This document shows positions 1 to 64,000 of a stretch of DNA of 64,000 nt, one piece after another; the stretch's first letter is position 1; every line of letters starts with the position of its first letter. The stretch lies in NCBI GenBank assembly GCA_016125165.1, contig WGMH01000003.1, forward strand, positions 1 through 64,000, written 5' to 3'. The notes beneath the pieces were generated by a model, which did not search any database, had not been told where the DNA came from, and saw nothing but the letters and a program-made list of their open reading frames with translations. Source of the stretch: Alphaproteobacteria bacterium (lineage in GTDB: Bacteria; Pseudomonadota; Alphaproteobacteria; Micropepsales; Micropepsaceae). A program made the translations under genes and the position numbers.

Positions 1-106
1 AAAACGCCGGAATGGTCATCGACGTTTCGAATCCGAACGCTGCTTTCGCATCGACGGTCGTATCGGGCACGGACGCGGGATCGAGACCCTCGGGTACAGA
101 TGTCAT
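1..106 (-). CDS. cobS: CobS cobaltochelatase subunit, N-terminal fragment
   Basis: The reading frame runs off the left edge, so only the first 35 codons are visible, starting at an ATG at 104-106. The peptide ends in a Phe-Gly-Phe-Glu-Thr-Ser...Ile-Pro-Ala-Phe stretch that resembles the conserved N-terminus of the aerobic cobaltochelatase AAA+ subunit CobS. CobS, with CobN and CobT, inserts Co2+ into hydrogenobyrinic acid diamide. The assignment is supported by context: in many alphaproteobacteria cobS lies directly beyond the small J-domain gene and bolA, as here. The catalytic part lies outside the window. Confidence 0.72.
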   Translation of the reverse strand, partial: MTSVPEGLDPASVPDTTVDAKAAFGFETSMTIPAF

Positions 107-180
107 GTTTGTTGTTCCGGCTCTTGATAAAGGGCGGATGTGACCGCCGCTTAAGGGGAGGGCGGCAGGGAGGCCCTCTT

Positions 181-777
181 TTAGGTTAGACCGGAGGCCC
201 GCAAAACCCCGTAGGCCTGAATAACCCGCTTAAGACGCTCCTCGGCGCCCCGATCGCCGCCGTTTGCGTCGGGATGAAACCGCTTCACAAGTTCCTTATA
301 CCGCGCCTTGATCTCCTGCAAGGTCGCGCTCGGTTCAAGACCAAGCACATCGAGCGCCATCTTTTGCGGCTTTGTGAGAAAGCGCTGGCGTGGCGCTGCG
401 TCAGGGTGTTCCGCTACGTCACCAAACACGCCATGGCGGTCGTCTACATCATGCGCCCTTTGACCGCTGCGCATGCCTGCCGAGCGTTTGCCCATGGGCC
501 AGGTCGGCCGATGGCCGGTGATGGCTTCGATGCGAAAGGCTTCGATCTGGGTTTCGTTCATCCCGCTGAAATAGTCCCACGTCTCGTTGTGAGCGCGGGC
601 ATGTTCCAGACAGAGCCAGAGATGCTCATCAAGCCGCTCCCGGCTTTTGGGAACACGATGGCTGCCTTCGTTCGGACATTCGGGGCGGGCGCAGGCGCGC
701 GCGCTTACGGCGCGCGGAACCGAATCCGGCTTGATGCGAATGTCTTTCTTGAAGCGGGGCGCGCGCGGTTGCGACAT
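181..777 (-). CDS. J-domain (DnaJ-like) protein, C-terminal J domain
   Basis: A 198-residue cytosolic protein with a J domain at the C-terminus (about residues 135-195) that carries the invariant HPD tripeptide in a Phe-His-Pro-Asp-Ala-Asn context. J domains stimulate the ATPase of DnaK-type Hsp70. The N-terminal half has a basic start and a Cys-rich segment (two Cys in a short CARPEC-like stretch, another further on) but no G/F or zinc-finger module of true DnaJ. The frame stays open upstream of 777, but ATG 777 gives the usual family N-terminus (Met-Ser-Gln-Pro-Arg). It is divergent from bolA (76-bp gap) and co-directional with cobS. The client is unknown. Confidence 0.85.
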   Translation of the reverse strand: MSQPRAPRFKKDIRIKPDSVPRAVSARACARPECPNEGSHRVPKSRERLDEHLWLCLEHARAHNETWDYFSGMNETQIEAFRIEAITGHRPTWPMGKRSAGMRSGQRAHDVDDRHGVFGDVAEHPDAAPRQRFLTKPQKMALDVLGLEPSATLQEIKARYKELVKRFHPDANGGDRGAEERLKRVIQAYGVLRASGLT

Positions 778-853
778 AGGGGAATTATGGGATCGCTTTG
801 CGAAAAAACAAGAAAACGAATTGCTTGACTTTGGGTGGGTGCGCATCCGAAAG

Positions 854-1138
854 ATGGATATGCGCGTTGCCGAAACCATCCGCGAAAAGCTCACCGTCGC
901 GCTTTCGCCACAGCTTCTGGAAATCGAAGACGAAAGTGGCAGGCATGCCGGCCATTCCGGTTCCCGCCCCGAAGGCCAGACGCATTTTCGTGTGCGTATC
1001 GTGTCTCCGGTTTTTGCGGGCCTTAACCGTGTTGAACGTCAGCGCCGGGTCTACGCTGCACTGGCCAGCGAAATGAACAATCCCATTCACGCGCTGGCAC
1101 TGACCACGCTTTCGCCCGAAGAAGCGGCGCGCGGTTAA
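854..1138 (+). CDS. bolA: BolA family protein
   Basis: A 94-residue protein matching the BolA fold: an N-terminal helix (residues 3-15), then the strand-helix-strand core with the typical HFRV...SPxFxGLxxVxRHR-like run (here Arg-Val-Glu-Arg-Gln-Arg-Arg-Val-Tyr) and a C-terminal ALxLxxLSPEE ending. BolA proteins bind glutaredoxin-bound [2Fe-2S] clusters and act in iron-sulfur and stress physiology. A monothiol glutaredoxin partner is not seen here; the window has only the dithiol grxC. Start is ATG 854 (ATG 860 is an alternative). The stop overlaps that of the convergent transporter gene in a shared TTAA at 1135-1138. Confidence 0.93.
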   Translation: MDMRVAETIREKLTVALSPQLLEIEDESGRHAGHSGSRPEGQTHFRVRIVSPVFAGLNRVERQRRVYAALASEMNNPIHALALTTLSPEEAARG

Positions 1139-2463
1139 TCCTGCGGCGCGGGCGGCGTTTCTTTCACGGGTGGGGTTATCCGCAGCGCCGTCACCTGGTT
1201 GCGCTGTCGGCGCAGGATTTCAAACTTGAACCCATAGAAGGTGAAGCGCTGGCCCTTGTCGGGGATTGTGCGCGCCTCATGGATGACCAGTCCGGCGATG
1301 GTTGTGGCTTCGTCTTCCGGCAGGTTCCAGTCATAGACACGATTGAGATCGCGTACCGGTATCGTGCCGTCCACCACAAAGGAGCCGTCCGGCTGTTTGC
1401 GGACGCCCGTTTTTACGGCAGTGTTTTCGTCCGGCAGGTCGCCGATAATCTCGGTAAGAATGTCCTCCAGCGTCACGATGCCCTGCAGTGAGCCGTATTC
1501 ATCCACCACGAGAGCGAAATGGGCGCGTTTCTCGCGAAATGCGGCCAGCTGTTCTTCCAGTGTTGTGGAGTCGGGTACGAACCAGGGCTGCGCCAGCAGC
1601 GCGTTGATGTCGAAACCATCGAGCGTTGCGCCACGCCGCACGAACTCGCGCAACACTTCACGCATGTAGAGAACGCCCACGATGTTGTCTGGATCGTCGC
1701 GCCAAACCGGAATGCGGCTGTGCTGCGCGGCCAGCAACGCATCGAACAGCGCGCGCGTTTCAAGCCCGCCATCCACCGAGACGACGTTTTTGCGGTGAAC
1801 CATCACATCGGCCACTTCCAGATGACCGAATTTGAATACGTTGTGTATGTATTCGGCCTGCGTCTCCGGCAGATTTCCGTGTTCCGCCGAGACCTCCACC
1901 AGGCCCTGAAGTTCGGAGTGGGTCAGGATGTCCTGATGCGCTGCCTCTTTCACGCCCAGAAGCCGCAGCACCGAATGCGCCGCGGTGTCGAGCAGCCAGT
2001 TCAGCGGATAGAACAGGATGAAGGACGCATGCAGCGGATAGGCAATCCATTGCGACACCGGTTCCGGCTGGCGGATGGCCAGCGTCTTGGGAACCTGTTC
2101 GCCGAGCACGATATGCAATGATGAGAAGGTGATGAAACCAACCAGAAAGGCGAGAAACTCCACCGCCGAGTCCGGCATGCCGAGCGGCTTCAGCAACGGC
2201 TCCAGAATTGCAGCAACCGTAGGCTCGCCGATCCAGCCCAGGCCCAGCGATGCCATAGTGATGCCAAGCTGGCAGCAGGCGAGATAGGGCTCCATATCGC
2301 GCATCATGCGCTGGGCGAGGCGCGCGCCGAATTTGTCTTCCTCTGCCAGTGCATCGATGCGGAAATTCTTGCTCCGCACCAGTGCGAATTCCGCCGCTAC
2401 ATAGAAGCCGTTGGCGGCCAGCAGCAGGAACGCGAGAAGCAGATTGTAGAATGTCTGGCTCAT
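1135..2463 (-). CDS. CNNM/CBS-domain transporter, HlyC/CorC family
   Basis: A 442-residue inner-membrane protein with the standard three-part build: an N-terminal CNNM membrane domain (about 1-190, several hydrophobic segments), a tandem CBS pair (about 205-335, including the conserved SRIPVW and VVDEYG-L-GIVTLEDILTE-type stretches) and a C-terminal CorC_HlyC FAD-like domain (about 345-430). Family members are linked to Mg2+/Co2+ efflux and are often misnamed hemolysins; the substrate cannot be read from sequence. It follows aroB on the same strand with a 12-bp gap, so co-transcription with aroK-aroB is likely. Confidence 0.92.
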   Translation of the reverse strand: MSQTFYNLLLAFLLLAANGFYVAAEFALVRSKNFRIDALAEEDKFGARLAQRMMRDMEPYLACCQLGITMASLGLGWIGEPTVAAILEPLLKPLGMPDSAVEFLAFLVGFITFSSLHIVLGEQVPKTLAIRQPEPVSQWIAYPLHASFILFYPLNWLLDTAAHSVLRLLGVKEAAHQDILTHSELQGLVEVSAEHGNLPETQAEYIHNVFKFGHLEVADVMVHRKNVVSVDGGLETRALFDALLAAQHSRIPVWRDDPDNIVGVLYMREVLREFVRRGATLDGFDINALLAQPWFVPDSTTLEEQLAAFREKRAHFALVVDEYGSLQGIVTLEDILTEIIGDLPDENTAVKTGVRKQPDGSFVVDGTIPVRDLNRVYDWNLPEDEATTIAGLVIHEARTIPDKGQRFTFYGFKFEILRRQRNQVTALRITPPVKETPPAPQD

Positions 2464-2475
2464 GGGTCCAATTCG

Positions 2476-3576
2476 TCAGGGCGTATCCGCGAGGAAGGCG
2501 CGAACGCGCGCCGCATCCACATCCTCGGCAACGAAGGATTGTCCCACGCTGCGCGCCAGAATGAAAACCAGCTTGCCGTCCTTGACCTTCTTGTCGTGCG
2601 CCATGTGCGTCATCAGTTCGTCGGTTCCGGGCCGTACGCCGGGAATGTCGCCAATGCTGGCTGGCAGCCCGCTGGCGCGCACCAGTCTTTCCACGCGTGC
2701 CGCGTCGTCAGCCGTGCAAAGACCGAGCGATGCGGAATACCGGAACGCCAGAACCATGCCGATGGCGACGCCTTCGCCGTGCAGCAGCCGGTCGGAAAAG
2801 CCCGTTGCGGCCTCAAGCGCGTGTCCAAAGGTGTGACCGAGATTGAGGAGCGCCCGTTCGCCTTTTTCACGCTCGTCGCGTTCGACGATGGCAGCTTTCA
2901 TGCGACAGGAATGTGCGACGGCATGGATTAGGGCATTGTCCTCATGCGCCAGCACCTTCGCGCCGTTCGCTTCCAGCCATGCGAAAAAGGCCGCATCACC
3001 CAGCGCTCCGTACTTCAGCACCTCGGCATATCCCGCCAGCATTTCGCGGCGCGGCAGCGTTTTCAGGATCGCCGTATCGGCAATGACGATGCGCGGCTGA
3101 TGAAACACGCCAACAAGGTTTTTGCCCTCGACCGTGTTGATCGCAGTCTTGCCACCGACGGAGGAATCCACTTGCGAAAGCAGCGTGGTGGGAACCTGCG
3201 CAAAGTCGATGCCGCGCTTGAGCACTGCCGCGGCAAATCCCGTCAAATCGCCGATCACCCCGCCGCCCAGCGCCACGATCAGCCCGCCACGATCGACGCC
3301 GCTCTTCAGCAGCGCGGACGACAGCCGTTCCAGGCCGGCGAAACTCTTCGTCGCTTCGCCAGCAGCCATCACGATGGGCGCGGTCTGGATGCCCTGCGCG
3401 TGAAGCGATGCGACGAAGGCGTCCAGATGCAGCTTTGCGACATTCTCATCCGTCACCACGGGCAGCGTGCCGCGTGCAAGCGGCTTGAGCAGCGCACCTG
3501 CATGCGCGATTGCGCCCGCGCCGACATGGATGTCGTAGCTGCGCGCGCCAAGTCCCACGGTGACGATTTCGCTCAC
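2476..3576 (-). CDS. aroB: 3-dehydroquinate synthase
   Basis: A 366-residue cytosolic enzyme that converts DAHP to 3-dehydroquinate with NAD+ and a divalent metal in the shikimate pathway. The NAD-binding GGGVIGDLTGFAA segment (about residues 104-116), the PTTLLSQVDSSVGGKTAIN block and the metal-ligand stretch with LLNLGHTFGHALE are all intact. Length is typical of the family. It overlaps the end of aroK by 4 bp (3573-3576), showing translational coupling, and is followed closely by the CNNM transporter gene. Confidence 0.97.
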   Translation of the reverse strand: MSEIVTVGLGARSYDIHVGAGAIAHAGALLKPLARGTLPVVTDENVAKLHLDAFVASLHAQGIQTAPIVMAAGEATKSFAGLERLSSALLKSGVDRGGLIVALGGGVIGDLTGFAAAVLKRGIDFAQVPTTLLSQVDSSVGGKTAINTVEGKNLVGVFHQPRIVIADTAILKTLPRREMLAGYAEVLKYGALGDAAFFAWLEANGAKVLAHEDNALIHAVAHSCRMKAAIVERDEREKGERALLNLGHTFGHALEAATGFSDRLLHGEGVAIGMVLAFRYSASLGLCTADDAARVERLVRASGLPASIGDIPGVRPGTDELMTHMAHDKKVKDGKLVFILARSVGQSFVAEDVDAARVRAFLADTP

Positions 3577-4103
3577 GTCAGCAGTCCCCGTTCGGCAAGC
3601 GCATCCACGATGCGTTTCACGGCCGCACTGTGCGGCCCTTCGCGGCTTTCGATTTTCATGTCGGCTTCCGCATAGATGGGTTCACGCTCCGCCAGAAGTT
3701 CGGCCAGTACCTCGCGCGGATTGTCGCGTTTCAGAAGCGGCCGGGTGTCGCGGCGCTTCACCCGCTCCCACAACACGTCGAGCGGTACGCTGATCCATAC
3801 CGAGAAGGCATCGGCCTTGATGTGCCGGCGCAGTTCAGGATCGATGAAGGCCCCACCGCCGGTCGCCAGCACATGCGGCGGTTCCGACAACAGGCGCGTG
3901 ATCACCTTGCGCTCGCCGTCGCGGAACGCCGGTTCGCCGAAGCGCGAAAAAATTTCGTTGATGGTGCAGCCTGCTGCCTTCTCGATTTCGGCGTCGGCAT
4001 CGCAAAAAGGCACGTTTAGCGCGGCGGCCAGCCGCTTGCCCACCGAGCTTTTCCCGGCGCCCATCATCCCAACCAGTGCGATTGTGCGCGTCAGGCCGCT
4101 CAT
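3573..4103 (-). CDS. aroK: Shikimate kinase
   Basis: A 176-residue P-loop kinase that phosphorylates shikimate with ATP. The Walker A motif GMMGAGKS is at residues 12-19, followed by the shikimate-binding Asp/Arg residues (CDADAEIE, FGEPAFRDGE) and the GGGAF loop. The lid region has the usual RDTRPLL run. The start ATG 4101-4103 lies about 100 bp from the divergent small membrane-protein gene. The aroK-aroB pair forms a coupled operon. Confidence 0.97.
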   Translation of the reverse strand: MSGLTRTIALVGMMGAGKSSVGKRLAAALNVPFCDADAEIEKAAGCTINEIFSRFGEPAFRDGERKVITRLLSEPPHVLATGGGAFIDPELRRHIKADAFSVWISVPLDVLWERVKRRDTRPLLKRDNPREVLAELLAEREPIYAEADMKIESREGPHSAAVKRIVDALAERGLLT

Positions 4104-4205
4104 TCACTCCGCTTATAGGAAACTGTGCCATTCTGCCAAGCACTTGCACGGGCGCACCCCTTTCCGCCAAAACAGGCAGCGGGGGAAACGGACGCCGGAA
4201 CCACG

Positions 4206-4358
4206 ATGGGTGAAAAGAGCATGGTTGCACGGATTGGGCTGATCCTCGTGGGCGTTTTGCTGATCGGCGCCGCCGTCGCGGGCTATTACGGCAGCACGCG
4301 TCCGCCCGCGCAGCGGAGTTTCGAGCAGGTTCTGCCGGATGATCGCTTCCCGCACTAA
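4206..4358 (+). CDS. Small single-pass membrane protein (50 aa)
   Basis: A 50-codon frame with one hydrophobic helix (about residues 8-29) ending in Gly-Tyr-Tyr-Gly, then a short polar tail. ATG 4221 (Met-Val-Ala-Arg) is an alternative start. Its last 20 bp overlap the start of the next gene at 4339, which supports a real, translationally coupled unit with that gene and xerD. I do not recognise the family; a small conserved membrane protein is the most that can be said. Confidence 0.55.
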   Translation: MGEKSMVARIGLILVGVLLIGAAVAGYYGSTRPPAQRSFEQVLPDDRFPH

Positions 4359-5736
4359 CGGGCCTGCGGCGGCGTTTCTGTCGTTCATGGTTCTGGCGCT
4401 GCCTGCCTGGGCCCAGACAGACACGCCTATCGCCACGGCGCCACCGCAGGCGCTGGAAGCCGCGCCGGTTCAGCAGCCCGCCGAACCGGAAGCGCCCGCT
4501 GCGGTGGTGCGCGAATTCCAGCCGGGTATGCAGCAGAGCAGTACGGTCCAGGTTGGGGCGCTTGGCCGCTCCGAAGGTGGTCCGGCCGGCCTCCTCGACG
4601 AGAGCAATGGCGGGCTTGGCGAAACGCTGTGGAGCGGTTCCAGCCGCGCCGATGTGATCGGGCTTCTGGAAAAGCTTCCCCTGCGTTCGCCCGCGCCATC
4701 GCTGCGTGATCTGGCGCGCCGTCTGCTGCTCACCCGCGCCGAAGCGCCATCGGGCCCATCCGACAAGGCGTTCCTGACCGCGCGCCTGAAGAAGATGCTT
4801 GAAGGCGGCATGGTGGAGGAGGCGGCCATCATTGCCGCGAATGCGCGCATTGCGGACGACGCCGGTTTTGCCCGCGCGCAGGCCGACGCCATCCTCATCG
4901 CTGGCCATGGCGAAGCCGCGTGCGGCGACGCCACCGCTCTGCGGCTTTCCAGCGCCGAACCGTTCTGGATCGAGCTTCGCGCCTATTGCTATTGGGCCGC
5001 TGGCGATTCCGACATGTACGATCTCACCCGCACCGTGATGTCCGCACAGGATCTGAGCGATGGGGTGTTCGACATCCTGTTCGACGATGTGCGCAATGGC
5101 ACCAAGGACATTCCTGATCCCATCGACAATCTCACTGCGCTGCACCTGTTCCTGATGACGCGGGCAGGTATCCCGGTGGATGCGGTGATGCTGGCCCGCC
5201 TCGGTGTCGGTGCGGCGATCAAGGACTCCAGGCCGCCGCCGCTGCCTGCCTCGGATGGCAAGGATCCTATCCTCGCTGTGGCCAGTGCGCTGGCGTCGGG
5301 TATCGCCCCGCCGGATGATGCGTTGGCGCGATTGCCCACGCTGGCCGATCCGGCAAACCCCGAGGGAGGCCACGCCGCGCTTCTTCTTGGGCTCACGCGC
5401 GCCATGGGCATGGCATTGCCGAAGCGAGCTGATGAAAGCCTCAATTCCCTTGCGGCCACGGCCTGGCCGGGACGGCGGCCCGCGCCCGTGCTGATGGATC
5501 GTATTGCGCAGGCGCGCCATTCCGGCAGCCGCCGTGGCGAAGCCTTGCTGACGATGCTGGTCGCGATTGGCTCCCGGGGACCGGGCGATCTTGCGCCCGA
5601 CGTGACACTCCAGCTTGTCCAGCTTCTCAAGGATATCGGGCCGGCCGGTAGCGCGGATGCCTTTGCACGCGACGCGATTCTGCTCTATCGCGCTCCCCAA
5701 TGGTCAAACGTGCCGCCAGCGCCGACGCAACACTGA
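4339..5736 (+). CDS. Exported hypothetical protein upstream of xerD
   Basis: A 465-residue protein of unknown function. Residues 1-25 form a signal peptide (hydrophobic run ending Ala-Trp-Ala-Gln), then a Pro/Ala-rich low-complexity linker to about 65 and an all-helical, Ala/Leu-rich body suggestive of helical-repeat packing. It is probably periplasmic. No catalytic motif is visible. It begins inside the preceding small gene and its 3' end overlaps xerD by 37 bp, so the three genes are coupled. A long protein of this type next to xerD is seen in other alphaproteobacteria, which suggests an envelope or division role, but that is inference. Confidence 0.78.
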   Translation: MIASRTNGPAAAFLSFMVLALPAWAQTDTPIATAPPQALEAAPVQQPAEPEAPAAVVREFQPGMQQSSTVQVGALGRSEGGPAGLLDESNGGLGETLWSGSSRADVIGLLEKLPLRSPAPSLRDLARRLLLTRAEAPSGPSDKAFLTARLKKMLEGGMVEEAAIIAANARIADDAGFARAQADAILIAGHGEAACGDATALRLSSAEPFWIELRAYCYWAAGDSDMYDLTRTVMSAQDLSDGVFDILFDDVRNGTKDIPDPIDNLTALHLFLMTRAGIPVDAVMLARLGVGAAIKDSRPPPLPASDGKDPILAVASALASGIAPPDDALARLPTLADPANPEGGHAALLLGLTRAMGMALPKRADESLNSLAATAWPGRRPAPVLMDRIAQARHSGSRRGEALLTMLVAIGSRGPGDLAPDVTLQLVQLLKDIGPAGSADAFARDAILLYRAPQWSNVPPAPTQH

Positions 5737-6641
5737 TCGAGACCTTTCTCGACATGATGAGCGCCGAGCGCGGCGCCAGCTTCAACACGCTGGCCGCCTA
5801 TCGCCGCGACCTTGTGGACTTCGCCGCGCACACCGCAAAGAAGAACGCAACGCTCAAGTCCTGTTCGCGCGATGTGGTGAAGGCTTATCTCGCAGCGTTG
5901 TCGGCCAGCGGTGCGGCAGCATCCTCGCAAGCGCGCAAACTCTCTGCGCTGCGGCAGTTCTTTGCGTTTCTCTATGGTGAAGGCAAACGCAAAGACGATC
6001 CCACCTCTGCCGTCGAAGCGCCCACCCGGTCGCGCCCGCTGCCAAAAATCCTCTCGCAAGATGACGTGCTGCGCCTCGTCAATGCCGCACGCATGCCAGG
6101 CACAGTCACTGCCGAAAGTCTGCGTCTGGCGGCCATTGTCGAATTGCTCTACGCGAGCGGCTTGCGCGTCAGCGAGTTGGTGTCGTTGCCGCTGGTGTCG
6201 GCCCGGAGCCGGGATGGTTTCATCCGCGTGCGCGGCAAGGGCGGCAAGGAGCGGTTGGCTCCCCTGAACGATTCTGCGCAGCGCGCGATTTCGGATTATC
6301 TGGACCGCCGTGCCGAATTCATCCCGGCTGGCGAAAAGGAGAGCCGCTATCTTTTTCCCTCACGCGGCGAGGAGGGGCATCTCACCCGCCGCCGCTGCCA
6401 CCAGCTGCTGAAAGATTTGGCGGTGAAGGCGGGCATTGATCCGGCCAGGCTCTCGCCCCATGTGCTGCGCCATGCCTTCGCTACGCATCTGGTGGAGGGC
6501 GGGGCGGATTTGCGTGCCGTGCAAACGCTGCTTGGCCATGCCGATATCGCCACCACGCAAATCTACACCCACGTAGCGCGGGAAAGGCTGCAAACCGTGG
6601 TCGCGTCGTCGCACCCGCTATCGAAAACGCGCAAACGCTGA
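5700..6641 (+). CDS. xerD: Tyrosine recombinase XerD
   Basis: A 313-residue site-specific recombinase of the Xer type, which with XerC resolves chromosome dimers at dif under FtsK control. The N-terminal core-binding domain spans about 10-95. The catalytic set is complete: Arg156 (in YASGLRVSEL), Lys180, His254 and Arg257 (HVLRHAF), His280 (LLGHADI) and nucleophile Tyr289 (QIYTHV). The start at 5700 lies within the upstream gene and gives the usual N-terminal spacing to the AERGASxNTLAAY motif. No att site, excisionase or transposon lies next to it, so it is the housekeeping enzyme and not an integrase. Confidence 0.93.
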   Translation: MVKRAASADATLIETFLDMMSAERGASFNTLAAYRRDLVDFAAHTAKKNATLKSCSRDVVKAYLAALSASGAAASSQARKLSALRQFFAFLYGEGKRKDDPTSAVEAPTRSRPLPKILSQDDVLRLVNAARMPGTVTAESLRLAAIVELLYASGLRVSELVSLPLVSARSRDGFIRVRGKGGKERLAPLNDSAQRAISDYLDRRAEFIPAGEKESRYLFPSRGEEGHLTRRRCHQLLKDLAVKAGIDPARLSPHVLRHAFATHLVEGGADLRAVQTLLGHADIATTQIYTHVARERLQTVVASSHPLSKTRKR

Positions 6642-6646
6642 TCATC

Positions 6647-6667
6647 ACCTCCCCTTTGTGGAGAGGT
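6647..6667. repeat. Short CTCCCC-type inverted repeat after xerD
   Basis: An 8-bp arm, 5-nt loop, 8-bp arm hairpin (ACCTCCCC / GGAGAGGT, one mismatch) starts 6 bp after the xerD stop. It has no T-tract on either strand. It resembles the left half of the larger CTCCCC/GGGGAG palindrome at 55761-55804, a pattern common between alphaproteobacterial genes. Confidence 0.45.
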
Positions 6668-6710
6668 CATTGTAGGGTGCTGCTCAAGTTTAATATTGGA
6701 GTCCTCTCAC

Positions 6711-7700
6711 GTGTCCTTCACCGCCATCGAACGCCGCACGCCGCCGCGCCTCTATCGTTCCAAGCTCTTCGTCCCGGGCTCGCGCCCCGCGCTGTTCGAG
6801 AAGGCCGCCGCCGGTCCCGCCGACGTGATCTGCATGGATCTTGAAGATGCCGTCGCGCCCGCCGATAAGGATCAGGCCCGCGACAATATCGTGGCGGCGC
6901 TGAACGATGTGAATTGGGGCGACAAGATCGTCACTGTGCGCATCAACGGGCTCGACACCAATTTCTGTTACCGTGATGTGCTGGCGCTGGTGGAGAAAGG
7001 TGGCGAACGCCTCGATTCCATCATGATCCCGAAGGTGGGAACCGGTGCAGATGTCTATGCCATCGACATGCTGATCACGCAGGCCTCATCGCACGTGGGC
7101 CGCAAGAAGAAGATCGGTCTCGAAGTCATTATCGAGACCACGCTCGGCCTTACCAACATCGATGATATCTGCACCGCCTCGAAGCGCCTCGAAAGCCTGC
7201 ACTTCGGCTCCGCCGACTATGCGGCGAGCCAGGGCATGCGCACCACCAATATTGGCGGCGGCAATGCGGACTATGTGATGCTCACCGACAAGCATCCCGA
7301 TGCCGCCCGCGAGCGTCACTGGAACGATCTGTGGCACTATCCGCTTTTCCGCATGTGTCAGGCCGCCCGCGCGCACGGCATCGTTCCGATCGATGGGCCC
7401 TTCGGCGACTATTCCGATCCGGACGGGTTCCGCGTGCAGGCGATGCGCACGGCCATCCTCGGTTGCGAAGGCAAATGGGCGATCCATCCCAGTCAGGTTG
7501 CGCTCGCCAATGAGATCTACACGCCCCCGCAAAAGGAATTCGAACGTGCGGAGGCGATCCTCGCCGCGATGAAGGATGCGCAGGAGAAGGGTCTCGGCGC
7601 GGTTGCGCTCAATGGTGTCCTGATCGACGCAGCCTCGATCCGTCAGGCGCAGGTCATCGTGCAGCAGATGGCGATGATCCGCGAAAAGTCCAAGGCCTGA
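6711..7700 (+). CDS. CoA-ester lyase, L-malyl-CoA/beta-methylmalyl-CoA lyase type
   Basis: A 329-residue HpcH/HpaI-CitE superfamily enzyme. The N-terminal (R/S)KLFVPGSRPALFEKAAA, DLEDAVAP, VRINGLDT and IMIPKVG blocks are present, and the C-terminal GKWAIHPSQVALANE block matches the malyl-CoA lyase branch. Such enzymes cleave malyl-CoA to acetyl-CoA and glyoxylate, or beta-methylmalyl-CoA to propionyl-CoA and glyoxylate; a related branch hydrolyses malyl-CoA, and sequence alone does not separate them. The chosen start is GTG 6711, preceded by GGAG at 6698-6701. The in-frame TTG at 6696 has no such site. No other ethylmalonyl-CoA pathway gene is nearby. Confidence 0.85.
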   Translation: MSFTAIERRTPPRLYRSKLFVPGSRPALFEKAAAGPADVICMDLEDAVAPADKDQARDNIVAALNDVNWGDKIVTVRINGLDTNFCYRDVLALVEKGGERLDSIMIPKVGTGADVYAIDMLITQASSHVGRKKKIGLEVIIETTLGLTNIDDICTASKRLESLHFGSADYAASQGMRTTNIGGGNADYVMLTDKHPDAARERHWNDLWHYPLFRMCQAARAHGIVPIDGPFGDYSDPDGFRVQAMRTAILGCEGKWAIHPSQVALANEIYTPPQKEFERAEAILAAMKDAQEKGLGAVALNGVLIDAASIRQAQVIVQQMAMIREKSKA

Positions 7701-7808
7701 TCATTTTGCAGCGTCGCAGTTGACTTCGGTTAGGGGCTGTAACGAAATCAGCGCGGCCGCGCGCGGTTGGAATCGTTCAACCCGCGCCGCCGGACCATGG
7801 GGGAATAC

Positions 7809-8180
7809 ATGCGGAAGTTGATTTCGGTCGCGGTCGTGGCCGCGGCGCTTGTCTCGATGCCAGCCACGCTCTATGCGCGCGGTGCCTTGGCCATCGACAG
7901 CAACAAAGGGAATGCCTATGGCTATTCCTACAATTATTCCACGCAGGACGATGCCGACGATCGCGCGCTGAACGAGTGCGGCGACGATTGCACGATCGTT
8001 ATGCGCTTTGCCAATCAGTGCGCGGCCTATGCGGCGGATCAAGCCTATGGCAGCACGGTCTATGGCTGGGGCAAGGCCGCAACCAAACAGGATGCGCAAT
8101 CGATAGCGATGAACCAGTGCGCGGCGCATGGTGGCAGCCAGTGCATGGTGCGCGTGTGGGGCTGCGACGCCGGTCAGTGA
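7809..8180 (+). CDS. Exported DUF4189 protein
   Basis: A 123-residue secreted protein with a signal peptide (about 1-23) and a DUF4189 domain. The domain is recognised from repeated Gly-Tyr/Trp turns (GYSYNYSTQDDADDRALNEC; YGWGKAATKQDAQSIAMNQC) and paired cysteines at the ends of each repeat, likely disulfide-bonded in the periplasm. The function of DUF4189 is unknown. Start ATG 7809 follows a GGGGGA at 7799-7804; ATG 7797 is an alternative. It is convergent with the ECF41 sigma-factor gene, 4 bp away. Confidence 0.82.
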   Translation: MRKLISVAVVAAALVSMPATLYARGALAIDSNKGNAYGYSYNYSTQDDADDRALNECGDDCTIVMRFANQCAAYAADQAYGSTVYGWGKAATKQDAQSIAMNQCAAHGGSQCMVRVWGCDAGQ

Positions 8181-8184
8181 TGCA

Positions 8185-9096
8185 TCAGTGCGGGGGATGG
8201 GGCGCGCGTGCGCGCTCCATTCGCTGCAGTTTTTCCGGATTGCGCATCACGTAGACGGCGGTGATCTTCTCGCCATCGGTTTCGATGGACAGCGTAGAAT
8301 GCAGCGCGCCGTCCAGCGTTAGCGCGATGGCGGGCCTGCCGCTGAGTTCGGCAAGCACCGGAATGGTCGGGTTGACGGAATAGAATTTTCGGGAGAGCCC
8401 CGCGATGAAGCGGGCGCTCTTGTCCGGCCCATAGATCGGGTTGAGCGCCGCCAGCACACGCCCGCCGCCATCGGTGTAAACGATCACTTCTGGCGCAAAC
8501 AACGCGGCAAGTTTCTCTGCGTCGGCTTCCAGTGTCGCGGCCGCGAATTTCTCCAGCATGGCGCGGTGTTGATCCGGCGAAATCGAATAGCGTGGGCGAT
8601 CACGCTTCACGCGTTCGCGCGCCCGCGACACCAGCTTGCGGCAGGCTGCCTCCGATTTGCCCAGTGTTCCCGCGATTTCGGCATATTCGCAATCGAACGC
8701 ATCGTGCAGGATCAATGCTGCGCGCTCTTCAGGCGAAAGCCGTTCCAGCACGTGCAAAAGCGCAAGCGACAGGTCGGACGCAAGTTCGGCATGGTCCGCG
8801 GGCGAATCTGCCGCCATCGCGCGCAGGTCGTCGGGCAGAAGCGGCTCGGGCAACCAGGGCCCCACATAAGTCTCGCGCCGGGCTCTGGCGCGGCGAAGGG
8901 CATCGAGCGAGAGCCTCACCGTGGCTGTGGAAAGCCATGCGCGCGGGTCACGTATTGCGTCAGCATCTGCGTTTTGCCAGCGCAACCAGGCTTCCTGCAC
9001 GACGTCTTCTGCCGCCGCCATCTCACCCAGCATGCGATAGGCGATGCTGAGCAGATGTGCGCGGTGCTGTGCGAATAAGCCGATAGCGTTGCTCAT
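8185..9096 (-). CDS. ECF41-type RNA polymerase sigma factor with SnoaL-like C-terminal domain
   Basis: A 303-residue extracytoplasmic-function sigma factor. Sigma-2 spans about 5-75 and sigma-4 about 110-165 (helix-turn-helix in EIAGTLGKSEAACRKLVSRAR). A SnoaL/NTF2-like extension follows (about 175-290). Two signatures of the ECF41 group are present: WLPEPL in the linker (81-86) and DGGG (209-212) in the extension, plus a final NPEKL. In studied ECF41 members this extension controls sigma activity instead of a separate anti-sigma factor. The start overlaps the upstream decarboxylase-like gene by 4 bp (ATGA). The operon has a matching ECF41 promoter at 10056-10082, implying autoregulation. Confidence 0.93.
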   Translation of the reverse strand: MSNAIGLFAQHRAHLLSIAYRMLGEMAAAEDVVQEAWLRWQNADADAIRDPRAWLSTATVRLSLDALRRARARRETYVGPWLPEPLLPDDLRAMAADSPADHAELASDLSLALLHVLERLSPEERAALILHDAFDCEYAEIAGTLGKSEAACRKLVSRARERVKRDRPRYSISPDQHRAMLEKFAAATLEADAEKLAALFAPEVIVYTDGGGRVLAALNPIYGPDKSARFIAGLSRKFYSVNPTIPVLAELSGRPAIALTLDGALHSTLSIETDGEKITAVYVMRNPEKLQRMERARAPHPPH

Positions 9097-9638
9097 GCCG
9101 CTTTCAGGGACTGCGCCACGGCAATATCGGTCTGGCCGATCCGCACCTTCTGGCAGGTTTTGGCATGGCCGAGCGCGCGTTTCAGCACCGGATAATTCCG
9201 TGAGTACATCGCCATGAAGGATAGCGCGACCAGCCCGCGTTTGCCCCAGCGATTTTCCACCTGTTCACGCAGGCTATCGAGCTTGTCCGTCGCCTGAAGA
9301 AGGGCGCGGCCATAGTCGAACCCCAATTGCGCGTCGGCATCGGTGGGACCTCCCGAGAGCAGCGCCCCAATGATGTCACCCTTGACGCCATCCCCCACCG
9401 CGATATCGGTGGCGATCTGCACGCAGGGCCCGCAATCCTCTACCAGTGCCCCGCCGATCGAAGCCGCATGCCAGGCGGTGCGCGGTGCGTTGCCACGCCA
9501 GCGCGCCGATGTCTGGGCTTTTACGAAGCGATAGGCTGCGACGGGCGAGACATCGCACAGGTAATGCAGGTAGGTGGCGTCATAGCCGTATTGCCGCTCC
9601 ATCGCGGCAATGCGCCGATGCAGAATATATTTGAGCAT
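9093..9638 (-). CDS. Carboxymuconolactone decarboxylase/AhpD-like protein (ECF41 partner)
   Basis: A 181-residue protein of the CMD/AhpD fold. The redox-type motif Glu-Asp-Cys-Gly-Pro-Cys places Cys69 and Cys72 in a CxxC, as in AhpD-like peroxidase adaptors. CMD-like proteins are one of the three 'COE' protein types (carboxymuconolactone decarboxylase, oxidoreductase, epimerase) that accompany ECF41 sigma factors and serve as their main target. Here it sits in the middle of the operon, overlapping both neighbours (1 bp upstream, 4 bp downstream). The substrate is unknown; a role in handling oxidised small molecules is inferred from the CxxC. Confidence 0.85.
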   Translation of the reverse strand: MLKYILHRRIAAMERQYGYDATYLHYLCDVSPVAAYRFVKAQTSARWRGNAPRTAWHAASIGGALVEDCGPCVQIATDIAVGDGVKGDIIGALLSGGPTDADAQLGFDYGRALLQATDKLDSLREQVENRWGKRGLVALSFMAMYSRNYPVLKRALGHAKTCQKVRIGQTDIAVAQSLKAA

Positions 9639-10030
9639 CAGATCGCTCCGTTGCGTTTGACGTGGACCCAGGCGAGCGCAAGGCCCGCAAGCCCAACGCC
9701 AGCAACGAGAACGGTTTCAGCAAACGCGATTCTCGCGTCCATCGGCAAACCGTGATGTGTCCACAGCAGCATGTGAAACAGTGCGTGCAGCGCTGGCCAG
9801 ATCGCGCCGGCCAGAACAAAGGCAGCCATGCCGTTTCTTAGCGACAGCATCATGCCTGCACCGCTTGCCACGAAGATCAGCCCGATATCCACGATGAAGT
9901 GGAAATTGTAAGGGCCGGTCATCGTCACGCCTGGCGCAGTCACATACCAGGTGTCTGGCGAGACAATCATCACCATCCCGCCCAGAATATGAAACGCCCC
10001 CAGAAGGGCCAGTGCCACGCGAATGCCCAT
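9638..10030 (-). CDS. Four-TM membrane protein, first gene of the ECF41 operon
   Basis: A 130-residue integral membrane protein with four predicted hydrophobic segments (about 3-23, 42-66, 68-90 and 104-124) and a His-rich stretch near the third (ALHALFHMLLWTHHG), which could bind metal or haem but is not diagnostic. It has a strong ribosome-binding site (TCCTCC on the plus strand at 10037-10042) and lies directly below the ECF41-type promoter. It overlaps the CMD gene by one base. I do not recognise a named family with confidence; a DoxX-like fold is possible. Confidence 0.75.
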   Translation of the reverse strand: MGIRVALALLGAFHILGGMVMIVSPDTWYVTAPGVTMTGPYNFHFIVDIGLIFVASGAGMMLSLRNGMAAFVLAGAIWPALHALFHMLLWTHHGLPMDARIAFAETVLVAGVGLAGLALAWVHVKRNGAI

Positions 10031-10055
10031 GCGTCGTCCTCCGTTCGGGAGTGAA

Positions 10056-10082
10056 GACGCGCCAGCCCGCCGGTTTGTGACC
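10056..10082 (-). promoter_or_regulatory. ECF41-type promoter (GGTCACA-N16-CGTC)
   Basis: Read on the minus strand, GGTCACA (10076-10082) is followed after exactly 16 nt by CGTC (10056-10059). The reported ECF41 consensus is TGTCACA-N16-CGTC, so the match is 10 of 11 fixed positions with exact spacing. It lies 26 bp upstream of the first ATG of the three-gene operon ending in the ECF41 sigma gene. A shine-dalgarno sits between it and the gene. No second copy was noticed elsewhere in the window. Confidence 0.8.
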
Positions 10083-10368
10083 GGGGAACCGGTGCGACGG
10101 GCAGCTTCCGCGTGGTTTTCGGCAGACCGCTCCCGGATCCCGGTCCCCGCCGGAAGGGCGTGTTGAAAACGTCTGGCACGGAATATTATTTTAGATCAGA
10201 TACTTGTCGGGAATTCGGGGGGTTGAATTCAAAAAAATCATAAACCCCGTCCGTTGTTGACTTGGGCCGCCCCCCTTGCCACTTTCCGGCCCCTTTTTGG
10301 GGATTCCTTGGCTGGGCCAAGGGCTTGGCAGCCCGTCCCCTCAGCCCCGGTGGAGCCGAACGTCCGCG
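10083..10368. other. Intergenic region between the ECF41 operon and accA
   Basis: A 286-bp stretch with no convincing gene. It should hold the accA promoter and leader. A 7-bp hairpin (CCTTGGC-TGG-GCCAAGG, 10306-10322) lies about 47 bp upstream of the accA start. A stretch near 10184-10260 is AT-richer than its flanks. No clear -35/-10 pair could be assigned. Confidence 0.4.
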
Positions 10369-11328
10369 ATGCACGCCTATCTGGATTTCGAACGTCCCAT
10401 TGCCGAGCTTGAAGGCAAGATCGTCGAGCTGCGTCAGCTGGCGGCACAGGATCCGTCGATGGACATCGCGGATGATGTTGCGCGTCTGCAAACCAAGGCG
10501 AGCACGCTCATCCACGATACCTATGCCAAGCTCTCGCCCTGGCAGAAGGCACTGGTGGCCCGCCACCCCGCGCGTCCCCACTTCAAGGATTATGTCGAAG
10601 GCCTGATCGAGGATTTCACGCCGCTCGCAGGTGATCGGGTGTTCGGCGAGGACCGCGCCATTGTCGCTGGCCTTGGCCGTTTCCGGGGGCGCCCCGTCGC
10701 CGTGATGGGCCATGAAAAAGGCAACGATACAAAGTCTCGCCTGAAGCACAATTTCGGCATGGCGATGCCGGAAGGCTATCGCAAGTCACAGCGTTTGTTC
10801 GAGATGGCGGATCGCTTCGGGCTTCCAGTTATCGCGCTGGCCGATACGCAAGGCGCTTATCCCGGCGTTGGCGCCGAGGAGCGCGGGCAGGCGGAAGCGA
10901 TTGCGCGCTCAACGCAGGCAAGCCTTCGCCTCGGCACGCCGTTTGTTTCGGTCATCATCGGCGAGGGCATGTCTGGCGGCGCGCTTGGCATCGCAGTCGC
11001 AAACCGCGTCTATATGCTTGAGCATTCCATCTATGCGGTGATTTCGCCCGAAGGCTGTGCCTCTATTCTTTGGCGAAGTTCCGACAAGGCACAGGATGCC
11101 GCCGCCGCCATGCGCATCACCGCGCAGGATTTGCTGGAACTCAAGGTGATCGATGATGTGATCCGCGAGCCGGAAGGTGGCGCGCACAGAAAACCGGAAG
11201 ACGCCATTCAGAGCGTAGGCGATACCATCGCCCGCGCCCTGAACGACATGCGTCATCTCTCGCCGGAAGAACTGCGCCGCCAGCGCCGCGAAAAATATCT
11301 CGCGATGGGCCGCAATCTGGGAATCTAG
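10369..11328 (+). CDS. accA: Acetyl-CoA carboxylase carboxyltransferase subunit alpha
   Basis: A 319-residue protein, the usual AccA length. With AccD it forms the carboxyltransferase that moves CO2 from biotin to acetyl-CoA in the first step of fatty acid synthesis. The N-terminal FERPIAELEGKI, the central DTQGAYPGVGAEERGQAEAI and the oxyanion/active-site GEGMSGGALGIAVANRVYM and SPEGCASILW blocks are intact. Start ATG 10369 matches the family start; the frame stays open further upstream but those residues are not family-like. accD is not in the window. Confidence 0.97.
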   Translation: MHAYLDFERPIAELEGKIVELRQLAAQDPSMDIADDVARLQTKASTLIHDTYAKLSPWQKALVARHPARPHFKDYVEGLIEDFTPLAGDRVFGEDRAIVAGLGRFRGRPVAVMGHEKGNDTKSRLKHNFGMAMPEGYRKSQRLFEMADRFGLPVIALADTQGAYPGVGAEERGQAEAIARSTQASLRLGTPFVSVIIGEGMSGGALGIAVANRVYMLEHSIYAVISPEGCASILWRSSDKAQDAAAAMRITAQDLLELKVIDDVIREPEGGAHRKPEDAIQSVGDTIARALNDMRHLSPEELRRQRREKYLAMGRNLGI

Positions 11329-11425
11329 AGCGCGATCGGAAAAGTGTGAAGCGGTTTTCCGGCAAATCGCGCGTCAAATCAAAGAACGAAAGCGCAATTG
11401 CGATTCAACGAAGAGCGATTGCGCG
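11325..11425. repeat. Alphaproteobacterial mosaic intergenic repeat
   Basis: Beginning at the accA stop, the sequence has a CTAGAGCGCGATCGGAAAAG opening, a GCGGTTTTCCGG segment, then a second module with arms GCGCAATTGC (11392-11401) and GCGATTGCGC (11415-11424) around a GATTCAACGAAGA loop. I recognise this modular layout (AGAGCGCGATcGGAAAAGTG... TTTTCCGG... GATTCAACGAA... ATCGCGC) from intergenic repeats widespread in Rhizobiales and relatives. It separates convergent accA and epoxide hydrolase genes and may end transcription from both sides. No second copy was found in this window. Confidence 0.65.
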
Positions 11426-12574
11426 TTAGAGCTTTCGCGCAAATGCGCGGATGTCGTTCACCAGATCATCGGGCCGTTCCAGCGCCGCGAAATGACCGCC
11501 TTCGGCGAAATCGCTCCAGTGCACCACGTTCACGTGCCGCTCCACCATCGAACGGGGCGGGAAGGGGATCAAATCCACGGGAAAAGCCGCGATACCGCAT
11601 GGTTTTTCAATACGCGCCTTGGGCGGAACGGGCGCGCCGCCAAAGTCCTCCGCAAGACCGCGATACATCCAGGTTGCGGTGTTGAACGTGCGCGTAACCA
11701 GATAGATCATCACATTCGTCAGAAGTTGATCCATCGAATAGACGTTTTCGAATCCCTTGCGCGTGTCAGACCACCCGTGGAATTTCTCCACAATCCACGC
11801 GCATGCCCCAACCGGCGAGTCCATCATCGCGTAAGAGAGCGTTTGCGGCTTGGTCGTCTGCTCCCGGAAATACGCGCCTTCGAACTCGAACAGTTGCGCG
11901 GCGCGTGTTGCATATTCCATTTCGGCGTCGTTTTCCGGACCGACGCCCGGCGAACGCCATCCGAACATGTTCAAATGCACGGCCTTGCAGTTGGGCGCGT
12001 CGTAGCCCATCCAGCCGGAGATTGCGCTGCCCCAATCGCCTCCTTGGGCGATGTAATCCTTGAACCCCAGAACGCCGCTCATAAGTCCATCGAAGAGGCG
12101 CGCTGTTGAACGCGGGCCGATGGGCCGTTTCGGTTTGCCGGAAAAGCCGTAGCCGGGCAGGGATGGCACGATCACGGTGAAGGCATCATTTGCATCGCCG
12201 CCGTGTCTTTCCGGATGCGCGAGCATGTCGATGATGTGCAGGAATTCGAACACCGATCCCGGCCAGCCGTGGCTAAGGATCAGCGGGGTAGGCGCCTTAC
12301 CTGATCCGTTTTCCCGTATGAAGTGGATGTCGATGTCTTCCACCTTTGCGGTGAATTGCGAGAAGGCGTTCAGCGCGGCTTCCCAGTTGCGCCAATCATA
12401 ACCATCGGCCCAATAGGCGCAGAGCCGCTTCATGTAATCGAGGTTGGCGCCGTAGGCCCACGTTCCTTCCAATCCCTCTCCGACAGGCATTTCGTGCCAC
12501 TCATAAGCGCGCACCTTGGCGCGTATGGCATCGAGGGTTGCTTGTGGAACGGAAATCTTGAACGGCGTCGGCAT
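11426..12574 (-). CDS. Epoxide hydrolase, alpha/beta-hydrolase family
   Basis: A 382-residue enzyme with the epoxide-hydrolase N-terminal domain (about 1-110) followed by the alpha/beta-hydrolase core. The oxyanion-hole HGWPGS is at 102-107, the catalytic nucleophile is Asp180 in GGDWGS, and the general-base histidine is in the late EGGHFAALERPDDL stretch. These enzymes open epoxides with water to give diols. The start at 12574 (Met-Pro-Thr-Pro-Phe) has GGAG six bases upstream; the frame extends further but lacks a site. The physiological substrate is unknown. Confidence 0.92.
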   Translation of the reverse strand: MPTPFKISVPQATLDAIRAKVRAYEWHEMPVGEGLEGTWAYGANLDYMKRLCAYWADGYDWRNWEAALNAFSQFTAKVEDIDIHFIRENGSGKAPTPLILSHGWPGSVFEFLHIIDMLAHPERHGGDANDAFTVIVPSLPGYGFSGKPKRPIGPRSTARLFDGLMSGVLGFKDYIAQGGDWGSAISGWMGYDAPNCKAVHLNMFGWRSPGVGPENDAEMEYATRAAQLFEFEGAYFREQTTKPQTLSYAMMDSPVGACAWIVEKFHGWSDTRKGFENVYSMDQLLTNVMIYLVTRTFNTATWMYRGLAEDFGGAPVPPKARIEKPCGIAAFPVDLIPFPPRSMVERHVNVVHWSDFAEGGHFAALERPDDLVNDIRAFARKL

Positions 12575-12624
12575 TGGCGTCTCCGGATATGATGATGCGA
12601 TGAAGATTGCCGTGTTGCGCGCAT

Positions 12625-12658
12625 AAAAAGAAAGGGGGCCGAAGCCCCCTTTCAAAAA
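12625..12658 (-). terminator. Intrinsic terminator for the CsgG-like gene
   Basis: A perfect 10-bp stem (GAAAGGGGGC 12630-12639 / GCCCCCTTTC 12644-12653) with a 4-nt loop is flanked by A5 on the left and A5 on the right of the plus strand. Read on the minus strand the stem is followed by TTTTT, a textbook Rho-independent terminator below the gene ending at 12676. It may work in both directions. Confidence 0.9.
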
Positions 12659-12675
12659 CACAAGCTGACGCAGCG

Positions 12676-13620
12676 TTACTTCGCCAGTTCAAACAGCATG
12701 GAGGAAACCCAGCCCTTGTTGCCGAGTTCGTCGCTCACTTCCCACCACACGCCGTCCTTGGCGCCGGAGGGATAGAGCAGCATGCCAGCCGACAGCGAAC
12801 GAACGACTTTGCCCGTGCCGCCGGCGTGCTCATACATGCGCCCCGGCTTTGTCATGGACACAGCTTGCTCCGCGGCATCGGCCGCGGGTGTGTCGGACAG
12901 GCCGCCCATCTGGTCGACCAGCTTGGTATAGGCGTCGATATAGGCCAGTGCCATGATCTGGCCGATGTCGCTGTTCTGATAGCTCGACACGGCTGCGCCG
13001 CCGAAGCCGCCCCAGGTGCCGAATGCGCCGCCGGCACCAAAGCCCAGATCGGTCTTGGAGCCGTGGCCTTCCGCCGTCAGCGCAATTTCACCGGTGCGCA
13101 CATTCGCCACCGACAGAACCACGTCCGCCGTCTTGGAATTGATGGAGATGTTGCTCACCAGCGCGCCAACGCCGCCGCCGATGAAGCCACCCAGAATGCC
13201 GCCGATGTTGGTGCCGCTGGCGTTGCTGTTCTTGGAAACCAGATCGGGAACGATGATGTAGTCGGCGGTCAGCATCTGCCCCTTGCCGAGATTGGAATTT
13301 GGCTGCAGATCGCCGGAGCTCGAAAGCGCGCGCTCCTGCTGGATCAATTCAAAGGCCTTGCCGCGATCAACCAGTCGGAAGCAGCGAGACTTCTGGATGA
13401 AGACCTTGATCAGTGCTTCGGGCGAACCGAGCTGAAGGCCTTCCCACCACTTGTTCTCGGGCTCGCGCACCGCGGCCACGCCGATCACGTGAGAGCACGT
13501 CGGAATTTCCGCTTCCTTGCGCTCTTTCTTGTCCTTGACGGTTTCCGCGCCTGCGGAAACGGAAATCGCCACCGCGGCCGTGCAAATCGCCGCTGCGCGA
13601 ATGGCTGTACCAAATCGCAT
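12676..13620 (-). CDS. CsgG/HfaB-like exported protein with C-terminal SH3-like domain
   Basis: A 314-residue protein with a signal peptide (about 1-25). The body (about 40-235) resembles the CsgG/HfaB family: CFRLVDRG, then LTADYIIVPDLVSK, a Gly-rich loop and the strand pair ADVVLSVANVRTGEIALTAEGHGSKT. Such proteins form outer-membrane secretion pores or assemble holdfast and curli. The usual lipobox Cys after the signal peptide is not obvious, so pore formation is uncertain. Residues about 255-312 look like a bacterial SH3 domain (WWEVSDELGNKGWV), a cell-wall-binding type. It stands alone, with its own terminator and GAGGA site. Confidence 0.75.
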   Translation of the reverse strand: MRFGTAIRAAAICTAAVAISVSAGAETVKDKKERKEAEIPTCSHVIGVAAVREPENKWWEGLQLGSPEALIKVFIQKSRCFRLVDRGKAFELIQQERALSSSGDLQPNSNLGKGQMLTADYIIVPDLVSKNSNASGTNIGGILGGFIGGGVGALVSNISINSKTADVVLSVANVRTGEIALTAEGHGSKTDLGFGAGGAFGTWGGFGGAAVSSYQNSDIGQIMALAYIDAYTKLVDQMGGLSDTPAADAAEQAVSMTKPGRMYEHAGGTGKVVRSLSAGMLLYPSGAKDGVWWEVSDELGNKGWVSSMLFELAK

Positions 13621-13814
13621 GTTTGTCCTCGTTCCTAGATGTTCCGGAAAGCACCGGCCCGGACGGGCGGCGTCCCCTTACCCCTCGATGAAAGATTATC
13701 CATGGGGGCGACGCACTTCAATCCGTTAACCGAAGGGCGGGATGGGGCATTTGAACCATTGTTGCGCATTTCAGGCGCGTTTACGCTCTGGCGAGTCACC
13801 CGGGAGGGGCGAAT

Positions 13815-15128
13815 ATGAGCCTGCGTGCGCAATCGGTCGTGTTGGCATTGGTATTGGGCCTGATGGCCAGCCCGGTGCTCGCCAAGGATATGGTGATTCA
13901 CGCCGGAACCATGATTGACGGCGTTTCGAAGGCGCCGCGCAGCAATGTTTCCATCATCATCAGGGATGACCGCATCGTTGATGTGCAGGCTGGATTCGTC
14001 ACACCCGACGGCGCGGAAATCATAGACCTTTCGCATTCTACCGTTTTGCCCGGATTGATCGATTGCCATGTGCACATCACCGGCCAGTTCGACGGCGGCA
14101 ATCCGGTGGCCGAAGCGGTGACGGAAACGCGCTTCGATTCGGCCGTGAAGTCCACGACCTATGCCCGCAACACCTTGCTCGGGGGCTTCACCAGCGTGCG
14201 CGATGTCGGTGCCGATGCCGATGTTGTGATTGCGCTGAAGAAGGCGATTGCGAAAGGGATTGTGGAAGGACCGCGCATGTGGGTGGCCGGTCCTCCGCTT
14301 GGTCCGACAGGCGGGCACGGCGATTCGGAAAATGGTCTCGATCCGGAGCTTTCCAATCCCGTGTGGAACCAGAACATCGTCGATAGTCCGGACGATGCGC
14401 GCCGCGTCGTGCGCACATTGCATCGCAAGGGCGTCGATCTGATCAAGATCATGCCCAGCGGAGGCGTGCTTTCGATTGGCGACGATCCCAAACGCCAGCT
14501 TATGACCGACGATGAAATCGCCGAGGTTATCAAGACTGCGCACAATCTGGGCATGAAGGTGGCGGCCCATGCCCATGGTGAGGAAGCGATCAATGCTGCC
14601 GTTCGTCTGGGCGTGGATTCCATCGAGCACGGCACCTATGGCGATGCGGCGTCATACAAGCTGATGAAACAGCATGGGACGTATCTCGTTCCAACCATGC
14701 TGATCGGGCAGGTCGTCTATGACGTTGCGAAAGATCATCCCGAACAACTCAATCCGTCATCCGCAAAGAAGGCGTTGGAGACGGTCCCGCAAATGCGCAA
14801 GAACCTCCACGACGCCTATGTCTCCGGCGTGAAAATCGCCTTCGGCACCGATCAAGGCCTTTCGCCGCACGGTGCAAATGCGGGCGAGTTCAAGCTCATG
14901 GTCGAATCCGGCATGACGCCGATGGACGCGATCAAGGCCGCCACGTGGAACGCTGCCGACCTCATCGGTGATACCGCTAATATCGGCAGCATCCAGAAGG
15001 GCCGTTACGCCGATATCGTGGCTGTGGACGGCAATCCACTCGACGACATTGCTATCCTCGAAAAGATACCGTTCGTGATGAAGGGCGGCGTGGTCTACAA
15101 GGAGCGCGGCAATATCCTGCCACGTTGA
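13815..15128 (+). CDS. Exported metal-dependent amidohydrolase (Xaa-Pro/Arg dipeptidase-like)
   Basis: A 437-residue enzyme of the amidohydrolase superfamily with a signal peptide (about 1-23), so likely periplasmic. The binuclear metal site is complete: DCHVH after the first strand, the carbamylated-Lys candidate in DLIKIMPSGG, His in AAHAHG, His in SIEHGTY and Asp in FGTDQG. The late GSIQKGRYADIVAVDGNPL run is typical of the branch annotated as Xaa-Pro dipeptidases or L-Lys/Arg carboxypeptidases. Substrate choice within that branch cannot be decided by eye. A strong GGGAGGGG site precedes ATG 13815. Confidence 0.9.
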   Translation: MSLRAQSVVLALVLGLMASPVLAKDMVIHAGTMIDGVSKAPRSNVSIIIRDDRIVDVQAGFVTPDGAEIIDLSHSTVLPGLIDCHVHITGQFDGGNPVAEAVTETRFDSAVKSTTYARNTLLGGFTSVRDVGADADVVIALKKAIAKGIVEGPRMWVAGPPLGPTGGHGDSENGLDPELSNPVWNQNIVDSPDDARRVVRTLHRKGVDLIKIMPSGGVLSIGDDPKRQLMTDDEIAEVIKTAHNLGMKVAAHAHGEEAINAAVRLGVDSIEHGTYGDAASYKLMKQHGTYLVPTMLIGQVVYDVAKDHPEQLNPSSAKKALETVPQMRKNLHDAYVSGVKIAFGTDQGLSPHGANAGEFKLMVESGMTPMDAIKAATWNAADLIGDTANIGSIQKGRYADIVAVDGNPLDDIAILEKIPFVMKGGVVYKERGNILPR

Positions 15129-15144
15129 GGCAATTCGGTCCTCG

Positions 15145-15174
15145 CAGGTCTGGTGAGTGTTCCCACCAGACCTG
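15145..15174 (+). terminator. Strong hairpin downstream of the amidohydrolase gene
   Basis: An 11-bp perfect stem (CAGGTCTGGTG 15145-15155 / CACCAGACCTG 15164-15174) with an 8-nt loop starts 16 bp after the stop. There is no T-tract on the plus strand, so it may be a weak or Rho-assisted terminator between the convergent amidohydrolase and secA genes. Confidence 0.55.
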
Positions 15175-15194
15175 AAGCCGCAACTATGCGCCGT

Positions 15195-15212
15195 GTCAGG
15201 CTCGTGCCTGAC
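15195..15212 (-). terminator. Hairpin just after secA stop
   Basis: A 7-bp stem (GTCAGGC / GCCTGAC, loop of 4) begins three bases after the secA stop on the minus strand. No U-run follows, so it is a candidate terminator or 3'-end stabiliser only. Confidence 0.45.
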
Positions 15213-15215
15213 GCT

Positions 15216-17939
15216 TCAAACCAGCGCCCCGTGACAATGCTTGAACTTCCGGCCTGAGCCACAGGGGCAGGGTGCATTGCGTTGCACTTTGCCCCATGTG
15301 CGCGGGTCGTTGGAATCCACCGGAACATTGTCCAGCCGCACGACGCGTTGGCCACTTTCGCCCGCATCGCCCGCCTCGTCTTCGCCCGTGAACGGGTCGA
15401 CATGGTGCGCGTGCATTTCGCGTGGAGCCGCATTTTCCAGCGCCAGCTGGTCTTCCTCGGCGCGGAATTCGATCTGCATAAGCTGACGCGTCACATCCGT
15501 ACGCATCTTGCTCAAGAGTGCCTCGAACAGCGTGAAGGCTTCGCTCTTGTATTCGTTCAGGGGATCACGCTGGCCATATCCGCGCAGGCCCACATATTGG
15601 CGAAGGTGATCGAGATTGACGATGTGTTCGCGCCAGTCGTGATCCAGTGTCTGCAGCAGGATTGCCTTCTCGATGTACCGCATCGTGTCGGGGCCGGTAT
15701 TGGCAGCGCGTTCGGCGGCCTTGGAATTTACGGCCTTCAGGATCCGCTCGCGCACTTCCTCTTCGGCAATGCCTTCTTCCTTCGTCCAGTCGACGATAGG
15801 CAGATCGATGCCGAAGGTGCGTTCAATTTCCTCGTGCAGCCCCGTGGCGTCCCACTGTTCGGCATAGGCCCTTTCCGGAATGTGGCGCGTCACCAGCTCA
15901 TCGACGACTTCCTCACGGAATTCCGCGATCTGGTCGCTCACATCGTCAGCACCCATGATCTCCTTGCGTTGCTCGAAGATCACCTTGCGCTGGTCGTTCA
16001 GCACGTTGTCGTATTTGAGGATGTTTTTGCGGATTTCGAAGTTACGCGCCTCGACCTTCTGCTGCGCCTTTTCAAGGGCCTTGTTCACCCACGGATGGGC
16101 GATGGCTTCGCCTTCTTCGAGGCCAAGCCGCGTCAACATGGAATCCAGCCGTTCCGAACCAAAGATGCGCATCAGGTCGTCCTGAAGGCTCAGGAAGAAT
16201 TTGGAGGCACCGGGGTCGCCCTGGCGTCCCGAACGGCCACGAAGCTGGTTGTCGATGCGGCGGCTTTCGTGCCGCTCGGTGCCGATCACATAAAGTCCAC
16301 CCGCCGCGAGCGCGCGCTCCTTGTCAGCGGCAACTTCTGCTCTGATTTGTGCCGACCGGGACTTGATCTCGTTCTCGTCTATCAGTCCGCCCAGCTCGTT
16401 GCGGATGCGCATGTCGGCATTGCCGCCAAGCTGGATGTCCGTGCCACGGCCAGCCATGTTGGTGGCGATTGTCACCGCGCCGGAAACACCGGCCTGTGCC
16501 ACAATCGCGGCTTCCTGCTCGTGATATCGCGCATTCAGCACGTTGTGCTTGATCTTGCGCTTCTTCAGCAGCGCCGAGAGCTGCTCCGACTTTTCGATGG
16601 ACGTCGTGCCGACCAGAATGGGCTGACCCTTGCGGCGGCATTCCTCGACCAGCTTTATGATGGCCTCGTTCTTTTCATCGACGGTACGATAGACTTCATC
16701 GTCATGATCGATGCGCGCCACCGGCACATTGGTTGGCACTTCGATCACATCGAGCTTGTAGATATCCATGAACTCTGCGGCTTCGGTCAGCGCCGTACCG
16801 GTCATGCCGCCCAGTTTGTCATAGAGGCGGAAATAGTTCTGGAACGTGATCGAGGCGAGCGTCACATTTTCCGGCTGAACGGCGGCATTTTCTTTTGCCT
16901 CCAGCGCCTGATGCAGGCCATCCGAATAGCGCCGGCCTTCCATCATGCGGCCGGTGAATTCGTCGATGATGACGACCTTGCTGTCCTTGACGATATAGTC
17001 GCGATCCTTCTGGAACAGCTTGTGCGCCTTTAGCGCCTGGTTGACGTGGTGAACGATGTTGATGTTTTCGATGTCGTAGAGATCGCCGGTTTCCAGCAGC
17101 CCTGCCGTGCGCAGCAATTCCACCATATGCTCATTGCCGGCTTCCGTGAGCGTGACCTGGCGCTGCTTTTCGTCGAGTTCAAAATCTTCCGCAACAAGCG
17201 AGGGTATCAGCGTGTCCACGGCGCGATAGACTTCGGTCTGGTCTTCGGTCGGGCCGGAAATGATGAGTGGCGTTCGCGCCTCGTCGACGAGAATGGAGTC
17301 CACTTCGTCCACGATGGCATAGCTGTGCCCGCGCTGAACCATTGTGGCAATGGAGTATTTCATGTTGTCGCGCAGATAGTCGAAACCGAACTCGTTGTTC
17401 GTGCCGTAGGTCACGTCCGCGGCATAGGCCTGTTTGCGCTGATCGTCGGTGAGCCCGTGAACGATGCAGCCCGTCGAAAGGCCGAGGAATCCATAGACCT
17501 GACCCATCCATTCGGCGTCGCGGCGGGCGAGGTAGTCGTTCACCGTCACCACATGCACGCCTTCCCCGGCGAGCGCGTTCAGATAAACCGGAAGGGTCGC
17601 CACCAGCGTCTTGCCTTCGCCGGTCTTCATTTCGGCGATGCAGCCCTGATGAAGGACGATGCCGCCCATGAGCTGCACATCGAAATGGCGCTGTCCGAGT
17701 GTCCGCTTGGCCGCTTCTCGCACCGTCGCGAATGCTTCGGGCAGGATGTCTTCCAGTGTTTCGCCGTTGGCGAGGCGTTCCTTGAACGCCGGGGTAATGG
17801 CGCGAAGTTCCTCGTCCGACTTCTTCACGAAGTCCGGCTCAAGGGCGTTGATCTCCGCCACGATCTTCCACATCGGCTTGAGCTTGCGCTCGTTGGAAGA
17901 ACCAAAAAGCCGTTGGGCAATATTCGAAAGACCGAGCAT
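15216..17939 (-). CDS. secA: Preprotein translocase ATPase SecA
   Basis: A 907-residue motor that drives unfolded preproteins through SecYEG. Walker A ([11 protein letters not shown]), the [19 protein letters not shown] box, the second nucleotide-binding motifs ([23 protein letters not shown]) and the C-terminal zinc-binding [14 protein letters not shown] tail that contacts SecB are all present. ATG 17939 gives the standard [14 protein letters not shown]-type start with GAGGA six bases upstream; the frame is open 53 codons further but not family-like. It is divergent from argJ across 227 bp. The foldase (PpiC-type) gene that often sits between secA and argJ in this class is absent. Confidence 0.98.
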
Positions 17940-18166
17940 GAACGTCCTCGTGGGGGCCGGTAGGGCCAGGAATTGCCGCGGGGCCAGGACCGCGAAATGG
18001 GCGGCGCCGGGCAAACGCGCAGGGTCCGGCGGCGGTATCCGCCCCGGAATAGCTGGGGGAGAGATAAGAACGGGTTTCCCCCTTGTCAATTCAGGCATTT
18101 TGGCCGTAATGCGCGAGCCGCGCGGGGCACAGAATTGTCATGAAACCGCCCGCAGGGAGGGTAGTC

Positions 18167-19471
18167 ATGTCCAAACCCGGGCGGGGGCGCGCCAGCAAGC
18201 CAAAAGCCGCGGCAAAGGCCTCGGAACCTGCCAAGGCGGCCCATCCTGTCTCGCCGCTGGCACCCAAGCGGTTCGCCAAATTGCCGCCACTTGCGGGCGT
18301 CCGCCTCGCCACAGGCGCGGCCGGTGTCCGTTACAAGGGCCGCACGGATGTCCTGTTGGCGGTCATAGCGCCGGGAACCCAGGTCGCGGGTGTGTTCACC
18401 AAATCGCGTACCGCTTCCGCTCCGGTCGACTGGTGCCGCATGGCGCTGGAGCACGGCGAATGCCGGGCGCTGGTGGTGAACAGCGGCAATGCCAACGCCT
18501 TCACCGGCAAGGCCGGTTTCGAGGGCGCCCGCGCCGTTGCCGAGTCTGCCGCCGCTGTTGTGGGCTGTCGCAGTCTGGATGTCATGCTGGCGTCCACAGG
18601 CGTCATTGGTGAGCCGCTTCCGGCAGAGAAGATCACCGCGATCCTCGGAACGCTCGCTGAGCATGGAAATGCTAGCGGCTGGCAGGCCGCCGCCGAAGCC
18701 ATCATGACCACCGATACCTATCCCAAACTGGCCACCGCTTCGGCCGAAATCGACGGGCACAAGGTCACCATCAATGGTATCGCGAAGGGCTCCGGCATGA
18801 TTGCGCCCGACATGGCGACGATGCTGTCCTTCGTGTTCACCGACGCCAATATTCCCGCCAAGGTGCTTCAGGAGCTTTTGTCCGAAGGCGTGAAGTCTTC
18901 GTTCAACGCCATCACCGTGGACAGCGATACATCCACATCCGACACGTTGCTTCTGTTCGCCACGGGCAAGGGCGGCAGGCATCCTGCGATCAAGAAGGCC
19001 AATGACAAGACACTCACGGACTTCAGGCACAAGCTCAATGCCTTGCTGCAGGATCTTGCTCTGCAAGTGGTTCGGGATGGCGAAGGCGCGCAAAAGCTGA
19101 TCCGCATTGACGTTACCGGCGCGGAGAGCGACGGCGCTGCCCGTACCATTGCGATGTCGATTGCCAACTCGCCACTGGTAAAAACCGCAATCGCGGGCGC
19201 GGATGCGAACTGGGGCCGCATCGTCATGGCGGTGGGCAAGGCCGGCGAGAAGGCGGACCGCGATCGCCTGAAGATCGCGTTCGGCAAACAGGTGGTTGCC
19301 GAGAAGGGACAGCGCGCAGCGAAATATGACGAAGCCGCCGCGACCAGAGCCGTCTCCGGTCAGGACGTTGAAATCACCGTGGATATCGGGATCGGCAAAG
19401 GTTCCGCCCGTATATGGACTTGCGATCTCACCCACGGTTACATCGACATCAACGGCTCTTACCGAAGCTGA
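18167..19471 (+). CDS. argJ: Bifunctional ornithine acetyltransferase / N-acetylglutamate synthase
   Basis: A 434-residue enzyme of arginine biosynthesis that transfers acetyl from N-acetylornithine to glutamate and, in bifunctional forms, also uses acetyl-CoA. It self-cleaves before the catalytic Thr of the [14 protein letters not shown] motif, which is intact. A basic Ala/Lys-rich N-terminal extension of about 35 residues precedes the core. ATG 18167 has a GGGAGGG site; ATG 18140 is an upstream alternative. It is followed by mutT 52 bp downstream. Confidence 0.96.
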
Positions 19472-19523
19472 AGACAATTCTTAAGCGGCCCTTAACGCAC
19501 ATCTGTCAGGATTGTCGCTGGTC

Positions 19524-19931
19524 ATGAGCGAAAAGCGCATCGTTCTCGTTGTGGCCTGCGCACTGATAGATGCCGATGGGCGCGTGCTGATTGCACAACG
19601 CCCCGAAGGCAAGAGCATGGCGGGGTTATGGGAATTTCCGGGCGGCAAGGTGGAACCGGGCGAAACGCCCGAACAGACTCTGATCCGCGAACTGGCGGAA
19701 GAGCTTTGCATCACCGTGAAGGAAGCCTGTCTGGCGCCTTTCAGCTTTGCCTCGCACAGCTACGCGGACTTTCACTTGCTGATGCCGCTCTACGTGTGCC
19801 GGCGTTGGGATGGAACGGTTACGGCCCGGGAGCATCAGGCGCTGAAATGGGTGCGACCCAACGCCTTGCGCGACTATCCGATGCCGCCAGCGGATTTGCC
19901 GCTGATCCCCATGCTCGTCGATTTGCTTTGA
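19524..19931 (+). CDS. mutT: MutT-type Nudix hydrolase
   Basis: A 135-residue protein with a complete Nudix box (GGKVEPGETPEQTLIRELAEEL; Gly, Glu, Arg-Glu and Glu-Glu positions all kept) following a short strand-rich N-terminus. MutT hydrolyses 8-oxo-dGTP and so limits transversions; other small Nudix substrates are possible. The argJ-mutT order is common in alphaproteobacteria. Its stop overlaps the TTG start of the Flp pilin gene by 4 bp (19928-19931). Confidence 0.9.
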   Translation: MSEKRIVLVVACALIDADGRVLIAQRPEGKSMAGLWEFPGGKVEPGETPEQTLIRELAEELCITVKEACLAPFSFASHSYADFHLLMPLYVCRRWDGTVTAREHQALKWVRPNALRDYPMPPADLPLIPMLVDLL

Positions 19932-20077
19932 GCGCATTGCTGCGCGATGCGCAGGGCGCCACCGCTATCGAATATGCAATGGTCGCCGGTGGGATTTCCG
20001 TCGTCATTCTCGCGGTGGTGAATCTGCTCGGCACCAACGTGAAATCGTTGTTCGATCAGCTTCCCGGCCTGTTCTAG
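19928..20077 (+). CDS. Orphan Flp/Fap-type pilin (49 aa)
   Basis: A 49-codon gene reading Met-Ser-Ala-Leu-Leu-Arg-Asp-Ala-Gln-Gly-Ala-Thr-Ala-Ile-Glu-Tyr onward, then a hydrophobic helix and a short polar end. The GATAIEY block with Gly cleavage site and Glu+5 is the signature of Flp type IVb pilins, which CpaA/TadV-type peptidases process. The best start is TTG 19928, which overlaps the mutT stop (TTGA) and gives a normal short leader. An ATG within the helix (19978) would destroy the motif. No tad/cpa genes are nearby. The stop shares CTAG with the convergent methyltransferase gene. Confidence 0.8.
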   Translation: MSALLRDAQGATAIEYAMVAGGISVVILAVVNLLGTNVKSLFDQLPGLF

Positions 20078-20937
20078 CGCCGCGTCGGGTCAGCCTTTTC
20101 GCCGGCAGGCAATTCCTGCGTTCCCAAAGCATCGGCAAGGCGCATCTTCGCGGCCCCGGGACGCAAGGGTTTCTGCTGGCTCTCGTGCGGCGACCATCCC
20201 GTGAGATAGATAACTTCAAACGTTGCACGCAGTCGACCGTCTGCTTCGGCGTGTTCGCTGGCATAGCGTGCCAGTGTGGCCGCGAGCACGTTGCGCGACA
20301 GCGGCTTTTTCAGGCGTTCGTGCAGCGCATTGGTTTCGCCAAGTGCGCGCAAGTCCGCAACCAGTCCGTCGAATTTTCGATAGCGCACCAAGGTCCGTTC
20401 CACGTCCGCGACGGGCAAGGCGAATCCCGCGCGCTGCAAAAGCCCGCCCAGATCGCGCACATCGGCAAAGGGCGCCACGCGCGGGCTGATCCCGCCGCTG
20501 GCATCCAATTCCCCCGCCGCAAAGGCCTGCCTCAATTCACTCAGCGTCTCGCCACCGAATAGCGCCGCGATAAACAGTCCGTCCGGTTTCAGGCATTGAC
20601 GGATCTGCACCAGCGCGCCGGGCAGATCATTCACGGCATGCAACGCCAGAACACTCACAACGAGATCGAAACTCCCGGGCGCGAAGGGCAGGGCTTCCTC
20701 GTCGGCGCTCCAGGCAAAACTGCGTGTCCAGTTCTCGGCAGAAGGTTTCAAATGCAGGAAGGACTCGTCCCGCGATGACAGATCAAGGGCATTCTGGAAG
20801 CGACGGTTCACCGTGCCGATGCGCATGGCCAGATGTTCGGCCACATCTTCAACCAGAAAACTGGCGACCCCGCGCCGCGCCGCGCGCAGGCGGTGCAGCG
20901 CATAGGTCTTGCGGTCGAAGATGTGCGGCACGCTCAT
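20074..20937 (-). CDS. SAM-dependent methyltransferase, BioC/NDUFAF5-like
   Basis: A 287-residue class I methyltransferase-fold protein that opens with the family-typical IFDR (Met-Ser-Val-Pro-His-Ile-Phe-Asp-Arg) and includes DLVVSVLALHAVNDLPGAL and a LKPDGLFIAALFGGETL-type block. Closest known groups are BioC (malonyl-ACP methyltransferase) and NDUFAF5 (arginine hydroxylase of complex I). In alphaproteobacteria this gene sits divergent from comF-grxC-nitrilase, as here, which supports the NDUFAF5-like group. Motif I is weak (SSRDESF region rather than a clear GxGxG), consistent with that group. Function is therefore tentative. Confidence 0.75.
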   Translation of the reverse strand: MSVPHIFDRKTYALHRLRAARRGVASFLVEDVAEHLAMRIGTVNRRFQNALDLSSRDESFLHLKPSAENWTRSFAWSADEEALPFAPGSFDLVVSVLALHAVNDLPGALVQIRQCLKPDGLFIAALFGGETLSELRQAFAAGELDASGGISPRVAPFADVRDLGGLLQRAGFALPVADVERTLVRYRKFDGLVADLRALGETNALHERLKKPLSRNVLAATLARYASEHAEADGRLRATFEVIYLTGWSPHESQQKPLRPGAAKMRLADALGTQELPAGEKADPTRR

Positions 20938-20973
20938 GGCGCGTTCCTATCGCATATCGGATAGAATGGGGCC

Positions 20974-21747
20974 ATGGCGCTGTTGCAGACACCATTGCCT
21001 TCGCACCTCGCGCGCCTGGGAAGCCGGGTGCTCGATGTCGTGTTTCCCCCGCTCTGTCTCAAGTGCCGCGCCGCGGTGGCGGACAATGGCAATCTTTGCC
21101 CTGAATGCTGGCTCACCATCGCCTTCCTCGATGGACCGTGCTGCGATTGCTGTGGCCTGCCTTTCGAGGCGGATCTGGGGCCCGGAACGGTATGCGGCGG
21201 CTGTCTGGCGCGACCGCCGCACTATGCGCGTGCGCGCTCGGTGATGCGGTACGAGGAGGCGAGCAAGGCGCTCATTCTGGCCTTCAAGCGTGCAGACCGC
21301 CTTGAGCTCGTGCCGCCTTTCGCGCGCTGGCTCGAGCGCAGCGGTCGGGGGCTTCTGACGGAGTGTGACCTGATCGTGCCGGTGCCGCTGCATCCGCTTC
21401 GGCTCTGGCAGCGTCGCTACAACCAGTCCGCGCTTCTGGCCGCGGCACTGGCACGGGCAAGCCGCAAACCATGGGTGCCCGAACTGCTGCGCCGCCGCCG
21501 CGCCACACCTAGTCAGGGAACAATGACTTCCGCCAAGGCACGCCGCCGCAACGTCATGGGCGCATTCCGGGTAGAGGCCCGCCACCGCCCGGTATTGAAG
21601 GGCCGCACGGTGCTTCTGGTGGACGATGTGATGACAACTGGCGCAACACTGGATGCGTGCGCGCGCGCCTTGCGCCGTGCAGGAGCCGCGACGGTCCTGG
21701 CCGTGACGCTGGCGCGCGTTGTGCGCCCGCTGACAGACCCTATATAA
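20974..21747 (+). CDS. comF: ComF family phosphoribosyltransferase-like protein
   Basis: A 257-residue protein with an N-terminal double zinc ribbon (Cys pairs in LCLKCRA, LCPEC, CCDCC and CGGC, about residues 27-75) and a C-terminal type I PRTase domain with the PRPP-binding signature VLLVDDVMTTGAT. ComF proteins take part in DNA uptake or single-strand DNA processing in naturally competent bacteria, and the gene is widespread outside them. It begins the comF-grxC-nitrilase run and is divergent from the methyltransferase (36-bp gap). Confidence 0.88.
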   Translation: MALLQTPLPSHLARLGSRVLDVVFPPLCLKCRAAVADNGNLCPECWLTIAFLDGPCCDCCGLPFEADLGPGTVCGGCLARPPHYARARSVMRYEEASKALILAFKRADRLELVPPFARWLERSGRGLLTECDLIVPVPLHPLRLWQRRYNQSALLAAALARASRKPWVPELLRRRRATPSQGTMTSAKARRRNVMGAFRVEARHRPVLKGRTVLLVDDVMTTGATLDACARALRRAGAATVLAVTLARVVRPLTDPI

Positions 21748-21783
21748 ATTCGTGGAGAGGGCCTCGAGTCAAAGGAACCCTGT

Positions 21784-22038
21784 ATGCCGCCGATCAGGAT
21801 TTACACCACACCCATCTGTCCCTATTGCGCGCGGGCGAAATCGCTCCTCAAGAAGAAGGGTGCCGCTTTCGAAGAAATCGATGTCTTCATGGACAGCGAT
21901 TTGCGCGCGGAAATGGAGCGCATTTCCGGTCGCCGCACCGTCCCGCAAATCTTCATTGGCGAAAAGCACATTGGCGGTTGCGACGATCTGATGGCGCTTG
22001 AGAGCGCCGGCGAACTCGATCCGCTCCTGCAAGGCTGA
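21784..22038 (+). CDS. grxC: Glutaredoxin 3 (dithiol)
   Basis: An 84-residue thioredoxin-fold protein with active site Cys12-Pro-Tyr-Cys15, the TVPQIF cis-Pro loop and the GGCDDL glutathione-binding turn. It reduces protein and mixed disulfides using glutathione. Size is typical for GrxC. It lies 36 bp after comF and 3 bp before the nitrilase gene, so these are one operon. Confidence 0.95.
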   Translation: MPPIRIYTTPICPYCARAKSLLKKKGAAFEEIDVFMDSDLRAEMERISGRRTVPQIFIGEKHIGGCDDLMALESAGELDPLLQG

Positions 22039-22041
22039 TGC

Positions 22042-22863
22042 ATGACCAAGCTTCATGCTGCCTGCATACAGTTGCGTTCGTCTGATGACGTCGCGGAGAA
22101 CATCGCAACGACGCGTGCACTCGTTCGCGAAGCCAGGGCGCGTGGCGCACAGTTCATCGCCACCCCCGAAAACACGACGCTGATGGCGCCCGATGGCGGT
22201 GCAAAGCTCGAACGCAGTTTCAGCGAAGATGGCGACCCGGCATTGCCGGTGTTTCGTGCGCTGGCCGAAGAGCTTGGCATCTGGCTGATGATTGGTTCGC
22301 TCGCCATAAAAGTGAGCGCAGACAAGACTGCCAACAGATCCTTCTTGATCGATCCGCGTGGCAAGATCGCAGCGCGGTATGACAAGATTCACCTTTTCGA
22401 CGTGAACCTGCCGTCTGGCGAGAGCTATCGCGAATCCAATACGGTCGCGGGCGGCAACAGGGCCACACTTGCCGAAACGCCCTTTGCGAAGATCGGCATG
22501 ACCGTCTGTTATGACCTGCGCTTTCCGCATCTGTATCGCGCGCTGGCGCAAGGCGGTGCCGGGATTCTTACCGTTCCTTCAGCGTTCACCGAAACAACCG
22601 GCAAGGCGCACTGGCATGTGCTGTTGCGCGCCCGCGCCATTGAGAACGGGGCCTTCGTAATTGCGCCGGCGCAGGGCGGAACGCATGCCAATGGCCGCAA
22701 GACGTTTGGCCATAGCCTGATTATCGCTCCATGGGGCGACGTGCTGGCGGAAGGTGGCGTTGAGCCGGGCGTGTTCGACGCGGTGATCGAACTCGATCAG
22801 ATAGCCGACGCGCGCAGCCGGATACCCAGTCTTCAGCACGACAGAGAATATCTGGAGCCGTAG
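22042..22863 (+). CDS. Carbon-nitrogen hydrolase (Nit family)
   Basis: A 273-residue nitrilase-superfamily enzyme with the catalytic triad Glu43 (TPENTT), Lys115 (DKIHLFD) and Cys156 (TVCYDLRFP). The GRKTFGHSLIIAPWG stretch is typical of the Nit1/Nit2 branch. Enzymes of this branch include omega-amidase and deaminated-glutathione amidase; its position directly after grxC fits a link to glutathione repair, though that is inference. The operon appears to end at the hairpin at 22882-22907. Confidence 0.9.
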   Translation: MTKLHAACIQLRSSDDVAENIATTRALVREARARGAQFIATPENTTLMAPDGGAKLERSFSEDGDPALPVFRALAEELGIWLMIGSLAIKVSADKTANRSFLIDPRGKIAARYDKIHLFDVNLPSGESYRESNTVAGGNRATLAETPFAKIGMTVCYDLRFPHLYRALAQGGAGILTVPSAFTETTGKAHWHVLLRARAIENGAFVIAPAQGGTHANGRKTFGHSLIIAPWGDVLAEGGVEPGVFDAVIELDQIADARSRIPSLQHDREYLEP

Positions 22864-22881
22864 CCTGCGGCCGCAAAGGAA

Positions 22882-22907
22882 AGAGCGCGGGATTTCTCCC
22901 GCGCTCT
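22882..22907. terminator. Bidirectional hairpin between nitrilase and collar genes
   Basis: An 11-bp perfect stem (AGAGCGCGGGA / TCCCGCGCTCT) with a TTTC loop lies between two convergent genes, 18 bp after one stop and 21 bp from the other. On the minus strand it is followed by TTTCCTTT, so it best fits termination of the collar-gene transcript. Confidence 0.75.
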
Positions 22908-22928
22908 CGCAGCAGTACAAGCAAATGT

Positions 22929-23519
22929 CTATGGGCGCTGTGGAAAGTCTCCGGACGTTGCCACGCAATAGCGCAACGCCAGTGAAGGCTGATGCTGATC
23001 GAAGGGCTGGTTACCACCGGTAACGCCCACGGCGGTCATTGCCATCGTCACATTTGGCGTCCCGGTGGAGTAAATTACCTGCCCGACCGGATAGGTTGCC
23101 ATGGCCGTGCCCGTCGGGGATGCAGCCGTGCCTCCATCGCTCGTTGCATTATACGAATGCGAATGGGCCGGCATCTCTGAGATGAGCAGCGTCGTTGTCG
23201 CCGTACCGAGAGATTCGCCCAGCTCCGAAACTGGAAGTCCGGGGCCGGTGCCGACACCCATCACCGCACGGCCGTTGATGTTCGGCAATCCGAATGTCAC
23301 CCGGCAATCGCCGCCATAGGTGCAGCCATAGAGCGAAAAAAGTGCCGTATTCGAGGCAATGGACAAGATCTGTCCTGATGCATCTGCCCATCGATACGGG
23401 CAGAACGTGAATCCGGCGGGCATGATCTGTCCGAGGAGTGGTTCGGCCTGCGCAAGCACTGGCGATGCAGACAGAAATGTCAGCAATGCCGTTGCGGTGA
23501 AAAGCCTTGAGCGCTTCAT
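22929..23519 (-). CDS. Exported tail-collar-domain protein (copy 3 of 3)
   Basis: A 196-residue protein with a signal peptide (about 1-24, cleavage after Ala-Gln-Ala) and a phage tail-collar domain (PF07484/MdpB type): LGQIMPAGFTFCPYRWADASGQ, then the SLYGCTYGG turn and FGLPNINGRAVMGVG. An ALRYCVA strand closes the protein. Cys in FCP and RYC are shared with the two paralogues and could form a disulfide. Collar domains normally belong to phage tail fibres, but MdpB-like secreted forms are known in bacteria, with unknown roles. A CAGGAG site precedes the start. Confidence 0.85.
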   Translation of the reverse strand: MKRSRLFTATALLTFLSASPVLAQAEPLLGQIMPAGFTFCPYRWADASGQILSIASNTALFSLYGCTYGGDCRVTFGLPNINGRAVMGVGTGPGLPVSELGESLGTATTTLLISEMPAHSHSYNATSDGGTAASPTGTAMATYPVGQVIYSTGTPNVTMAMTAVGVTGGNQPFDQHQPSLALRYCVATSGDFPQRP

Positions 23520-23562
23520 GATAATTCTCCTGTATTCCGAATTGGACTTGTGTGCGGTGCGG

Positions 23563-24162
23563 TCAGTTGCGCGACGGGAAAACCCCGGTCAGCGCCACGC
23601 AATAGCGCAGCACAGTTGATGGCTGATATTGGCTGAACGGTTGATTGCCGCCCGTATTGCCGATCACGCCATTGTTCATGACGGTTGAGGCATTGCCGGT
23701 TGAATAGAAATTCACCGGAAAAGCGGACGGAACCGCGCCGAGAATATTCCCTGAAGGCGTATTGGTCGACGTTTCCGTCGAACTCGCCATCATCAGATGC
23801 ATGTGCGCGGGCATCTGTGCGACCGTGAGCGTCGTGGTTGGGGTGCCCAGCGGTGTGCCCTGATCGACGGTTGGCAAACCTGGACCGGTGCCTTGGCCGA
23901 TCATCACGCGGGCATTCATGTTGGGAAGTGCAAACGTGCTGACGCCATTGCCGCCATACGTCGTACCGAACAGAGCGAATAATGCCTGATTTTGTGCGAT
24001 CGATAGAGTTTGACCGCTCGCATCTGTCCACCCCTTGGGACAGAAGGAGAATCCTACGACCATCATTTGGCCCAAAAATTGGTCCTGCGCCTGTGCAAAT
24101 GCAGGGCTGGCTACTGCGACAGACAATCCTGCCGCAAGCGCTGCTAAGCGAAGCCGTTTCAT
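23563..24162 (-). CDS. Exported tail-collar-domain protein (copy 2 of 3)
   Basis: A 199-residue paralogue of its neighbours. Residues 1-23 are a signal peptide. The collar domain reads LGQMMVVGFSFCPKGWTDASGQ, LFALFGTTYGG and FALPNMNARVMIGQGTGPGLP, and the end LRYCVALTGVFPSRN parallels copy 3. The middle segment (about 115-165) is Ser/Thr/Pro-rich and diverged. The start ATG 24162 has GGAGG six bases upstream; the frame is open further upstream but without a site. It lies 43 bp before copy 3, so co-transcription is likely. Confidence 0.87.
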   Translation of the reverse strand: MKRLRLAALAAGLSVAVASPAFAQAQDQFLGQMMVVGFSFCPKGWTDASGQTLSIAQNQALFALFGTTYGGNGVSTFALPNMNARVMIGQGTGPGLPTVDQGTPLGTPTTTLTVAQMPAHMHLMMASSTETSTNTPSGNILGAVPSAFPVNFYSTGNASTVMNNGVIGNTGGNQPFSQYQPSTVLRYCVALTGVFPSRN

Positions 24163-24241
24163 TAGTACCTCCAGATTTCGTGATTGCGTTCGCATGAATT
24201 GGCAGCGGAACCGCGAGCGGCTCCTCACTGCGCACTCGCGT

Positions 24242-24829
24242 TTAATTTTGCGATGGATAAATCCCTTGGGTGGCGATGCAGTAGCGCAGCGAGATCGTCG
24301 GCTGATATTCATCGACGGGCATGTTGTTTCCCGATGTCGTGATAATCCGCGCGTTCATCGGCACGCTCGGCGTTGACTTGGAGTAGACAGGCGCGGTGCC
24401 TGTTCCCAACAGGCTGTTGCTGGGTGACTTGGTTGACGGCGCCATTGCGGATGCACCCGCTGTATGATTGTGCGAAGGAAGGTTCTGCACCGTCAGCGTG
24501 ATTTCGGGAGCGCCGAACATTTGACCCTGGATCGCCGTCGGCAAACCGGCGGCAGAGCCTTGGCTGACAACCACGCGTCCGCGCAGGTCGGGGACGCCAA
24601 ATGTCTGGACGCCGTCGCCGCCGTAGGTCGTCCCGTAAAGGTTATAGAGAACCTCGTTTTGCGAGATCGGCAGCAGTTGGCCAAATGCTTCGGCGTATCC
24701 AACCGGACAGAAAGTATAGCCGACCAATATTAGCTGGCCGACATATGGCGTACTTTGTGCTGCGACAGGTGATGTGAAGGCAAACGCGGCAGTTGCCGCG
24801 GATGCCAAAAGCATACTCAGGCGTTTCAT
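24242..24829 (-). CDS. Exported tail-collar-domain protein (copy 1 of 3)
   Basis: A 195-residue paralogue, first in the transcribed order. It has a signal peptide (about 1-24), the collar block (VGQLILVGYTFCPVGYAEAFGQ, LYNLYGTTYGG, FGVPDLRGRVVVSQG) and the LRYCIATQGIYPSQN ending. It is the most diverged copy: the second Trp region is Tyr-Ala-Glu-Ala. A GGAGGGG site precedes ATG 24829. It lies 79 bp upstream of copy 2. No portal, tape-measure or baseplate gene is near, so this is not a prophage remnant by context. Confidence 0.87.
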   Translation of the reverse strand: MKRLSMLLASAATAAFAFTSPVAAQSTPYVGQLILVGYTFCPVGYAEAFGQLLPISQNEVLYNLYGTTYGGDGVQTFGVPDLRGRVVVSQGSAAGLPTAIQGQMFGAPEITLTVQNLPSHNHTAGASAMAPSTKSPSNSLLGTGTAPVYSKSTPSVPMNARIITTSGNNMPVDEYQPTISLRYCIATQGIYPSQN

Positions 24830-25211
24830 GGGTTTTCCCCTCCAAATTTCCAAAAGAGGTCAGTTAATGACCAAAGATAACACGCTTAAAGTGTGTTTGC
24901 TTGTAAAGATATTTGCAAAATTTGGGGCCGTTATTTCGCTATGACTTTGTTTTTATTGCTATATTTATTTCTACTCTAGGTTTAGATGCCCGCTTTAAGT
25001 GTTCGCGCCTGCAAAAATTGAAGATATACTTCGTTTTCAAGGAATCAGCCACGGGCGCTGGAAGAAGTTTTGATCAAACTCTCTGTGGGACTGCACGAAT
25101 ACTCGCGACCCGAATTTCGTCTGACAGACCGAGGCGGCAGGCCCAACTTGCACCCCGCGCGATTTGCGACCATCTCTAGTCACACAGGCATTCCCCGAAA
25201 GGGCATCCCGC
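24830..25211. other. AT-rich intergenic region upstream of the collar genes
   Basis: A 382-bp stretch, clearly AT-richer than the rest of the window between about 24840 and 25060. It should hold the promoters of the collar cluster (minus) and of the DUF1178 gene (plus). Two inverted repeats lie near the collar leader: GGTCA-N5-TGACC (24858-24872) and ACAC-N7-GTGT (24880-24894). A TTTACA/TGTTAT pair on the minus strand (24902-24907 and 24877-24882) has an overlong 19-nt spacer. An 88-codon frame inside shows no gene-like features. Confidence 0.5.
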
Positions 25212-25622
25212 GTGATCGTGTACAATTTGAGGTGCGCCAAGGCGCACGAATTTGAAGGCTGGTTTCGCGATAGCGCCGCGTTCGACACGCAGGCCGCTGA
25301 AGGTAAGCTCGTTTGTCCGGTCTGCAATTCGCGCAAGGTGGCGAAGGCGCCAATGGCGCCTGCCGTATCCGGAACAAGGAAATCAGCATCGCCCGAAGAA
25401 GTGCGAAAGGCACGTCAGTTCATGACGGGTCTGCGGAAATACGTTCAGGAGAATGCGGAATATGTCGGTCCTCAATTCGCCGAGGAGGCGCGCAAGATTC
25501 ACTACGGCGAAAGCGACGAGCGCCACATCTATGGCGAGGCCACGCTGAAGGAGGCCAGAGAATTGATCGAGGAGGGCGTCGATGTCGCCCCGCTGCCGCC
25601 GGACGTAAACGAAACGAACTGA
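25212..25622 (+). CDS. DUF1178 family protein
   Basis: A 136-residue cytosolic protein opening with Met-Ile-Val-Tyr-Asn-Leu-Arg-Cys and the HEFEGWF and LVCPVCNSRKVAKA segments that define DUF1178; the paired Cys form a rubredoxin-like zinc-ribbon start. A helical C-terminus follows (EEARKIHYGESDERHIYGEAT). Function is unknown. The start is GTG 25212, chosen because it gives the family N-terminus. The gene commonly lies after the nitrilase and beside ubiG in alphaproteobacteria; here the collar triplet has been placed between nitrilase and DUF1178. Confidence 0.9.
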   Translation: MIVYNLRCAKAHEFEGWFRDSAAFDTQAAEGKLVCPVCNSRKVAKAPMAPAVSGTRKSASPEEVRKARQFMTGLRKYVQENAEYVGPQFAEEARKIHYGESDERHIYGEATLKEARELIEEGVDVAPLPPDVNETN

Positions 25623-25629
25623 ACGGCGA

Positions 25630-26364
25630 TCAGCGTCCCGCCACGATCATGTAGTTGACGTCTGTATCGCGGGCGAGCCGCCAATCCCATGCCAGCGGGT
25701 CGAACGACACGCCTTGCGTTTTCAGGACCGTGAGGCCGCATTCCTTCAACTGCGCCGCGAGATCTGCGGGGGCAATGAAGCGGTTCCAGTCATGGGTTCC
25801 GCGCGGCACCCAGTTGAGCACGTATTCGGCTCCGATCTTCGCCAGCGCCAGCGATTTGAACGTCTTGTTCAGCGTCGCCACAATCATGATTCCGCCGGGC
25901 TTCACCAGTGTCGCGCAGCTTGTCAGATAAGCGCCAAGATCGGCGACATGTTCGACCACTTCCATGTTGAGCACCACGTCGAACGTGGCGCCTTCTTCGG
26001 CCAGCGTCTCGGCGGTCACGCAGCGATAGGCGATATCCAGTCCTGACTGTTGGGCATGGGTGGCGGCAGTCTTGATGTTCTGCGCAGCCGCATCCGCACC
26101 CATGACCGCGAAGCCGAGCCGCGCCATCGGCTCGGCGAGCAATCCACCGCCGCAGCCGATATCGAGCAGCGTGAGGCCCGCGAAAGGACGCACGCGCTTC
26201 GGATCGCGGCCGAAATGTGCCGCAGCGAAATCGCGCACAAATGTCAGGCGCACCGGATTGAACTTGTGCAGCGGTGCAAACTTGCCGGTGGGGTCCCACC
26301 ATTCGGCTGCGATGGCGGCAAACTTCTGGACCTCGGCGGGATCGACGGAAGCGGTATCGGTCAT
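25630..26364 (-). CDS. ubiG: Ubiquinone biosynthesis O-methyltransferase
   Basis: A 244-residue class I SAM methyltransferase that carries out both O-methylations of ubiquinone synthesis. The N-terminal [21 protein letters not shown] run is diagnostic for UbiG, followed by motif I ([18 protein letters not shown]) and the MEVVEHV and [11 protein letters not shown] blocks. It is divergent from lysC (161-bp gap), a conserved class-wide arrangement. Confidence 0.96.
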
Positions 26365-26525
26365 AGCCCCTTCCTACACCATACCGGAGCCGCTCCCTAC
26401 CACCCCGAAGCCACGCCCCGCGCCATGCCGCAGCCCCAATTGCCCGGTATGTCTTGCGTCTGGGCCGCGCCCGGCTATGTATCTGCGCACGCGGCATTCT
26501 TTCAGGAACGGCGGGGCATCGCCTC

Positions 26526-27749
26526 ATGGCCAGGATCGTGATGAAATTCGGCGGCACGTCGGTGGCCGATCTGGAGCGCATCCGTCACGTGGCGCAACTC
26601 GTCAAGGGCGAGGTCGATCGCGGCAACGAAGTGGCGGTCGTGGTGTCCGCGATGGCGGGCGAGACCAACAAACTTGTGGCCTGGACACGCGAACTTTCAC
26701 CGCTGCACGACGCGCGGGAATATGATGTGGTGGTGGCGGCGGGCGAGCAGATCACGGCTGGGCTTACCGCCGTCGCACTTTCCGCGATCGGAATCAGCGC
26801 GCGCTCGTGGCTCGGCTGGCAGGTGCCCATCCGGACTTCGGCCATGCACGGTTCCGCGCGCATCGAAGCCATTGAGCCAACCTTGATGAGCGAACGGCTG
26901 AGTCAGGGGCAGGTTGCCGTAGTGGCCGGTTTTCAGGGCATCGCGTCGGACAACCGGGTTTCCACGCTCGGGCGCGGTGGTTCCGACACCAGCGCTGTTG
27001 CCGTTGCCGCTGCCCTCAAGGCGGATCGTTGCGATATCTATACCGACGTGGATGGCGTCTACACGACGGATCCGCGCATTGTTGCCAAGGCCCGCCGTCT
27101 AGAAAAAATCTCCTACGAGGAAATGCTTGAAATGGCATCGCTGGGCGCCAAGGTCCTGCAGACCCGCTCGGTTGAGATCGCCATGGTTCACCGTGTGCCT
27201 GTTCGCGTGCTGTCCACCTTCGATCCGGACGCCGGCGGCACCCTTCTTTGCGACGAGGAAGACATCGTGGAAAAGAAACCCGTCACTGGCATTGCCTATT
27301 CGCGCGATGAGGCAAAGATCACGCTGCGCCGCATTCCCGATCGTCCCGGCATTGCCGCATCCATATTCGGTCCCTTGGCCGATGCTGGCGTGAACGTTGA
27401 CATGATCGTGCAGAACGTGTCGGAGGACGGCCGCAAGACAGACCTGACCTTTACCGTATCGCGCGGCGATCTGGCGCGCGCCATCGACGCCATCGAGAAG
27501 GCCGCGCCCGCCATCGGCTATCGCGATCTGACATCGGATTCGAACGTGGCCAAGGTGTCGATGATCGGTATTGGCATGCGCACCCACGCGGGTGTGGCCC
27601 AGACCATGTTCCGGACGCTTTCGGAGAAAGGCATCAATATTCAGGTCATCTCCACTTCCGAGATCAAGGTGAGCGTTCTCATTGCCGAAGAATATGTGGA
27701 GTTGGCGGTGCGTGCGCTACACTCGGCCTATGAGCTTGATGTGGCATAG
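26526..27749 (+). CDS. lysC: Aspartate kinase
   Basis: A 407-residue enzyme that phosphorylates aspartate, opening the pathway to lysine, threonine, methionine and diaminopimelate. The N-terminal kinase domain (KFGGTSV at residues 7-13; GRGGSDTSAVAVAAAL) is followed by two ACT domains (about 265-335 and 345-407) that bind feedback amino acids. Monofunctional type. ATG 26526 gives the standard MARIVMKFGGTS start. ptsP follows 15 bp downstream and is probably co-transcribed. Confidence 0.97.
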   Translation: MARIVMKFGGTSVADLERIRHVAQLVKGEVDRGNEVAVVVSAMAGETNKLVAWTRELSPLHDAREYDVVVAAGEQITAGLTAVALSAIGISARSWLGWQVPIRTSAMHGSARIEAIEPTLMSERLSQGQVAVVAGFQGIASDNRVSTLGRGGSDTSAVAVAAALKADRCDIYTDVDGVYTTDPRIVAKARRLEKISYEEMLEMASLGAKVLQTRSVEIAMVHRVPVRVLSTFDPDAGGTLLCDEEDIVEKKPVTGIAYSRDEAKITLRRIPDRPGIAASIFGPLADAGVNVDMIVQNVSEDGRKTDLTFTVSRGDLARAIDAIEKAAPAIGYRDLTSDSNVAKVSMIGIGMRTHAGVAQTMFRTLSEKGINIQVISTSEIKVSVLIAEEYVELAVRALHSAYELDVA

Positions 27750-27764
27750 CCCGGCGAGGCCCCC

Positions 27765-30026
27765 ATGCCGTCGGTAACCGCCGGCGGCCCCAGGCTGCTG
27801 CTCCGCCGCCTGCGTGAAATCATGGCCGAACCGTCCAGCGCGCAAACGCGTCTGGACAAGCTCGTGGTCCTCATCGCCTCCATCATGGTGGCGGAAGTCT
27901 GCTCCATCTATCTGCGCCGGGCCGGCAACGCGCTCGAATTGTTCGCCACGGAAGGCTTGAACCGCTCCGCCGTTCACAACACCCGCATGCGGCAGGGTGA
28001 GGGTCTCGTCGGCTTGGTCGCCGAAACGGCGGAGCCTGTGAACCTCAGCGATGCGCCCAGCGACCCGCGCTTTGCCTATCGCCCGGAAACCGGCGAGGAC
28101 CCCTACAAATCATTTCTCGGCGTGCCTGTGGTTCGCGGTGGGCAGGTCTATGGCGTGCTGACGGTGCAGAACCGTGCCGCGCGCCAGTATGACGAAGAAG
28201 AAGTCGAAGCGCTTCAGACCGTCGCCATGGTTCTGGCGGAGGTGGTGGCCCAGGGCGGCCTTTTCGACATCGCCGAATTGGACGAGCCGGAATTGCGCGC
28301 TGATCTTCCGCGCGCGTTTCGCGGCGATGGGCTTTCCGACGGCGTCGCTGTAGGTTTTGTCGTGCTGCACGAACCGCGCGTGAAAGTCGAACGCATGATC
28401 GCGGACGACATGGCCGCGGAACTTCAGCGGCTCGATACCGCATTGGGCGAGTTGCGCGGCGCGGTCGATGTGATGCTTGAGTCAAGCGAACTCGATCTTA
28501 CGGGCGAGAGCCGCGAGGTGATCGAGGCGTACAGCCTGTTTGCGCGCGATCAGGGCTGGCAGCTTAAACTGCGCGATGCGGTGAAATCCGGCCTCACGGC
28601 GGAGGCTGCAGTCGAGCGGGTTGCCGATGAATTGCGCCTGCGCGTCACAAAATCCGGCGACGCCTTCCTGCGCGAACGTCTGCACGATTTTGAAGATCTC
28701 GCGCGGCGTCTGCAGCGGCATCTGGGCGGAGAAACAACGCCGCAGGATTTGCCGCGCAACGCTGTTCTGGTTGCGCGCTCCATGGGCCCGGCCGAACTTC
28801 TCGACTATGGCCGCGACCGGTTGCAGGCCCTCGTTCTTGAAGATGCGGCGACGACTTCGCATGTCGCGATTGTGGCGCGCGCCATGGGCCTTCCGCTGGT
28901 GGGCAATGTCCGCGGCGTTGTCGATAACGCGCGTGGCGCCGATCAGATCGTGGTTGATGGCGAAACCGGCGACGTGCAGCTGCGTCCCATGCCCGATGTG
29001 ATTGCATCCTTTGAAGCACGGCGCTCTCTCAGGCAGCAGCGTGTGGCACAAATGGCAGCCGTCCGCGATCTGCCGGCAATCACAAAAGACGGTGTTCATA
29101 TACGCCTGATGATGAATGCGGGGCTGCTGCTCGATATTCCACAATTGCAGGAATCGGGCGCCGATGGCATCGGGCTGTTCCGCACCGAGCTGCAATTCAT
29201 GATCGGCGAGACGATGCCGCGTCTTGCCGATCAGGTCGAATTCTACCGCCGCATCATCGAGGATGTCGGTGACAAGCCCGTTGTGTTTCGCACGCTGGAT
29301 CTGGGCGGCGACAAGATTCTTCCTTATGGCCGATGGGAACGTGAGGAAAATCCGGCGCTGGGATGGCGCGCCATCCGGATCGCGCTCGATCGTCCGGCAT
29401 TGCTTCGCTACCAGATACGCGCGCTGCTCACCGCGTCCGAGGGACGGGTGCTGCGCATCCTTCTGCCCATGATTACCGATGTCGCGGAGTTCAATGCCGC
29501 GCGGGCACTTGTCGATCGCGAGCTGGAGCGCGCCCGGCTATTGCAGCTTCCTCAGCCTCGGCAGACGCTTGTGGGTGCGATGCTGGAAGTCCCGGCACTG
29601 ATGTTCATGCTGCCGCAAATCCTGCGCAGCGCCGATTTTGTCTCCATTGGCTCCAATGACCTGTTTCAGTTCGTTTTCGCGGTGGACCGGACCAACACAC
29701 GCGTTGCCAAGCGTTATGATCCTTTGAATCCGGCGGGATTGACCCTTATTCGACAGATTGTCCGGAGCGCCGCCGATGCGGGTGGCGATGTGTCGCTTTG
29801 TGGTGAGATGGCCGGCAAGCCGCTGGAGGCTATGGCCTTGATCGGATTGGGGCTGCGTACCCTGTCCATGCAACCTGCCAACATCGGCCCCGTGAAAACC
29901 ATGATCCGCAGTGTAGATACCCGCGAACTCAGCGAATTCCTCGAAAAACTGTGCGGCCGGACCGATCACAGCCTGCGCACGAGGCTCACCGCCTATGCCG
30001 CCGAGCGCGGGATTGCAGTTAAGTAA
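27765..30026 (+). CDS. ptsP: PEP-protein phosphotransferase EI-Ntr (GAF domain)
   Basis: A 753-residue first component of the nitrogen-related PTS, passing phosphate from PEP to NPr and EIIA-Ntr. Order of domains: GAF (about 20-165), PEP-utiliser N-terminal domain (about 185-310), phosphohistidine swivel with TTSHVAIVARAMGLPLVG, and the PEP-binding TIM barrel (about 425-715), with FRTELQFM, LDLGGDK and catalytic DVSLCGEMAGKP. In this class EI-Ntr responds to glutamine through GAF and influences potassium and PHB metabolism, which fits the phaZ gene in this window. Confidence 0.96.
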   Translation: MPSVTAGGPRLLLRRLREIMAEPSSAQTRLDKLVVLIASIMVAEVCSIYLRRAGNALELFATEGLNRSAVHNTRMRQGEGLVGLVAETAEPVNLSDAPSDPRFAYRPETGEDPYKSFLGVPVVRGGQVYGVLTVQNRAARQYDEEEVEALQTVAMVLAEVVAQGGLFDIAELDEPELRADLPRAFRGDGLSDGVAVGFVVLHEPRVKVERMIADDMAAELQRLDTALGELRGAVDVMLESSELDLTGESREVIEAYSLFARDQGWQLKLRDAVKSGLTAEAAVERVADELRLRVTKSGDAFLRERLHDFEDLARRLQRHLGGETTPQDLPRNAVLVARSMGPAELLDYGRDRLQALVLEDAATTSHVAIVARAMGLPLVGNVRGVVDNARGADQIVVDGETGDVQLRPMPDVIASFEARRSLRQQRVAQMAAVRDLPAITKDGVHIRLMMNAGLLLDIPQLQESGADGIGLFRTELQFMIGETMPRLADQVEFYRRIIEDVGDKPVVFRTLDLGGDKILPYGRWEREENPALGWRAIRIALDRPALLRYQIRALLTASEGRVLRILLPMITDVAEFNAARALVDRELERARLLQLPQPRQTLVGAMLEVPALMFMLPQILRSADFVSIGSNDLFQFVFAVDRTNTRVAKRYDPLNPAGLTLIRQIVRSAADAGGDVSLCGEMAGKPLEAMALIGLGLRTLSMQPANIGPVKTMIRSVDTRELSEFLEKLCGRTDHSLRTRLTAYAAERGIAVK

Positions 30027-30070
30027 TCTGCGCTCTCGCAGGCTACATAGGATGGAACTCGGATTGAGCC

Positions 30071-30088
30071 ATTCACACGGATGTGAAT
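30071..30088. promoter_or_regulatory. 18-bp palindrome upstream of the two-Cys protein cluster
   Basis: ATTCACA-CGGA-TGTGAAT has 7-bp perfect arms around CGGA, and lies 45 bp after ptsP and about 105 bp before the first small exported gene. The AT-rich arms and lack of a T-run make an operator likelier than a terminator. The core CACACGGATGTG recurs at 45813-45824. Confidence 0.45.
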
Positions 30089-30192
30089 AGTCACAAACGG
30101 AAAAAGACCTGCCCCATTTGCTGCTTTGGCTTGCAATTTCAACAATTAGAATTGAACGTGTCACTCGGTTCGATTTTCAGAGGAGTACAAAG

Positions 30193-30462
30193 GTGCGAAA
30201 AATTTCCATTACTGCGGTGGGGGCGGCACTTTTGCTTTTCTCGGTTCAGTCTCTGTCAGCAGAGGAAACGAGCAGCTCAACCGTAAGCGCTGATCTTGAT
30301 AAGATTGTTTGCAAGACGATGGCGCCGCCGACGGGGACGCGTCTTGGCGGTCGTCGCCTTTGTCAGACCCAGCGCGAATGGGATGCGATGCATGAGAATA
30401 CGAAACAGGATCTGATGAAGAACCAGATGCAGGGTATTCAGCAAAGCCCGCCTGGTGGTTAA
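30193..30462 (+). CDS. Small exported two-Cys protein, copy 1 of 3
   Basis: An 89-residue protein with a signal peptide (about 1-23, ending Leu-Ser-Ala). The mature part holds LDKIVCKTMAPPTGTRLGG followed by RRLCQTQREWDAMHE: two Cys about 20 residues apart around a Thr-Gly-Thr-Arg turn. A Gln/Met-rich helix ends the protein. The same core occurs in the next two genes. Similar small (I/V)C...TG(T/S)R...CxT..(E/Q)W proteins occur in alphaproteobacteria without known function. GTG 30193 has AGAGGAG seven bases upstream. Confidence 0.75.
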   Translation: MRKISITAVGAALLLFSVQSLSAEETSSSTVSADLDKIVCKTMAPPTGTRLGGRRLCQTQREWDAMHENTKQDLMKNQMQGIQQSPPGG

Positions 30463-30772
30463 TTTGCGTAGGACGTGGGTGCCTCCGCGTGCGGCGCTCT
30501 GTCTCGGAGTAGCCGTTCTTGCATTGAGCGTGCATCCTGGCACCGCGCAGACGAATAATACTTCGCCAGCGGCGCCGCGGCAGGTTACTGGCACAATCAC
30601 GGGCCCCGATCAGATAGTTTGCCGGGCGGGTGAACCGCCGACGGGCTCTCGCATTGCGGGCCCGGTACGCTGTCTGACACAACGCCAATGGGACGAGGTT
30701 CGTCGTCACGCGCGTGACAGCCTGTCCGAGCAGCAAATCAGAAGTCTGACATCTCCGATTCAGGGGCCATAG
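30455..30772 (+). CDS. Small exported two-Cys protein, copy 2 of 3
   Basis: A 105-residue paralogue whose GTG start overlaps the end of copy 1 by 8 bp, implying coupling. GTG 30479 or TTG 30464 are alternative starts. A hydrophobic signal segment covers about 12-31 (ending Gly-Thr-Ala-Gln), then GPDQIVCRAGEPPTGSRIAG and VRCLTQRQWDEVRRH. It has the longest linker before the motif and the least conserved second half (Pro-Val instead of Arg-Arg before Cys). Confidence 0.7.
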   Translation: MVNLRRTWVPPRAALCLGVAVLALSVHPGTAQTNNTSPAAPRQVTGTITGPDQIVCRAGEPPTGSRIAGPVRCLTQRQWDEVRRHARDSLSEQQIRSLTSPIQGP

Positions 30773-30774
30773 GG

Positions 30775-30811
30775 TCTCGTCAAACTTTCATGATTGCCGT
30801 TTGAAACGAGA
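30775..30811 (+). terminator. Bulged hairpin after copy 2
   Basis: TCTCGT-CAAAC (30775-30785) pairs with GTTTG-AA-ACGAGA (30799-30811), leaving a 2-nt bulge and a 13-nt loop. It starts two bases past the stop and is followed by TTGCCGTTGT, so it is a possible terminator of the first two small genes. Confidence 0.5.
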
Positions 30812-31054
30812 TTGCCGTTGTATGCCTACTAATCGACGACAATGACTGGACCGGAGAAATTGAGAGTGCGTTTTGAACTGCAACCGTGATTTGGTGTCAG
30901 GTTGATGATTGAATTATCCAAATGTGTACCCATTGGTCCGGAACGAATATTCTGGATTGGTTTTGTCAAGACAAGAGACGCTGCCCGGCAGTCAGTTTGA
31001 TCTGGATCACACTGATTGCGACCTATCCGGTCCAATTGCTGGGAGACCAATCGC

Positions 31055-31345
31055 GTGCGCCAAACGGTCGTTTCAATTATCGGATTATTGGTAATCCTTG
31101 CTGGCAGCCTGCCGGTCTTTGCGGCGGAAGACACACCCGGGGTCCTTGCTGCTGAAAAAGCGGCCACGGTGAATGACCCAAACAAGATCGTGTGCCGTCA
31201 ACTGGAGCCTGCTACCGGAACGCGTATCGGAACCCGCCGGGTGTGCAAGACACAGCGCGAATGGGATCAGGATCATCAGCGCGCCGCCGACGATCTGTCG
31301 AATGCCCAGATTGATCGCAGCGCGCCCACCGGCTCGGGTGGCTGA
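31055..31345 (+). CDS. Small exported two-Cys protein, copy 3 of 3
   Basis: A 96-residue paralogue with a signal peptide (about 1-23, ending Val-Phe-Ala). The core reads DPNKIVCRQLEPATGTRIGT then RRVCKTQREWDQDHQ, closest to copy 1. GTG 31055 is preceded by GGGAG at 31041-31045. It is separated from copy 2 by 282 bp that hold no convincing gene, so it probably has its own promoter. It lies 97 bp before the rodZ-like gene. Confidence 0.75.
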   Translation: MRQTVVSIIGLLVILAGSLPVFAAEDTPGVLAAEKAATVNDPNKIVCRQLEPATGTRIGTRRVCKTQREWDQDHQRAADDLSNAQIDRSAPTGSGG

Positions 31346-31442
31346 GGGGCGGGTGGCAGCCGGGCACCGGCAACCCTGAATCGGAACAAATTCTCCGGCA
31401 TATTGAGACCGGCCGTACTGGATCAGCGCGGCCTGTGTCTGT

Positions 31443-32492
31443 ATGTCTAGCCCGATGACCAACGTCACCCAAATATCGCTGGATGAGACCGGAGGCCTGA
31501 ATCGCCGCCGGATTCATTTGCGCGAAATCTCCGATGAGGCGGATGCCCCGCTGGAAACCGTGGGGCAGGACCTGCGGGCCGCGCGCCTGCGCCGGGGAGA
31601 CGATTTGGCCACGGTCTCCAAGGCTTTGAAAATCCGGAAGGATCACCTTGAGGCCCTGGAGGAGGATCGCTTTGACTCCTTGCCGGGGCGCACCTACGCG
31701 GTCGGATTCATCCGCTCCTATTCAGAATATCTGGGCCTCGACCCTGTTCAGTGCGTGTCCCGCTTCAAGGCCGAGGTGGAAGGACGCAGTGCCGAGCCCG
31801 CACAGCCGGTGTTCTCCGAGCCCCCAGAGGAAAGCCGTCTGCCGCAGGGCTGGATCATCATGGCGGTGGTGGTGCTGGCCTTCATCATTTACGGGGCGTT
31901 TTACCTCCTGAACTCCGCGGATTCCCTGCTGGACAAGCCCGTGGATCCGGTGCCGAGCCGTATCGCCGCCAACGTACCCAAGCCCGAACCTGCGCCGCCG
32001 CCGGTGAATGCCGCCAACCAGGCCGGCCCGCCTGCGCAGGGCATCACCATCGGCAATGACGGCATCTTCGGTGACAGCCCTGGTCAGCTCGCGACCGACC
32101 CCGGCGCAAGCGCCACGCCCGCCGACGGACAGGCCCCGAACCAGCAGGTCGCTTCGGCCGCACCGGAAGAACCCGCCATTCCGCAAGGCACGGTCTATGG
32201 CAAGCTGAACAGGAATTCGCGCCTTACATTGCGCGCGGTGCAGCCCACGCACATTCTGGTCGAAGGCCGCGACGGCACGATTTACATCAACCGCACCCTT
32301 CAGGCAGGCGATACGTATCTTGTTCCCGATATGGTGGGCCTTGAACTCACCACACCCAACGCCGGCGCGGTGGAACTGATCATGGACGGGCAGGCGATGG
32401 GCCATGCAGGCCTTCCGCGCCAGATCATGGAGTCCCTGTCGCTCGATCCGCAGGATGTCGTGGACCGCTACAATCGCGGCCGGGCAGGCTGA
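31443..32492 (+). CDS. RodZ-like protein (HTH, single TM, DUF4115)
   Basis: A 349-residue membrane protein with a cytoplasmic helix-turn-helix of the HTH_25 type (about 38-105: [22 protein letters not shown]-like), one transmembrane helix (about 138-157), a Pro/Ala-rich periplasmic linker and a C-terminal DUF4115 beta domain (about 255-330). This is the layout of RodZ, which links MreB to the cell-wall elongation machine. The gene ends one base before ispG, a common arrangement, so they are an operon. The length of 349 is normal for RodZ-like proteins. Confidence 0.87.
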
Positions 32493-32493
32493 C

Positions 32494-33624
32494 GTGAGCG
32501 TTCGCGCCTATCGCGACATCGTCCGGCGCAAATCGCGCAAAATTCGCGTCGGCAAGGTGGAAGTCGGTGGTGATGCACCGATCACCGTGCAGAGCATGAC
32601 GAACACGGTCACCGCAGATGCACGCGCCACGATTGATCAGGTTCGCGCGCTGGAGGTGGCCGGCGCGGATATCGTTCGCGTGTCATGCCCCGATGAGGAT
32701 TCCACGAAGGCGCTTAAGGCAATCGTGAAGGCAGCGCAGGTTCCGATCGTTGCCGACATTCATTTTCACTACAAACGCGCTATCGAAGCCGCGGAAGCCG
32801 GGGCGGCCTGTCTGCGCATCAATCCCGGCAATATCGGCAATGCCGCGCGCGTGAAGGAAGTGGTGCAGGCTGCAAAGGACCACGGTGTTTCCATGCGCAT
32901 CGGCGTCAACGCCGGATCGCTGGAACGCGAGCTGCTTGAACAGTATGGCGAGCCCTGTCCCGAAGCGATGGTGGACAGTGCGCTGCGCCACGCCCGCATT
33001 CTGGAAGACAACGGCTTCACCGAATTCAAGATCAGCGTGAAAGCATCGGATGTCTTCCTGGCGGTCGCTGCCTATCAAGGGCTTGCGGAAGCCTGTGATT
33101 ACCCGCTGCACCTCGGCATCACCGAAGCCGGTGGCCTGATGAGCGGCACGGTCAAGTCGTCTATCGGCATGGGCATGCTGCTGTGGAGCGGCATCGGAGA
33201 TACCATCCGCGTATCGCTCTCTGCCGATCCGGTGGAGGAAATCCGTGCAGGATTCGACATCCTGAAATCGCTGAACCTGCGCCATCGCGGCGTGAACATC
33301 GTCTCGTGCCCGTCCTGCGCGCGGCAGGGCTTCAACGTGATCGAGACGGTGTCGCTGCTGGAAGAAAAGCTGAAGCACATCTCCACGCCCATGACGCTCT
33401 CTATCATCGGTTGCGTCGTGAACGGTCCGGGCGAGGCGCGCGAGACCGACATGGGGTTCACCGGTGGCGGCGCGGGTGCCGGCGCGGGCATGATTTATCT
33501 GAACGGCAAGCCCGCCTATAAGCTCGAAAACGCCAGGCTCATCGACCACGTGGTCGAGCTTTGCGAGAAGAAAGCCGCCGAAATCGAAGCCGCGCGCGGC
33601 AAATCCCTCGAACCAGCGCTCTAG
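32494..33624 (+). CDS. ispG: 4-hydroxy-3-methylbut-2-enyl-diphosphate synthase
   Basis: A 376-residue [4Fe-4S] enzyme that converts MEcPP to HMBPP in the MEP isoprenoid pathway. The cluster ligands are Cys272, Cys275 and Cys307, with Glu314 as the fourth ligand ([15 protein letters not shown]). The N-terminal TIM barrel opens with VQSMTNT. GTG 32494 is one base after the rodZ-like stop and gives the usual start. The bifunctional ispDF of the same pathway is at 57225-58376. Confidence 0.96.
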
Positions 33625-33641
33625 CGTTATAGTCGGCAATC

Positions 33642-34727
33642 ATGATTCCCGAAGCCAAACTCATGCGGCTTGTGGACCGCCATGCTGCGGTGGAAGCCGA
33701 GCTATCTTCCGGCGCGGGCGGGGCCGCGTTTGCCAAACTGTCCAAGGAACATGCCGAGCTTGCGCCGGTGGTTGCCGCAGTGGAGGCCTATCGCAAAGTG
33801 CTTCGCCAGCTTGAAGATGCGGAGGCGCTGATCAGCGATCCGAAATCAGACTCCGAGATGCGCGCGCTCGCCGAAGAAGAGCGCGCGGAGCTGAAGGAAC
33901 AGTTCGAACGCCTTGAACATGATCTGCGCATCCAGCTTCTCCCCAAGGATGCTGCGGACGATTCCTCTGCCATTGTCGAAATCCGTCCCGGCACGGGCGG
34001 GGACGAAGCTGCGTTGTTCGCGGCCGATCTGCTCAACATGTATCAGCGCTATGCCCAGCTACAGGGCTGGAAAACGGAACTGATGTCGCTCACCGAGAGC
34101 GAACTGGGCGGCATCAAGGATGCGGTGCTGGAGGTGGAGGGCAGGGGCGCCTACGCCAAGCTGAAATTCGAAAGCGGCGCGCATCGGGTGCAGCGCGTAC
34201 CGGTTACAGAAGCTTCTGGTCGAATCCACACATCGGCGGCGACTGTTGCCGTCTTGCCGGAAGCTGAAGACGTGGACGTGCATATTGACGAAAAGGATTT
34301 GCGCGTCGATGTGTTCCGTGCTTCGGGGGCGGGCGGTCAGCATGTGAACAAGACTGAAAGCGCCGTTCGCATCACGCATATACCGACTGGCATTGCCGTG
34401 GCGCAGCAGACCGAGAAGTCGCAGCACAAGAACAAGGCCCAGGCCATGAAGCTGCTGAAGGCCAAGCTGTTCGAGATGGAGCGCGAACGCGTGGAGAGTG
34501 CGCGCGCGGGCACCCGCAAGAGCCTTGTTGGTTCTGGTGACCGATCAGAGCGTATCAGGACCTACAATTTCCCGCAGGGCCGCGTCACCGATCACCGCAT
34601 CAACCTCACGCTTTACAAGCTCGATCGCATCGTGTCCGGCGAAGATCTGGGAGAGTTGATCGACGCGTTGGTGGCCGAAGATCAGGCCAGCAAACTGGCT
34701 GCTCTGGAAGCCGAAGGCGCGGCATGA
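33642..34727 (+). CDS. prfA: Peptide chain release factor 1
   Basis: A 361-residue class I release factor for UAA and UAG. The catalytic GGQ lies at 231-233 ([19 protein letters not shown]), and the codon-recognition PxT-type segment is in the preceding domain (ACTAS-like: [17 protein letters not shown]). It overlaps prmC by 4 bp, pairing the factor with the enzyme that methylates its GGQ glutamine. Confidence 0.97.
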
Positions 34728-35584
34728 ACGCGGCGCGGGCACTTCTGATCGCGGCAGCCGAAAGGCTGGCCGCGGCAGGTGTGGATTCGGCGCGGGTGGA
34801 TGCACGGGTGCTCTTTGCCCATGTGCTTGGCGTTTCCAGCAGTGAACTCCTGATGAATTCGACCGATGTCGATAGGCGGCTTTCCGCCGATGTGCTCGAA
34901 CGCTTTGACGCCGCCATTGCACGGCGGGCAAGGCGGGAGCCGGTTGCCTACATCACCGGCCGGAAGGATTTCTGGAATCTCACCTTCGACGTAGGCCCCG
35001 GCGCGCTTATTCCGCGCCCCGAAACCGAGTTGATGATTGAATTGGCGCAGCACCGCTTTCGGGATCACGACGCGGTGCTCAACGCGCTTGATCTTGGAAC
35101 CGGCAGCGGCTGCATCCTGCTAACCTTCCTGTCGATTTACCCAAAAGCCCAAGGGCTTGGCATCGATATCTCCGATGAAGCATTAAGCTGGGCCCGCAGG
35201 AATGCGCGCAAGTTTGGCGTTGAATTGCGGACGATGTTTCGGAAGAACCGCTGGGCAGAGGGCATAACCGGCTCCTTCGATGTGATCTTCGCCAATCCGC
35301 CCTATATCGACGATACGGATATGGCCCAGCTTGCGCCCGAGGTCGGCGGCCATGAACCACACGGCGCGCTTCATGGGGGAGCAGATGGTCTTGATGCTTA
35401 TCGGGAACTTGCGCCCCAGATCGCGGCGCGACTGAATCCGGGCGGATTCGCGCTGGTGGAGGTTGGGCTCGGGCAGGCAGCCGCCGTGGAGTCTTTGTTT
35501 GTGGCGCATGGATTGGACGCGCGCCAAACCGCCAGGGATCTGGCAGGAATCCCGCGAAATCTGGTGTTCCAGCGCCCGGCGTGA
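34724..35584 (+). CDS. prmC: Release factor glutamine N5-methyltransferase
   Basis: A 286-residue SAM enzyme that methylates the glutamine of GGQ in release factors. The substrate-binding NPPY motif is at 191-194 (FANPPYIDD), motif I is [13 protein letters not shown], and the N-terminal helical domain carries the [14 protein letters not shown] block. Its ATG overlaps the prfA stop (ATGA). It is followed by a 257-bp non-coding stretch that holds a structured RNA. Confidence 0.96.
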
Positions 35585-35600
35585 AACCCGCAAAAAACTG

Positions 35601-35836
35601 TTGGAAATGAGGGCGCGAGCCGCTAGCTTCCGGGCCGTGGGGAAGCAGGAACCCCCGCCGATCCCGGCCAGTCCGGATCGGGAATGCCATAAGGGGGCAA
35701 CGGGCGCCGAAGGGTGCCGGTTCTTGCGAAACGCGAAAGACGTAAGTCGAGACAGATAGCAGGATCGTGCCGCATATCCGCATGCTTTCGGGCGTGGATG
35801 ATATGCGCCGGGTCTGCCAGAACCAGACATAAGAGG
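35601..35836 (+). ncRNA. Structured leader or small RNA upstream of the DUF4167 gene
   Basis: The stretch has at least six helices. GGC-GCGA-GCC (35612-35621) has a GNRA loop. CCGATCC pairs with GGATCGG (35658-35664/35675-35681). GGCGCC-GAAG-GGTGCC (35703-35718) is a 6-bp stem. GAC-GTAA-GTC (35739-35748) has a second GNRA loop. CGCATAT/ATATGCG (35771-35807) encloses CATGC/GCGTG, and GTCTG/CAGAC (35812-35828) comes last. A long-range 9-bp helix joins GCAGGAACC (35645-35653) to GGTTCTTGC (35719-35727). The RBS at 35832-35836 follows directly. It does not match RNase P, tmRNA, 6S or SRP RNA as I know them. No T-run precedes the gene, so a cis-acting leader fits best. Confidence 0.55.
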
Positions 35837-35841
35837 TTTCC

Positions 35842-36261
35842 GTGAAGCGTTCACGTGGACGCGGCCGCCGGCCGCAGGGTGGTAGTAGCCAGGGCAACAA
35901 TATGAATCCGAACCGCACGTTCGATTCGACGGGCCCTGAGGTGAAAATTCGCGGCTCCGCCGCCCATGTCTATGAGAAGTATCTGCAGCTGGCCCGCGAT
36001 GCGAACTCATCCGGTGACCGGGTGATGGCTGAGAACTATCTGCAGCACGCCGAGCATTACTTCCGAATTCTCAGCGCCATGCAGGCGCAACAGCAGCAGC
36101 AGATGCAGAATGCGCAACAGCAGCCGCCCTATCAGGCGCAGCAGCGTCCGCAGGGCCCGAACGGCGTCGGCGACCAGCCATTCCCCCAGAACGGTAGCAG
36201 CGCGGCCTTCTCGCTTACCGGTTCGGGCGACGAAAACGAAGAAGCCGACGCGCTGGAATAG
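35842..36261 (+). CDS. DUF4167 protein with Arg-rich N-terminus
   Basis: A 139-residue protein of a family restricted largely to alphaproteobacteria. The start KRSRGRGRRPQ is strongly basic and could bind RNA. The conserved core follows (VKIRGSAAHVYEKYLQLARDANSSGDRVMAENYLQHAEHYFRIL, about residues 30-76), and the rest is Gln/Pro-rich low complexity. Function is unknown. The GTG start has AGAGG six bases upstream. Class-wide it lies between prmC and clpB. A structured RNA immediately upstream raises the possibility of autoregulation. Confidence 0.92.
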   Translation: MKRSRGRGRRPQGGSSQGNNMNPNRTFDSTGPEVKIRGSAAHVYEKYLQLARDANSSGDRVMAENYLQHAEHYFRILSAMQAQQQQQMQNAQQQPPYQAQQRPQGPNGVGDQPFPQNGSSAAFSLTGSGDENEEADALE

Positions 36262-36309
36262 TCAGTCTTCCTGCCCTTGCCAAACGGCCGGGTGATGCAC
36301 ACATAGGAT

Positions 36310-36337
36310 TTGAACGGTGCCTCTTGCGGGGCCGTAT
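36310..36337 (+). promoter_or_regulatory. Candidate heat-shock (RpoH) promoter of clpB
   Basis: TTGAAC (36310-36315) and CCGTAT (36332-36337) are separated by 16 nt, 63 bp upstream of clpB. The pair loosely fits the alphaproteobacterial RpoH pattern CTTGAA-N16/17-CyTAT. The -10 element is imperfect. Confidence 0.3.
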
Positions 36338-36400
36338 CCTAATGCATGAGACTCACGCGGGTTCGCTCTTGGGGCCGCCGTGGGGGCTTGAGAGGCTGAT

Positions 36401-39028
36401 ATGGACATCGAGAAATTCACGGAGCGCGCGCGCGGCTTCATTCAATCGGCGCAAGGTTTGGCACTTCGCTCAAACCATCAATATTTCACGCCTGAACATC
36501 TGCTGAAGGTTCTCATCGATGATGAGGAAGGCCTTGCCGCGCGCTTGATTCAGGCTGCGGGTGGCCGCGCGGATCAGGTGCGCCTTGGCGTCGAAGCGGC
36601 GCTGGCGAAATTGCCCAAAGTGGAGGGCTCCGGTTCAGGGCAGGTTTATCTGGCGCCGGAAACCGCGCGCCTGTTTGAAAGCGCTCAGGACATCGCAAAA
36701 AAGTCCGGCGATTCTTTTGTCACGGCGGAAATCCTGCTGCTGGCGCTGGCCATGGCTGCGAACACCGAGTCCGGCCGTCTGCTGAAGGCGGCGGGCGCAT
36801 CGCCACAGGGACTGAACACGGCGATCAAGGATTTGCGGCAAGGCCGCTCCGCCGACAGCGCGACGGCGGAAAACCAGTATGACGCGCTGAAGAAATACGC
36901 GCGCGATCTCACCGAGTTGGCGCGCACCGGTAAGCTCGATCCGGTCATTGGCCGTGACGAGGAAATCCGCCGCACCATCCAGGTTTTGTCGCGCCGCACG
37001 AAGAACAACCCCGTCCTTATCGGTGAACCGGGCGTCGGCAAAACTGCGATTGCGGAAGGCTTGGCGCTGCGCATCGTCAATGGCGATGTGCCGGAATCGC
37101 TGCGCGACAAGAAGCTGATGGCGCTCGATATGGGTTCGCTCATCGCCGGCGCCAAATATCGTGGCGAATTTGAGGAACGCCTGAAAGGCGTGCTCAACGA
37201 AGTCACCGCCGCCGAGGGCAAGATCATCCTGTTCATCGACGAAATGCACACGCTCGTTGGCGCGGGCAAGGCCGATGGCGCCATGGATGCGTCAAATCTT
37301 TTGAAGCCCGCGCTGGCGCGCGGCGAGCTGCATTGCGTCGGTGCAACGACGCTCGACGAATACCGCAAACATGTCGAGAAGGATGCGGCGCTTGCCCGGC
37401 GCTTCCAGCCGGTGTTCGTCAACGAACCTACGGTGGAAGATACCGTCTCGATCCTGCGTGGCCTGAAGGAAAAATACGAAGTCCATCACGGTGTGCGCAT
37501 CACGGATTCGGCCATTGTCGCGGCGGCACAGCTTTCGCACCGCTACATTCCCGATCGCTTTCTGCCAGACAAGGCCATCGACCTGATGGACGAGGCTGCG
37601 AGCCGCCTGCGCATGCAGGTGGATTCCAAGCCTGAAGAACTGGACGAACTGGACCGCCGTGTGATCCAGCTCAAGATCGAGCGCGAAGCCCTCAAGAAGG
37701 AGACCGACAAGGCCTCCCGGGACCGCCTCGTTGCGCTTGAGGAAGAACTCGCCAACCTGGAGGAACAGGCCAACGCGCTTACCGCCAAATGGCAGGAAGA
37801 AAAGAAGTCCGTCCAGAGCGTCCAGGCACTCAAGGAGAAACTCGATGCCGCGCGGCAAGACGTGGAAATCGCGCAGCGCAAGGGTGACTTCGCGCGCGCG
37901 GGCGAACTGACTTATGGAGTCATTCCGGGTCTGGAACGTCAGCTTCGCGAGATCGAAGAACAGCAGAGCGCCGCTCTGGTGCAGGAAGCCGTGACACCGG
38001 AAAACATCGCGCAGGTCGTGTCGCGCTGGACAGGTATTCCGGTCGACAAGATGCTGGAAGGCGAGCGCGAAAAACTTCTCAAGATGGAAGAGCAGTTGGA
38101 GAAGCGCGTCGTCGGCCAGAATGAGGCGGTGCGTGCCGTTGCCAATGCCGTGCGTCGCGCGCGCGCGGGCCTTCAGGATCCGAACCGGCCAATCGGTTCG
38201 TTCCTGTTCCTGGGTCCCACGGGTGTCGGCAAGACTGAACTCACCAAGGCGCTCGCCGAATTTCTCTTCGATGATGACACCGCAATGGTGCGCATCGACA
38301 TGAGCGAGTTCATGGAGAAGCACGCGGTTGCACGTCTCATCGGCGCACCTCCAGGGTATGTCGGGTATGAGGAAGGTGGCGTGCTGACCGAAGCTGTGCG
38401 TCGGCGGCCCTATCAGGTCATCCTGTTCGATGAAGTCGAAAAGGCGCATCAGGACGTGTTCAACGTTCTCTTGCAGGTTCTGGATGACGGCCGCCTGACA
38501 GACGGGCAGGGCCGCACGGTCGATTTCCGGAATACCGTGATTATCCTGACTTCGAACCTCGGAACCGAATTCCTGTCCGTGGAAACGGGTGAGACCCCGC
38601 AGGCTCGCGCACAGGTCATGCAGGCCGTGCGTGCCCATTTCCGCCCGGAATTTCTCAACCGTCTCGATGAAATCATCCTCTTCCATCGCCTCAGCCGGGC
38701 GAACATGGACAGGATCGTCGATATCCAGATGGGCCGTTTGAAACGGCTTTTGTCGGATCGCAAGATCGAGATCGATCTTAGCGAAGCGGCGCGTGAATGG
38801 TTGGCTTCTGCGGGTTACGATCCGGTCTATGGCGCGCGTCCGTTGAAGCGCGTCATTCAACGGCGCTTGCAGGATCCGCTCGCGCAGCTTCTGCTCGAAG
38901 GAAAGATCGCCGATGGTGATGCGGTGACGGTGGATGCCGGTCGCCGCGGCCTGAAGGTCAACGGTCAGGAGTTCGTCGCCAGCGACGATGAACTCGTGTC
39001 CGAACCGCCGAGCACCGCGCTGCACTGA
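36401..39028 (+). CDS. clpB: ATP-dependent disaggregase ClpB
   Basis: An 875-residue Hsp100 protein. It has an N-terminal Clp repeat domain (about 1-145), first AAA+ module with Walker [11 protein letters not shown] (about 205-214), the coiled-coil M domain (about 410-525), second AAA+ module with [10 protein letters not shown] (about 606-615) and a small C-terminal domain. ClpB works with DnaK to extract proteins from aggregates. The M domain and the absence of an IGF/L loop separate it from ClpA/ClpC. Heat-shock control is expected. Confidence 0.97.
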
Positions 39029-39084
39029 CCAGCTTGACGGGATATTGAAGAGCATGCACACCCTTGGCGGGGGAAAGCCGCCGC

Positions 39085-40536
39085 ATGCTCTTCAATTCCC
39101 AGGTGTTCCTGTACGGGTACCTGCCCGTTACGCTGATCGGCTTTCTGCTACTGGCGCGGCGCGCCGGCGCCTTTGCCGCGCAGTTGTGGCTCACCCTCGC
39201 ATCCATCGTTTTCTATGCATGGACCGGCTGGCCCGTTCTTTGGGTCCTGCTTCTGTCAATTCTGGTCAACTTCTTCGTCGGTCGCGTGCTTGTTGCGCGC
39301 GCGGCGGCGGAACAGTCCAGCCGGTTGCCGCTGATTGCGGGAATTGTCTTCAATCTCCTGCTGCTGGGCTATTTCAAATACGCCCATTTCATCGTCGACA
39401 GCCTCGGCCTTGCTGATCGTCTTTCATTCGGCGAAATCGCGCTGCCGATCGGCATTTCATTCTACACCTTCACGCAGATTGCCTTTCTCGTGGACGCCGC
39501 GCGCCGCCAGGCGGAGCCATACGATCTGCCGCGCTACGGGCTCTTCGTCACCTTCTTCCCGCATCTGATTGCCGGTCCCATCATCCACCACAAGGAGATG
39601 ATGCCCCAGTTCGCGGATCCGAAGACCTATGTGTTTTCTTCGGAGAACCTTGCCGTCGGATTCTCGCTTTTTGCGATGGGGTTGTTCAAGAAGGTCGTCT
39701 TCGCGGATCGCATTGCGCCCTTTGCATCGCCGGTATTCTCTGCCGCGGAAACCGGAGCCGCCATTTCCTTCGGCGATGCATGGATTGCCGCGCTCGCCTA
39801 TACGCTGCAGATATACTTCGATTTCTCGGCCTATTCCGACATGGCCATCGGACTGGCACGCATGTTCGGCGTTCATCTGCCGATCAATTTCAATTCGCCC
39901 TACAAATCGCGTTCCATCGTGGAGTTTTGGCGGCGCTGGCACATGACACTGTCGCGCTTCCTGCGCGATTACGTTTACATCCCGCTGGGCGGAAACCGCC
40001 ACGGCAAGACGCGTCGCTATGTCAATCTGATCATCACCATGCTGCTTGGCGGTTTGTGGCATGGCGCCAACTGGACCTTCGTGGTGTGGGGCGGATTGCA
40101 TGGCGTCTATCTGGCAATCAACCACGCGTGGGGCGGGCTGCGCTGGAAGCTGCCGGATTCGCTCGCACTCGGTTTGACATTCCTTGCCACGATTGTTGCG
40201 TGGATTTTCTTTCGGGCGGAAAGCTTTTCCGGCGCCACGGCAATGCTGCGCGGCCTTGTGGGCAGTACCGGACTTTGGGAGCCGAACTTCGTAGGCATTC
40301 AGGGCGCGCTCTATGCGCTGCCCATGCTGATCGTCGCGCTGTGGGCTCCCAACACGCAGCAGATGCTGCGCGACTACATGCCCGCCAGCTTCTACGACAT
40401 CGAACCGCCACGGGGGCAGGGCAAAACACTTGTGCTGATGCCCACGCGGCGGACCGCGGCGTTGGTTTCCTTCGTCTTCCTCATCGCCTGCCTTCTTATC
40501 CCGAAGGCCAGCGAATTCTTGTACTTCCAGTTCTGA
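39085..40536 (+). CDS. MBOAT O-acyltransferase (AlgI/DltB-like)
   Basis: A 483-residue polytopic membrane protein with about 11 hydrophobic segments. The catalytic histidine of the MBOAT family is His326 in GGLWHGANWTF; VEFWRRWHMTLSRFLRDYVYIPLGGN is the usual preceding block. AlgI/DltB/PatA-type members pass acyl groups, usually acetyl, across the membrane to an extracytoplasmic partner that modifies polysaccharide or cell wall. The partner here is the next gene, joined by a TGATG overlap. ATG 39085 has GGGGGAAAG upstream. Confidence 0.93.
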   Translation: MLFNSQVFLYGYLPVTLIGFLLLARRAGAFAAQLWLTLASIVFYAWTGWPVLWVLLLSILVNFFVGRVLVARAAAEQSSRLPLIAGIVFNLLLLGYFKYAHFIVDSLGLADRLSFGEIALPIGISFYTFTQIAFLVDAARRQAEPYDLPRYGLFVTFFPHLIAGPIIHHKEMMPQFADPKTYVFSSENLAVGFSLFAMGLFKKVVFADRIAPFASPVFSAAETGAAISFGDAWIAALAYTLQIYFDFSAYSDMAIGLARMFGVHLPINFNSPYKSRSIVEFWRRWHMTLSRFLRDYVYIPLGGNRHGKTRRYVNLIITMLLGGLWHGANWTFVVWGGLHGVYLAINHAWGGLRWKLPDSLALGLTFLATIVAWIFFRAESFSGATAMLRGLVGSTGLWEPNFVGIQGALYALPMLIVALWAPNTQQMLRDYMPASFYDIEPPRGQGKTLVLMPTRRTAALVSFVFLIACLLIPKASEFLYFQF

Positions 40537-41744
40537 TGCTGTCCTGGGCCGCCTATCTGCGCATCTTTTTTACGCTGGTATTGAGCGGCACCGCTCTTGT
40601 GGGCGCGGCGAACTTCGTGATCGACCCGAAGGCCCTGTGGCATCCCGTCGAAGGGGGAACACTCGAACGTCCTCTGGCCCAGAACGACGGCGGCCGCCTC
40701 TATCGTTCGGAGCGGCTGGCGCGTGGCAACCTTCAGGCGGTCATTCTCGGTTCCTCGCGCTGCGCGGGTTCGATCGACCCGAAAGAGCCAGCTTTTGCGG
40801 GCATGAACACCTTCAATGCCTGCATGCTGCGCTCCAACATCGCTGAAACCATTGATTTCGGACGTTTCGCCGCCGCACACAATCGCGGCCTTCGGCGCAT
40901 GGTCATCGCACTGGATTTCTTCAGCTTCACCAGCCGGCGCGCGTCCTATGGCGATTATGAGTTCAGTCGCCTTGCCGGCAATTCATCGCTGGGTGTTGCC
41001 TCAAGCTATCTGCTGTCCTTCGACACATTGGAGCTTTCGCTTTCAACGCTGATCGAGAATCTGAAAGGGCGGCCCGTGCGCCTCAAGGACAATGGCTTCA
41101 ACGATGTCGATGTCGCGCCGCCCAAGGTTCCGCCCCGCAAGCGCTTCGACGACATTCTGCTCGAAGACTATCTCGTGAGCCCTGTGAGCTATGCGGCTTA
41201 TCACTATGACCCGGAGCGTACACGCGCGCTCGATGACTTCCTCTCGGAGTTGCGCGCACGTCACATCGACGTGTGGCTTTACATTCCGCCCATTCACGCG
41301 CGACAGATGGAAGTCATTCGCCAATTGGATCTGCAGTCCGTGTTCGAGCGCTGGTTGACCGATGTGACACGTATTGCGGCAAAGAACGACGATGCGCTGT
41401 ACGATTTCGCCACTTACAATCCCATCACCACCGAAGTTGTCCCACCGCCGGGCGACCGCCGTGAGATGAAATGGTATTGGGAATCGTCCCACGCCAAGGC
41501 CACCACAGGGCGTCTGGTGGTCGAACGTCTCTGGAAGAAAGCCGATGCCCGCATCCCGGTCTGGTTTGGTGTCCGCCTGACGCCGCAGAACATCGCCACC
41601 ACGATCACGCAGATGGACGCAGGACGCTCAGCCTATGCCAGATTGCAGCCGGGCGAGATCGCGCAAATCGAAAGGCTCGTCCGCCAGACCGCACCTGTCA
41701 GGGCACGGCTGCGCAGACTTTATCCGGATAGTCAGGCGCGTTAG
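40536..41744 (+). CDS. SGNH-like acyltransferase partner of the MBOAT protein
   Basis: A 402-residue protein with one N-terminal membrane anchor (about 5-27) and a periplasmic body. It carries AVILGSSRCAGSID (GSSR at 72-75), matching the block I serine of SGNH/AlgJ-like acyl carriers. Late SSHAKATTGRLVVERL is in the place of the catalytic His region. It thus resembles the AlgJ/AlgX/DltD-type extracytoplasmic half of two-protein O-acetylation systems. It overlaps the MBOAT stop by one base. The acceptor polymer is unknown; no glycosyltransferase or polysaccharide genes lie nearby. Confidence 0.75.
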   Translation: MLSWAAYLRIFFTLVLSGTALVGAANFVIDPKALWHPVEGGTLERPLAQNDGGRLYRSERLARGNLQAVILGSSRCAGSIDPKEPAFAGMNTFNACMLRSNIAETIDFGRFAAAHNRGLRRMVIALDFFSFTSRRASYGDYEFSRLAGNSSLGVASSYLLSFDTLELSLSTLIENLKGRPVRLKDNGFNDVDVAPPKVPPRKRFDDILLEDYLVSPVSYAAYHYDPERTRALDDFLSELRARHIDVWLYIPPIHARQMEVIRQLDLQSVFERWLTDVTRIAAKNDDALYDFATYNPITTEVVPPPGDRREMKWYWESSHAKATTGRLVVERLWKKADARIPVWFGVRLTPQNIATTITQMDAGRSAYARLQPGEIAQIERLVRQTAPVRARLRRLYPDSQAR

Positions 41745-41747
41745 CGC

Positions 41748-43433
41748 TCAATCCTTCGCGGCGCGCAGGTCGGCGGTGTTGTCCGCCAGCTTGGTTTCCA
41801 GCGGCATGGAGGCGAGCTTGCCGTCAATGCCCGCGCGTGTCGCCATGAAGGTCTTCAGGTCTTTGCCATTCAGCTTGCGGCCGGTGGCCACTTTCACTTT
41901 CAGCGGATTGACCTGATTGCCGTTGATGACAATTTCATAGTGCAGATGTGGTCCGGTCGACATGCCGGTGTTGCCGCTATAGGCGATGATCTGGCCTTGG
42001 CGCACATGCGTTCCCTGGCGGATGCCCGCGGCGAAGCGCGACAGATGTCCATAGGCCGTCGCATAGCCGTTAGGCATCTGCACCTTCACGTAGTTGCCGT
42101 AACCGCTCTTGCGTCCGGCGAAAGCGATGGTGCCGCTACCGGCGGCCATCACCGGCGTTCCGATGGGAACTGCGAAGTCGATGCCCTTGTGCATGCGGCT
42201 GTAGCCCAGCACCGGATGGAAACGCATGCCGAAGCCCGAGGAGATGCGCGCGCCGTCAACCGGCGTTTTCATCAGCATGCTCTTGGCGCTCTGGCCCTTG
42301 GCATTGAAATAGTCCGCCGGCTCGCTGTCATTGGGCTGGAAGCGATAGAGCGCGATCTTCTGGCCGTGCAGCGTCATCGCCGCATAGGCAATTTCGCCTT
42401 CCTTCGCGGCGAGGCCTTCTGGCGTGTAGTAGTAGTTGTACAGAACCTCGAAGGAGTCTCCGGGGTGGATGTCGCGCTGGAAGTCCACCTCATACGAGAA
42501 CATGTGGATCATCTCGACCACGACATCGGCAGGAATGCCCGCCTGCATCGCGGCAAGATAGAGGCTGGAATCGATCTTCGCGCCCGCATGGTGGTGGCGC
42601 TCTGTCAGTTCCTTCTGCACATCATCGGCAACGAACCCGCCATCGGGATTGCGTGTCAGCGTGATCTCGTGATCAACCGTCGGCGAGAACTTCATCGACA
42701 GCAACTGTCCAAGCGCGGGCGCGGCGTTATTGCCGTCGTCGTCCTGGTTGTCCTGTGCGGCGTTGGCCGGCGTGTAGGTGATCTGCACGGAAGGCGTGTC
42801 CACCTGCTTCACCGAAATCTCGAAACTTTGTCCGGCGCGCAGCGTGCGAAGATTGTAGATCTTCGCCAGCGCCACCACGGCGGCATTGGCATCATCGCCG
42901 GTCACGCCCGCATCGGTGAGAGCGCCAACCAGCGTGTCGCCGGAATCCATCGTCACCGTGTGCGTGTCGGTTCCCGGCTCCGCATCGTCATCCAGTTGCT
43001 GGGCTTGCAGCGCACTGTCCAGTGTGAAGCCATCACCATCGCGATGCGTCGCGCGATCGACAATCGGACCCGTGGGACCGAATGCGGCATAGTTTGCGCG
43101 CGCCGCGTCATCGCGCGAGGCCAGACGCAGAAACAACTGATAGGGCAGCATTGACGGTTGGCCGTCAGATGTGCGCGCGTTCGCTGGCGGAACGATGCCC
43201 GCGGCAAGCCACGCCACGGAACCGGCGACGAGGGCAGTCACGGATGTGGAGACAAGCGCCCAGCGGCCATCGGTGGTGGAGAGGGCAGAGGCGGCGGATC
43301 TGGTTGTCTGGCGCCATTTGCGCAGCAGGGTTTCGAACGAATTTTCATCGTTTCGACGTCCCACAGCGGTACCCCTTCTCTTGCGAACCGGCAACGACTG
43401 GCCAGCCCGTGCGCGCCCAAAAGCGTGACGCAT
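41748..43433 (-). CDS. M23 family metallopeptidase with LysM/OapA-like domain
   Basis: A 561-residue inner-membrane-anchored endopeptidase with one N-terminal TM helix (about 60-85). A LysM/OapA-like module follows (SGDTLVGALTDAG, LYNLRTLRAGQSFEI). The C-terminal LytM domain has the Zn ligands in RFHPVLGYSRMHKGIDF and GPHLHYEI, so it should be active. Such enzymes cut peptidoglycan cross-links during growth or division. ATG 43433 is preferred, with GGAG ten bases upstream; the frame extends by three codons to a TTG with no room for a site. Confidence 0.93.
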   Translation of the reverse strand: MRHAFGRARAGQSLPVRKRRGTAVGRRNDENSFETLLRKWRQTTRSAASALSTTDGRWALVSTSVTALVAGSVAWLAAGIVPPANARTSDGQPSMLPYQLFLRLASRDDAARANYAAFGPTGPIVDRATHRDGDGFTLDSALQAQQLDDDAEPGTDTHTVTMDSGDTLVGALTDAGVTGDDANAAVVALAKIYNLRTLRAGQSFEISVKQVDTPSVQITYTPANAAQDNQDDDGNNAAPALGQLLSMKFSPTVDHEITLTRNPDGGFVADDVQKELTERHHHAGAKIDSSLYLAAMQAGIPADVVVEMIHMFSYEVDFQRDIHPGDSFEVLYNYYYTPEGLAAKEGEIAYAAMTLHGQKIALYRFQPNDSEPADYFNAKGQSAKSMLMKTPVDGARISSGFGMRFHPVLGYSRMHKGIDFAVPIGTPVMAAGSGTIAFAGRKSGYGNYVKVQMPNGYATAYGHLSRFAAGIRQGTHVRQGQIIAYSGNTGMSTGPHLHYEIVINGNQVNPLKVKVATGRKLNGKDLKTFMATRAGIDGKLASMPLETKLADNTADLRAAKD

Positions 43434-43558
43434 ATAGCCCAATCTCCATTACGCGCGTCAACCGTTAAGGTCATGTTAACGATAGGGAATCGGCCGTCCC
43501 GATCCCGCACGTCTCGCCTGCGTCTGCGCAAGCCTTGGGCCATCCGCCTGCATCGTCC

Positions 43559-43597
43559 AAAATACAAGCGCGCCGCCAGATTTCTCTGACGGCGCGC
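43559..43597 (-). terminator. Intrinsic terminator of the PadR/HAAS operon
   Basis: A 12-bp GC stem with one G-T mismatch (43568-43579 / 43586-43597) and a 6-nt loop. On the minus strand it is followed by TTGTATTTT, matching a Rho-independent terminator 17 bp after the HAAS-protein stop. Confidence 0.8.
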
Positions 43598-43614
43598 AAT
43601 AATCGAAAAGAAAC

Positions 43615-44517
43615 TCAGAGCCGAACGAGCAGCAATTCGGCGATGCGGCCGTGAAGCCAACCAATGCCGCGCGCGATGTGGAGCAGCACGAAGAACAGAA
43701 ACAGTCCAACGAACGCCGCAAGAATAAGGCCCGGCGCGGTGTGCAGCAGATGTTCCAGCCAGGGAACTTCACTGATCTGCACATGCGATTCGCCGGTAAC
43801 GAGTCCCGCGATGGATCCGAGCGTCAACCCGAGCGAAAGGGCGATACCCGTCACAGCCGCCGTGAAATAGACAATGCCGAGCGGCAGCATCAGCAGAAGA
43901 TACAGCATCGAAGACCAGGTGCGCGTATCCATCAGCGCATCTTTGATCCGTACCCAGAGCGTTTCGTCGGCTTGCGTCGCCGGCGGCAGGCGGCGTGGCA
44001 TGCGCACGCCCAGGAGACCCTCAACGATGCGGCCCTCGACATGCGCGAGCACGCGCACCGAACCGATGAAGAGCAGCGCGAACGGTATGCCGATGATGAG
44101 GATAAAAAGGCCAACGGTCAGCGAAAGGCCCGTCACCGCCCATGTGAAGTAGAAAGTGCCGGTCGCAAGCGACAGAAGCATGTACAGCAGCGCGCCATAC
44201 GTGCGCGGATCGGTTACGACACTGAAGAATCCATAGCTGCGTTCTGGCGCCTGCTCGGATTTCGGGAAAGGTCCCTGAATTGCGGCTTCCATGTCTCGAT
44301 ATTCCTCTGCGATTTCCTCGGGGGTTCCATAAGTGCGGACGACGTCGGCAAGGATCTCTGGCTCCGTCCGCTCGGGGCTCATTGCCATTTCGTTATTCAG
44401 GTGTTCTTCGCAGTCAGCCAACGCGTCGCTGATCAGGCCGGGTGAGCAGCCCTTCAGCGCGCGTTGCAGCGCGCTCAGATAGGCCCGGACCGTTTCAGGC
44501 GGAGGGCTGGTATTCAT
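43615..44517 (-). CDS. Membrane protein with HAAS and sensor-like domains
   Basis: A 300-residue protein. Residues about 1-75 form a HAAS-type helical domain (AYLSALQRALKGCSPGLISDALADCEEHL, then YGTPEEIAEEYR), followed by two repeated membrane units (about 100-175 and 205-290) of the putative-sensor type, each with DPRTYGALLYMLLSLATGTFYFTWAVTG / DTRTWSSMLYLLLMLPLGIVYFTAAVTG. HAAS domains are the usual partners of PadR regulators and probably bind them. The gene starts 23 bp inside the padR frame, so the two are coupled. Confidence 0.82.
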   Translation of the reverse strand: MNTSPPPETVRAYLSALQRALKGCSPGLISDALADCEEHLNNEMAMSPERTEPEILADVVRTYGTPEEIAEEYRDMEAAIQGPFPKSEQAPERSYGFFSVVTDPRTYGALLYMLLSLATGTFYFTWAVTGLSLTVGLFILIIGIPFALLFIGSVRVLAHVEGRIVEGLLGVRMPRRLPPATQADETLWVRIKDALMDTRTWSSMLYLLLMLPLGIVYFTAAVTGIALSLGLTLGSIAGLVTGESHVQISEVPWLEHLLHTAPGLILAAFVGLFLFFVLLHIARGIGWLHGRIAELLLVRL

Positions 44518-44884
44518 ACGAGGCCCCTCCGGCCTGCAGCGCGTCATCGACAAACTCACGCATGCCCTTCCAGGCACCTTGCCAATCGTGCAGGGCCTGA
44601 CGGCCGTCATCGGTGATGGCGTAATAGCGGCGCGGCGGCCCGAAGGCGGAAGCCTCGACGCGGCTGTCGAGCAGCCCTAGCTGGTTGAGTGAGCGCAGGA
44701 CGGGGTAAATCGCGCCCTGCTTGAAAATCAGCCCGCCTTCGCCTTCGGCCTTCACGGCCTTTGCGATTTCGTATCCATACATCTCCCGGCCCGCGCGGGC
44801 GAGCACGGCCAGGAGGACGAGCGATGATAGCCCGGCCATCAGTTCCTTACGGAATTTGCGCGTAAAGGGGGATTCCTCAGACAC
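44495..44884 (-). CDS. PadR-family transcriptional regulator
   Basis: A 129-residue winged-helix protein with the PadR signature ALLARAGREMYGYEIAKAV...IYPVLRSLNQLGLLDSR and the wing SAFGPPRRYYAITDDGR. A C-terminal helix for dimerisation follows. PadR proteins repress stress and efflux genes, frequently including themselves. GTG 44884 is chosen because GGCGGAG lies ten bases upstream; ATG 44923 is an alternative with a longer N-terminus. Paired with a HAAS/sensor membrane protein, which likely relays an envelope signal. Confidence 0.88.
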   Translation of the reverse strand: MSEESPFTRKFRKELMAGLSSLVLLAVLARAGREMYGYEIAKAVKAEGEGGLIFKQGAIYPVLRSLNQLGLLDSRVEASAFGPPRRYYAITDDGRQALHDWQGAWKGMREFVDDALQAGGASYEYQPSA

Positions 44885-45013
44885 GCAACGTTTCTCCGCC
44901 TCCCTCACTACTACGAACTTCAATCTAGCGCGAACTTCACACTATTCAAGACTGCCCTACAGCGAGGTTCTAAATATTTTCGCTTTTAGGGGTTTTTCCA
45001 GAGGGAAGCTCCC

Positions 45014-45058
45014 ATGCGAAAATTGCATGACGATTCGTCACGAACTGGAATTCCAGTT
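45014..45058. repeat. Cluster of three inverted repeats at the GST 3' end
   Basis: Three palindromes lie within 45 bp: ATGC-N7-GCAT (45014-45028), TGACG-ATT-CGTCA (45028-45040) and a perfect 16-bp AACTGGAATTCCAGTT (45043-45058) that includes the last bases of the GST gene. On the minus strand the second stem is followed by TGCAATTTT, so the cluster may terminate the GST transcript. It also lies upstream of the PadR operon, where it could be an operator. Confidence 0.5.
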
Positions 45059-45695
45059 AGGCCGGGGGCCAGGTATCCAGCCCTTCCTGTTCACAGACCG
45101 CCCGGAAAGCCTCGCGCCCGGTCGTGCGCGCCGCATAGGCCACAAGGTTGGGCCAGCGCGTTGCAGGCTTCGGCATGTTGCGCGACCAGCGCATGAGCAT
45201 CGTCACCAGACAGTCCGCTGCCGTGAAGCGCGATCCGGCAATGTATCCGCCCGTCTCCTGCAATCGGGCATCCACGCGATCCCAGGCGGCTTCAATTCTG
45301 GGCTGCGTTCCGGCCTTGACGATCTCGGCATACGCGGCGCCAGCGACATCGTCGGGATAGAACCAGTTGCGAAACAGCGGCATCAGCGTATTTGCGCCGG
45401 TTATCATCCACTGCAGATAGGCGGCGCGCTCCGGCGTGCCAGGAGCAGGCGCGAGTTGCGCCTCGGCATGACGCTCCGCCAGCAGCATCAGCAATGCAGC
45501 AGTTTCCGTGCGCGGCATGCCATCCATCACCAGCGTCGGCACCATCCCGGCTGGGTTCAGTTTCAGATAGTCGGGCGTCTTTTGCGCTTTGGTTGTCAGA
45601 TCGACGAGCTGCAATTCAAAAGGCACCTGCAATTCGGCAAGCAGCCAGTGGATGGCGAGGCTCGCGGCACCAGGCGAATAGTAGAGCGTGTACAT
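45057..45695 (-). CDS. Glutathione S-transferase family protein
   Basis: A 212-residue GST with an N-terminal thioredoxin-like domain (MYTLYYSPGAASLAIHWLLAEL, then the cis-Pro GMVPTLV and the ETAALLMLL glutathione-contact turn) and an alpha-helical C-terminal domain with the FTAADCLVTMLMRW N-capping region. It detoxifies electrophiles or reduces disulfides; substrate unknown. ATG 45695 gives the standard start. Its upstream region has a palindrome at 45812-45825. Confidence 0.9.
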   Translation of the reverse strand: MYTLYYSPGAASLAIHWLLAELQVPFELQLVDLTTKAQKTPDYLKLNPAGMVPTLVMDGMPRTETAALLMLLAERHAEAQLAPAPGTPERAAYLQWMITGANTLMPLFRNWFYPDDVAGAAYAEIVKAGTQPRIEAAWDRVDARLQETGGYIAGSRFTAADCLVTMLMRWSRNMPKPATRWPNLVAYAARTTGREAFRAVCEQEGLDTWPPA

Positions 45696-45811
45696 TTCGA
45701 ATCCTCGTTGCGGGCCGCGCATGAGGACAAGCGCGCAGCATTCCGCGCAACAGTCCGGTTCGCATATCAGAGGCAGCATCTTTGCCGGTGCCGGAACGGT
45801 TCCTATATGGA

Positions 45812-45825
45812 GCACACGGATGTGC
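45812..45825. promoter_or_regulatory. Palindrome between divergent GST and NAT genes
   Basis: GCACA-CGGA-TGTGC (5-bp arms) sits near the middle of the 250-bp GST/NAT intergenic region. Its core CACACGGATGTG is identical to that of the 30071-30088 palindrome. It is nested in a 7-bp GTGCCGG/CCGGCAC repeat (45788-45794/45827-45833), so a stem is possible too. Confidence 0.4.
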
Positions 45826-45945
45826 GCCGGCACCCGGGCCTTTCACAGGGTCCCCCTCCTGGCGCAAACAGGCGCTGCGAACGGAATTCAACGATCAGTA
45901 TGTTGTATTTTTGCACACGAGAAGGTGCAGATTTGGTAGGGCGAT

Positions 45946-46767
45946 GTGGAGGCGGAATTGATTGAAAGTTATCTGGCCCGAATCGGCATCGAGCGGCCCC
46001 GACAGGCCGATCTTGCGGCGCTAAGGGCCATTCACCGCGCGCATCTCCTCGCCATTCCTTACGAGAATTTGGACGTGCAACTGGGCACGCGTCTGACGAC
46101 TTCCCCCTCGGATGCATTCGAAAAGCTCGTGCGCAGAAAGCGCGGCGGCTGGTGTTACGAAATGAACGGTGTGCTTGGCTGGGCGCTGGAGCAACTCGGC
46201 TTCAAGGTCACGCGTGGAGCGGGCGCGGTGATGCGCGAAGTCTCCGGCGATCAGGTTATCGGCAACCATCTCGTGTTGCGCGTCGATCTGGACGAGTGCG
46301 TCTACCTTGCCGATGCGGGTTTTGGCGATGGCCCGATTGAGCCCTTCGCCATAGCTGAAAGATCGTTCAGCGATGGACGCTTCGAATTCGCGCTCTCCGA
46401 TATCGGCAACGGCTGGTGGCGCTTGCACAATCATCCGCTAGGGGCCGCGAAGTCCTTCGATTTTACACTTCAGCGCGGCAGCGAAGATCAACTCGCGCGC
46501 CTGTGTGATTTTCTGCAGACCGCGCCGGTATCCCCATTTGTTCAAAATCTGGTCTGTCAACGGCACACAACCGATGGCCTTGTTGTTCTGCGTGGGAAAG
46601 TCCTGCGCCGGATAACACCCGTCGAAACAAAGGAACGGGTTCTGGCAAGTGCTGATGAACTTGTCAGCGTGCTGGAATCTACATTTGGCTTGCATGTGCC
46701 CGAAGCAGTCACGCTTTGGCCGAAGATTCAGGAACGGCACGCGGCGGTGTTTGGCGACAGAGGCTAG
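45946..46767 (+). CDS. nat: Arylamine N-acetyltransferase
   Basis: A 273-residue enzyme that moves acetyl from acetyl-CoA to arylamines, hydrazines and arylhydroxylamines. The catalytic triad is complete: Cys70 (RGGWCYEMN), His108 (GNHLVLRV) and Asp123 (YLADAGFG). GTG 45946 is the start. The gene is convergent with modE and shares the stop tetranucleotide CTAG (46764-46767) with it. The natural substrate is unknown. Confidence 0.93.
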   Translation: MEAELIESYLARIGIERPRQADLAALRAIHRAHLLAIPYENLDVQLGTRLTTSPSDAFEKLVRRKRGGWCYEMNGVLGWALEQLGFKVTRGAGAVMREVSGDQVIGNHLVLRVDLDECVYLADAGFGDGPIEPFAIAERSFSDGRFEFALSDIGNGWWRLHNHPLGAAKSFDFTLQRGSEDQLARLCDFLQTAPVSPFVQNLVCQRHTTDGLVVLRGKVLRRITPVETKERVLASADELVSVLESTFGLHVPEAVTLWPKIQERHAAVFGDRG

Positions 46768-47165
46768 CCGTTTCTGGCTTTCCTTGGAGCTTTCGGCGTG
46801 ACGCCGCGAGGAACCCGCGCCGGGCGCTTGGTGCGCAACAGGCCTCCAAGCGCTTTCATCTCGGTCGCGGCGGCTTTTTCTGCCTCCCGCTCGATGGCGC
46901 GATAGTGCGCCACCAGCGCGCGGCCCAGCGGGGTGAGTTGGGTGCCCCCGCCATCCTTGCCGCCTGTTGCGGCAAGCGTAACGTCGCCCCGCACGGCCTG
47001 CTCGATGTCCTGGAGCAGAAGCCATGCGCGGCGATAGCTCATCTTGAGGGTCGCGGCAGCTTTGCGCAGCGAGCCCGTGGCCTCGATGGCTTCGAGAAGG
47101 CGCGCTTTTCCGGGCCCGAACGAGGCCTTTGAATCGAAGTCGATGCGAATGGTGAGGCGTGCCAT
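46764..47165 (-). CDS. modE: ModE-type winged-helix molybdenum regulator, HTH domain only
   Basis: A 133-residue protein matching the DNA-binding half of ModE: a winged helix with SLRKAAATLKMSYRRAWLLLQDIEQ (helix-turn-helix, about residues 32-56) and the wing GGKDGGGTQLTPLG. The C-terminal molybdate-binding (MOP) domains of full ModE are absent, as in the short ModE proteins of many alphaproteobacteria. The tail is basic (RTKRPARVPRGVTPKAPRKAR). It is divergent from modA; a likely operator lies between them at 47219-47238. How molybdate would be sensed without a MOP domain is open. Confidence 0.85.
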   Translation of the reverse strand: MARLTIRIDFDSKASFGPGKARLLEAIEATGSLRKAAATLKMSYRRAWLLLQDIEQAVRGDVTLAATGGKDGGGTQLTPLGRALVAHYRAIEREAEKAAATEMKALGGLLRTKRPARVPRGVTPKAPRKARNG

Positions 47166-47218
47166 GCCACCAGCCTGACGTGGCGGCGAAGCCGCGTAAA
47201 GGGTGCCTTCCGAAGGCA

Positions 47219-47238
47219 TGATATTTGTGTGAATATCA
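47219..47238. promoter_or_regulatory. Candidate ModE operator
   Basis: TGATATT-N6-AATATCA, a perfect 7-bp inverted repeat, lies in the 96-bp modE/modA gap, 23 bp before modA. ModE sites in other bacteria are AT-rich palindromes of the form (C/A)GTTATAT-N4-8-ATATAAC or similar; this has matching symmetry and AT content, but no exact consensus match. Confidence 0.65.
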
Positions 47239-47261
47239 CGAGACTCAGGGTGGGATGACCA

Positions 47262-48035
47262 ATGAAATTCAAATCCATTGCGCTGGCTTGGCTGGCTGCG
47301 TTCGCGTTGCTGGGTGCACCGGAGCCGGGCAGGGCCGCCGATCTCACCGTGTTCGCCGCCGCATCGCTGACGGATGCGCTGCAAAAGGTAGGCGATGCCT
47401 ACAAATCCGAAACCGGCAAAAGCGCTGCATTCTCCTTCGCCGCATCATCGGCTCTCGCACGGCAGATTGAAGCCTCTGGCGGCGCTGACCTTTTCATGTC
47501 GGCCGATTCCGATTGGATGAACTATCTCGATGATCGCGGGTTGGTCGAACATGCCACGCGCCGCAATCTGCTCTCGAACGGGCTTGTGCTGATTGCGCCT
47601 GCGAATGCGGGCGTATCAATCGCCATTGCGCCACATTTCGATCTTGCAGGCGCACTCAAGGGCGGCCGCCTTGCGCTTGCGGATCCGGATTCGGTGCCCG
47701 CCGGAAAATATGCTCGCCAGTCGCTCACATCGCTTGGCGTCTGGAACAGCGTGGTGGATCACATTGCCGGAGCAGAGAACGTGCGCGTGGCGCTGGCCTA
47801 TGTCGCGCGTGGTGAAGCGCCCCTGGGAATTGTCTATTCCACGGATGCGAAGGCTGAACCGCGCGTGAAGGTTGTCGGTACGTTTCCGGACAGTACCCAT
47901 CTTCCGATTGTTTATCCTGCGGCAATCGTGAAGGGCGCAAAACCCGGCGCGAAGGCATTTCTCGATTACATGCGATCGCCCAAGGCAATCGAGATATTTC
48001 GGAATGCCGGTTTCAGCATTGTGGAGGGCCAATGA
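47262..48035 (+). CDS. modA: Molybdate ABC transporter substrate-binding protein
   Basis: A 257-residue periplasmic binding protein with a signal peptide (about 1-25) and the ModA signatures LTVFAAASLTDALQK, SFAASSALARQIE, GADLFMSADSDWMNYLDDRG and the hinge LALADPDSVPAGKYARQSL. It captures molybdate or tungstate for an ABC importer. It overlaps the following porin gene by 4 bp (48032-48035). Neither modB nor modC is present in the window. Confidence 0.95.
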   Translation: MKFKSIALAWLAAFALLGAPEPGRAADLTVFAAASLTDALQKVGDAYKSETGKSAAFSFAASSALARQIEASGGADLFMSADSDWMNYLDDRGLVEHATRRNLLSNGLVLIAPANAGVSIAIAPHFDLAGALKGGRLALADPDSVPAGKYARQSLTSLGVWNSVVDHIAGAENVRVALAYVARGEAPLGIVYSTDAKAEPRVKVVGTFPDSTHLPIVYPAAIVKGAKPGAKAFLDYMRSPKAIEIFRNAGFSIVEGQ

Positions 48036-49651
48036 TGAATATCCGCACAATCCTTCTCACGGGCGCTGCGCTCGCGGCCCTGTCGTCGCCAGCGATGGCT
48101 GACGATCAGGCCATCCTGCAACGCCTCGATGCCATGCAGAAGATGATCGAGGCCCAACAGACACAAATCGAAGCGCAGAAAAACGAGATAGCCGGCTTGA
48201 AGAAGGCGCTCGGTAAGCCCGCGACGAAGAAGGTCGCGATTGCGCAACCCGCGGAAGCGCCCGCGCCTCTGGCCGAAAAGATCGAAGCGCAAACCGTTCG
48301 CCTCGATGAATTGGCGTCCAAATTCGAAATGGCCCAATCGGCCGCACGGATTGAAAAAGCCGAAGCTCCGCAATGGAGCTTTCCGGGCGGACGTCCCACG
48401 ATACAGTCGTCAGATGGCCGCTTCTCGCTTCAGCTCCGCCTGTTGGGCCAGTTCGACGCCGCCTATTACATGCAGGATTCCCGTGCGCGTCAGCTTGCCG
48501 CCGCCAACGGACCTGATCTTTCCAGCGGCACAAATTTCCGCCGCGCGCAGATCGGTTTTCAAGGCAAACTGTTCGGTGACTGGTCATATCTGTTCAACAC
48601 CGAGTTCGGCGGATCGAGCGGAACCGAAGCCGGCGGCCGCGTGCAATCGCTCTACATCCAGTATGACGGCCTCAAGCCTTTCACATTTCGCATCGGCGCC
48701 TATCCGCCGCCGGGCGGGCTTGAAGACAACACCTCGTCCGGAGATACCATTTTTCTCGAGCGCGCTGCAGCTTCCGACATTATGCGCAATGCCGTGGGTG
48801 GCGATGGCCGCGATGCCGCCACCATAAGCTACAGCACAGACAAGCTCTATGCCGCGTTTTCTTATACGGGAAGCAAGGTTGGCAGTGCGGCCGAATTCGA
48901 CGAGCAGAGCGCATTGCTGGCGCGCCTGTCCGGCGTTGTCTATTCCGATGCCGATACGCGCATTGTACTGAGCGCAAGCGGTGCCTACCTCTTGCGCGCG
49001 CCCGATGGATCGGCGGCCACGCTCGCGACCCGCAGCGTCACGTTGTCTCCGACACCGGAACTGACTGTGGATTCGACAGGCACGAAGCTGATCTCAACCG
49101 GCGCCATCAATACCGAGCATCTCACGGTCTGGGGTGCGGAAAGTGGCGCGTCATGGCGCTCACTTTACGGTCAGGCGGGCTATTTCCATTACAATCTCGA
49201 ACGGCGCGCCTCCGCGTTGTCCGATCTCAATTTTTCCGGATGGTACGCGCAGGCGACCTGGGTGCTGACGGGTGAGAGCAGGGGTTACAACACCAGCAAT
49301 GCGGCCTTCACGTCGCCCAAGCCGCGTATTCCCTTTTCGTTGGAAGGCGGCGGATGGGGTGCTTGGGAGCTGGCAGCGCGCTATTCGGTGGTGGATCTCA
49401 ATGATCACGAAGGCGCAATCGGCTTTGCCATGCCCGTTGAAGGCATTCGCGGCGGCGCGCAGAAAATCTGGACGCTGGGGTTGAACTGGTATCCAAACAA
49501 TCTGCTGCGTTTCGCGCTGGACTACGAACACATTGAGGTCGATCGTATCGGGACCATCCCTGCGCTCGCGGGCGTTCATCCGGTGATTTCAAACGCACAG
49601 GTTGGCCAGACCATGAATGTGATCGCCATGCGCTCGCAGCTGTCGTTGTGA
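48032..49651 (+). CDS. Outer-membrane porin, OprO/OprP-like
   Basis: A 539-residue outer-membrane protein with a signal peptide (about 1-23), a periplasmic coiled-coil segment (LQRLDAMQKMIEAQQTQIEAQKNEIAGLKKAL, about 28-60) and a beta-barrel region from about 125 with the FRRAQIGFQGKLFGDWSYLFNTEFGG block of phosphate-selective porins O/P. It ends with Leu-Ser-Leu rather than an aromatic residue. Coupling to modA suggests it passes molybdate or another oxyanion. The phosphate family name is not evidence of its real substrate. Confidence 0.88.
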   Translation: MMNIRTILLTGAALAALSSPAMADDQAILQRLDAMQKMIEAQQTQIEAQKNEIAGLKKALGKPATKKVAIAQPAEAPAPLAEKIEAQTVRLDELASKFEMAQSAARIEKAEAPQWSFPGGRPTIQSSDGRFSLQLRLLGQFDAAYYMQDSRARQLAAANGPDLSSGTNFRRAQIGFQGKLFGDWSYLFNTEFGGSSGTEAGGRVQSLYIQYDGLKPFTFRIGAYPPPGGLEDNTSSGDTIFLERAAASDIMRNAVGGDGRDAATISYSTDKLYAAFSYTGSKVGSAAEFDEQSALLARLSGVVYSDADTRIVLSASGAYLLRAPDGSAATLATRSVTLSPTPELTVDSTGTKLISTGAINTEHLTVWGAESGASWRSLYGQAGYFHYNLERRASALSDLNFSGWYAQATWVLTGESRGYNTSNAAFTSPKPRIPFSLEGGGWGAWELAARYSVVDLNDHEGAIGFAMPVEGIRGGAQKIWTLGLNWYPNNLLRFALDYEHIEVDRIGTIPALAGVHPVISNAQVGQTMNVIAMRSQLSL

Positions 49652-49656
49652 AGCCG

Positions 49657-50874
49657 TCAGTCGTTGGCGGCGATGACGTTGCGCACGATGGGGTAGATCT
49701 GCCCTTGCCATTTGGAGCCGGAGAACACGCCGTAATGTCCAACGCCCGGTTGCAAATGGTGGCTCTTGCGGAAGGGCTTGATGTTGGGGCACAGGTCGTG
49801 CGCCGCAACGGTCTGCCCCATGGAGCAGATGTCGTCTTTCTCGCCTTCCACGGTGAGTAGCGCCGTCTTTCGGATAGCGCCCAGATCGATCTTCTGTCCA
49901 CGCCATTCCAGGAGGCCGCGCGGCAGGAGGAATTTCTGGAATACACGCTCCACGGTCTCCAGATAGAATTCCGCGGGCAAGTCCAGCACCGCGAAATATT
50001 CATCGTAGAAGGTTCGTGCGGCTTCGGCCTTTTCCGTCTCGCCCCTTGCCAGATGCGAAATCAGGTCCCAGTGCGCCCGCACATGCCGCGACAAGTTCAT
50101 CGACATGAACGCCATCAACTGCATGAAGCCAGGATAGACGCGCCGGTGTCCGCCATCGAAACGCCCGGGCACCGTGCTGATGAGATTGCGCTCGAACCAT
50201 TCGATGGGATGTTCGGTCGCCAGATCGTTTACCGCCGTGGGATTGATGCGCGTATCGATGGGCCCCGCCATCAGCGTCATGCTTTTGGGCGTGGCAGGAT
50301 TCTTCGAGCCAGCCATCACAGCAACGGCAGCCAGCGCCGCGGCGCAGGGCTGGCACACCGCCACCATGTGTGAGCCCGGTCCGAGATGTTCCAGGAAGGC
50401 GATGACATGATCGATATATTCATCGAGGCCAAACTTGCCCGCCTCGCGCGGCACATCGCGCGCGTTGTGCCAATCGGTGATGTAGACATCATGATCGATG
50501 AGAAGCGTGCGCAGGGTGTTGCGCAAAAGCGTGGCGAAATGTCCGGCCATCGGCGCCACCAGAAGAACGCGCGGGCCCGGCTGCGGCGTATCTTTGCGGA
50601 AGTGCAGAAGTGTGCCGAACGGTGTCGACCATGACACTTCCTCGGTGACGGCCAGCGTCTGACCGCCGCTCTCGACGGAATCGATTCCGAAATCTGGCCG
50701 GTCGTGAATGACTTTCGTGTCTGCAAAAACGGCAGCCGTTGCCGAAATCGTGCGCAATAGCGGATTGATTGCGGGGCCAGCCATCGGCTCGCGCAAGAGC
50801 GCACTCCACAATTCGGACTGGGCCCGCCAGGGAGCCAGCAAGTCCGCCCGGGCTTGATACGCCGCGTACAACAT
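49657..50874 (-). CDS. phaZ: Intracellular polyhydroxybutyrate depolymerase
   Basis: A 405-residue alpha/beta-hydrolase-fold enzyme of the PHB_depo_C type that mobilises intracellular PHB granules. Like other intracellular PhaZ proteins it uses a Cys in place of the lipase-box Ser: Cys174 in VAVCQPC. The Asp is likely in EGEKDDICSMGQT and the His in QPGVGHYGVFSG near the end. ATG 50874 has GAGGGG close upstream. It is convergent with the modA-porin unit (5-bp gap). No phaC or phasin is in the window. Confidence 0.93.
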   Translation of the reverse strand: MLYAAYQARADLLAPWRAQSELWSALLREPMAGPAINPLLRTISATAAVFADTKVIHDRPDFGIDSVESGGQTLAVTEEVSWSTPFGTLLHFRKDTPQPGPRVLLVAPMAGHFATLLRNTLRTLLIDHDVYITDWHNARDVPREAGKFGLDEYIDHVIAFLEHLGPGSHMVAVCQPCAAALAAVAVMAGSKNPATPKSMTLMAGPIDTRINPTAVNDLATEHPIEWFERNLISTVPGRFDGGHRRVYPGFMQLMAFMSMNLSRHVRAHWDLISHLARGETEKAEAARTFYDEYFAVLDLPAEFYLETVERVFQKFLLPRGLLEWRGQKIDLGAIRKTALLTVEGEKDDICSMGQTVAAHDLCPNIKPFRKSHHLQPGVGHYGVFSGSKWQGQIYPIVRNVIAAND

Positions 50875-51000
50875 TACCCCTCAAAACCGCCGCGGCGCAG
50901 CATCGCCGTTCCCAAGGATTTTCCAATTCTTTTGGAAAGGCTAGTGCTTTTTTTGCTGCACTGCGGAACAATCCGTCCAGCGAACCGGGTGAGGTGCCCC

Positions 51001-51657
51001 ATGAGCAAGGCGATCCTGACGATTTCCAGCAAGAATTATTCGTCCTGGTCCCTGCGCGGCTGGCTGCTGTGCCGGCTGGCGGGGCTGGATTTCGAGGAGG
51101 ACGTGAGATCGGCGGACGATCCTTCGACTCGCGCCGAGCTGTTGCTGATGTCGCCTTCGTTTCTGGTGCCCAGCCTCAGCCACAACGGAATCACGATCTG
51201 GGATACGCTCGCGATTGGTGAATATCTGCACGAGATTGCCCCCGGAGCGGGGCTTTTGCCATCTGCGCAGGGGGCGCGTGCGCATTGCCGAGCCGTTTCG
51301 GGGGAGATGCATTCGGGATTTGCGAGCCTGCGTGGCGCTCTGCCCATGAACCTGAAGGCCCGCTATCCAGGCTTCAAGGTTTGGCAGGGTGCGAAGGCCG
51401 ACATCGCGCGGGTAACCACCATCTGGAATGAAGTGATCACGCGGTATGGCGGGCCATATCTCTTTGGTGCGAGGCCCACATTGGCCGATGCCATGTATGC
51501 GCCGGTGTGCACCCGCTTTCACACGTACGACGTTTCGCTTGATCGAACCTGTCAGGACTATTGTGAAACGATCCTCTCCATGCAGCACATGCAGGAATGG
51601 ATCGAAGCAGCCAAGGAAGAACCCGACGCAGTCGAAGAACTGGAAGCGGAATTCTAG
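51001..51657 (+). CDS. Glutathione S-transferase family protein
   Basis: A 218-residue GST. The N-terminal thioredoxin-like domain includes the NYSSWSLRGWLL start and FLVPSL cis-Pro turn followed by DTLAIGEYL; the helical C-terminal domain has the FGARPTLADAMYAPV N-capping box. The SSWSLRGW N-terminus is like the YfcF/maleylacetoacetate-isomerase-adjacent branch, so isomerase activity is possible. A short Asp/Glu-rich tail ends the protein. It is divergent from phaZ. Confidence 0.9.
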   Translation: MSKAILTISSKNYSSWSLRGWLLCRLAGLDFEEDVRSADDPSTRAELLLMSPSFLVPSLSHNGITIWDTLAIGEYLHEIAPGAGLLPSAQGARAHCRAVSGEMHSGFASLRGALPMNLKARYPGFKVWQGAKADIARVTTIWNEVITRYGGPYLFGARPTLADAMYAPVCTRFHTYDVSLDRTCQDYCETILSMQHMQEWIEAAKEEPDAVEELEAEF

Positions 51658-51666
51658 CTGGCGTTG

Positions 51667-53274
51667 CTATTGTGCTGCTGCCTGGCTCACTTCGACGTCA
51701 CGGACGACCAGTTTCTGGACTTCGACATAGTTGGTCTTGCCAGTGCCCAGAACAGGAACCGCGTCGGTCACCAGAATCTTTCGAGGCACTGCAAGTTCGG
51801 TAACGCCGTGGTTGTGCGCCCAGCCCACCAGATCGTGCCGTTTGGCTTCGCTGTTGGTCGTAACCAGAACGATGACTTCGCCCTTGCGGCCATCGGGAAT
51901 GGCAACGGCGGCGTGACTGTGATCCGGCCATAGCGCCGAGGCGATGCTTTCCACCACCGCGAGCGAAACCGACTCACCACCGATTTTGGCAAAGCGCTTG
52001 AGACGCCCTTTGATGGCAATGAAGCCATCCTCATCGATGCTCACCACGTCGCCCGTGTCGTGCCAGCCACCTTCGGGCGGCACGATGACGCCCGGCGCGT
52101 CGGGCTTGATATATCCCAACATCACATTCGGGCCCTTCACATAGAGCCGTCCGGCGTTCGGGATTCCTTCAACCGGCTCAAGACGCGCAGTCATGCCCTG
52201 AACGAGGCGTCCCACGGTGCCCGAACGGCTTGCACCCGGCTGGTTTGCGGCCACCACGGGCGCAGCTTCCGTCACGCCATAGCCTTCAAGCAGATCGATC
52301 GAATACTTCTTGCGCAGCAGGGCGCGCGTCTCGTCGCGCAGCCGCTCCGCGCCACAGACAGAAAGGCGGAGGGATTGCAGGTCCCCTTCATCGCCCGCGC
52401 GCGCATATTGCGATATGAAGGTGTCGGTCGAGAGCAGAATGGTAGCCTTCGTGTTTCGTATGCGGCGCACGATTTCATGAGGCTGCAACGGTGTGGGATG
52501 GAAGACCGCCGTAATGCCGAGTACCAACGGCACCAGCGCACCCACGGTCAGGCCGAAACAGTGAAACGTCGGCAAAGGGTTGAACAGCACATCGGTAGGA
52601 TAGAATACGATGTGAGACCGCACCTGCTCGATATTCGAAAGAATGTTCAGGTGAGAAAGCGCGACACCCTTTGGTTCGCCTTCGGTGCCGGATGTGAACA
52701 GGATCACGGCAGGCGCATCGTGCGGCGGCCGCGAGGCCACAAGCCAAGGCAGCAGCATGCCGACACCTGCGAATGCCTTGTCGGTGATCGAAAGATTTTC
52801 GCGCACATCCTCCAGGTAGAGAATATCGGCGTTCGGTTCGATTTCCGCTATCAGTCCCTCGAGCTTGCCAAGTTCGACAAAGCGATGCGCCGTCACAACG
52901 CGCTTCACTTGCGCTGTGCGCAGCGCCGATTTGATACCTGCACTGCCGGAGGTGAAGTTCAACATCGCGGGAATGCGGCCATAGGCGGAAACGCCCAGAA
53001 ATGCGATCACCGCCGCCGCGCCGGTAGGCAGCATGATGCCGACGGTATCGCCGGGCCGCGTTCCTTTTTTCAGCGCGTGACCCAGCGCCAATGCGGCCTT
53101 CAAAATGTCGTCGTAAGTCATCTTGCGTTCGTCACCATCGATGATGGCAACCTTGTCGCCTCCAAAATCGGCGCGCGCGCGCGCAAAGGCGCCAAACACG
53201 GTGCGCTCGGCGCGGCTGATATCAAAAGGCACAATTTCTTCGCCGGATGCTGCGGCAATGGTGGCAAGGGTCAA
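51667..53274 (-). CDS. Stand-alone AMP-forming acyl ligase, Aas type
   Basis: A 535-residue adenylate-forming enzyme. The P-loop is in LFTSGTEGEPKGVALSH, the GYGVTEAAP block and the Asp of WHDTGDV are present, and the late LGTGKTNYVEVQK run holds the catalytic Lys. It looks like the acyl-ACP synthetase portion of Aas fusions (LNFTSGSAGIKSALRTAQVKRVVTAHRFVE) that, in related bacteria, joins MFS and PlsC domains. Those domains are absent, so this is the ligase alone. TTG 53274 is proposed because GGGAG lies eight bases upstream; TTG 53349 has no site. It could activate fatty acids for lipid repair. Confidence 0.82.
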   Translation of the reverse strand: MTLATIAAASGEEIVPFDISRAERTVFGAFARARADFGGDKVAIIDGDERKMTYDDILKAALALGHALKKGTRPGDTVGIMLPTGAAAVIAFLGVSAYGRIPAMLNFTSGSAGIKSALRTAQVKRVVTAHRFVELGKLEGLIAEIEPNADILYLEDVRENLSITDKAFAGVGMLLPWLVASRPPHDAPAVILFTSGTEGEPKGVALSHLNILSNIEQVRSHIVFYPTDVLFNPLPTFHCFGLTVGALVPLVLGITAVFHPTPLQPHEIVRRIRNTKATILLSTDTFISQYARAGDEGDLQSLRLSVCGAERLRDETRALLRKKYSIDLLEGYGVTEAAPVVAANQPGASRSGTVGRLVQGMTARLEPVEGIPNAGRLYVKGPNVMLGYIKPDAPGVIVPPEGGWHDTGDVVSIDEDGFIAIKGRLKRFAKIGGESVSLAVVESIASALWPDHSHAAVAIPDGRKGEVIVLVTTNSEAKRHDLVGWAHNHGVTELAVPRKILVTDAVPVLGTGKTNYVEVQKLVVRDVEVSQAAAQ

Positions 53275-53376
53275 TGGCTTCGCTCCCGCGCCCCCGATGA
53301 GTTCCCGAGGGTCTTGCCCCAAGCCTAGCGCAGGCCGGGCAAGGCGCAAGTGGCAGGGAAACTGTCCAAAAGGACT

Positions 53377-53766
53377 CTATCGGGCGCGAAGGGCCGCCGC
53401 CTGACCCATGTCCAGATATTCGTCCAGGCGGGTGATGCGCCCTTCCGACACCTTGCACACAAGGCAGGCGGGCATGTGGAAGGCTGTGCCGTTGCGCAGC
53501 GTCCCGTGCACCACATGCTGCTGCACATAGCCGCCCGGAAAGGCATGCCGGAACACGATCTCATAGCGACGGTTGGAGAGGTGGGCGATCACCCATTCAA
53601 GGGTCGCCAGATTCTCCTCCGGCGTCTGCTCCTTCTCGTCGTAATTGTGCCAGATGCGCGCGTCCGGTGCGTAGCAGGTTCGGGCGAGGGCCACATCGCC
53701 TTCCTCTATTGCGCGCATCAGCTTTGCCGCGACAGCAACGATCTCCTGTTCAGACATGGCAGGCAT
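53377..53766 (-). CDS. SnoaL/NTF2-like protein
   Basis: A 129-residue protein of the NTF2-like fold: helix ([34 protein letters not shown]), then four strands ending [18 protein letters not shown], the typical EG(R/K)I-LDEY ending of SnoaL-like limonene-epoxide-hydrolase-type proteins. No substrate can be inferred. ATG 53766 has GAGG six bases upstream; ATG 53757 is an alternative. A much longer frame continues upstream, but only this segment is gene-like. It is divergent from lipA (48 bp). Confidence 0.82.
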
Positions 53767-53814
53767 TTCCTTCCTCTTGTGGCGCAACGCTTCAATCCAT
53801 CCTATATGATCGGA

Positions 53815-54774
53815 ATGGCAGTCGTGATTGACCAGCTGGGCAAGGACCGCAGGGCCCTGCGTCACCCCGAGAAGGCCCATCGGCCCGAGACCGAGGTGCT
53901 GCGCAAACCCGAATGGATTCGCGTGAAAGCTCCGGTGAGCCGCGAATACACGGTGACAAAAAGCATCGTGCGCGAACACGGGCTCAACACGGTATGCGAA
54001 GAGGCGGGCTGCCCGAACATCGGCGAGTGCTGGACGCAGCGTCACGCCACCATGATGATCATGGGCGACACCTGTACGCGCGCCTGCGCCTTCTGCAATG
54101 TAAAGACCGGATTGCCCGCGCCGCTCGATCCGGCTGAACCGGAAAACGTTGCGCATGCTGTCGCCAAGCTCGGCCTCAAGCATGTGGTGATTACGTCGGT
54201 GGATCGCGACGATCTTGCCGATGGCGGCGCCGAGCATTTTGCACAAGTGATCCGCGCCATCCGCGCGCAATCGCCGGGCACCACCATCGAAGTTCTGACG
54301 CCGGATTTCCTGCGCAAGTCCGGTGCGCTCGATGTGGTGATGGACGCGCGGCCGGATGTGTTCAATCACAACCTCGAAACGGTTCCGCGGCTCTATCTGA
54401 ACGTGCGCCCCGGCGCGCGTTATTATGCATCGCTGCGCCTCTTGGAACGCGCCAAGGAATTGGTGCCCACGGGCTTCACGAAGTCGGGTCTCATGGTCGG
54501 GCTCGGTGAAAGCCGCGAAGAGATCATGCAGGTGATGGACGATCTTCGCGCCGCGAACGTGGATTTCCTCACCATCGGCCAATACCTCCAGCCCACGCGC
54601 AAACACGCCAAGCTGGAGCGCTTCTGGACGCCGGAAGAGTTCAAGGGCCTCGAAGCCATCGCCAAAGCGAAGGGCTTCCTGATGGTGTCGGCGTCGCCGC
54701 TGACGCGCTCCTCCTACCATGCCGATTCCGACTTCGTGCAGATGCGCGCCAACCGGGAGGCCGCCGCCCGCTGA
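53815..54774 (+). CDS. lipA: Lipoyl synthase
   Basis: A 319-residue radical-SAM enzyme that inserts two sulfurs into protein-bound octanoate. The auxiliary cluster Cys are Cys61, Cys66 and Cys72 (CX4CX5C) and the radical SAM Cys are Cys87, Cys91 and Cys94 (CX3CX2C). The C-terminal [10 protein letters not shown] end, with the conserved Ser, is intact. ATG 53815 is chosen; ATG 53806 adds three residues. It makes the cofactor of pyruvate and oxoglutarate dehydrogenases. Confidence 0.96.
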
Positions 54775-54873
54775 CGTTCCAATTTTGCGAACAATGAGTT
54801 CCCAATGGGACGGATTGTGCGAACGACGGAACGGCCCATCTATGGCAGGCAGACATTTGCCGGAGGGCAACCC

Positions 54874-55734
54874 ATGACGACCACCGCCTTGAAACCCCAA
54901 TCCACCAGCCGCTGGATCGCCGCCAAAACGGCGGGCATGCCGACCCAGGACGGCGCGGGCGTGAGCCTCACCCGCATGGTGGGCACCCCGCAGCTTCAAG
55001 ACCTCGATCCCATCCTGATGCTGGACGTGATCCGCTCCGATGACCCGAAGGGCTACATCGCCGGTTTTCCGGAGCATCCGCATCGCGGCTTCGAAACCGT
55101 GAGCTACATGATCCACGGCTCGATGCAGCACCGTGACAATCACGGCGGCACCGGCCTCATCACCGATGGCGGCGTGCAATGGATGACGGCAGGCCGCGGC
55201 GTCGTGCATTCCGAAATGCCGGCGCAATCCGATGGCGCGCTGTTCGGCTTCCAGCTTTGGCTGAACCTTCCTGCGTCCGAGAAGATGCGCGAGCCCTGGT
55301 ATCGCGACATCCCGGCGGGCGAACTTGCGCATGTCAGTCTTGGTGATGGCGCATCCGCCAAACTGATCGCGGGCGAATGGAGCGGACAAAAGGGCCCCGG
55401 TCCTGACCGCGCCATCGCGCCGTTCATCGCCGATGTGACGCTTCCGGCCTACGCGCAAGTCTCCATTCCGGTTCCGGCAGGTCACGCAGGCTTCATCTAT
55501 GTGTTCGAAGGCGCGGCTTCGTTCGGGCCCGAAGGCAGCGTTCGCGCTGGCGAGCTTGGCGTTCTTTCCGAAGGCGCGGAGCTTTCCGCGGCCGGCCTTT
55601 CCAAGGGTGCGCGCTTCCTTGTGATCGCGGGAAAGCCGCTGAAGGAGCCCATCGCCAAATACGGCCCCTTCGTGATGAACACGCCAGACCAGATCCGCAC
55701 CGCGATCGAAGACTATCGGGCCGGGCGGTTCTAA
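54874..55734 (+). CDS. Pirin family protein
   Basis: A 286-residue bicupin. The N-terminal cupin carries the iron-binding set: HPHRGFETVSYM with two His, and GGVQWMTAGRGVVHSEMP with His and Glu. The C-terminal pirin cupin follows (about 160-270). Bacterial pirins include quercetinases and redox-related proteins; which function applies is not readable. ATG 54874 has GGAGGG upstream. It follows lipA by 99 bp. Confidence 0.93.
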   Translation: MTTTALKPQSTSRWIAAKTAGMPTQDGAGVSLTRMVGTPQLQDLDPILMLDVIRSDDPKGYIAGFPEHPHRGFETVSYMIHGSMQHRDNHGGTGLITDGGVQWMTAGRGVVHSEMPAQSDGALFGFQLWLNLPASEKMREPWYRDIPAGELAHVSLGDGASAKLIAGEWSGQKGPGPDRAIAPFIADVTLPAYAQVSIPVPAGHAGFIYVFEGAASFGPEGSVRAGELGVLSEGAELSAAGLSKGARFLVIAGKPLKEPIAKYGPFVMNTPDQIRTAIEDYRAGRF

Positions 55735-55760
55735 ACTCGCCGCATGAATCAATCTGAAAT

Positions 55761-55804
55761 GGCCTCCCCCTCGTGGGGAGGCCGAAATTTGCCGCGCAAA
55801 TTTC
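55761..55804. repeat. Double palindrome CTCCCC/AAATTT intergenic element
   Basis: Two adjacent stems: GGCCTCCCC-CTCGT-GGGGAGGCC (55761-55783) and GAAATTTGC-CGC-GCAAATTTC (55784-55804), each with 9-bp perfect arms, followed by GGGTGGGGGG. I recognise the layout from dispersed intergenic elements in alphaproteobacterial genomes. It lies between pirin and the Coq10-like gene on the same strand. No T-run follows. Confidence 0.7.
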
Positions 55805-55823
55805 GGGTGGGGGGAATCGCACG

Positions 55824-56270
55824 ATGACCTCCCACACCGAATCCCGCATCGTTCCGTATACGGCTGATCTCATGTATGCCGTCGTCGCCGATGTGGAGCG
55901 CTACCCCGAATTCCTGCCCTGGGTGACGGCGCTGCGCGTGAAATCCCGCGCGAAGGACGGCGCGAAAGACATCCTGATCGCCGAGATGATGGTGGGTTAC
56001 AAGGCGCTCCGCGAACGCTACACCAGCCGCGTCATCTGCGATCCCGAAGCGCGCACCATCGATGTGGAGCAGACCGAAGGCGTCTTTCGCAGGCTCGAGA
56101 ACCATTGGCGCTTCACGCCCGAAGGCGAGGGCTGCCGCGTGGATTTTTCCATCGTCTTCGAATTCAAAAGCAGGTTGCTCAACACCGTCGCGGGCGCTGC
56201 CTTCGCCAAGGTGCAAACCCACATGAGTCACGCATTCGAGGAACGGGCGCGGGCTCTCAGCTCAAAATAG
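55824..56270 (+). CDS. Coq10/RatA-type START-domain protein
   Basis: A 148-residue SRPBCC protein of the polyketide-cyclase/COQ10 group: YTADLMYAVVADVERYPEFLPWV then ALRERYTSRVICDP and GVFRRLENHWRFTPEG. Coq10-like proteins bind ubiquinone and aid its delivery; the family has also been named RatA in E. coli. Alphaproteobacterial context (lipA upstream, cinA convergent) is usual. ATG 55824 gives the family start. It overlaps the 3' end of cinA by 9 bp. Confidence 0.9.
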   Translation: MTSHTESRIVPYTADLMYAVVADVERYPEFLPWVTALRVKSRAKDGAKDILIAEMMVGYKALRERYTSRVICDPEARTIDVEQTEGVFRRLENHWRFTPEGEGCRVDFSIVFEFKSRLLNTVAGAAFAKVQTHMSHAFEERARALSSK

Positions 56271-56750
56271 CCGCTCCAGCAACATCAGCGCCGCTTCCAC
56301 CGTTTTCATGCGGATTTCGCTGCGGCCGATGTCGCCGAAGCGGTGCGCTTCGTGCAGGATCGTGCGGCGCTCACGGCAGGCGGCAATGTGGACGTGACCG
56401 ACGGGCTTCAACGGTGTGCCGCCACCCGGTCCCGCGACACCCGTCACCGCAACCGCCATATGCGCGTTGGAATTTTCCACCGCGCCTTCGGCCATCATGC
56501 GCGCCACCGCTTCGCTCACCGCGCCCATATCCGCGATAAGATCGCCGGGCACGTTCAGCATGTCCTGCTTGGCGCGGTTGGAATACACGACGAAGCCGCG
56601 ATCGAACACGTCGGACGAGCCGGGGATTTCCGTCAGAAGCCCGGCGATCAAACCGCCGGTGCAGCTCTCGGCCGTCGCGAGGCGCAGCTTCTGTTCGCGC
56701 GCCTGCATCAGCGTGACTTCGGCAAGGCGGAGGAGGGGGGAGGGAAACAT
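56262..56750 (-). CDS. CinA C-terminal-domain protein (NMN amidohydrolase type)
   Basis: A 162-residue stand-alone CinA/PncC domain with the characteristic ATAESCTGGLIAG, VYSNRAKQDMLNV, GAVSEAVARMMAEGA and AVTGVAGPGGGTPLKPVGHV blocks. PncC hydrolyses nicotinamide mononucleotide to nicotinate mononucleotide in NAD recycling. The COG1058 half is absent, which is normal for this short form. It follows pgpA by 4 bp and belongs to the ispDF-pgpA-cinA operon. Confidence 0.93.
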   Translation of the reverse strand: MFPSPLLRLAEVTLMQAREQKLRLATAESCTGGLIAGLLTEIPGSSDVFDRGFVVYSNRAKQDMLNVPGDLIADMGAVSEAVARMMAEGAVENSNAHMAVAVTGVAGPGGGTPLKPVGHVHIAACRERRTILHEAHRFGDIGRSEIRMKTVEAALMLLERLF

Positions 56751-56754
56751 CGCG

Positions 56755-57228
56755 CTACAATATGCCCCAATGCGTGAGCGCGGCAACGATGAACCCGGCA
56801 ATCAATCCCGCCGCCACATCGTCGGCCATGATGCCGAAGCCGCCATGCAATTTCTCAAGGCGGCGGATGGGCCAGGGCTTTGCAATATCGAGCGCGCGAA
56901 AAGCGATGAACGCCACGGCATAGGCCCAGAAATTGAGCGGCGCGAAGGCGCACGCGATCCATTGTCCGGCCAGTTCGTCGATCACGCATTCGGAAGGATC
57001 GGTCTTGCCGGTCTCCCGCGCATAGACATCGCAGGCCACCGCGCCGATGGCGAACGCCGCTAGTCCACAGAGAAGAAGCACGCCGCGTCCGGCAGACGCC
57101 CCACCGCACGCCCAGACAATCAGCGCCGCAATGGGCACGGATACGATACTGGCAACCGTGCCGGAGGCCGGCTTCACAAAGCCGATACCGAAGAGCGTAG
57201 CGAGATTGCGTGCTAGGGCGGAATTCAT
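56755..57228 (-). CDS. pgpA: Phosphatidylglycerophosphatase A
   Basis: A 157-residue membrane enzyme that dephosphorylates phosphatidylglycerophosphate to phosphatidylglycerol. It has four hydrophobic segments and the PgpA signature with [14 protein letters not shown] near the start, [29 protein letters not shown] and [14 protein letters not shown], which supply the Asp/Glu metal ligands. It overlaps ispDF by 4 bp (57225-57228). Confidence 0.95.
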
Positions 57229-58376
57229 GCGAAGGCCACGTTTGCAATCGCCTGCGCCGCCATGCCTTCGCGCCGTCCGGTGAAACCCATCCCTTCGGTG
57301 GTCGTGGCTTTCACGCTGACGCGCGATACATCGATCATCAATATGTCCGCGATGCGCGCGCGCATCGCCTCACGATGCGGGCCCACTTTGGGACGCTCGC
57401 AGATCAGCGTCACATCGCAATTCACGATGCGCCCACCGGCCTTCGCCGCAAGCTCCGCCGCGTGCGCCAGAAACCGGTCCGACGATGCACCACGCCAGCG
57501 TTCGTCGCTCGGCGGGAAATGCTGGCCGATATCGCCCGCGCCGATGGCGCCAAGAATGGCATCGGTCAGCGCATGCAGTCCCACATCGGAATCGGAGTGA
57601 CCTTCGAGACCATGATCGTGTGCGATCTTCACACCACACAGCCAAAGATGATCGCCCGGTGCAAAACGGTGCGCATCGAACCCCATGCCCGTGCGAATGT
57701 CCGCGCTGACGCCCAGTAATTTTTCCGCCAATGCCATGTCGCTTTCGGTGGTCACTTTCAGGTTGGTTTCCTCGCCATCGACAGTCTGTACGGCGATACC
57801 CGCGGATTGCGCCATCGCCATATCGTCCGTGGCATTGCCGCCGGCATTGTCGCGATGGATCTTGCGGATGGTTTCAAAACGAAATCCTTGCGGCGTTTGC
57901 GCGCGCGCCATGCCCTCGCGCGGAACAGCCGTCCATGCACCGTCCGCCTCACGCCTTCGCAATGTATCGGTAACCGCCACCATCGGAACCGCAGCCTCCG
58001 CGCCTTGTTTCAGCGCATCGATCACGCGCCCTATAAGCGCCTGCGAGGCAAGGGGCCGCGCGGCGTCATGTATGAGAACGCAGTCGGGGCGATGCGGTGC
58101 CAAGGCCTCCAGCCCATGCATGACCGAATGCTGGCGGGTTGGCCCGCCGGCAAGCACCGGCAATAGCGACAAGCCGTTCGTCGCCGCTTCGTAGTGCGCC
58201 TGATCGTTTGCGCCGATCACCACCTGCACAAGATCAATGTCATTACGGCGCGCAAACAATTGGATGGTCCGGCGCAGCATCGGCACGCCGCCGACAGGAC
58301 GATATTGCTTGGGCACGTCACCACCCATCCGTTCGCCACGGCCGGCAGCAACGATCAATGCGGCAATGCGGGGCAT
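57225..58376 (-). CDS. ispDF: Bifunctional IspD/IspF
   Basis: A 383-residue fusion of two non-consecutive MEP pathway enzymes. Residues about 1-228 are MEP cytidylyltransferase ([26 protein letters not shown] with the nucleotide-binding Lys/Arg). Residues about 229-383 are MEcPP synthase ([19 protein letters not shown] with the Zn ligands Asp and His; [38 protein letters not shown]). The fusion is common in alphaproteobacteria. ispG is at 32494-33624; ispE is not seen. Confidence 0.97.
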
Positions 58377-58424
58377 GAAAACTCCGGAGCGTCACACAAC
58401 CTGGACGCCCCGGTTAGTAAGCGC

Positions 58425-59207
58425 CTATCCCGGATACTCGCAATAGTTCGGCGGCGCTTCAGAGATGTAATATTCCTCGTAATAATCCTGGCACTGTGGT
58501 TTCGGCTTTCGATTGAGGCCGGGGAACACCGACTCGATGGGATCGACGGGTACCGTGCCCTGCCCATGTATCTTCTGGAGGCTTTCGCCTTCGTGGCCGA
58601 AATAGAAGCGGATGCCGCCCCAGAAGCCGGTGTTTTCCTTGTTGCCAGCGCGGCCTTCCAGGAACGGCGCGGCACCGAAGAATTCAAAAGGCATCAGATA
58701 TTCACCGCCGAAAGCTACGGCGTTTTTGCCCTGCGTGCGGCGGTGTCCCACGAATACCCGCCAATCGTCGTTGGGGAAGTAGCTGACATCGGCGATGTCA
58801 TAGAAATCGCTCTTGATGTCGCCGCCTTCATAGCCGCCCTGACCGGCGAACATGAAGTCGCCGCTTTCCAGAACGGTCTGAAGGGCAAAGCGCATTGTCT
58901 CGACCGAGTTGGAAAAATGGGTGTAGTTGGCATATCCGCCGAAGAGGCCAACGTCGCCGTCCCAGAAGAAGTGACCGCCGATCGAGAAGACGTCCTCATG
59001 GCTCACATGGCCGATCAAACCATCGACCTGAAATCCCAGGTCGTGCGCGAAATCGACGTTGTATGTGGATGAGATCGTGTTGCCGGGCTGCTGGGCCATG
59101 TCGCCACCGCTCGGCGCCACGCTTCCGCTGGCAAATGCTGCGCCGCCCACAACCAAAGCGCCCAGCACCGCAGCAGCGGCCAAACCGCACTTCGCTATAC
59201 GATTCAT
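58425..59207 (-). CDS. Exported beta-strand-rich (outer-membrane-like) protein
   Basis: A 260-residue protein of unknown function. It has a signal peptide (about 1-26) and repeated amphipathic strands rich in Gly, Phe and Tyr (VFSIGGHFFWDGDVGLFGGYANYTHF; GNKENTGFWGGIRFYFG), as in small beta-barrels. The end is Tyr-rich (CQDYYEEYYISEAPPNYCEYPG) and has two Cys. I cannot assign a family. It occupies the position between ispDF and ntrB where related genomes often carry dusB. Confidence 0.7.
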   Translation of the reverse strand: MNRIAKCGLAAAAVLGALVVGGAAFASGSVAPSGGDMAQQPGNTISSTYNVDFAHDLGFQVDGLIGHVSHEDVFSIGGHFFWDGDVGLFGGYANYTHFSNSVETMRFALQTVLESGDFMFAGQGGYEGGDIKSDFYDIADVSYFPNDDWRVFVGHRRTQGKNAVAFGGEYLMPFEFFGAAPFLEGRAGNKENTGFWGGIRFYFGHEGESLQKIHGQGTVPVDPIESVFPGLNRKPKPQCQDYYEEYYISEAPPNYCEYPG

Positions 59208-59282
59208 CGCCTTAATTCCCCCGATATCGGGCGCAGGATTGAGCCCGGAGCCATCCGAGGTCAAGTGGGGATAAAGAACATC

Positions 59283-59310
59283 TTGCGTCGCAACATGCCT
59301 AATCTATAGT
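59283..59310 (+). promoter_or_regulatory. Candidate sigma-70 promoter of ntrBC
   Basis: TTGCGT (59283-59288) and TATAGT (59305-59310) are separated by 16 nt, 33 bp before the ntrB ATG. A small inverted repeat TGCCT-N7-AGGCA (59324-59340) follows directly before the start. Confidence 0.45.
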
Positions 59311-59343
59311 CACGATGAATTCATGCCTGTAAAGTAGGCACTC

Positions 59344-60453
59344 ATGACGGAAGCAGGAACCCAAAACGGTCCGGACAGGACCATCATGGCGAACATCGCC
59401 GGGGCCTTGCCATTGCCTTTGCTGCTGGTTGGTCCAAACGGAGAGATCGTTTTCGTGAACCCGGCGGCCGAACAGTTTTTTGCAACGGGCGAGGGGCTTC
59501 TCGTCAAACAGAGCCTGAGCGATCTCATCCCCTTCGGCAGCCCGCTCACGTCCCTGATCGCACAGGCCCGAGAACGCAATGCCTCGATTGGCGAACGCGA
59601 CATGGACCTGTCCACACCACGCCATGGCGAGCGCATTGCCGATGTGACCGTAACACCGATCAGCGAGCCAGAGGGGGCGGTGATCATCACCTTGCAGGAG
59701 CGCGGTCTGGCGCAACGTCTGGATCGTCAATTGTTGCATCGGGGCGCAGTACGTTCGCTGCACGGTATGGCTGCGGTTCTTGCGCACGAAATCAAAAATC
59801 CGCTGGCGGGTATCCGCGGTGCAGCACAGCTTCTGGAAGAGGCCGTACCACCCAACGAGCGCACCCTCACCGAACTCATCTGCGATGAAACAGACCGTAT
59901 CCGCGCGTTGATAGACCGCATGGAGGCCTTTGGCGACACGCGGGCCTTTGCGCGGCAGGCCGTGAATATCCATGAAGTATTGGATCGCGTGCGCAAGGTG
60001 GCGAAAACCAGCTTCGCGCGTGACGTTTCCTTTATCGAGCAGTTCGATCCCTCATTGCCCCCGGTGCTGGGCGATCGCGATCAACTCATTCAGGTCTTTC
60101 TCAATCTGGTGCGCAATGCGTCCGATGCGCTGTCCAAGGAGGGCGGCGGCGAAATCACGCTCACAACCGCTTACCGCCCCGGCGTGCGCATGAGCGCAAC
60201 GACAGCAGGCGGGCGCCTCAGCCTGCCGCTGGAAGTGACCGTGCGAGACAATGGTGTCGGCGTGCCGCCCGATCTTCTGCCCTACATATTCGATCCATTT
60301 GTCACCACGAAAACGCAGGGAAGCGGTCTCGGTCTCGCGCTGGTCGCCAAGATCATTGGCGATCATGGCGGCGTCATCGAGTGCGAATCCGGGGCGCGTC
60401 GAACCGTGTTCCGCGTTTTATTGCCAATGGCCGGAAGCGGCGAAGGAGCGTGA
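59344..60453 (+). CDS. ntrB: Nitrogen regulation sensor histidine kinase NtrB
   Basis: A 369-residue cytosolic sensor kinase. An N-terminal PAS domain (about 15-120, [17 protein letters not shown]) is followed by the HisKA helix with phospho-acceptor His148 ([21 protein letters not shown]) and the HATPase domain with N, G1 and G2 boxes ([30 protein letters not shown]). With PII proteins it sets the phosphorylation of NtrC according to nitrogen status. ntrC begins five bases after the stop. Confidence 0.96.
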
Positions 60454-60457
60454 GAGC

Positions 60458-61909
<1,452 letters not shown>

Positions 61910-62035
61910 CCCACAGGCTGGTTTACCCTGTTGCGTTTTTGCAGCGCGGTATTCTTGCAACAGGCTGTGACATCGCTACACTCTGACCGCTTTCCACAAT
62001 CGCCGCTGGCACTTAGCGGTAACAAGCGGGCAGTA

Positions 62036-64000
62036 ATGGTCACACCGGACGCCGGAATACCTGCCCCAAAAGGCCTCTTCGGCCTCCTGAATGCCATATC
62101 CCGACCGTCGCTGCTGGCTTTGACGGTCGGCTTGATTGCGGCGATAGCGGCCTTTGTTACCTACGCGCTGGTCACCGATCTGGTGCCCTACACCCCCAGC
62201 CAATCCACGATTTTCGGCCTGATCGGCATCAATTTCGTGCTGGTGGTCACGCTGGGAGGGCTCATCGCCTGGCGCCTCTATCGTGTCTGGCGGGAACGGC
62301 AGTCCGGCCGGGCGGGCGCAAGGCTGCATACCCGGCTGGTGGCCATGTTTTCGATTATCGCGCTGGTGCCCGCCATCCTGGTCGCGGCATTCGCGGCGGT
62401 GACGTTCAATCTGGGCATTGAGGCCTGGTTTTCCGGCCGCGTGAAGGAAGCCCTCGGTAGCGCCGTCAACGTTGCCGAACGCTACATGGACGGCAACCAG
62501 AAACTGATCGTTGCCGATGCCTATGTGATCGCCAATTCCATCGAGCGCGATCCTGAACTGTTTCAAGATGGTCAGGTGAATGCCGGCCTTCTGTTCACAA
62601 AGCTCGCGGTAATTACCAAGGACCGCGGCCTTCAAGCGTCATACATTCTCGATTCACACGGCAATGTTCTTGGCAGCACCAAGCAGCGCTCGTTGCCGGA
62701 CCTGAAACCGCCTTCACAGTCAGATTTCAATCAGGCCGCCAAGAATACGCTGGTCATCGATGCCAACTCGAAATTCGGTGTGGTACGCGCGTTGCTGCGC
62801 CTGCAGGCTCTGAACGACGCTTATCTGCTCGTTGTGCGGCAGGTCGATCCGGAAGTGCTGGGCTATTATCAGCGCACGGTCGATGCGGTGTCGGAGTACA
62901 AGCGTCTCGACAAGAACCGGTCTGATGTGCAGCTCGTTTTCGCTCTTCTGTATGGCGTGATCTCGCTGCTGATCCTGCTGGCCGCCATCTGGCTCGGTCT
63001 TTGGGCTGCAAACAATCTTGTGCGTCCCATTTCACGCCTCATTGGCGCGGCCGAGCGTGTTTCTGAAGGCGACCTCAGTGCGCAGGTCGAAGTCGTCCGC
63101 GATGATGACGAAATCGGTACCCTTGGTCAGGCCTTCAACCGCATGACCACGCAGCTTACCACGCAGCGCAATGAACTGGTCGAAGCAAGCCGGCTGAACG
63201 AAATCCGCCGGCGTTTCACGGAAGCTGTTCTGGCGGGCGTGAGCGCCGGTGTCGTTGGTCTTGATGCCGATGGCAACATCACGCTCATCAACCGCGCTGC
63301 TGAACGTCTTTTGAACGCCGAACCGCACGAAGTCGAAGGCCACCACTATTCTGAAGCAGTGCCGGAGCTGGCAGCTCTCATTCGCCGTGCCATGAGCGAA
63401 CCGGCGGGGCGCGCCAGCGGTGAAGCCAGCGTCAAGCGCGGTGGCAAGGTGCGGACGCTGAGCGTTCAGGTCAATGGCGAGGAAGGCGACATCGGTTACG
63501 TCGCCACATTCGACGACATTACGGACCTTGTTTCTGCGCAGCGCACGGCCGCATGGGCTGACGTCGCGCGCCGCATTGCACATGAAATCAAGAATCCGCT
63601 GACGCCCATCCAGCTTTCCGCCGAACGCCTCAAACGCAAATACAGCCGCGAGGTTTCCACTGATCCAGAAGTCTTCGAGCAATGCACGGACACCATTATC
63701 CGGCAGGTTGGCGATATCGGCCGCATGGTCGACGAATTCTCATCCTTTGCCCGCATGCCCGCACCGATCATGAAGCGCGAGAACCTTCAGGAGCTTCTGC
63801 ATCAATCCGTATTCCTTCAGAGGGTCGCGCATCCCGCAATCACTTTTGAAACGCGAGCGCCGGTGGAAGGTCTCACGGTCGAATGCGATGGCAGGCTGGT
63901 TTCGCAGGCACTGACCAACGTGCTGAAGAATGCGGTGGAGGCCATAGGCGCGCGCGAAGCCACTGGGGATAGCACGCCCGGCCGCATCACCATTCAGGTC
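62036..64000 (+). CDS. ntrY: Sensor histidine kinase NtrY, 3'-truncated by the window edge
   Basis: 655 codons are visible. The protein has N-terminal membrane helices (from about residue 24), a periplasmic sensor segment, another TM helix and a HAMP domain (LVRPISRLIGAAERVSEGDLSAQ), then a PAS-like domain (LDADGNITLINRAAERLL) and a HisKA motif with His516 ([26 protein letters not shown]). The ATPase domain begins (NVLKNAVEAI) and is cut off. NtrY with NtrX senses nitrogen or redox state in alphaproteobacteria and can cross-talk with NtrBC. Start ATG 62036. Confidence 0.96.
   Translation, partial: MVTPDAGIPAPKGLFGLLNAISRPSLLALTVGLIAAIAAFVTYALVTDLVPYTPSQSTIFGLIGINFVLVVTLGGLIAWRLYRVWRERQSGRAGARLHTRLVAMFSIIALVPAILVAAFAAVTFNLGIEAWFSGRVKEALGSAVNVAERYMDGNQKLIVADAYVIANSIERDPELFQDGQVNAGLLFTKLAVITKDRGLQASYILDSHGNVLGSTKQRSLPDLKPPSQSDFNQAAKNTLVIDANSKFGVVRALLRLQALNDAYLLVVRQVDPEVLGYYQRTVDAVSEYKRLDKNRSDVQLVFALLYGVISLLILLAAIWLGLWAANNLVRPISRLIGAAERVSEGDLSAQVEVVRDDDEIGTLGQAFNRMTTQLTTQRNELVEASRLNEIRRRFTEAVLAGVSAGVVGLDADGNITLINRAAERLLNAEPHEVEGHHYSEAVPELAALIRRAMSEPAGRASGEASVKRGGKVRTLSVQVNGEEGDIGYVATFDDITDLVSAQRTAAWADVARRIAHEIKNPLTPIQLSAERLKRKYSREVSTDPEVFEQCTDTIIRQVGDIGRMVDEFSSFARMPAPIMKRENLQELLHQSVFLQRVAHPAITFETRAPVEGLTVECDGRLVSQALTNVLKNAVEAIGAREATGDSTPGRITIQV

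Follow-up and report, generated by a model that had tools for sequence, protein, structure and literature searches.

A structured RNA leader appears to precede the gene for a DUF4167 protein in the 64,000-nt stretch of alphaproteobacterial DNA analysed here (the window; contig WGMH01000003.1 of assembly GCA_016125165.1). The leader is real, conserved and lineage-specific, and the promoter that it follows is conserved in a large part of the class. We read promoter and folded leader together as an element that controls DUF4167 in cis and may be read by the DUF4167 protein itself, a reading offered tentatively and given, as a whole, slightly less than an even chance. A cis-acting DUF4167 leader had been the core idea of the first-pass annotation, made from the letters of the window alone; the promoter, the covariation, the association with DUF4167 and the lack of an Rfam match back that idea, and some of the stems listed with it did not hold.

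The genes run in the order prfA (33642-34727), prmC (34724-35584, + strand), DUF4167 (35842-36261, + strand) and clpB (36401-39028, + strand) in a genome of 3.04 Mb, the names prfA and clpB coming from Pfam domains. DUF4167, assigned by Pfam (PF13763, E 1.7e-33), has a GTG start and encodes 139 aa with an Arg-Gly-rich start, a two-helix core and a low-confidence tail. The 257 bases between the end of prmC (35584) and the start of DUF4167 (35842) had been described as noncoding; the gap itself was confirmed. Mechanical calling places open reading frames across the gap, for example 35463-35759 on the + strand and 35079-35918 on the − strand; across 169 leaders, no frame 5' of DUF4167 was open throughout (median open stretch per frame 19, 15 and 12 codons), and no conserved upstream reading frame was noticed. 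Relatives were compared within the family, which we take to be Micropepsaceae, and across the class, where DUF4167 was matched in 251 of 289 genomes; among the 38 without a match, most of the 20 listed were of 0.7-2 Mb. Records matching the DUF4167 protein of the window were alphaproteobacterial and included Rhizomicrobium electricum and one Rhizomicrobium sp. MAG. The 80 class loci are a non-random sample, because they were taken from the better-scoring matches listed among the 251 genomes, with L181-L209 left out; prmC adjoins DUF4167 in 73 of the 80 and in one further locus with a longer gap. In Caulobacter, CCNA_00922 is ClpB according to PMC11725641 and PMC4551563, and its neighbour CCNA_00921 is probably DUF4167.

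A sigma70-like promoter occupies 35592-35629 on the + strand, within the gap. It consists of an UP-element-like A-tract 5' of the −35 box (35592-35597, read directly), the −35 element TTGGAA (35601-35606), a spacer of 17 bases (35607-35623) and the −10 element TAGCTT (35624-35629), both boxes being conserved in relatives. A scan for standard TTGACA/TATAAT elements did not detect it. It was also missed by the first-pass annotation, which counted a stem of the promoter spacer as RNA: this GCGA stem (GGC-GCGA-GCC, 35612-35621) sits between the −35 and −10 boxes and therefore precedes the inferred start of transcription.

DNA similarity to the gap was detected in eight of the 96 family genomes besides the window's own, over about 50-70 bases within the first 77, and these gaps, set side by side, share TTGGAA, 17 bases and TAGNTT. 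Of 84 distinct family gaps, 68 carry a strict pattern (TTGG[ACT], 18 bases, TANN[CGT]T, in which a spacer of 17 is the longest permitted), and so do 52 of the 73 gaps of the class sample; 16 and 21, respectively, lack it, the reverse strand yields 1 and 3 matches, and dinucleotide shuffles yield means of 0.76 and 1.04; this count covers loci with a detected prmC, family gaps of at most 560 bases and 73 of the 80 class loci. The spacer was 17 bases in all 120 strict matches, 17 being the longest that the pattern permits; with a looser pattern, it was 17 in 70 of 83 matches, 18 in 12 and 15 in one. A looser count in the class, made without a chance control, gave exact matches at 55 of 80 loci and matches with one mismatch at 71. 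At least five A were found in the eight bases concerned at 43 of the 54 class loci with a promoter match. At locus L260, no prmC lies within about 2.2 kb 5' of DUF4167, yet an A-tract and a TTGGAA-type promoter stand 407 bases before the gene; among the seven class loci at first found without prmC nearby, the strict promoter was present in two and absent from five. Uniqueness of the pattern in the window's genome (one exact match, 10 fixed bases) was discarded as an argument, being no more than chance in 3 Mb. Among the sequences compared, no element other than the promoter was seen to be conserved class-wide, and we read this promoter as belonging to DUF4167.

Judged from the position of the −10 box, transcription would start at about 35635-35638 and yield a 5' leader of about 206 nt (35636-35841, + strand); we infer that the region is the leader of DUF4167, on one transcript with the gene, rather than a separate RNA. 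The predicted folding of the whole gap, a test that takes in the promoter and its spacer, was ordinary (z −0.56, 55 of 200 shuffles as good). The first 107 nt of the leader (35636-35742) gave z −2.04 with 6 of 200 shuffles as good, the full leader (35636-35841) gave z −1.77 with 12 of 200, and the reverse complement of the leader gave z +0.31. By these predictions, the leader folds better than its shuffles to a modest degree, which does not carry the case. A consensus scan of the + strand of the window from the promoter to DUF4167 revealed no terminator-like site, factor-dependent ends being outside such a scan.

The best fold of the window from 35636 includes three helices, P1, P2 and P3, all on the + strand. 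The nine pairs of P1, formed by the 5' strand GCAGGAACC (35645-35653) and the 3' strand GGUUCUUGC (35719-35727) with pair probabilities of 0.93-0.97 and with covariation on both sides, close a branched domain that holds P2 and P3. The P2 hairpin (CCGAUCC/GGAUCGG, 35658-35681, pair probability 0.38-0.94) is the P2 of covariance model R3 described below, and the P3 hairpin (GGCGCC-GAAG-GGUGCC, 35703-35718, pair probability 0.99-1.0) adjoins P1. A conserved strand, GCGAAAGACG (35733-35742), then follows 3' of P1 and was found with at most one mismatch in 33 of 111 distinct gaps, although three of these matches (L013, L026 and L066) look like chance. Further along, the best fold of the window alone, obtained without alignment to relatives, has a 3' hairpin domain (35759-35817, + strand). 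Two small stems annotated earlier fared differently from the helices of the branched domain: the GTAA stem (GAC-GTAA-GTC, 35739-35748) is predicted in the window (0.88), but its place is taken in relatives by GACGAGC or by other letters, and the terminal stem GTCTG/CAGAC (35812-35828) reached a pair probability of only 0.01 in the leader.

P1 covariation is stronger evidence than folding energy, and it carries the case. An alignment-free test, in which P1 strands were swapped among sequences, covered 30 relatives besides the window, with GCGAAAGACG as the anchor (its 33 matches minus L013, L026 and L066, and with the hand-picked L016 included). In these 31 sequences, the pairing of each sequence's own strands was better than in all 20,000 swaps, with an own mean score of 18.27 versus 15.41 for foreign strands and 17.40 for the best permutation; in a repetition with 24 less redundant sequences, likewise no swap was as good. 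This clean result is that of a second attempt: a first test by duplex energy in wide windows had given an own mean of −19.5 versus −18.0 with 21 of 20,000 permutations as good, and the test was then redone with narrower windows and a helix score. In a table of 12 hand-picked sequences, whose rows were chosen for clear P1 strands and from whose count L009 and L016 were left out, 89 of 96 pairs form and 7 of 20,000 shuffles were as good; position 4 is AU, GC or GU and position 6 is GU, GC, AU or CG. Locus L037, as an example, has the P1 strands CACGGACC/GGUCCGUG. The 9-bp long-range helix of the first-pass annotation, GCAGGAACC/GGTTCTTGC (35645-35653/35719-35727), is thus P1 and was substantiated. 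The check proposed there, an alignment of related prmC-DUF4167 gaps followed by a covariance-model search, came out in its favour, in that P1 covaries and the model R3 finds leaders.

R3 was built from seven relatives with the window excluded and was the sole model searched with; another model (R1, automatic structure) had two pairs only and was not used for searching. The alignment A3 of the seven close sequences proves nothing alone, as its covariation score was reached by 211 of 500 shuffles. In the window, R3 matched 35638-35751 on the + strand with 18.9 bits, for an E value of 0.029 when 226 kb of loci are searched, and against the whole 3.04-Mb genome the leader of the window was the best match, although a weak one (E 0.39), followed by a match of 14.3 bits. 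The search at E <= 10 of 84 family sources (the window and 83 loci, duplicate or cut-short loci being left out by hand) returned 29 matches: the seven seeds, 19 further leaders, including that of the window, and three elsewhere. Even at this threshold, R3 reaches the leader in just 26 of the 84 sources. In the R3-fitted alignment of the 29 matches, three of them off target, 90.3% of the cells are paired and 23 of the 24 pairs show two-sided changes, a level that none of 500 shuffles reached; this alignment leans to the model and is taken as supporting evidence only. At E <= 0.01 in the 96 family genomes, there were 13 matches in 11 genomes, of which 12 were DUF4167 leaders (seven being seeds), and the window's own genome gave no match at this threshold. 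The thirteenth match (G066:C1:3143138-3143212, 27.8 bits) is antisense inside a 389-aa open reading frame and is probably chance. In these sequences, P1 proved conserved in part of the family, and P2 and P3 less strictly so, as judged from the model-fitted alignment.

The Shine-Dalgarno-like AAGAGG (35831-35836, + strand) lies partly in a predicted GAACC/GGUUU stem (pair probability 0.67-0.89). A Shine-Dalgarno hairpin was convincing by eye in several relatives and was not upheld by the swap test, in which the permutations as good, out of 10,000, numbered 6352 for 28 core sequences, 9508 for 79 family sequences, 8445 for a set of 103 and 6177 for 66 class sequences. A switch between P1 and the fold of the full leader was rejected. 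P1 was predicted at 0.57 or above in 12 of 13 sequences when leaders were cut 3' of P1 (0.44 in L042) and above 0.5 in 5 of 13, window included, in full leaders, and shuffled 3' halves behaved alike (mean 0.42 real, 0.43 shuffled). A GACG...CGUC helix was unsupported, CGTC being near the start in 8 of 28 sequences only. The second DUF4167 codon, where it encodes Arg, is AGA or AGG in 36 of 38 sequences and in 75 of 86 of a wider set, and Arg codons in the following 38 codons are mostly CGN (AGA/AGG 123 of 632); in the window the second codon is Lys (start region 35842-35850). This AGA/AGG preference raises the possibility of an RNA-level constraint at the start of DUF4167.

Outside the family, R3 had no match in 94 loci. 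Leaders there are long: at 55 class loci the length up to the Pfam match is 149-484 bases (median 212). In a set of 130 leaders, the median to the start codon was 190.5. Twelve Devosia-type loci (L137, L143, L144, L148, L149, L156, L159, L166, L171, L177, L178 and L180) have a different, larger branched leader, closed at its 5' end by GCUGUC/GAUAGC; both-side changes occurred in 15 of its 42 pairs versus 6.8 in shuffles, with 0 of 500 as high, in a structure derived from the same alignment as was tested. Since R3 is silent outside the family, leaders are long there and the Devosia-type fold is another one, these lineages have the arrangement in common but not the fold. Within the family, the leaders of a group of 17 sequences (c9, L051 to L095) open with a GGGAUC...GAUCCC-type hairpin and lack the GCGAAAGACG strand; many of its members have GGGGACUCAAAGCGA in common further along the leader. 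Nine family genomes (G038, G048, G052, G054, G064, G065, G067, G071 and G073) had more than one DUF4167 match each, some weak or partial; both copies in G052 have leaders.

The DUF4167 protein of the window starts MKRSRGRGRRP, and this basic, Arg-Gly-rich start is conserved, in keeping with the Arg-rich protein start annotated earlier. Invariant in 28 DUF4167 sequences were R5, R25, S29, G31, P32, K35, R37, G38 and much of the helical core. An AlphaFold2 model predicted helices at 40-57 and 60-93 (mean pLDDT 68.1), with both ends at low confidence. A search of solved structures yielded one weak match, a designed helical repeat, and no relative indicating RNA binding; a search of NCBIfam gave no name for DUF4167. 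From its composition, the protein possibly binds RNA.

The leader matched no Rfam family, in line with the first-pass annotation, which saw no likeness to abundant RNAs that it knew. The Rfam 15 library (4227 models) holds curated structured RNAs, including leaders, and at gathering thresholds it gave 0 matches in the window and 0 in the loci of 20 relatives; at E <= 1, the gap region gave ST7-AS1_2 and a single relative out of 10 gave EBER1, each scoring under its gathering cut-off. A literature search, with most subscription journals and preprints outside its reach, returned no description of a DUF4167 leader. Ribosomal-protein operon leaders are autogenous, and their fold varies between lineages though the gene is the same. 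The DUF4167 leader resembles them in being structured, in standing immediately 5' of a gene whose product is basic and putatively binds RNA, and in having a fold that differs by lineage under one gene; DUF4167 differs in not being a ribosomal protein with a known role, and its binding and repression are only proposed here.

In the mechanism that we propose, a dedicated, conserved sigma70-type promoter in the gap would yield a DUF4167 mRNA that begins with some 206 nt of leader. Roughly the first 100 nt of this leader would form a branched domain closed by P1 and followed by the single strand GCGAAAGACG. The leader would act in cis on DUF4167 expression, and such regulation is probable. The most likely reader of the fold would be the DUF4167 protein, binding its own leader and thereby limiting its own translation or the lifetime of its mRNA, as in ribosomal-protein leaders. 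We favour autogenous control because the gene keeps a leader even as the fold differs from lineage to lineage, and because no aptamer shared by the lineages turned up; it is a serious candidate, although we would not call it probable. Two features that we had expected of such a mechanism, a Shine-Dalgarno hairpin that covaries and a switch undoing P1, gave the null results described above. More doubtful is the wider proposal that DUF4167 is a class-wide alphaproteobacterial RNA-binding self-regulator, the leader folds of which are replaced by lineage while the promoter (A-tract, TTGG, 17-base spacer, TAGNNT) has hardly changed over a large part of the class and goes with the gene into altered neighbourhoods.

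The cis element might instead be read by something other than DUF4167, such as RNase E or a stability factor, a ribosome-linked factor, or a temperature or other physical signal, which we regard as unlikely but worth keeping in view. Two lineages with different structured leaders would fit a loosely specified role of this kind, for example mRNA protection, as would leader folding slightly better than that of shuffles, with a mean z of −0.97 in 65 family, −1.15 in 21 named other and −0.86 in 43 class leaders, values from related sequences whose significance is overstated; P1 covariation and the conserved GCGAAAGACG, however, suggest that some of the family share one defined fold. Somewhat less likely still is a stable small RNA, separate or cut from the leader, that is made from its own promoter and acts in trans, with DUF4167 merely downstream. 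Small RNAs that derive from untranslated regions have been described (PMC8625941), and the DUF4167 leader is like them in having its own promoter, by sequence pattern, and a folded RNA beside a coding gene; the very conserved promoter with its A-tract and the folded 5' domain would suit this explanation. Unlike them, the leader lacks a terminator-like site, the consensus scan of the window having detected none on the + strand from the promoter to the gene. Five T within six bases occurred in only 13 of 55 class leaders, and the promoter of L260 stays with DUF4167 without prmC. The fold was not found beyond the family either, which a trans-acting RNA could, but need not, tolerate.

A riboswitch binding a metabolite or ion is very improbable: a branched domain with a conserved unpaired strand, placed 5' of a single gene, would suit it, but the domain is absent from the 94 loci outside the family, where a different aptamer is conceivable, and there is no Rfam match, no terminator-like site in the window scan and no supported Shine-Dalgarno or P1 switch. 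We give just as little credence to the idea that the promoter alone is functional and that what follows is just a long stretch of untranslated RNA whose folding is accidental. The class-wide conservation of the promoter and of no other element seen, together with the ordinary folding of the whole gap, is what this idea would predict, but it is opposed by the covariation of P1 in the family and by that of the Devosia-type fold. Set beside these alternatives, the reading in which DUF4167 may control itself through a folded leader is the one we prefer.

DUF4167 is a domain of unknown function, named in only four of the papers searched, once in each, though present in most of the Alphaproteobacteria sampled. 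The conserved promoter and the leader with a defined helix offer a direct handle on the role of DUF4167 and on its possible self-regulation. If DUF4167 does regulate itself, it would be a new autogenous regulator for the class, and a case in which leader folds are exchanged while gene and promoter stay the same.
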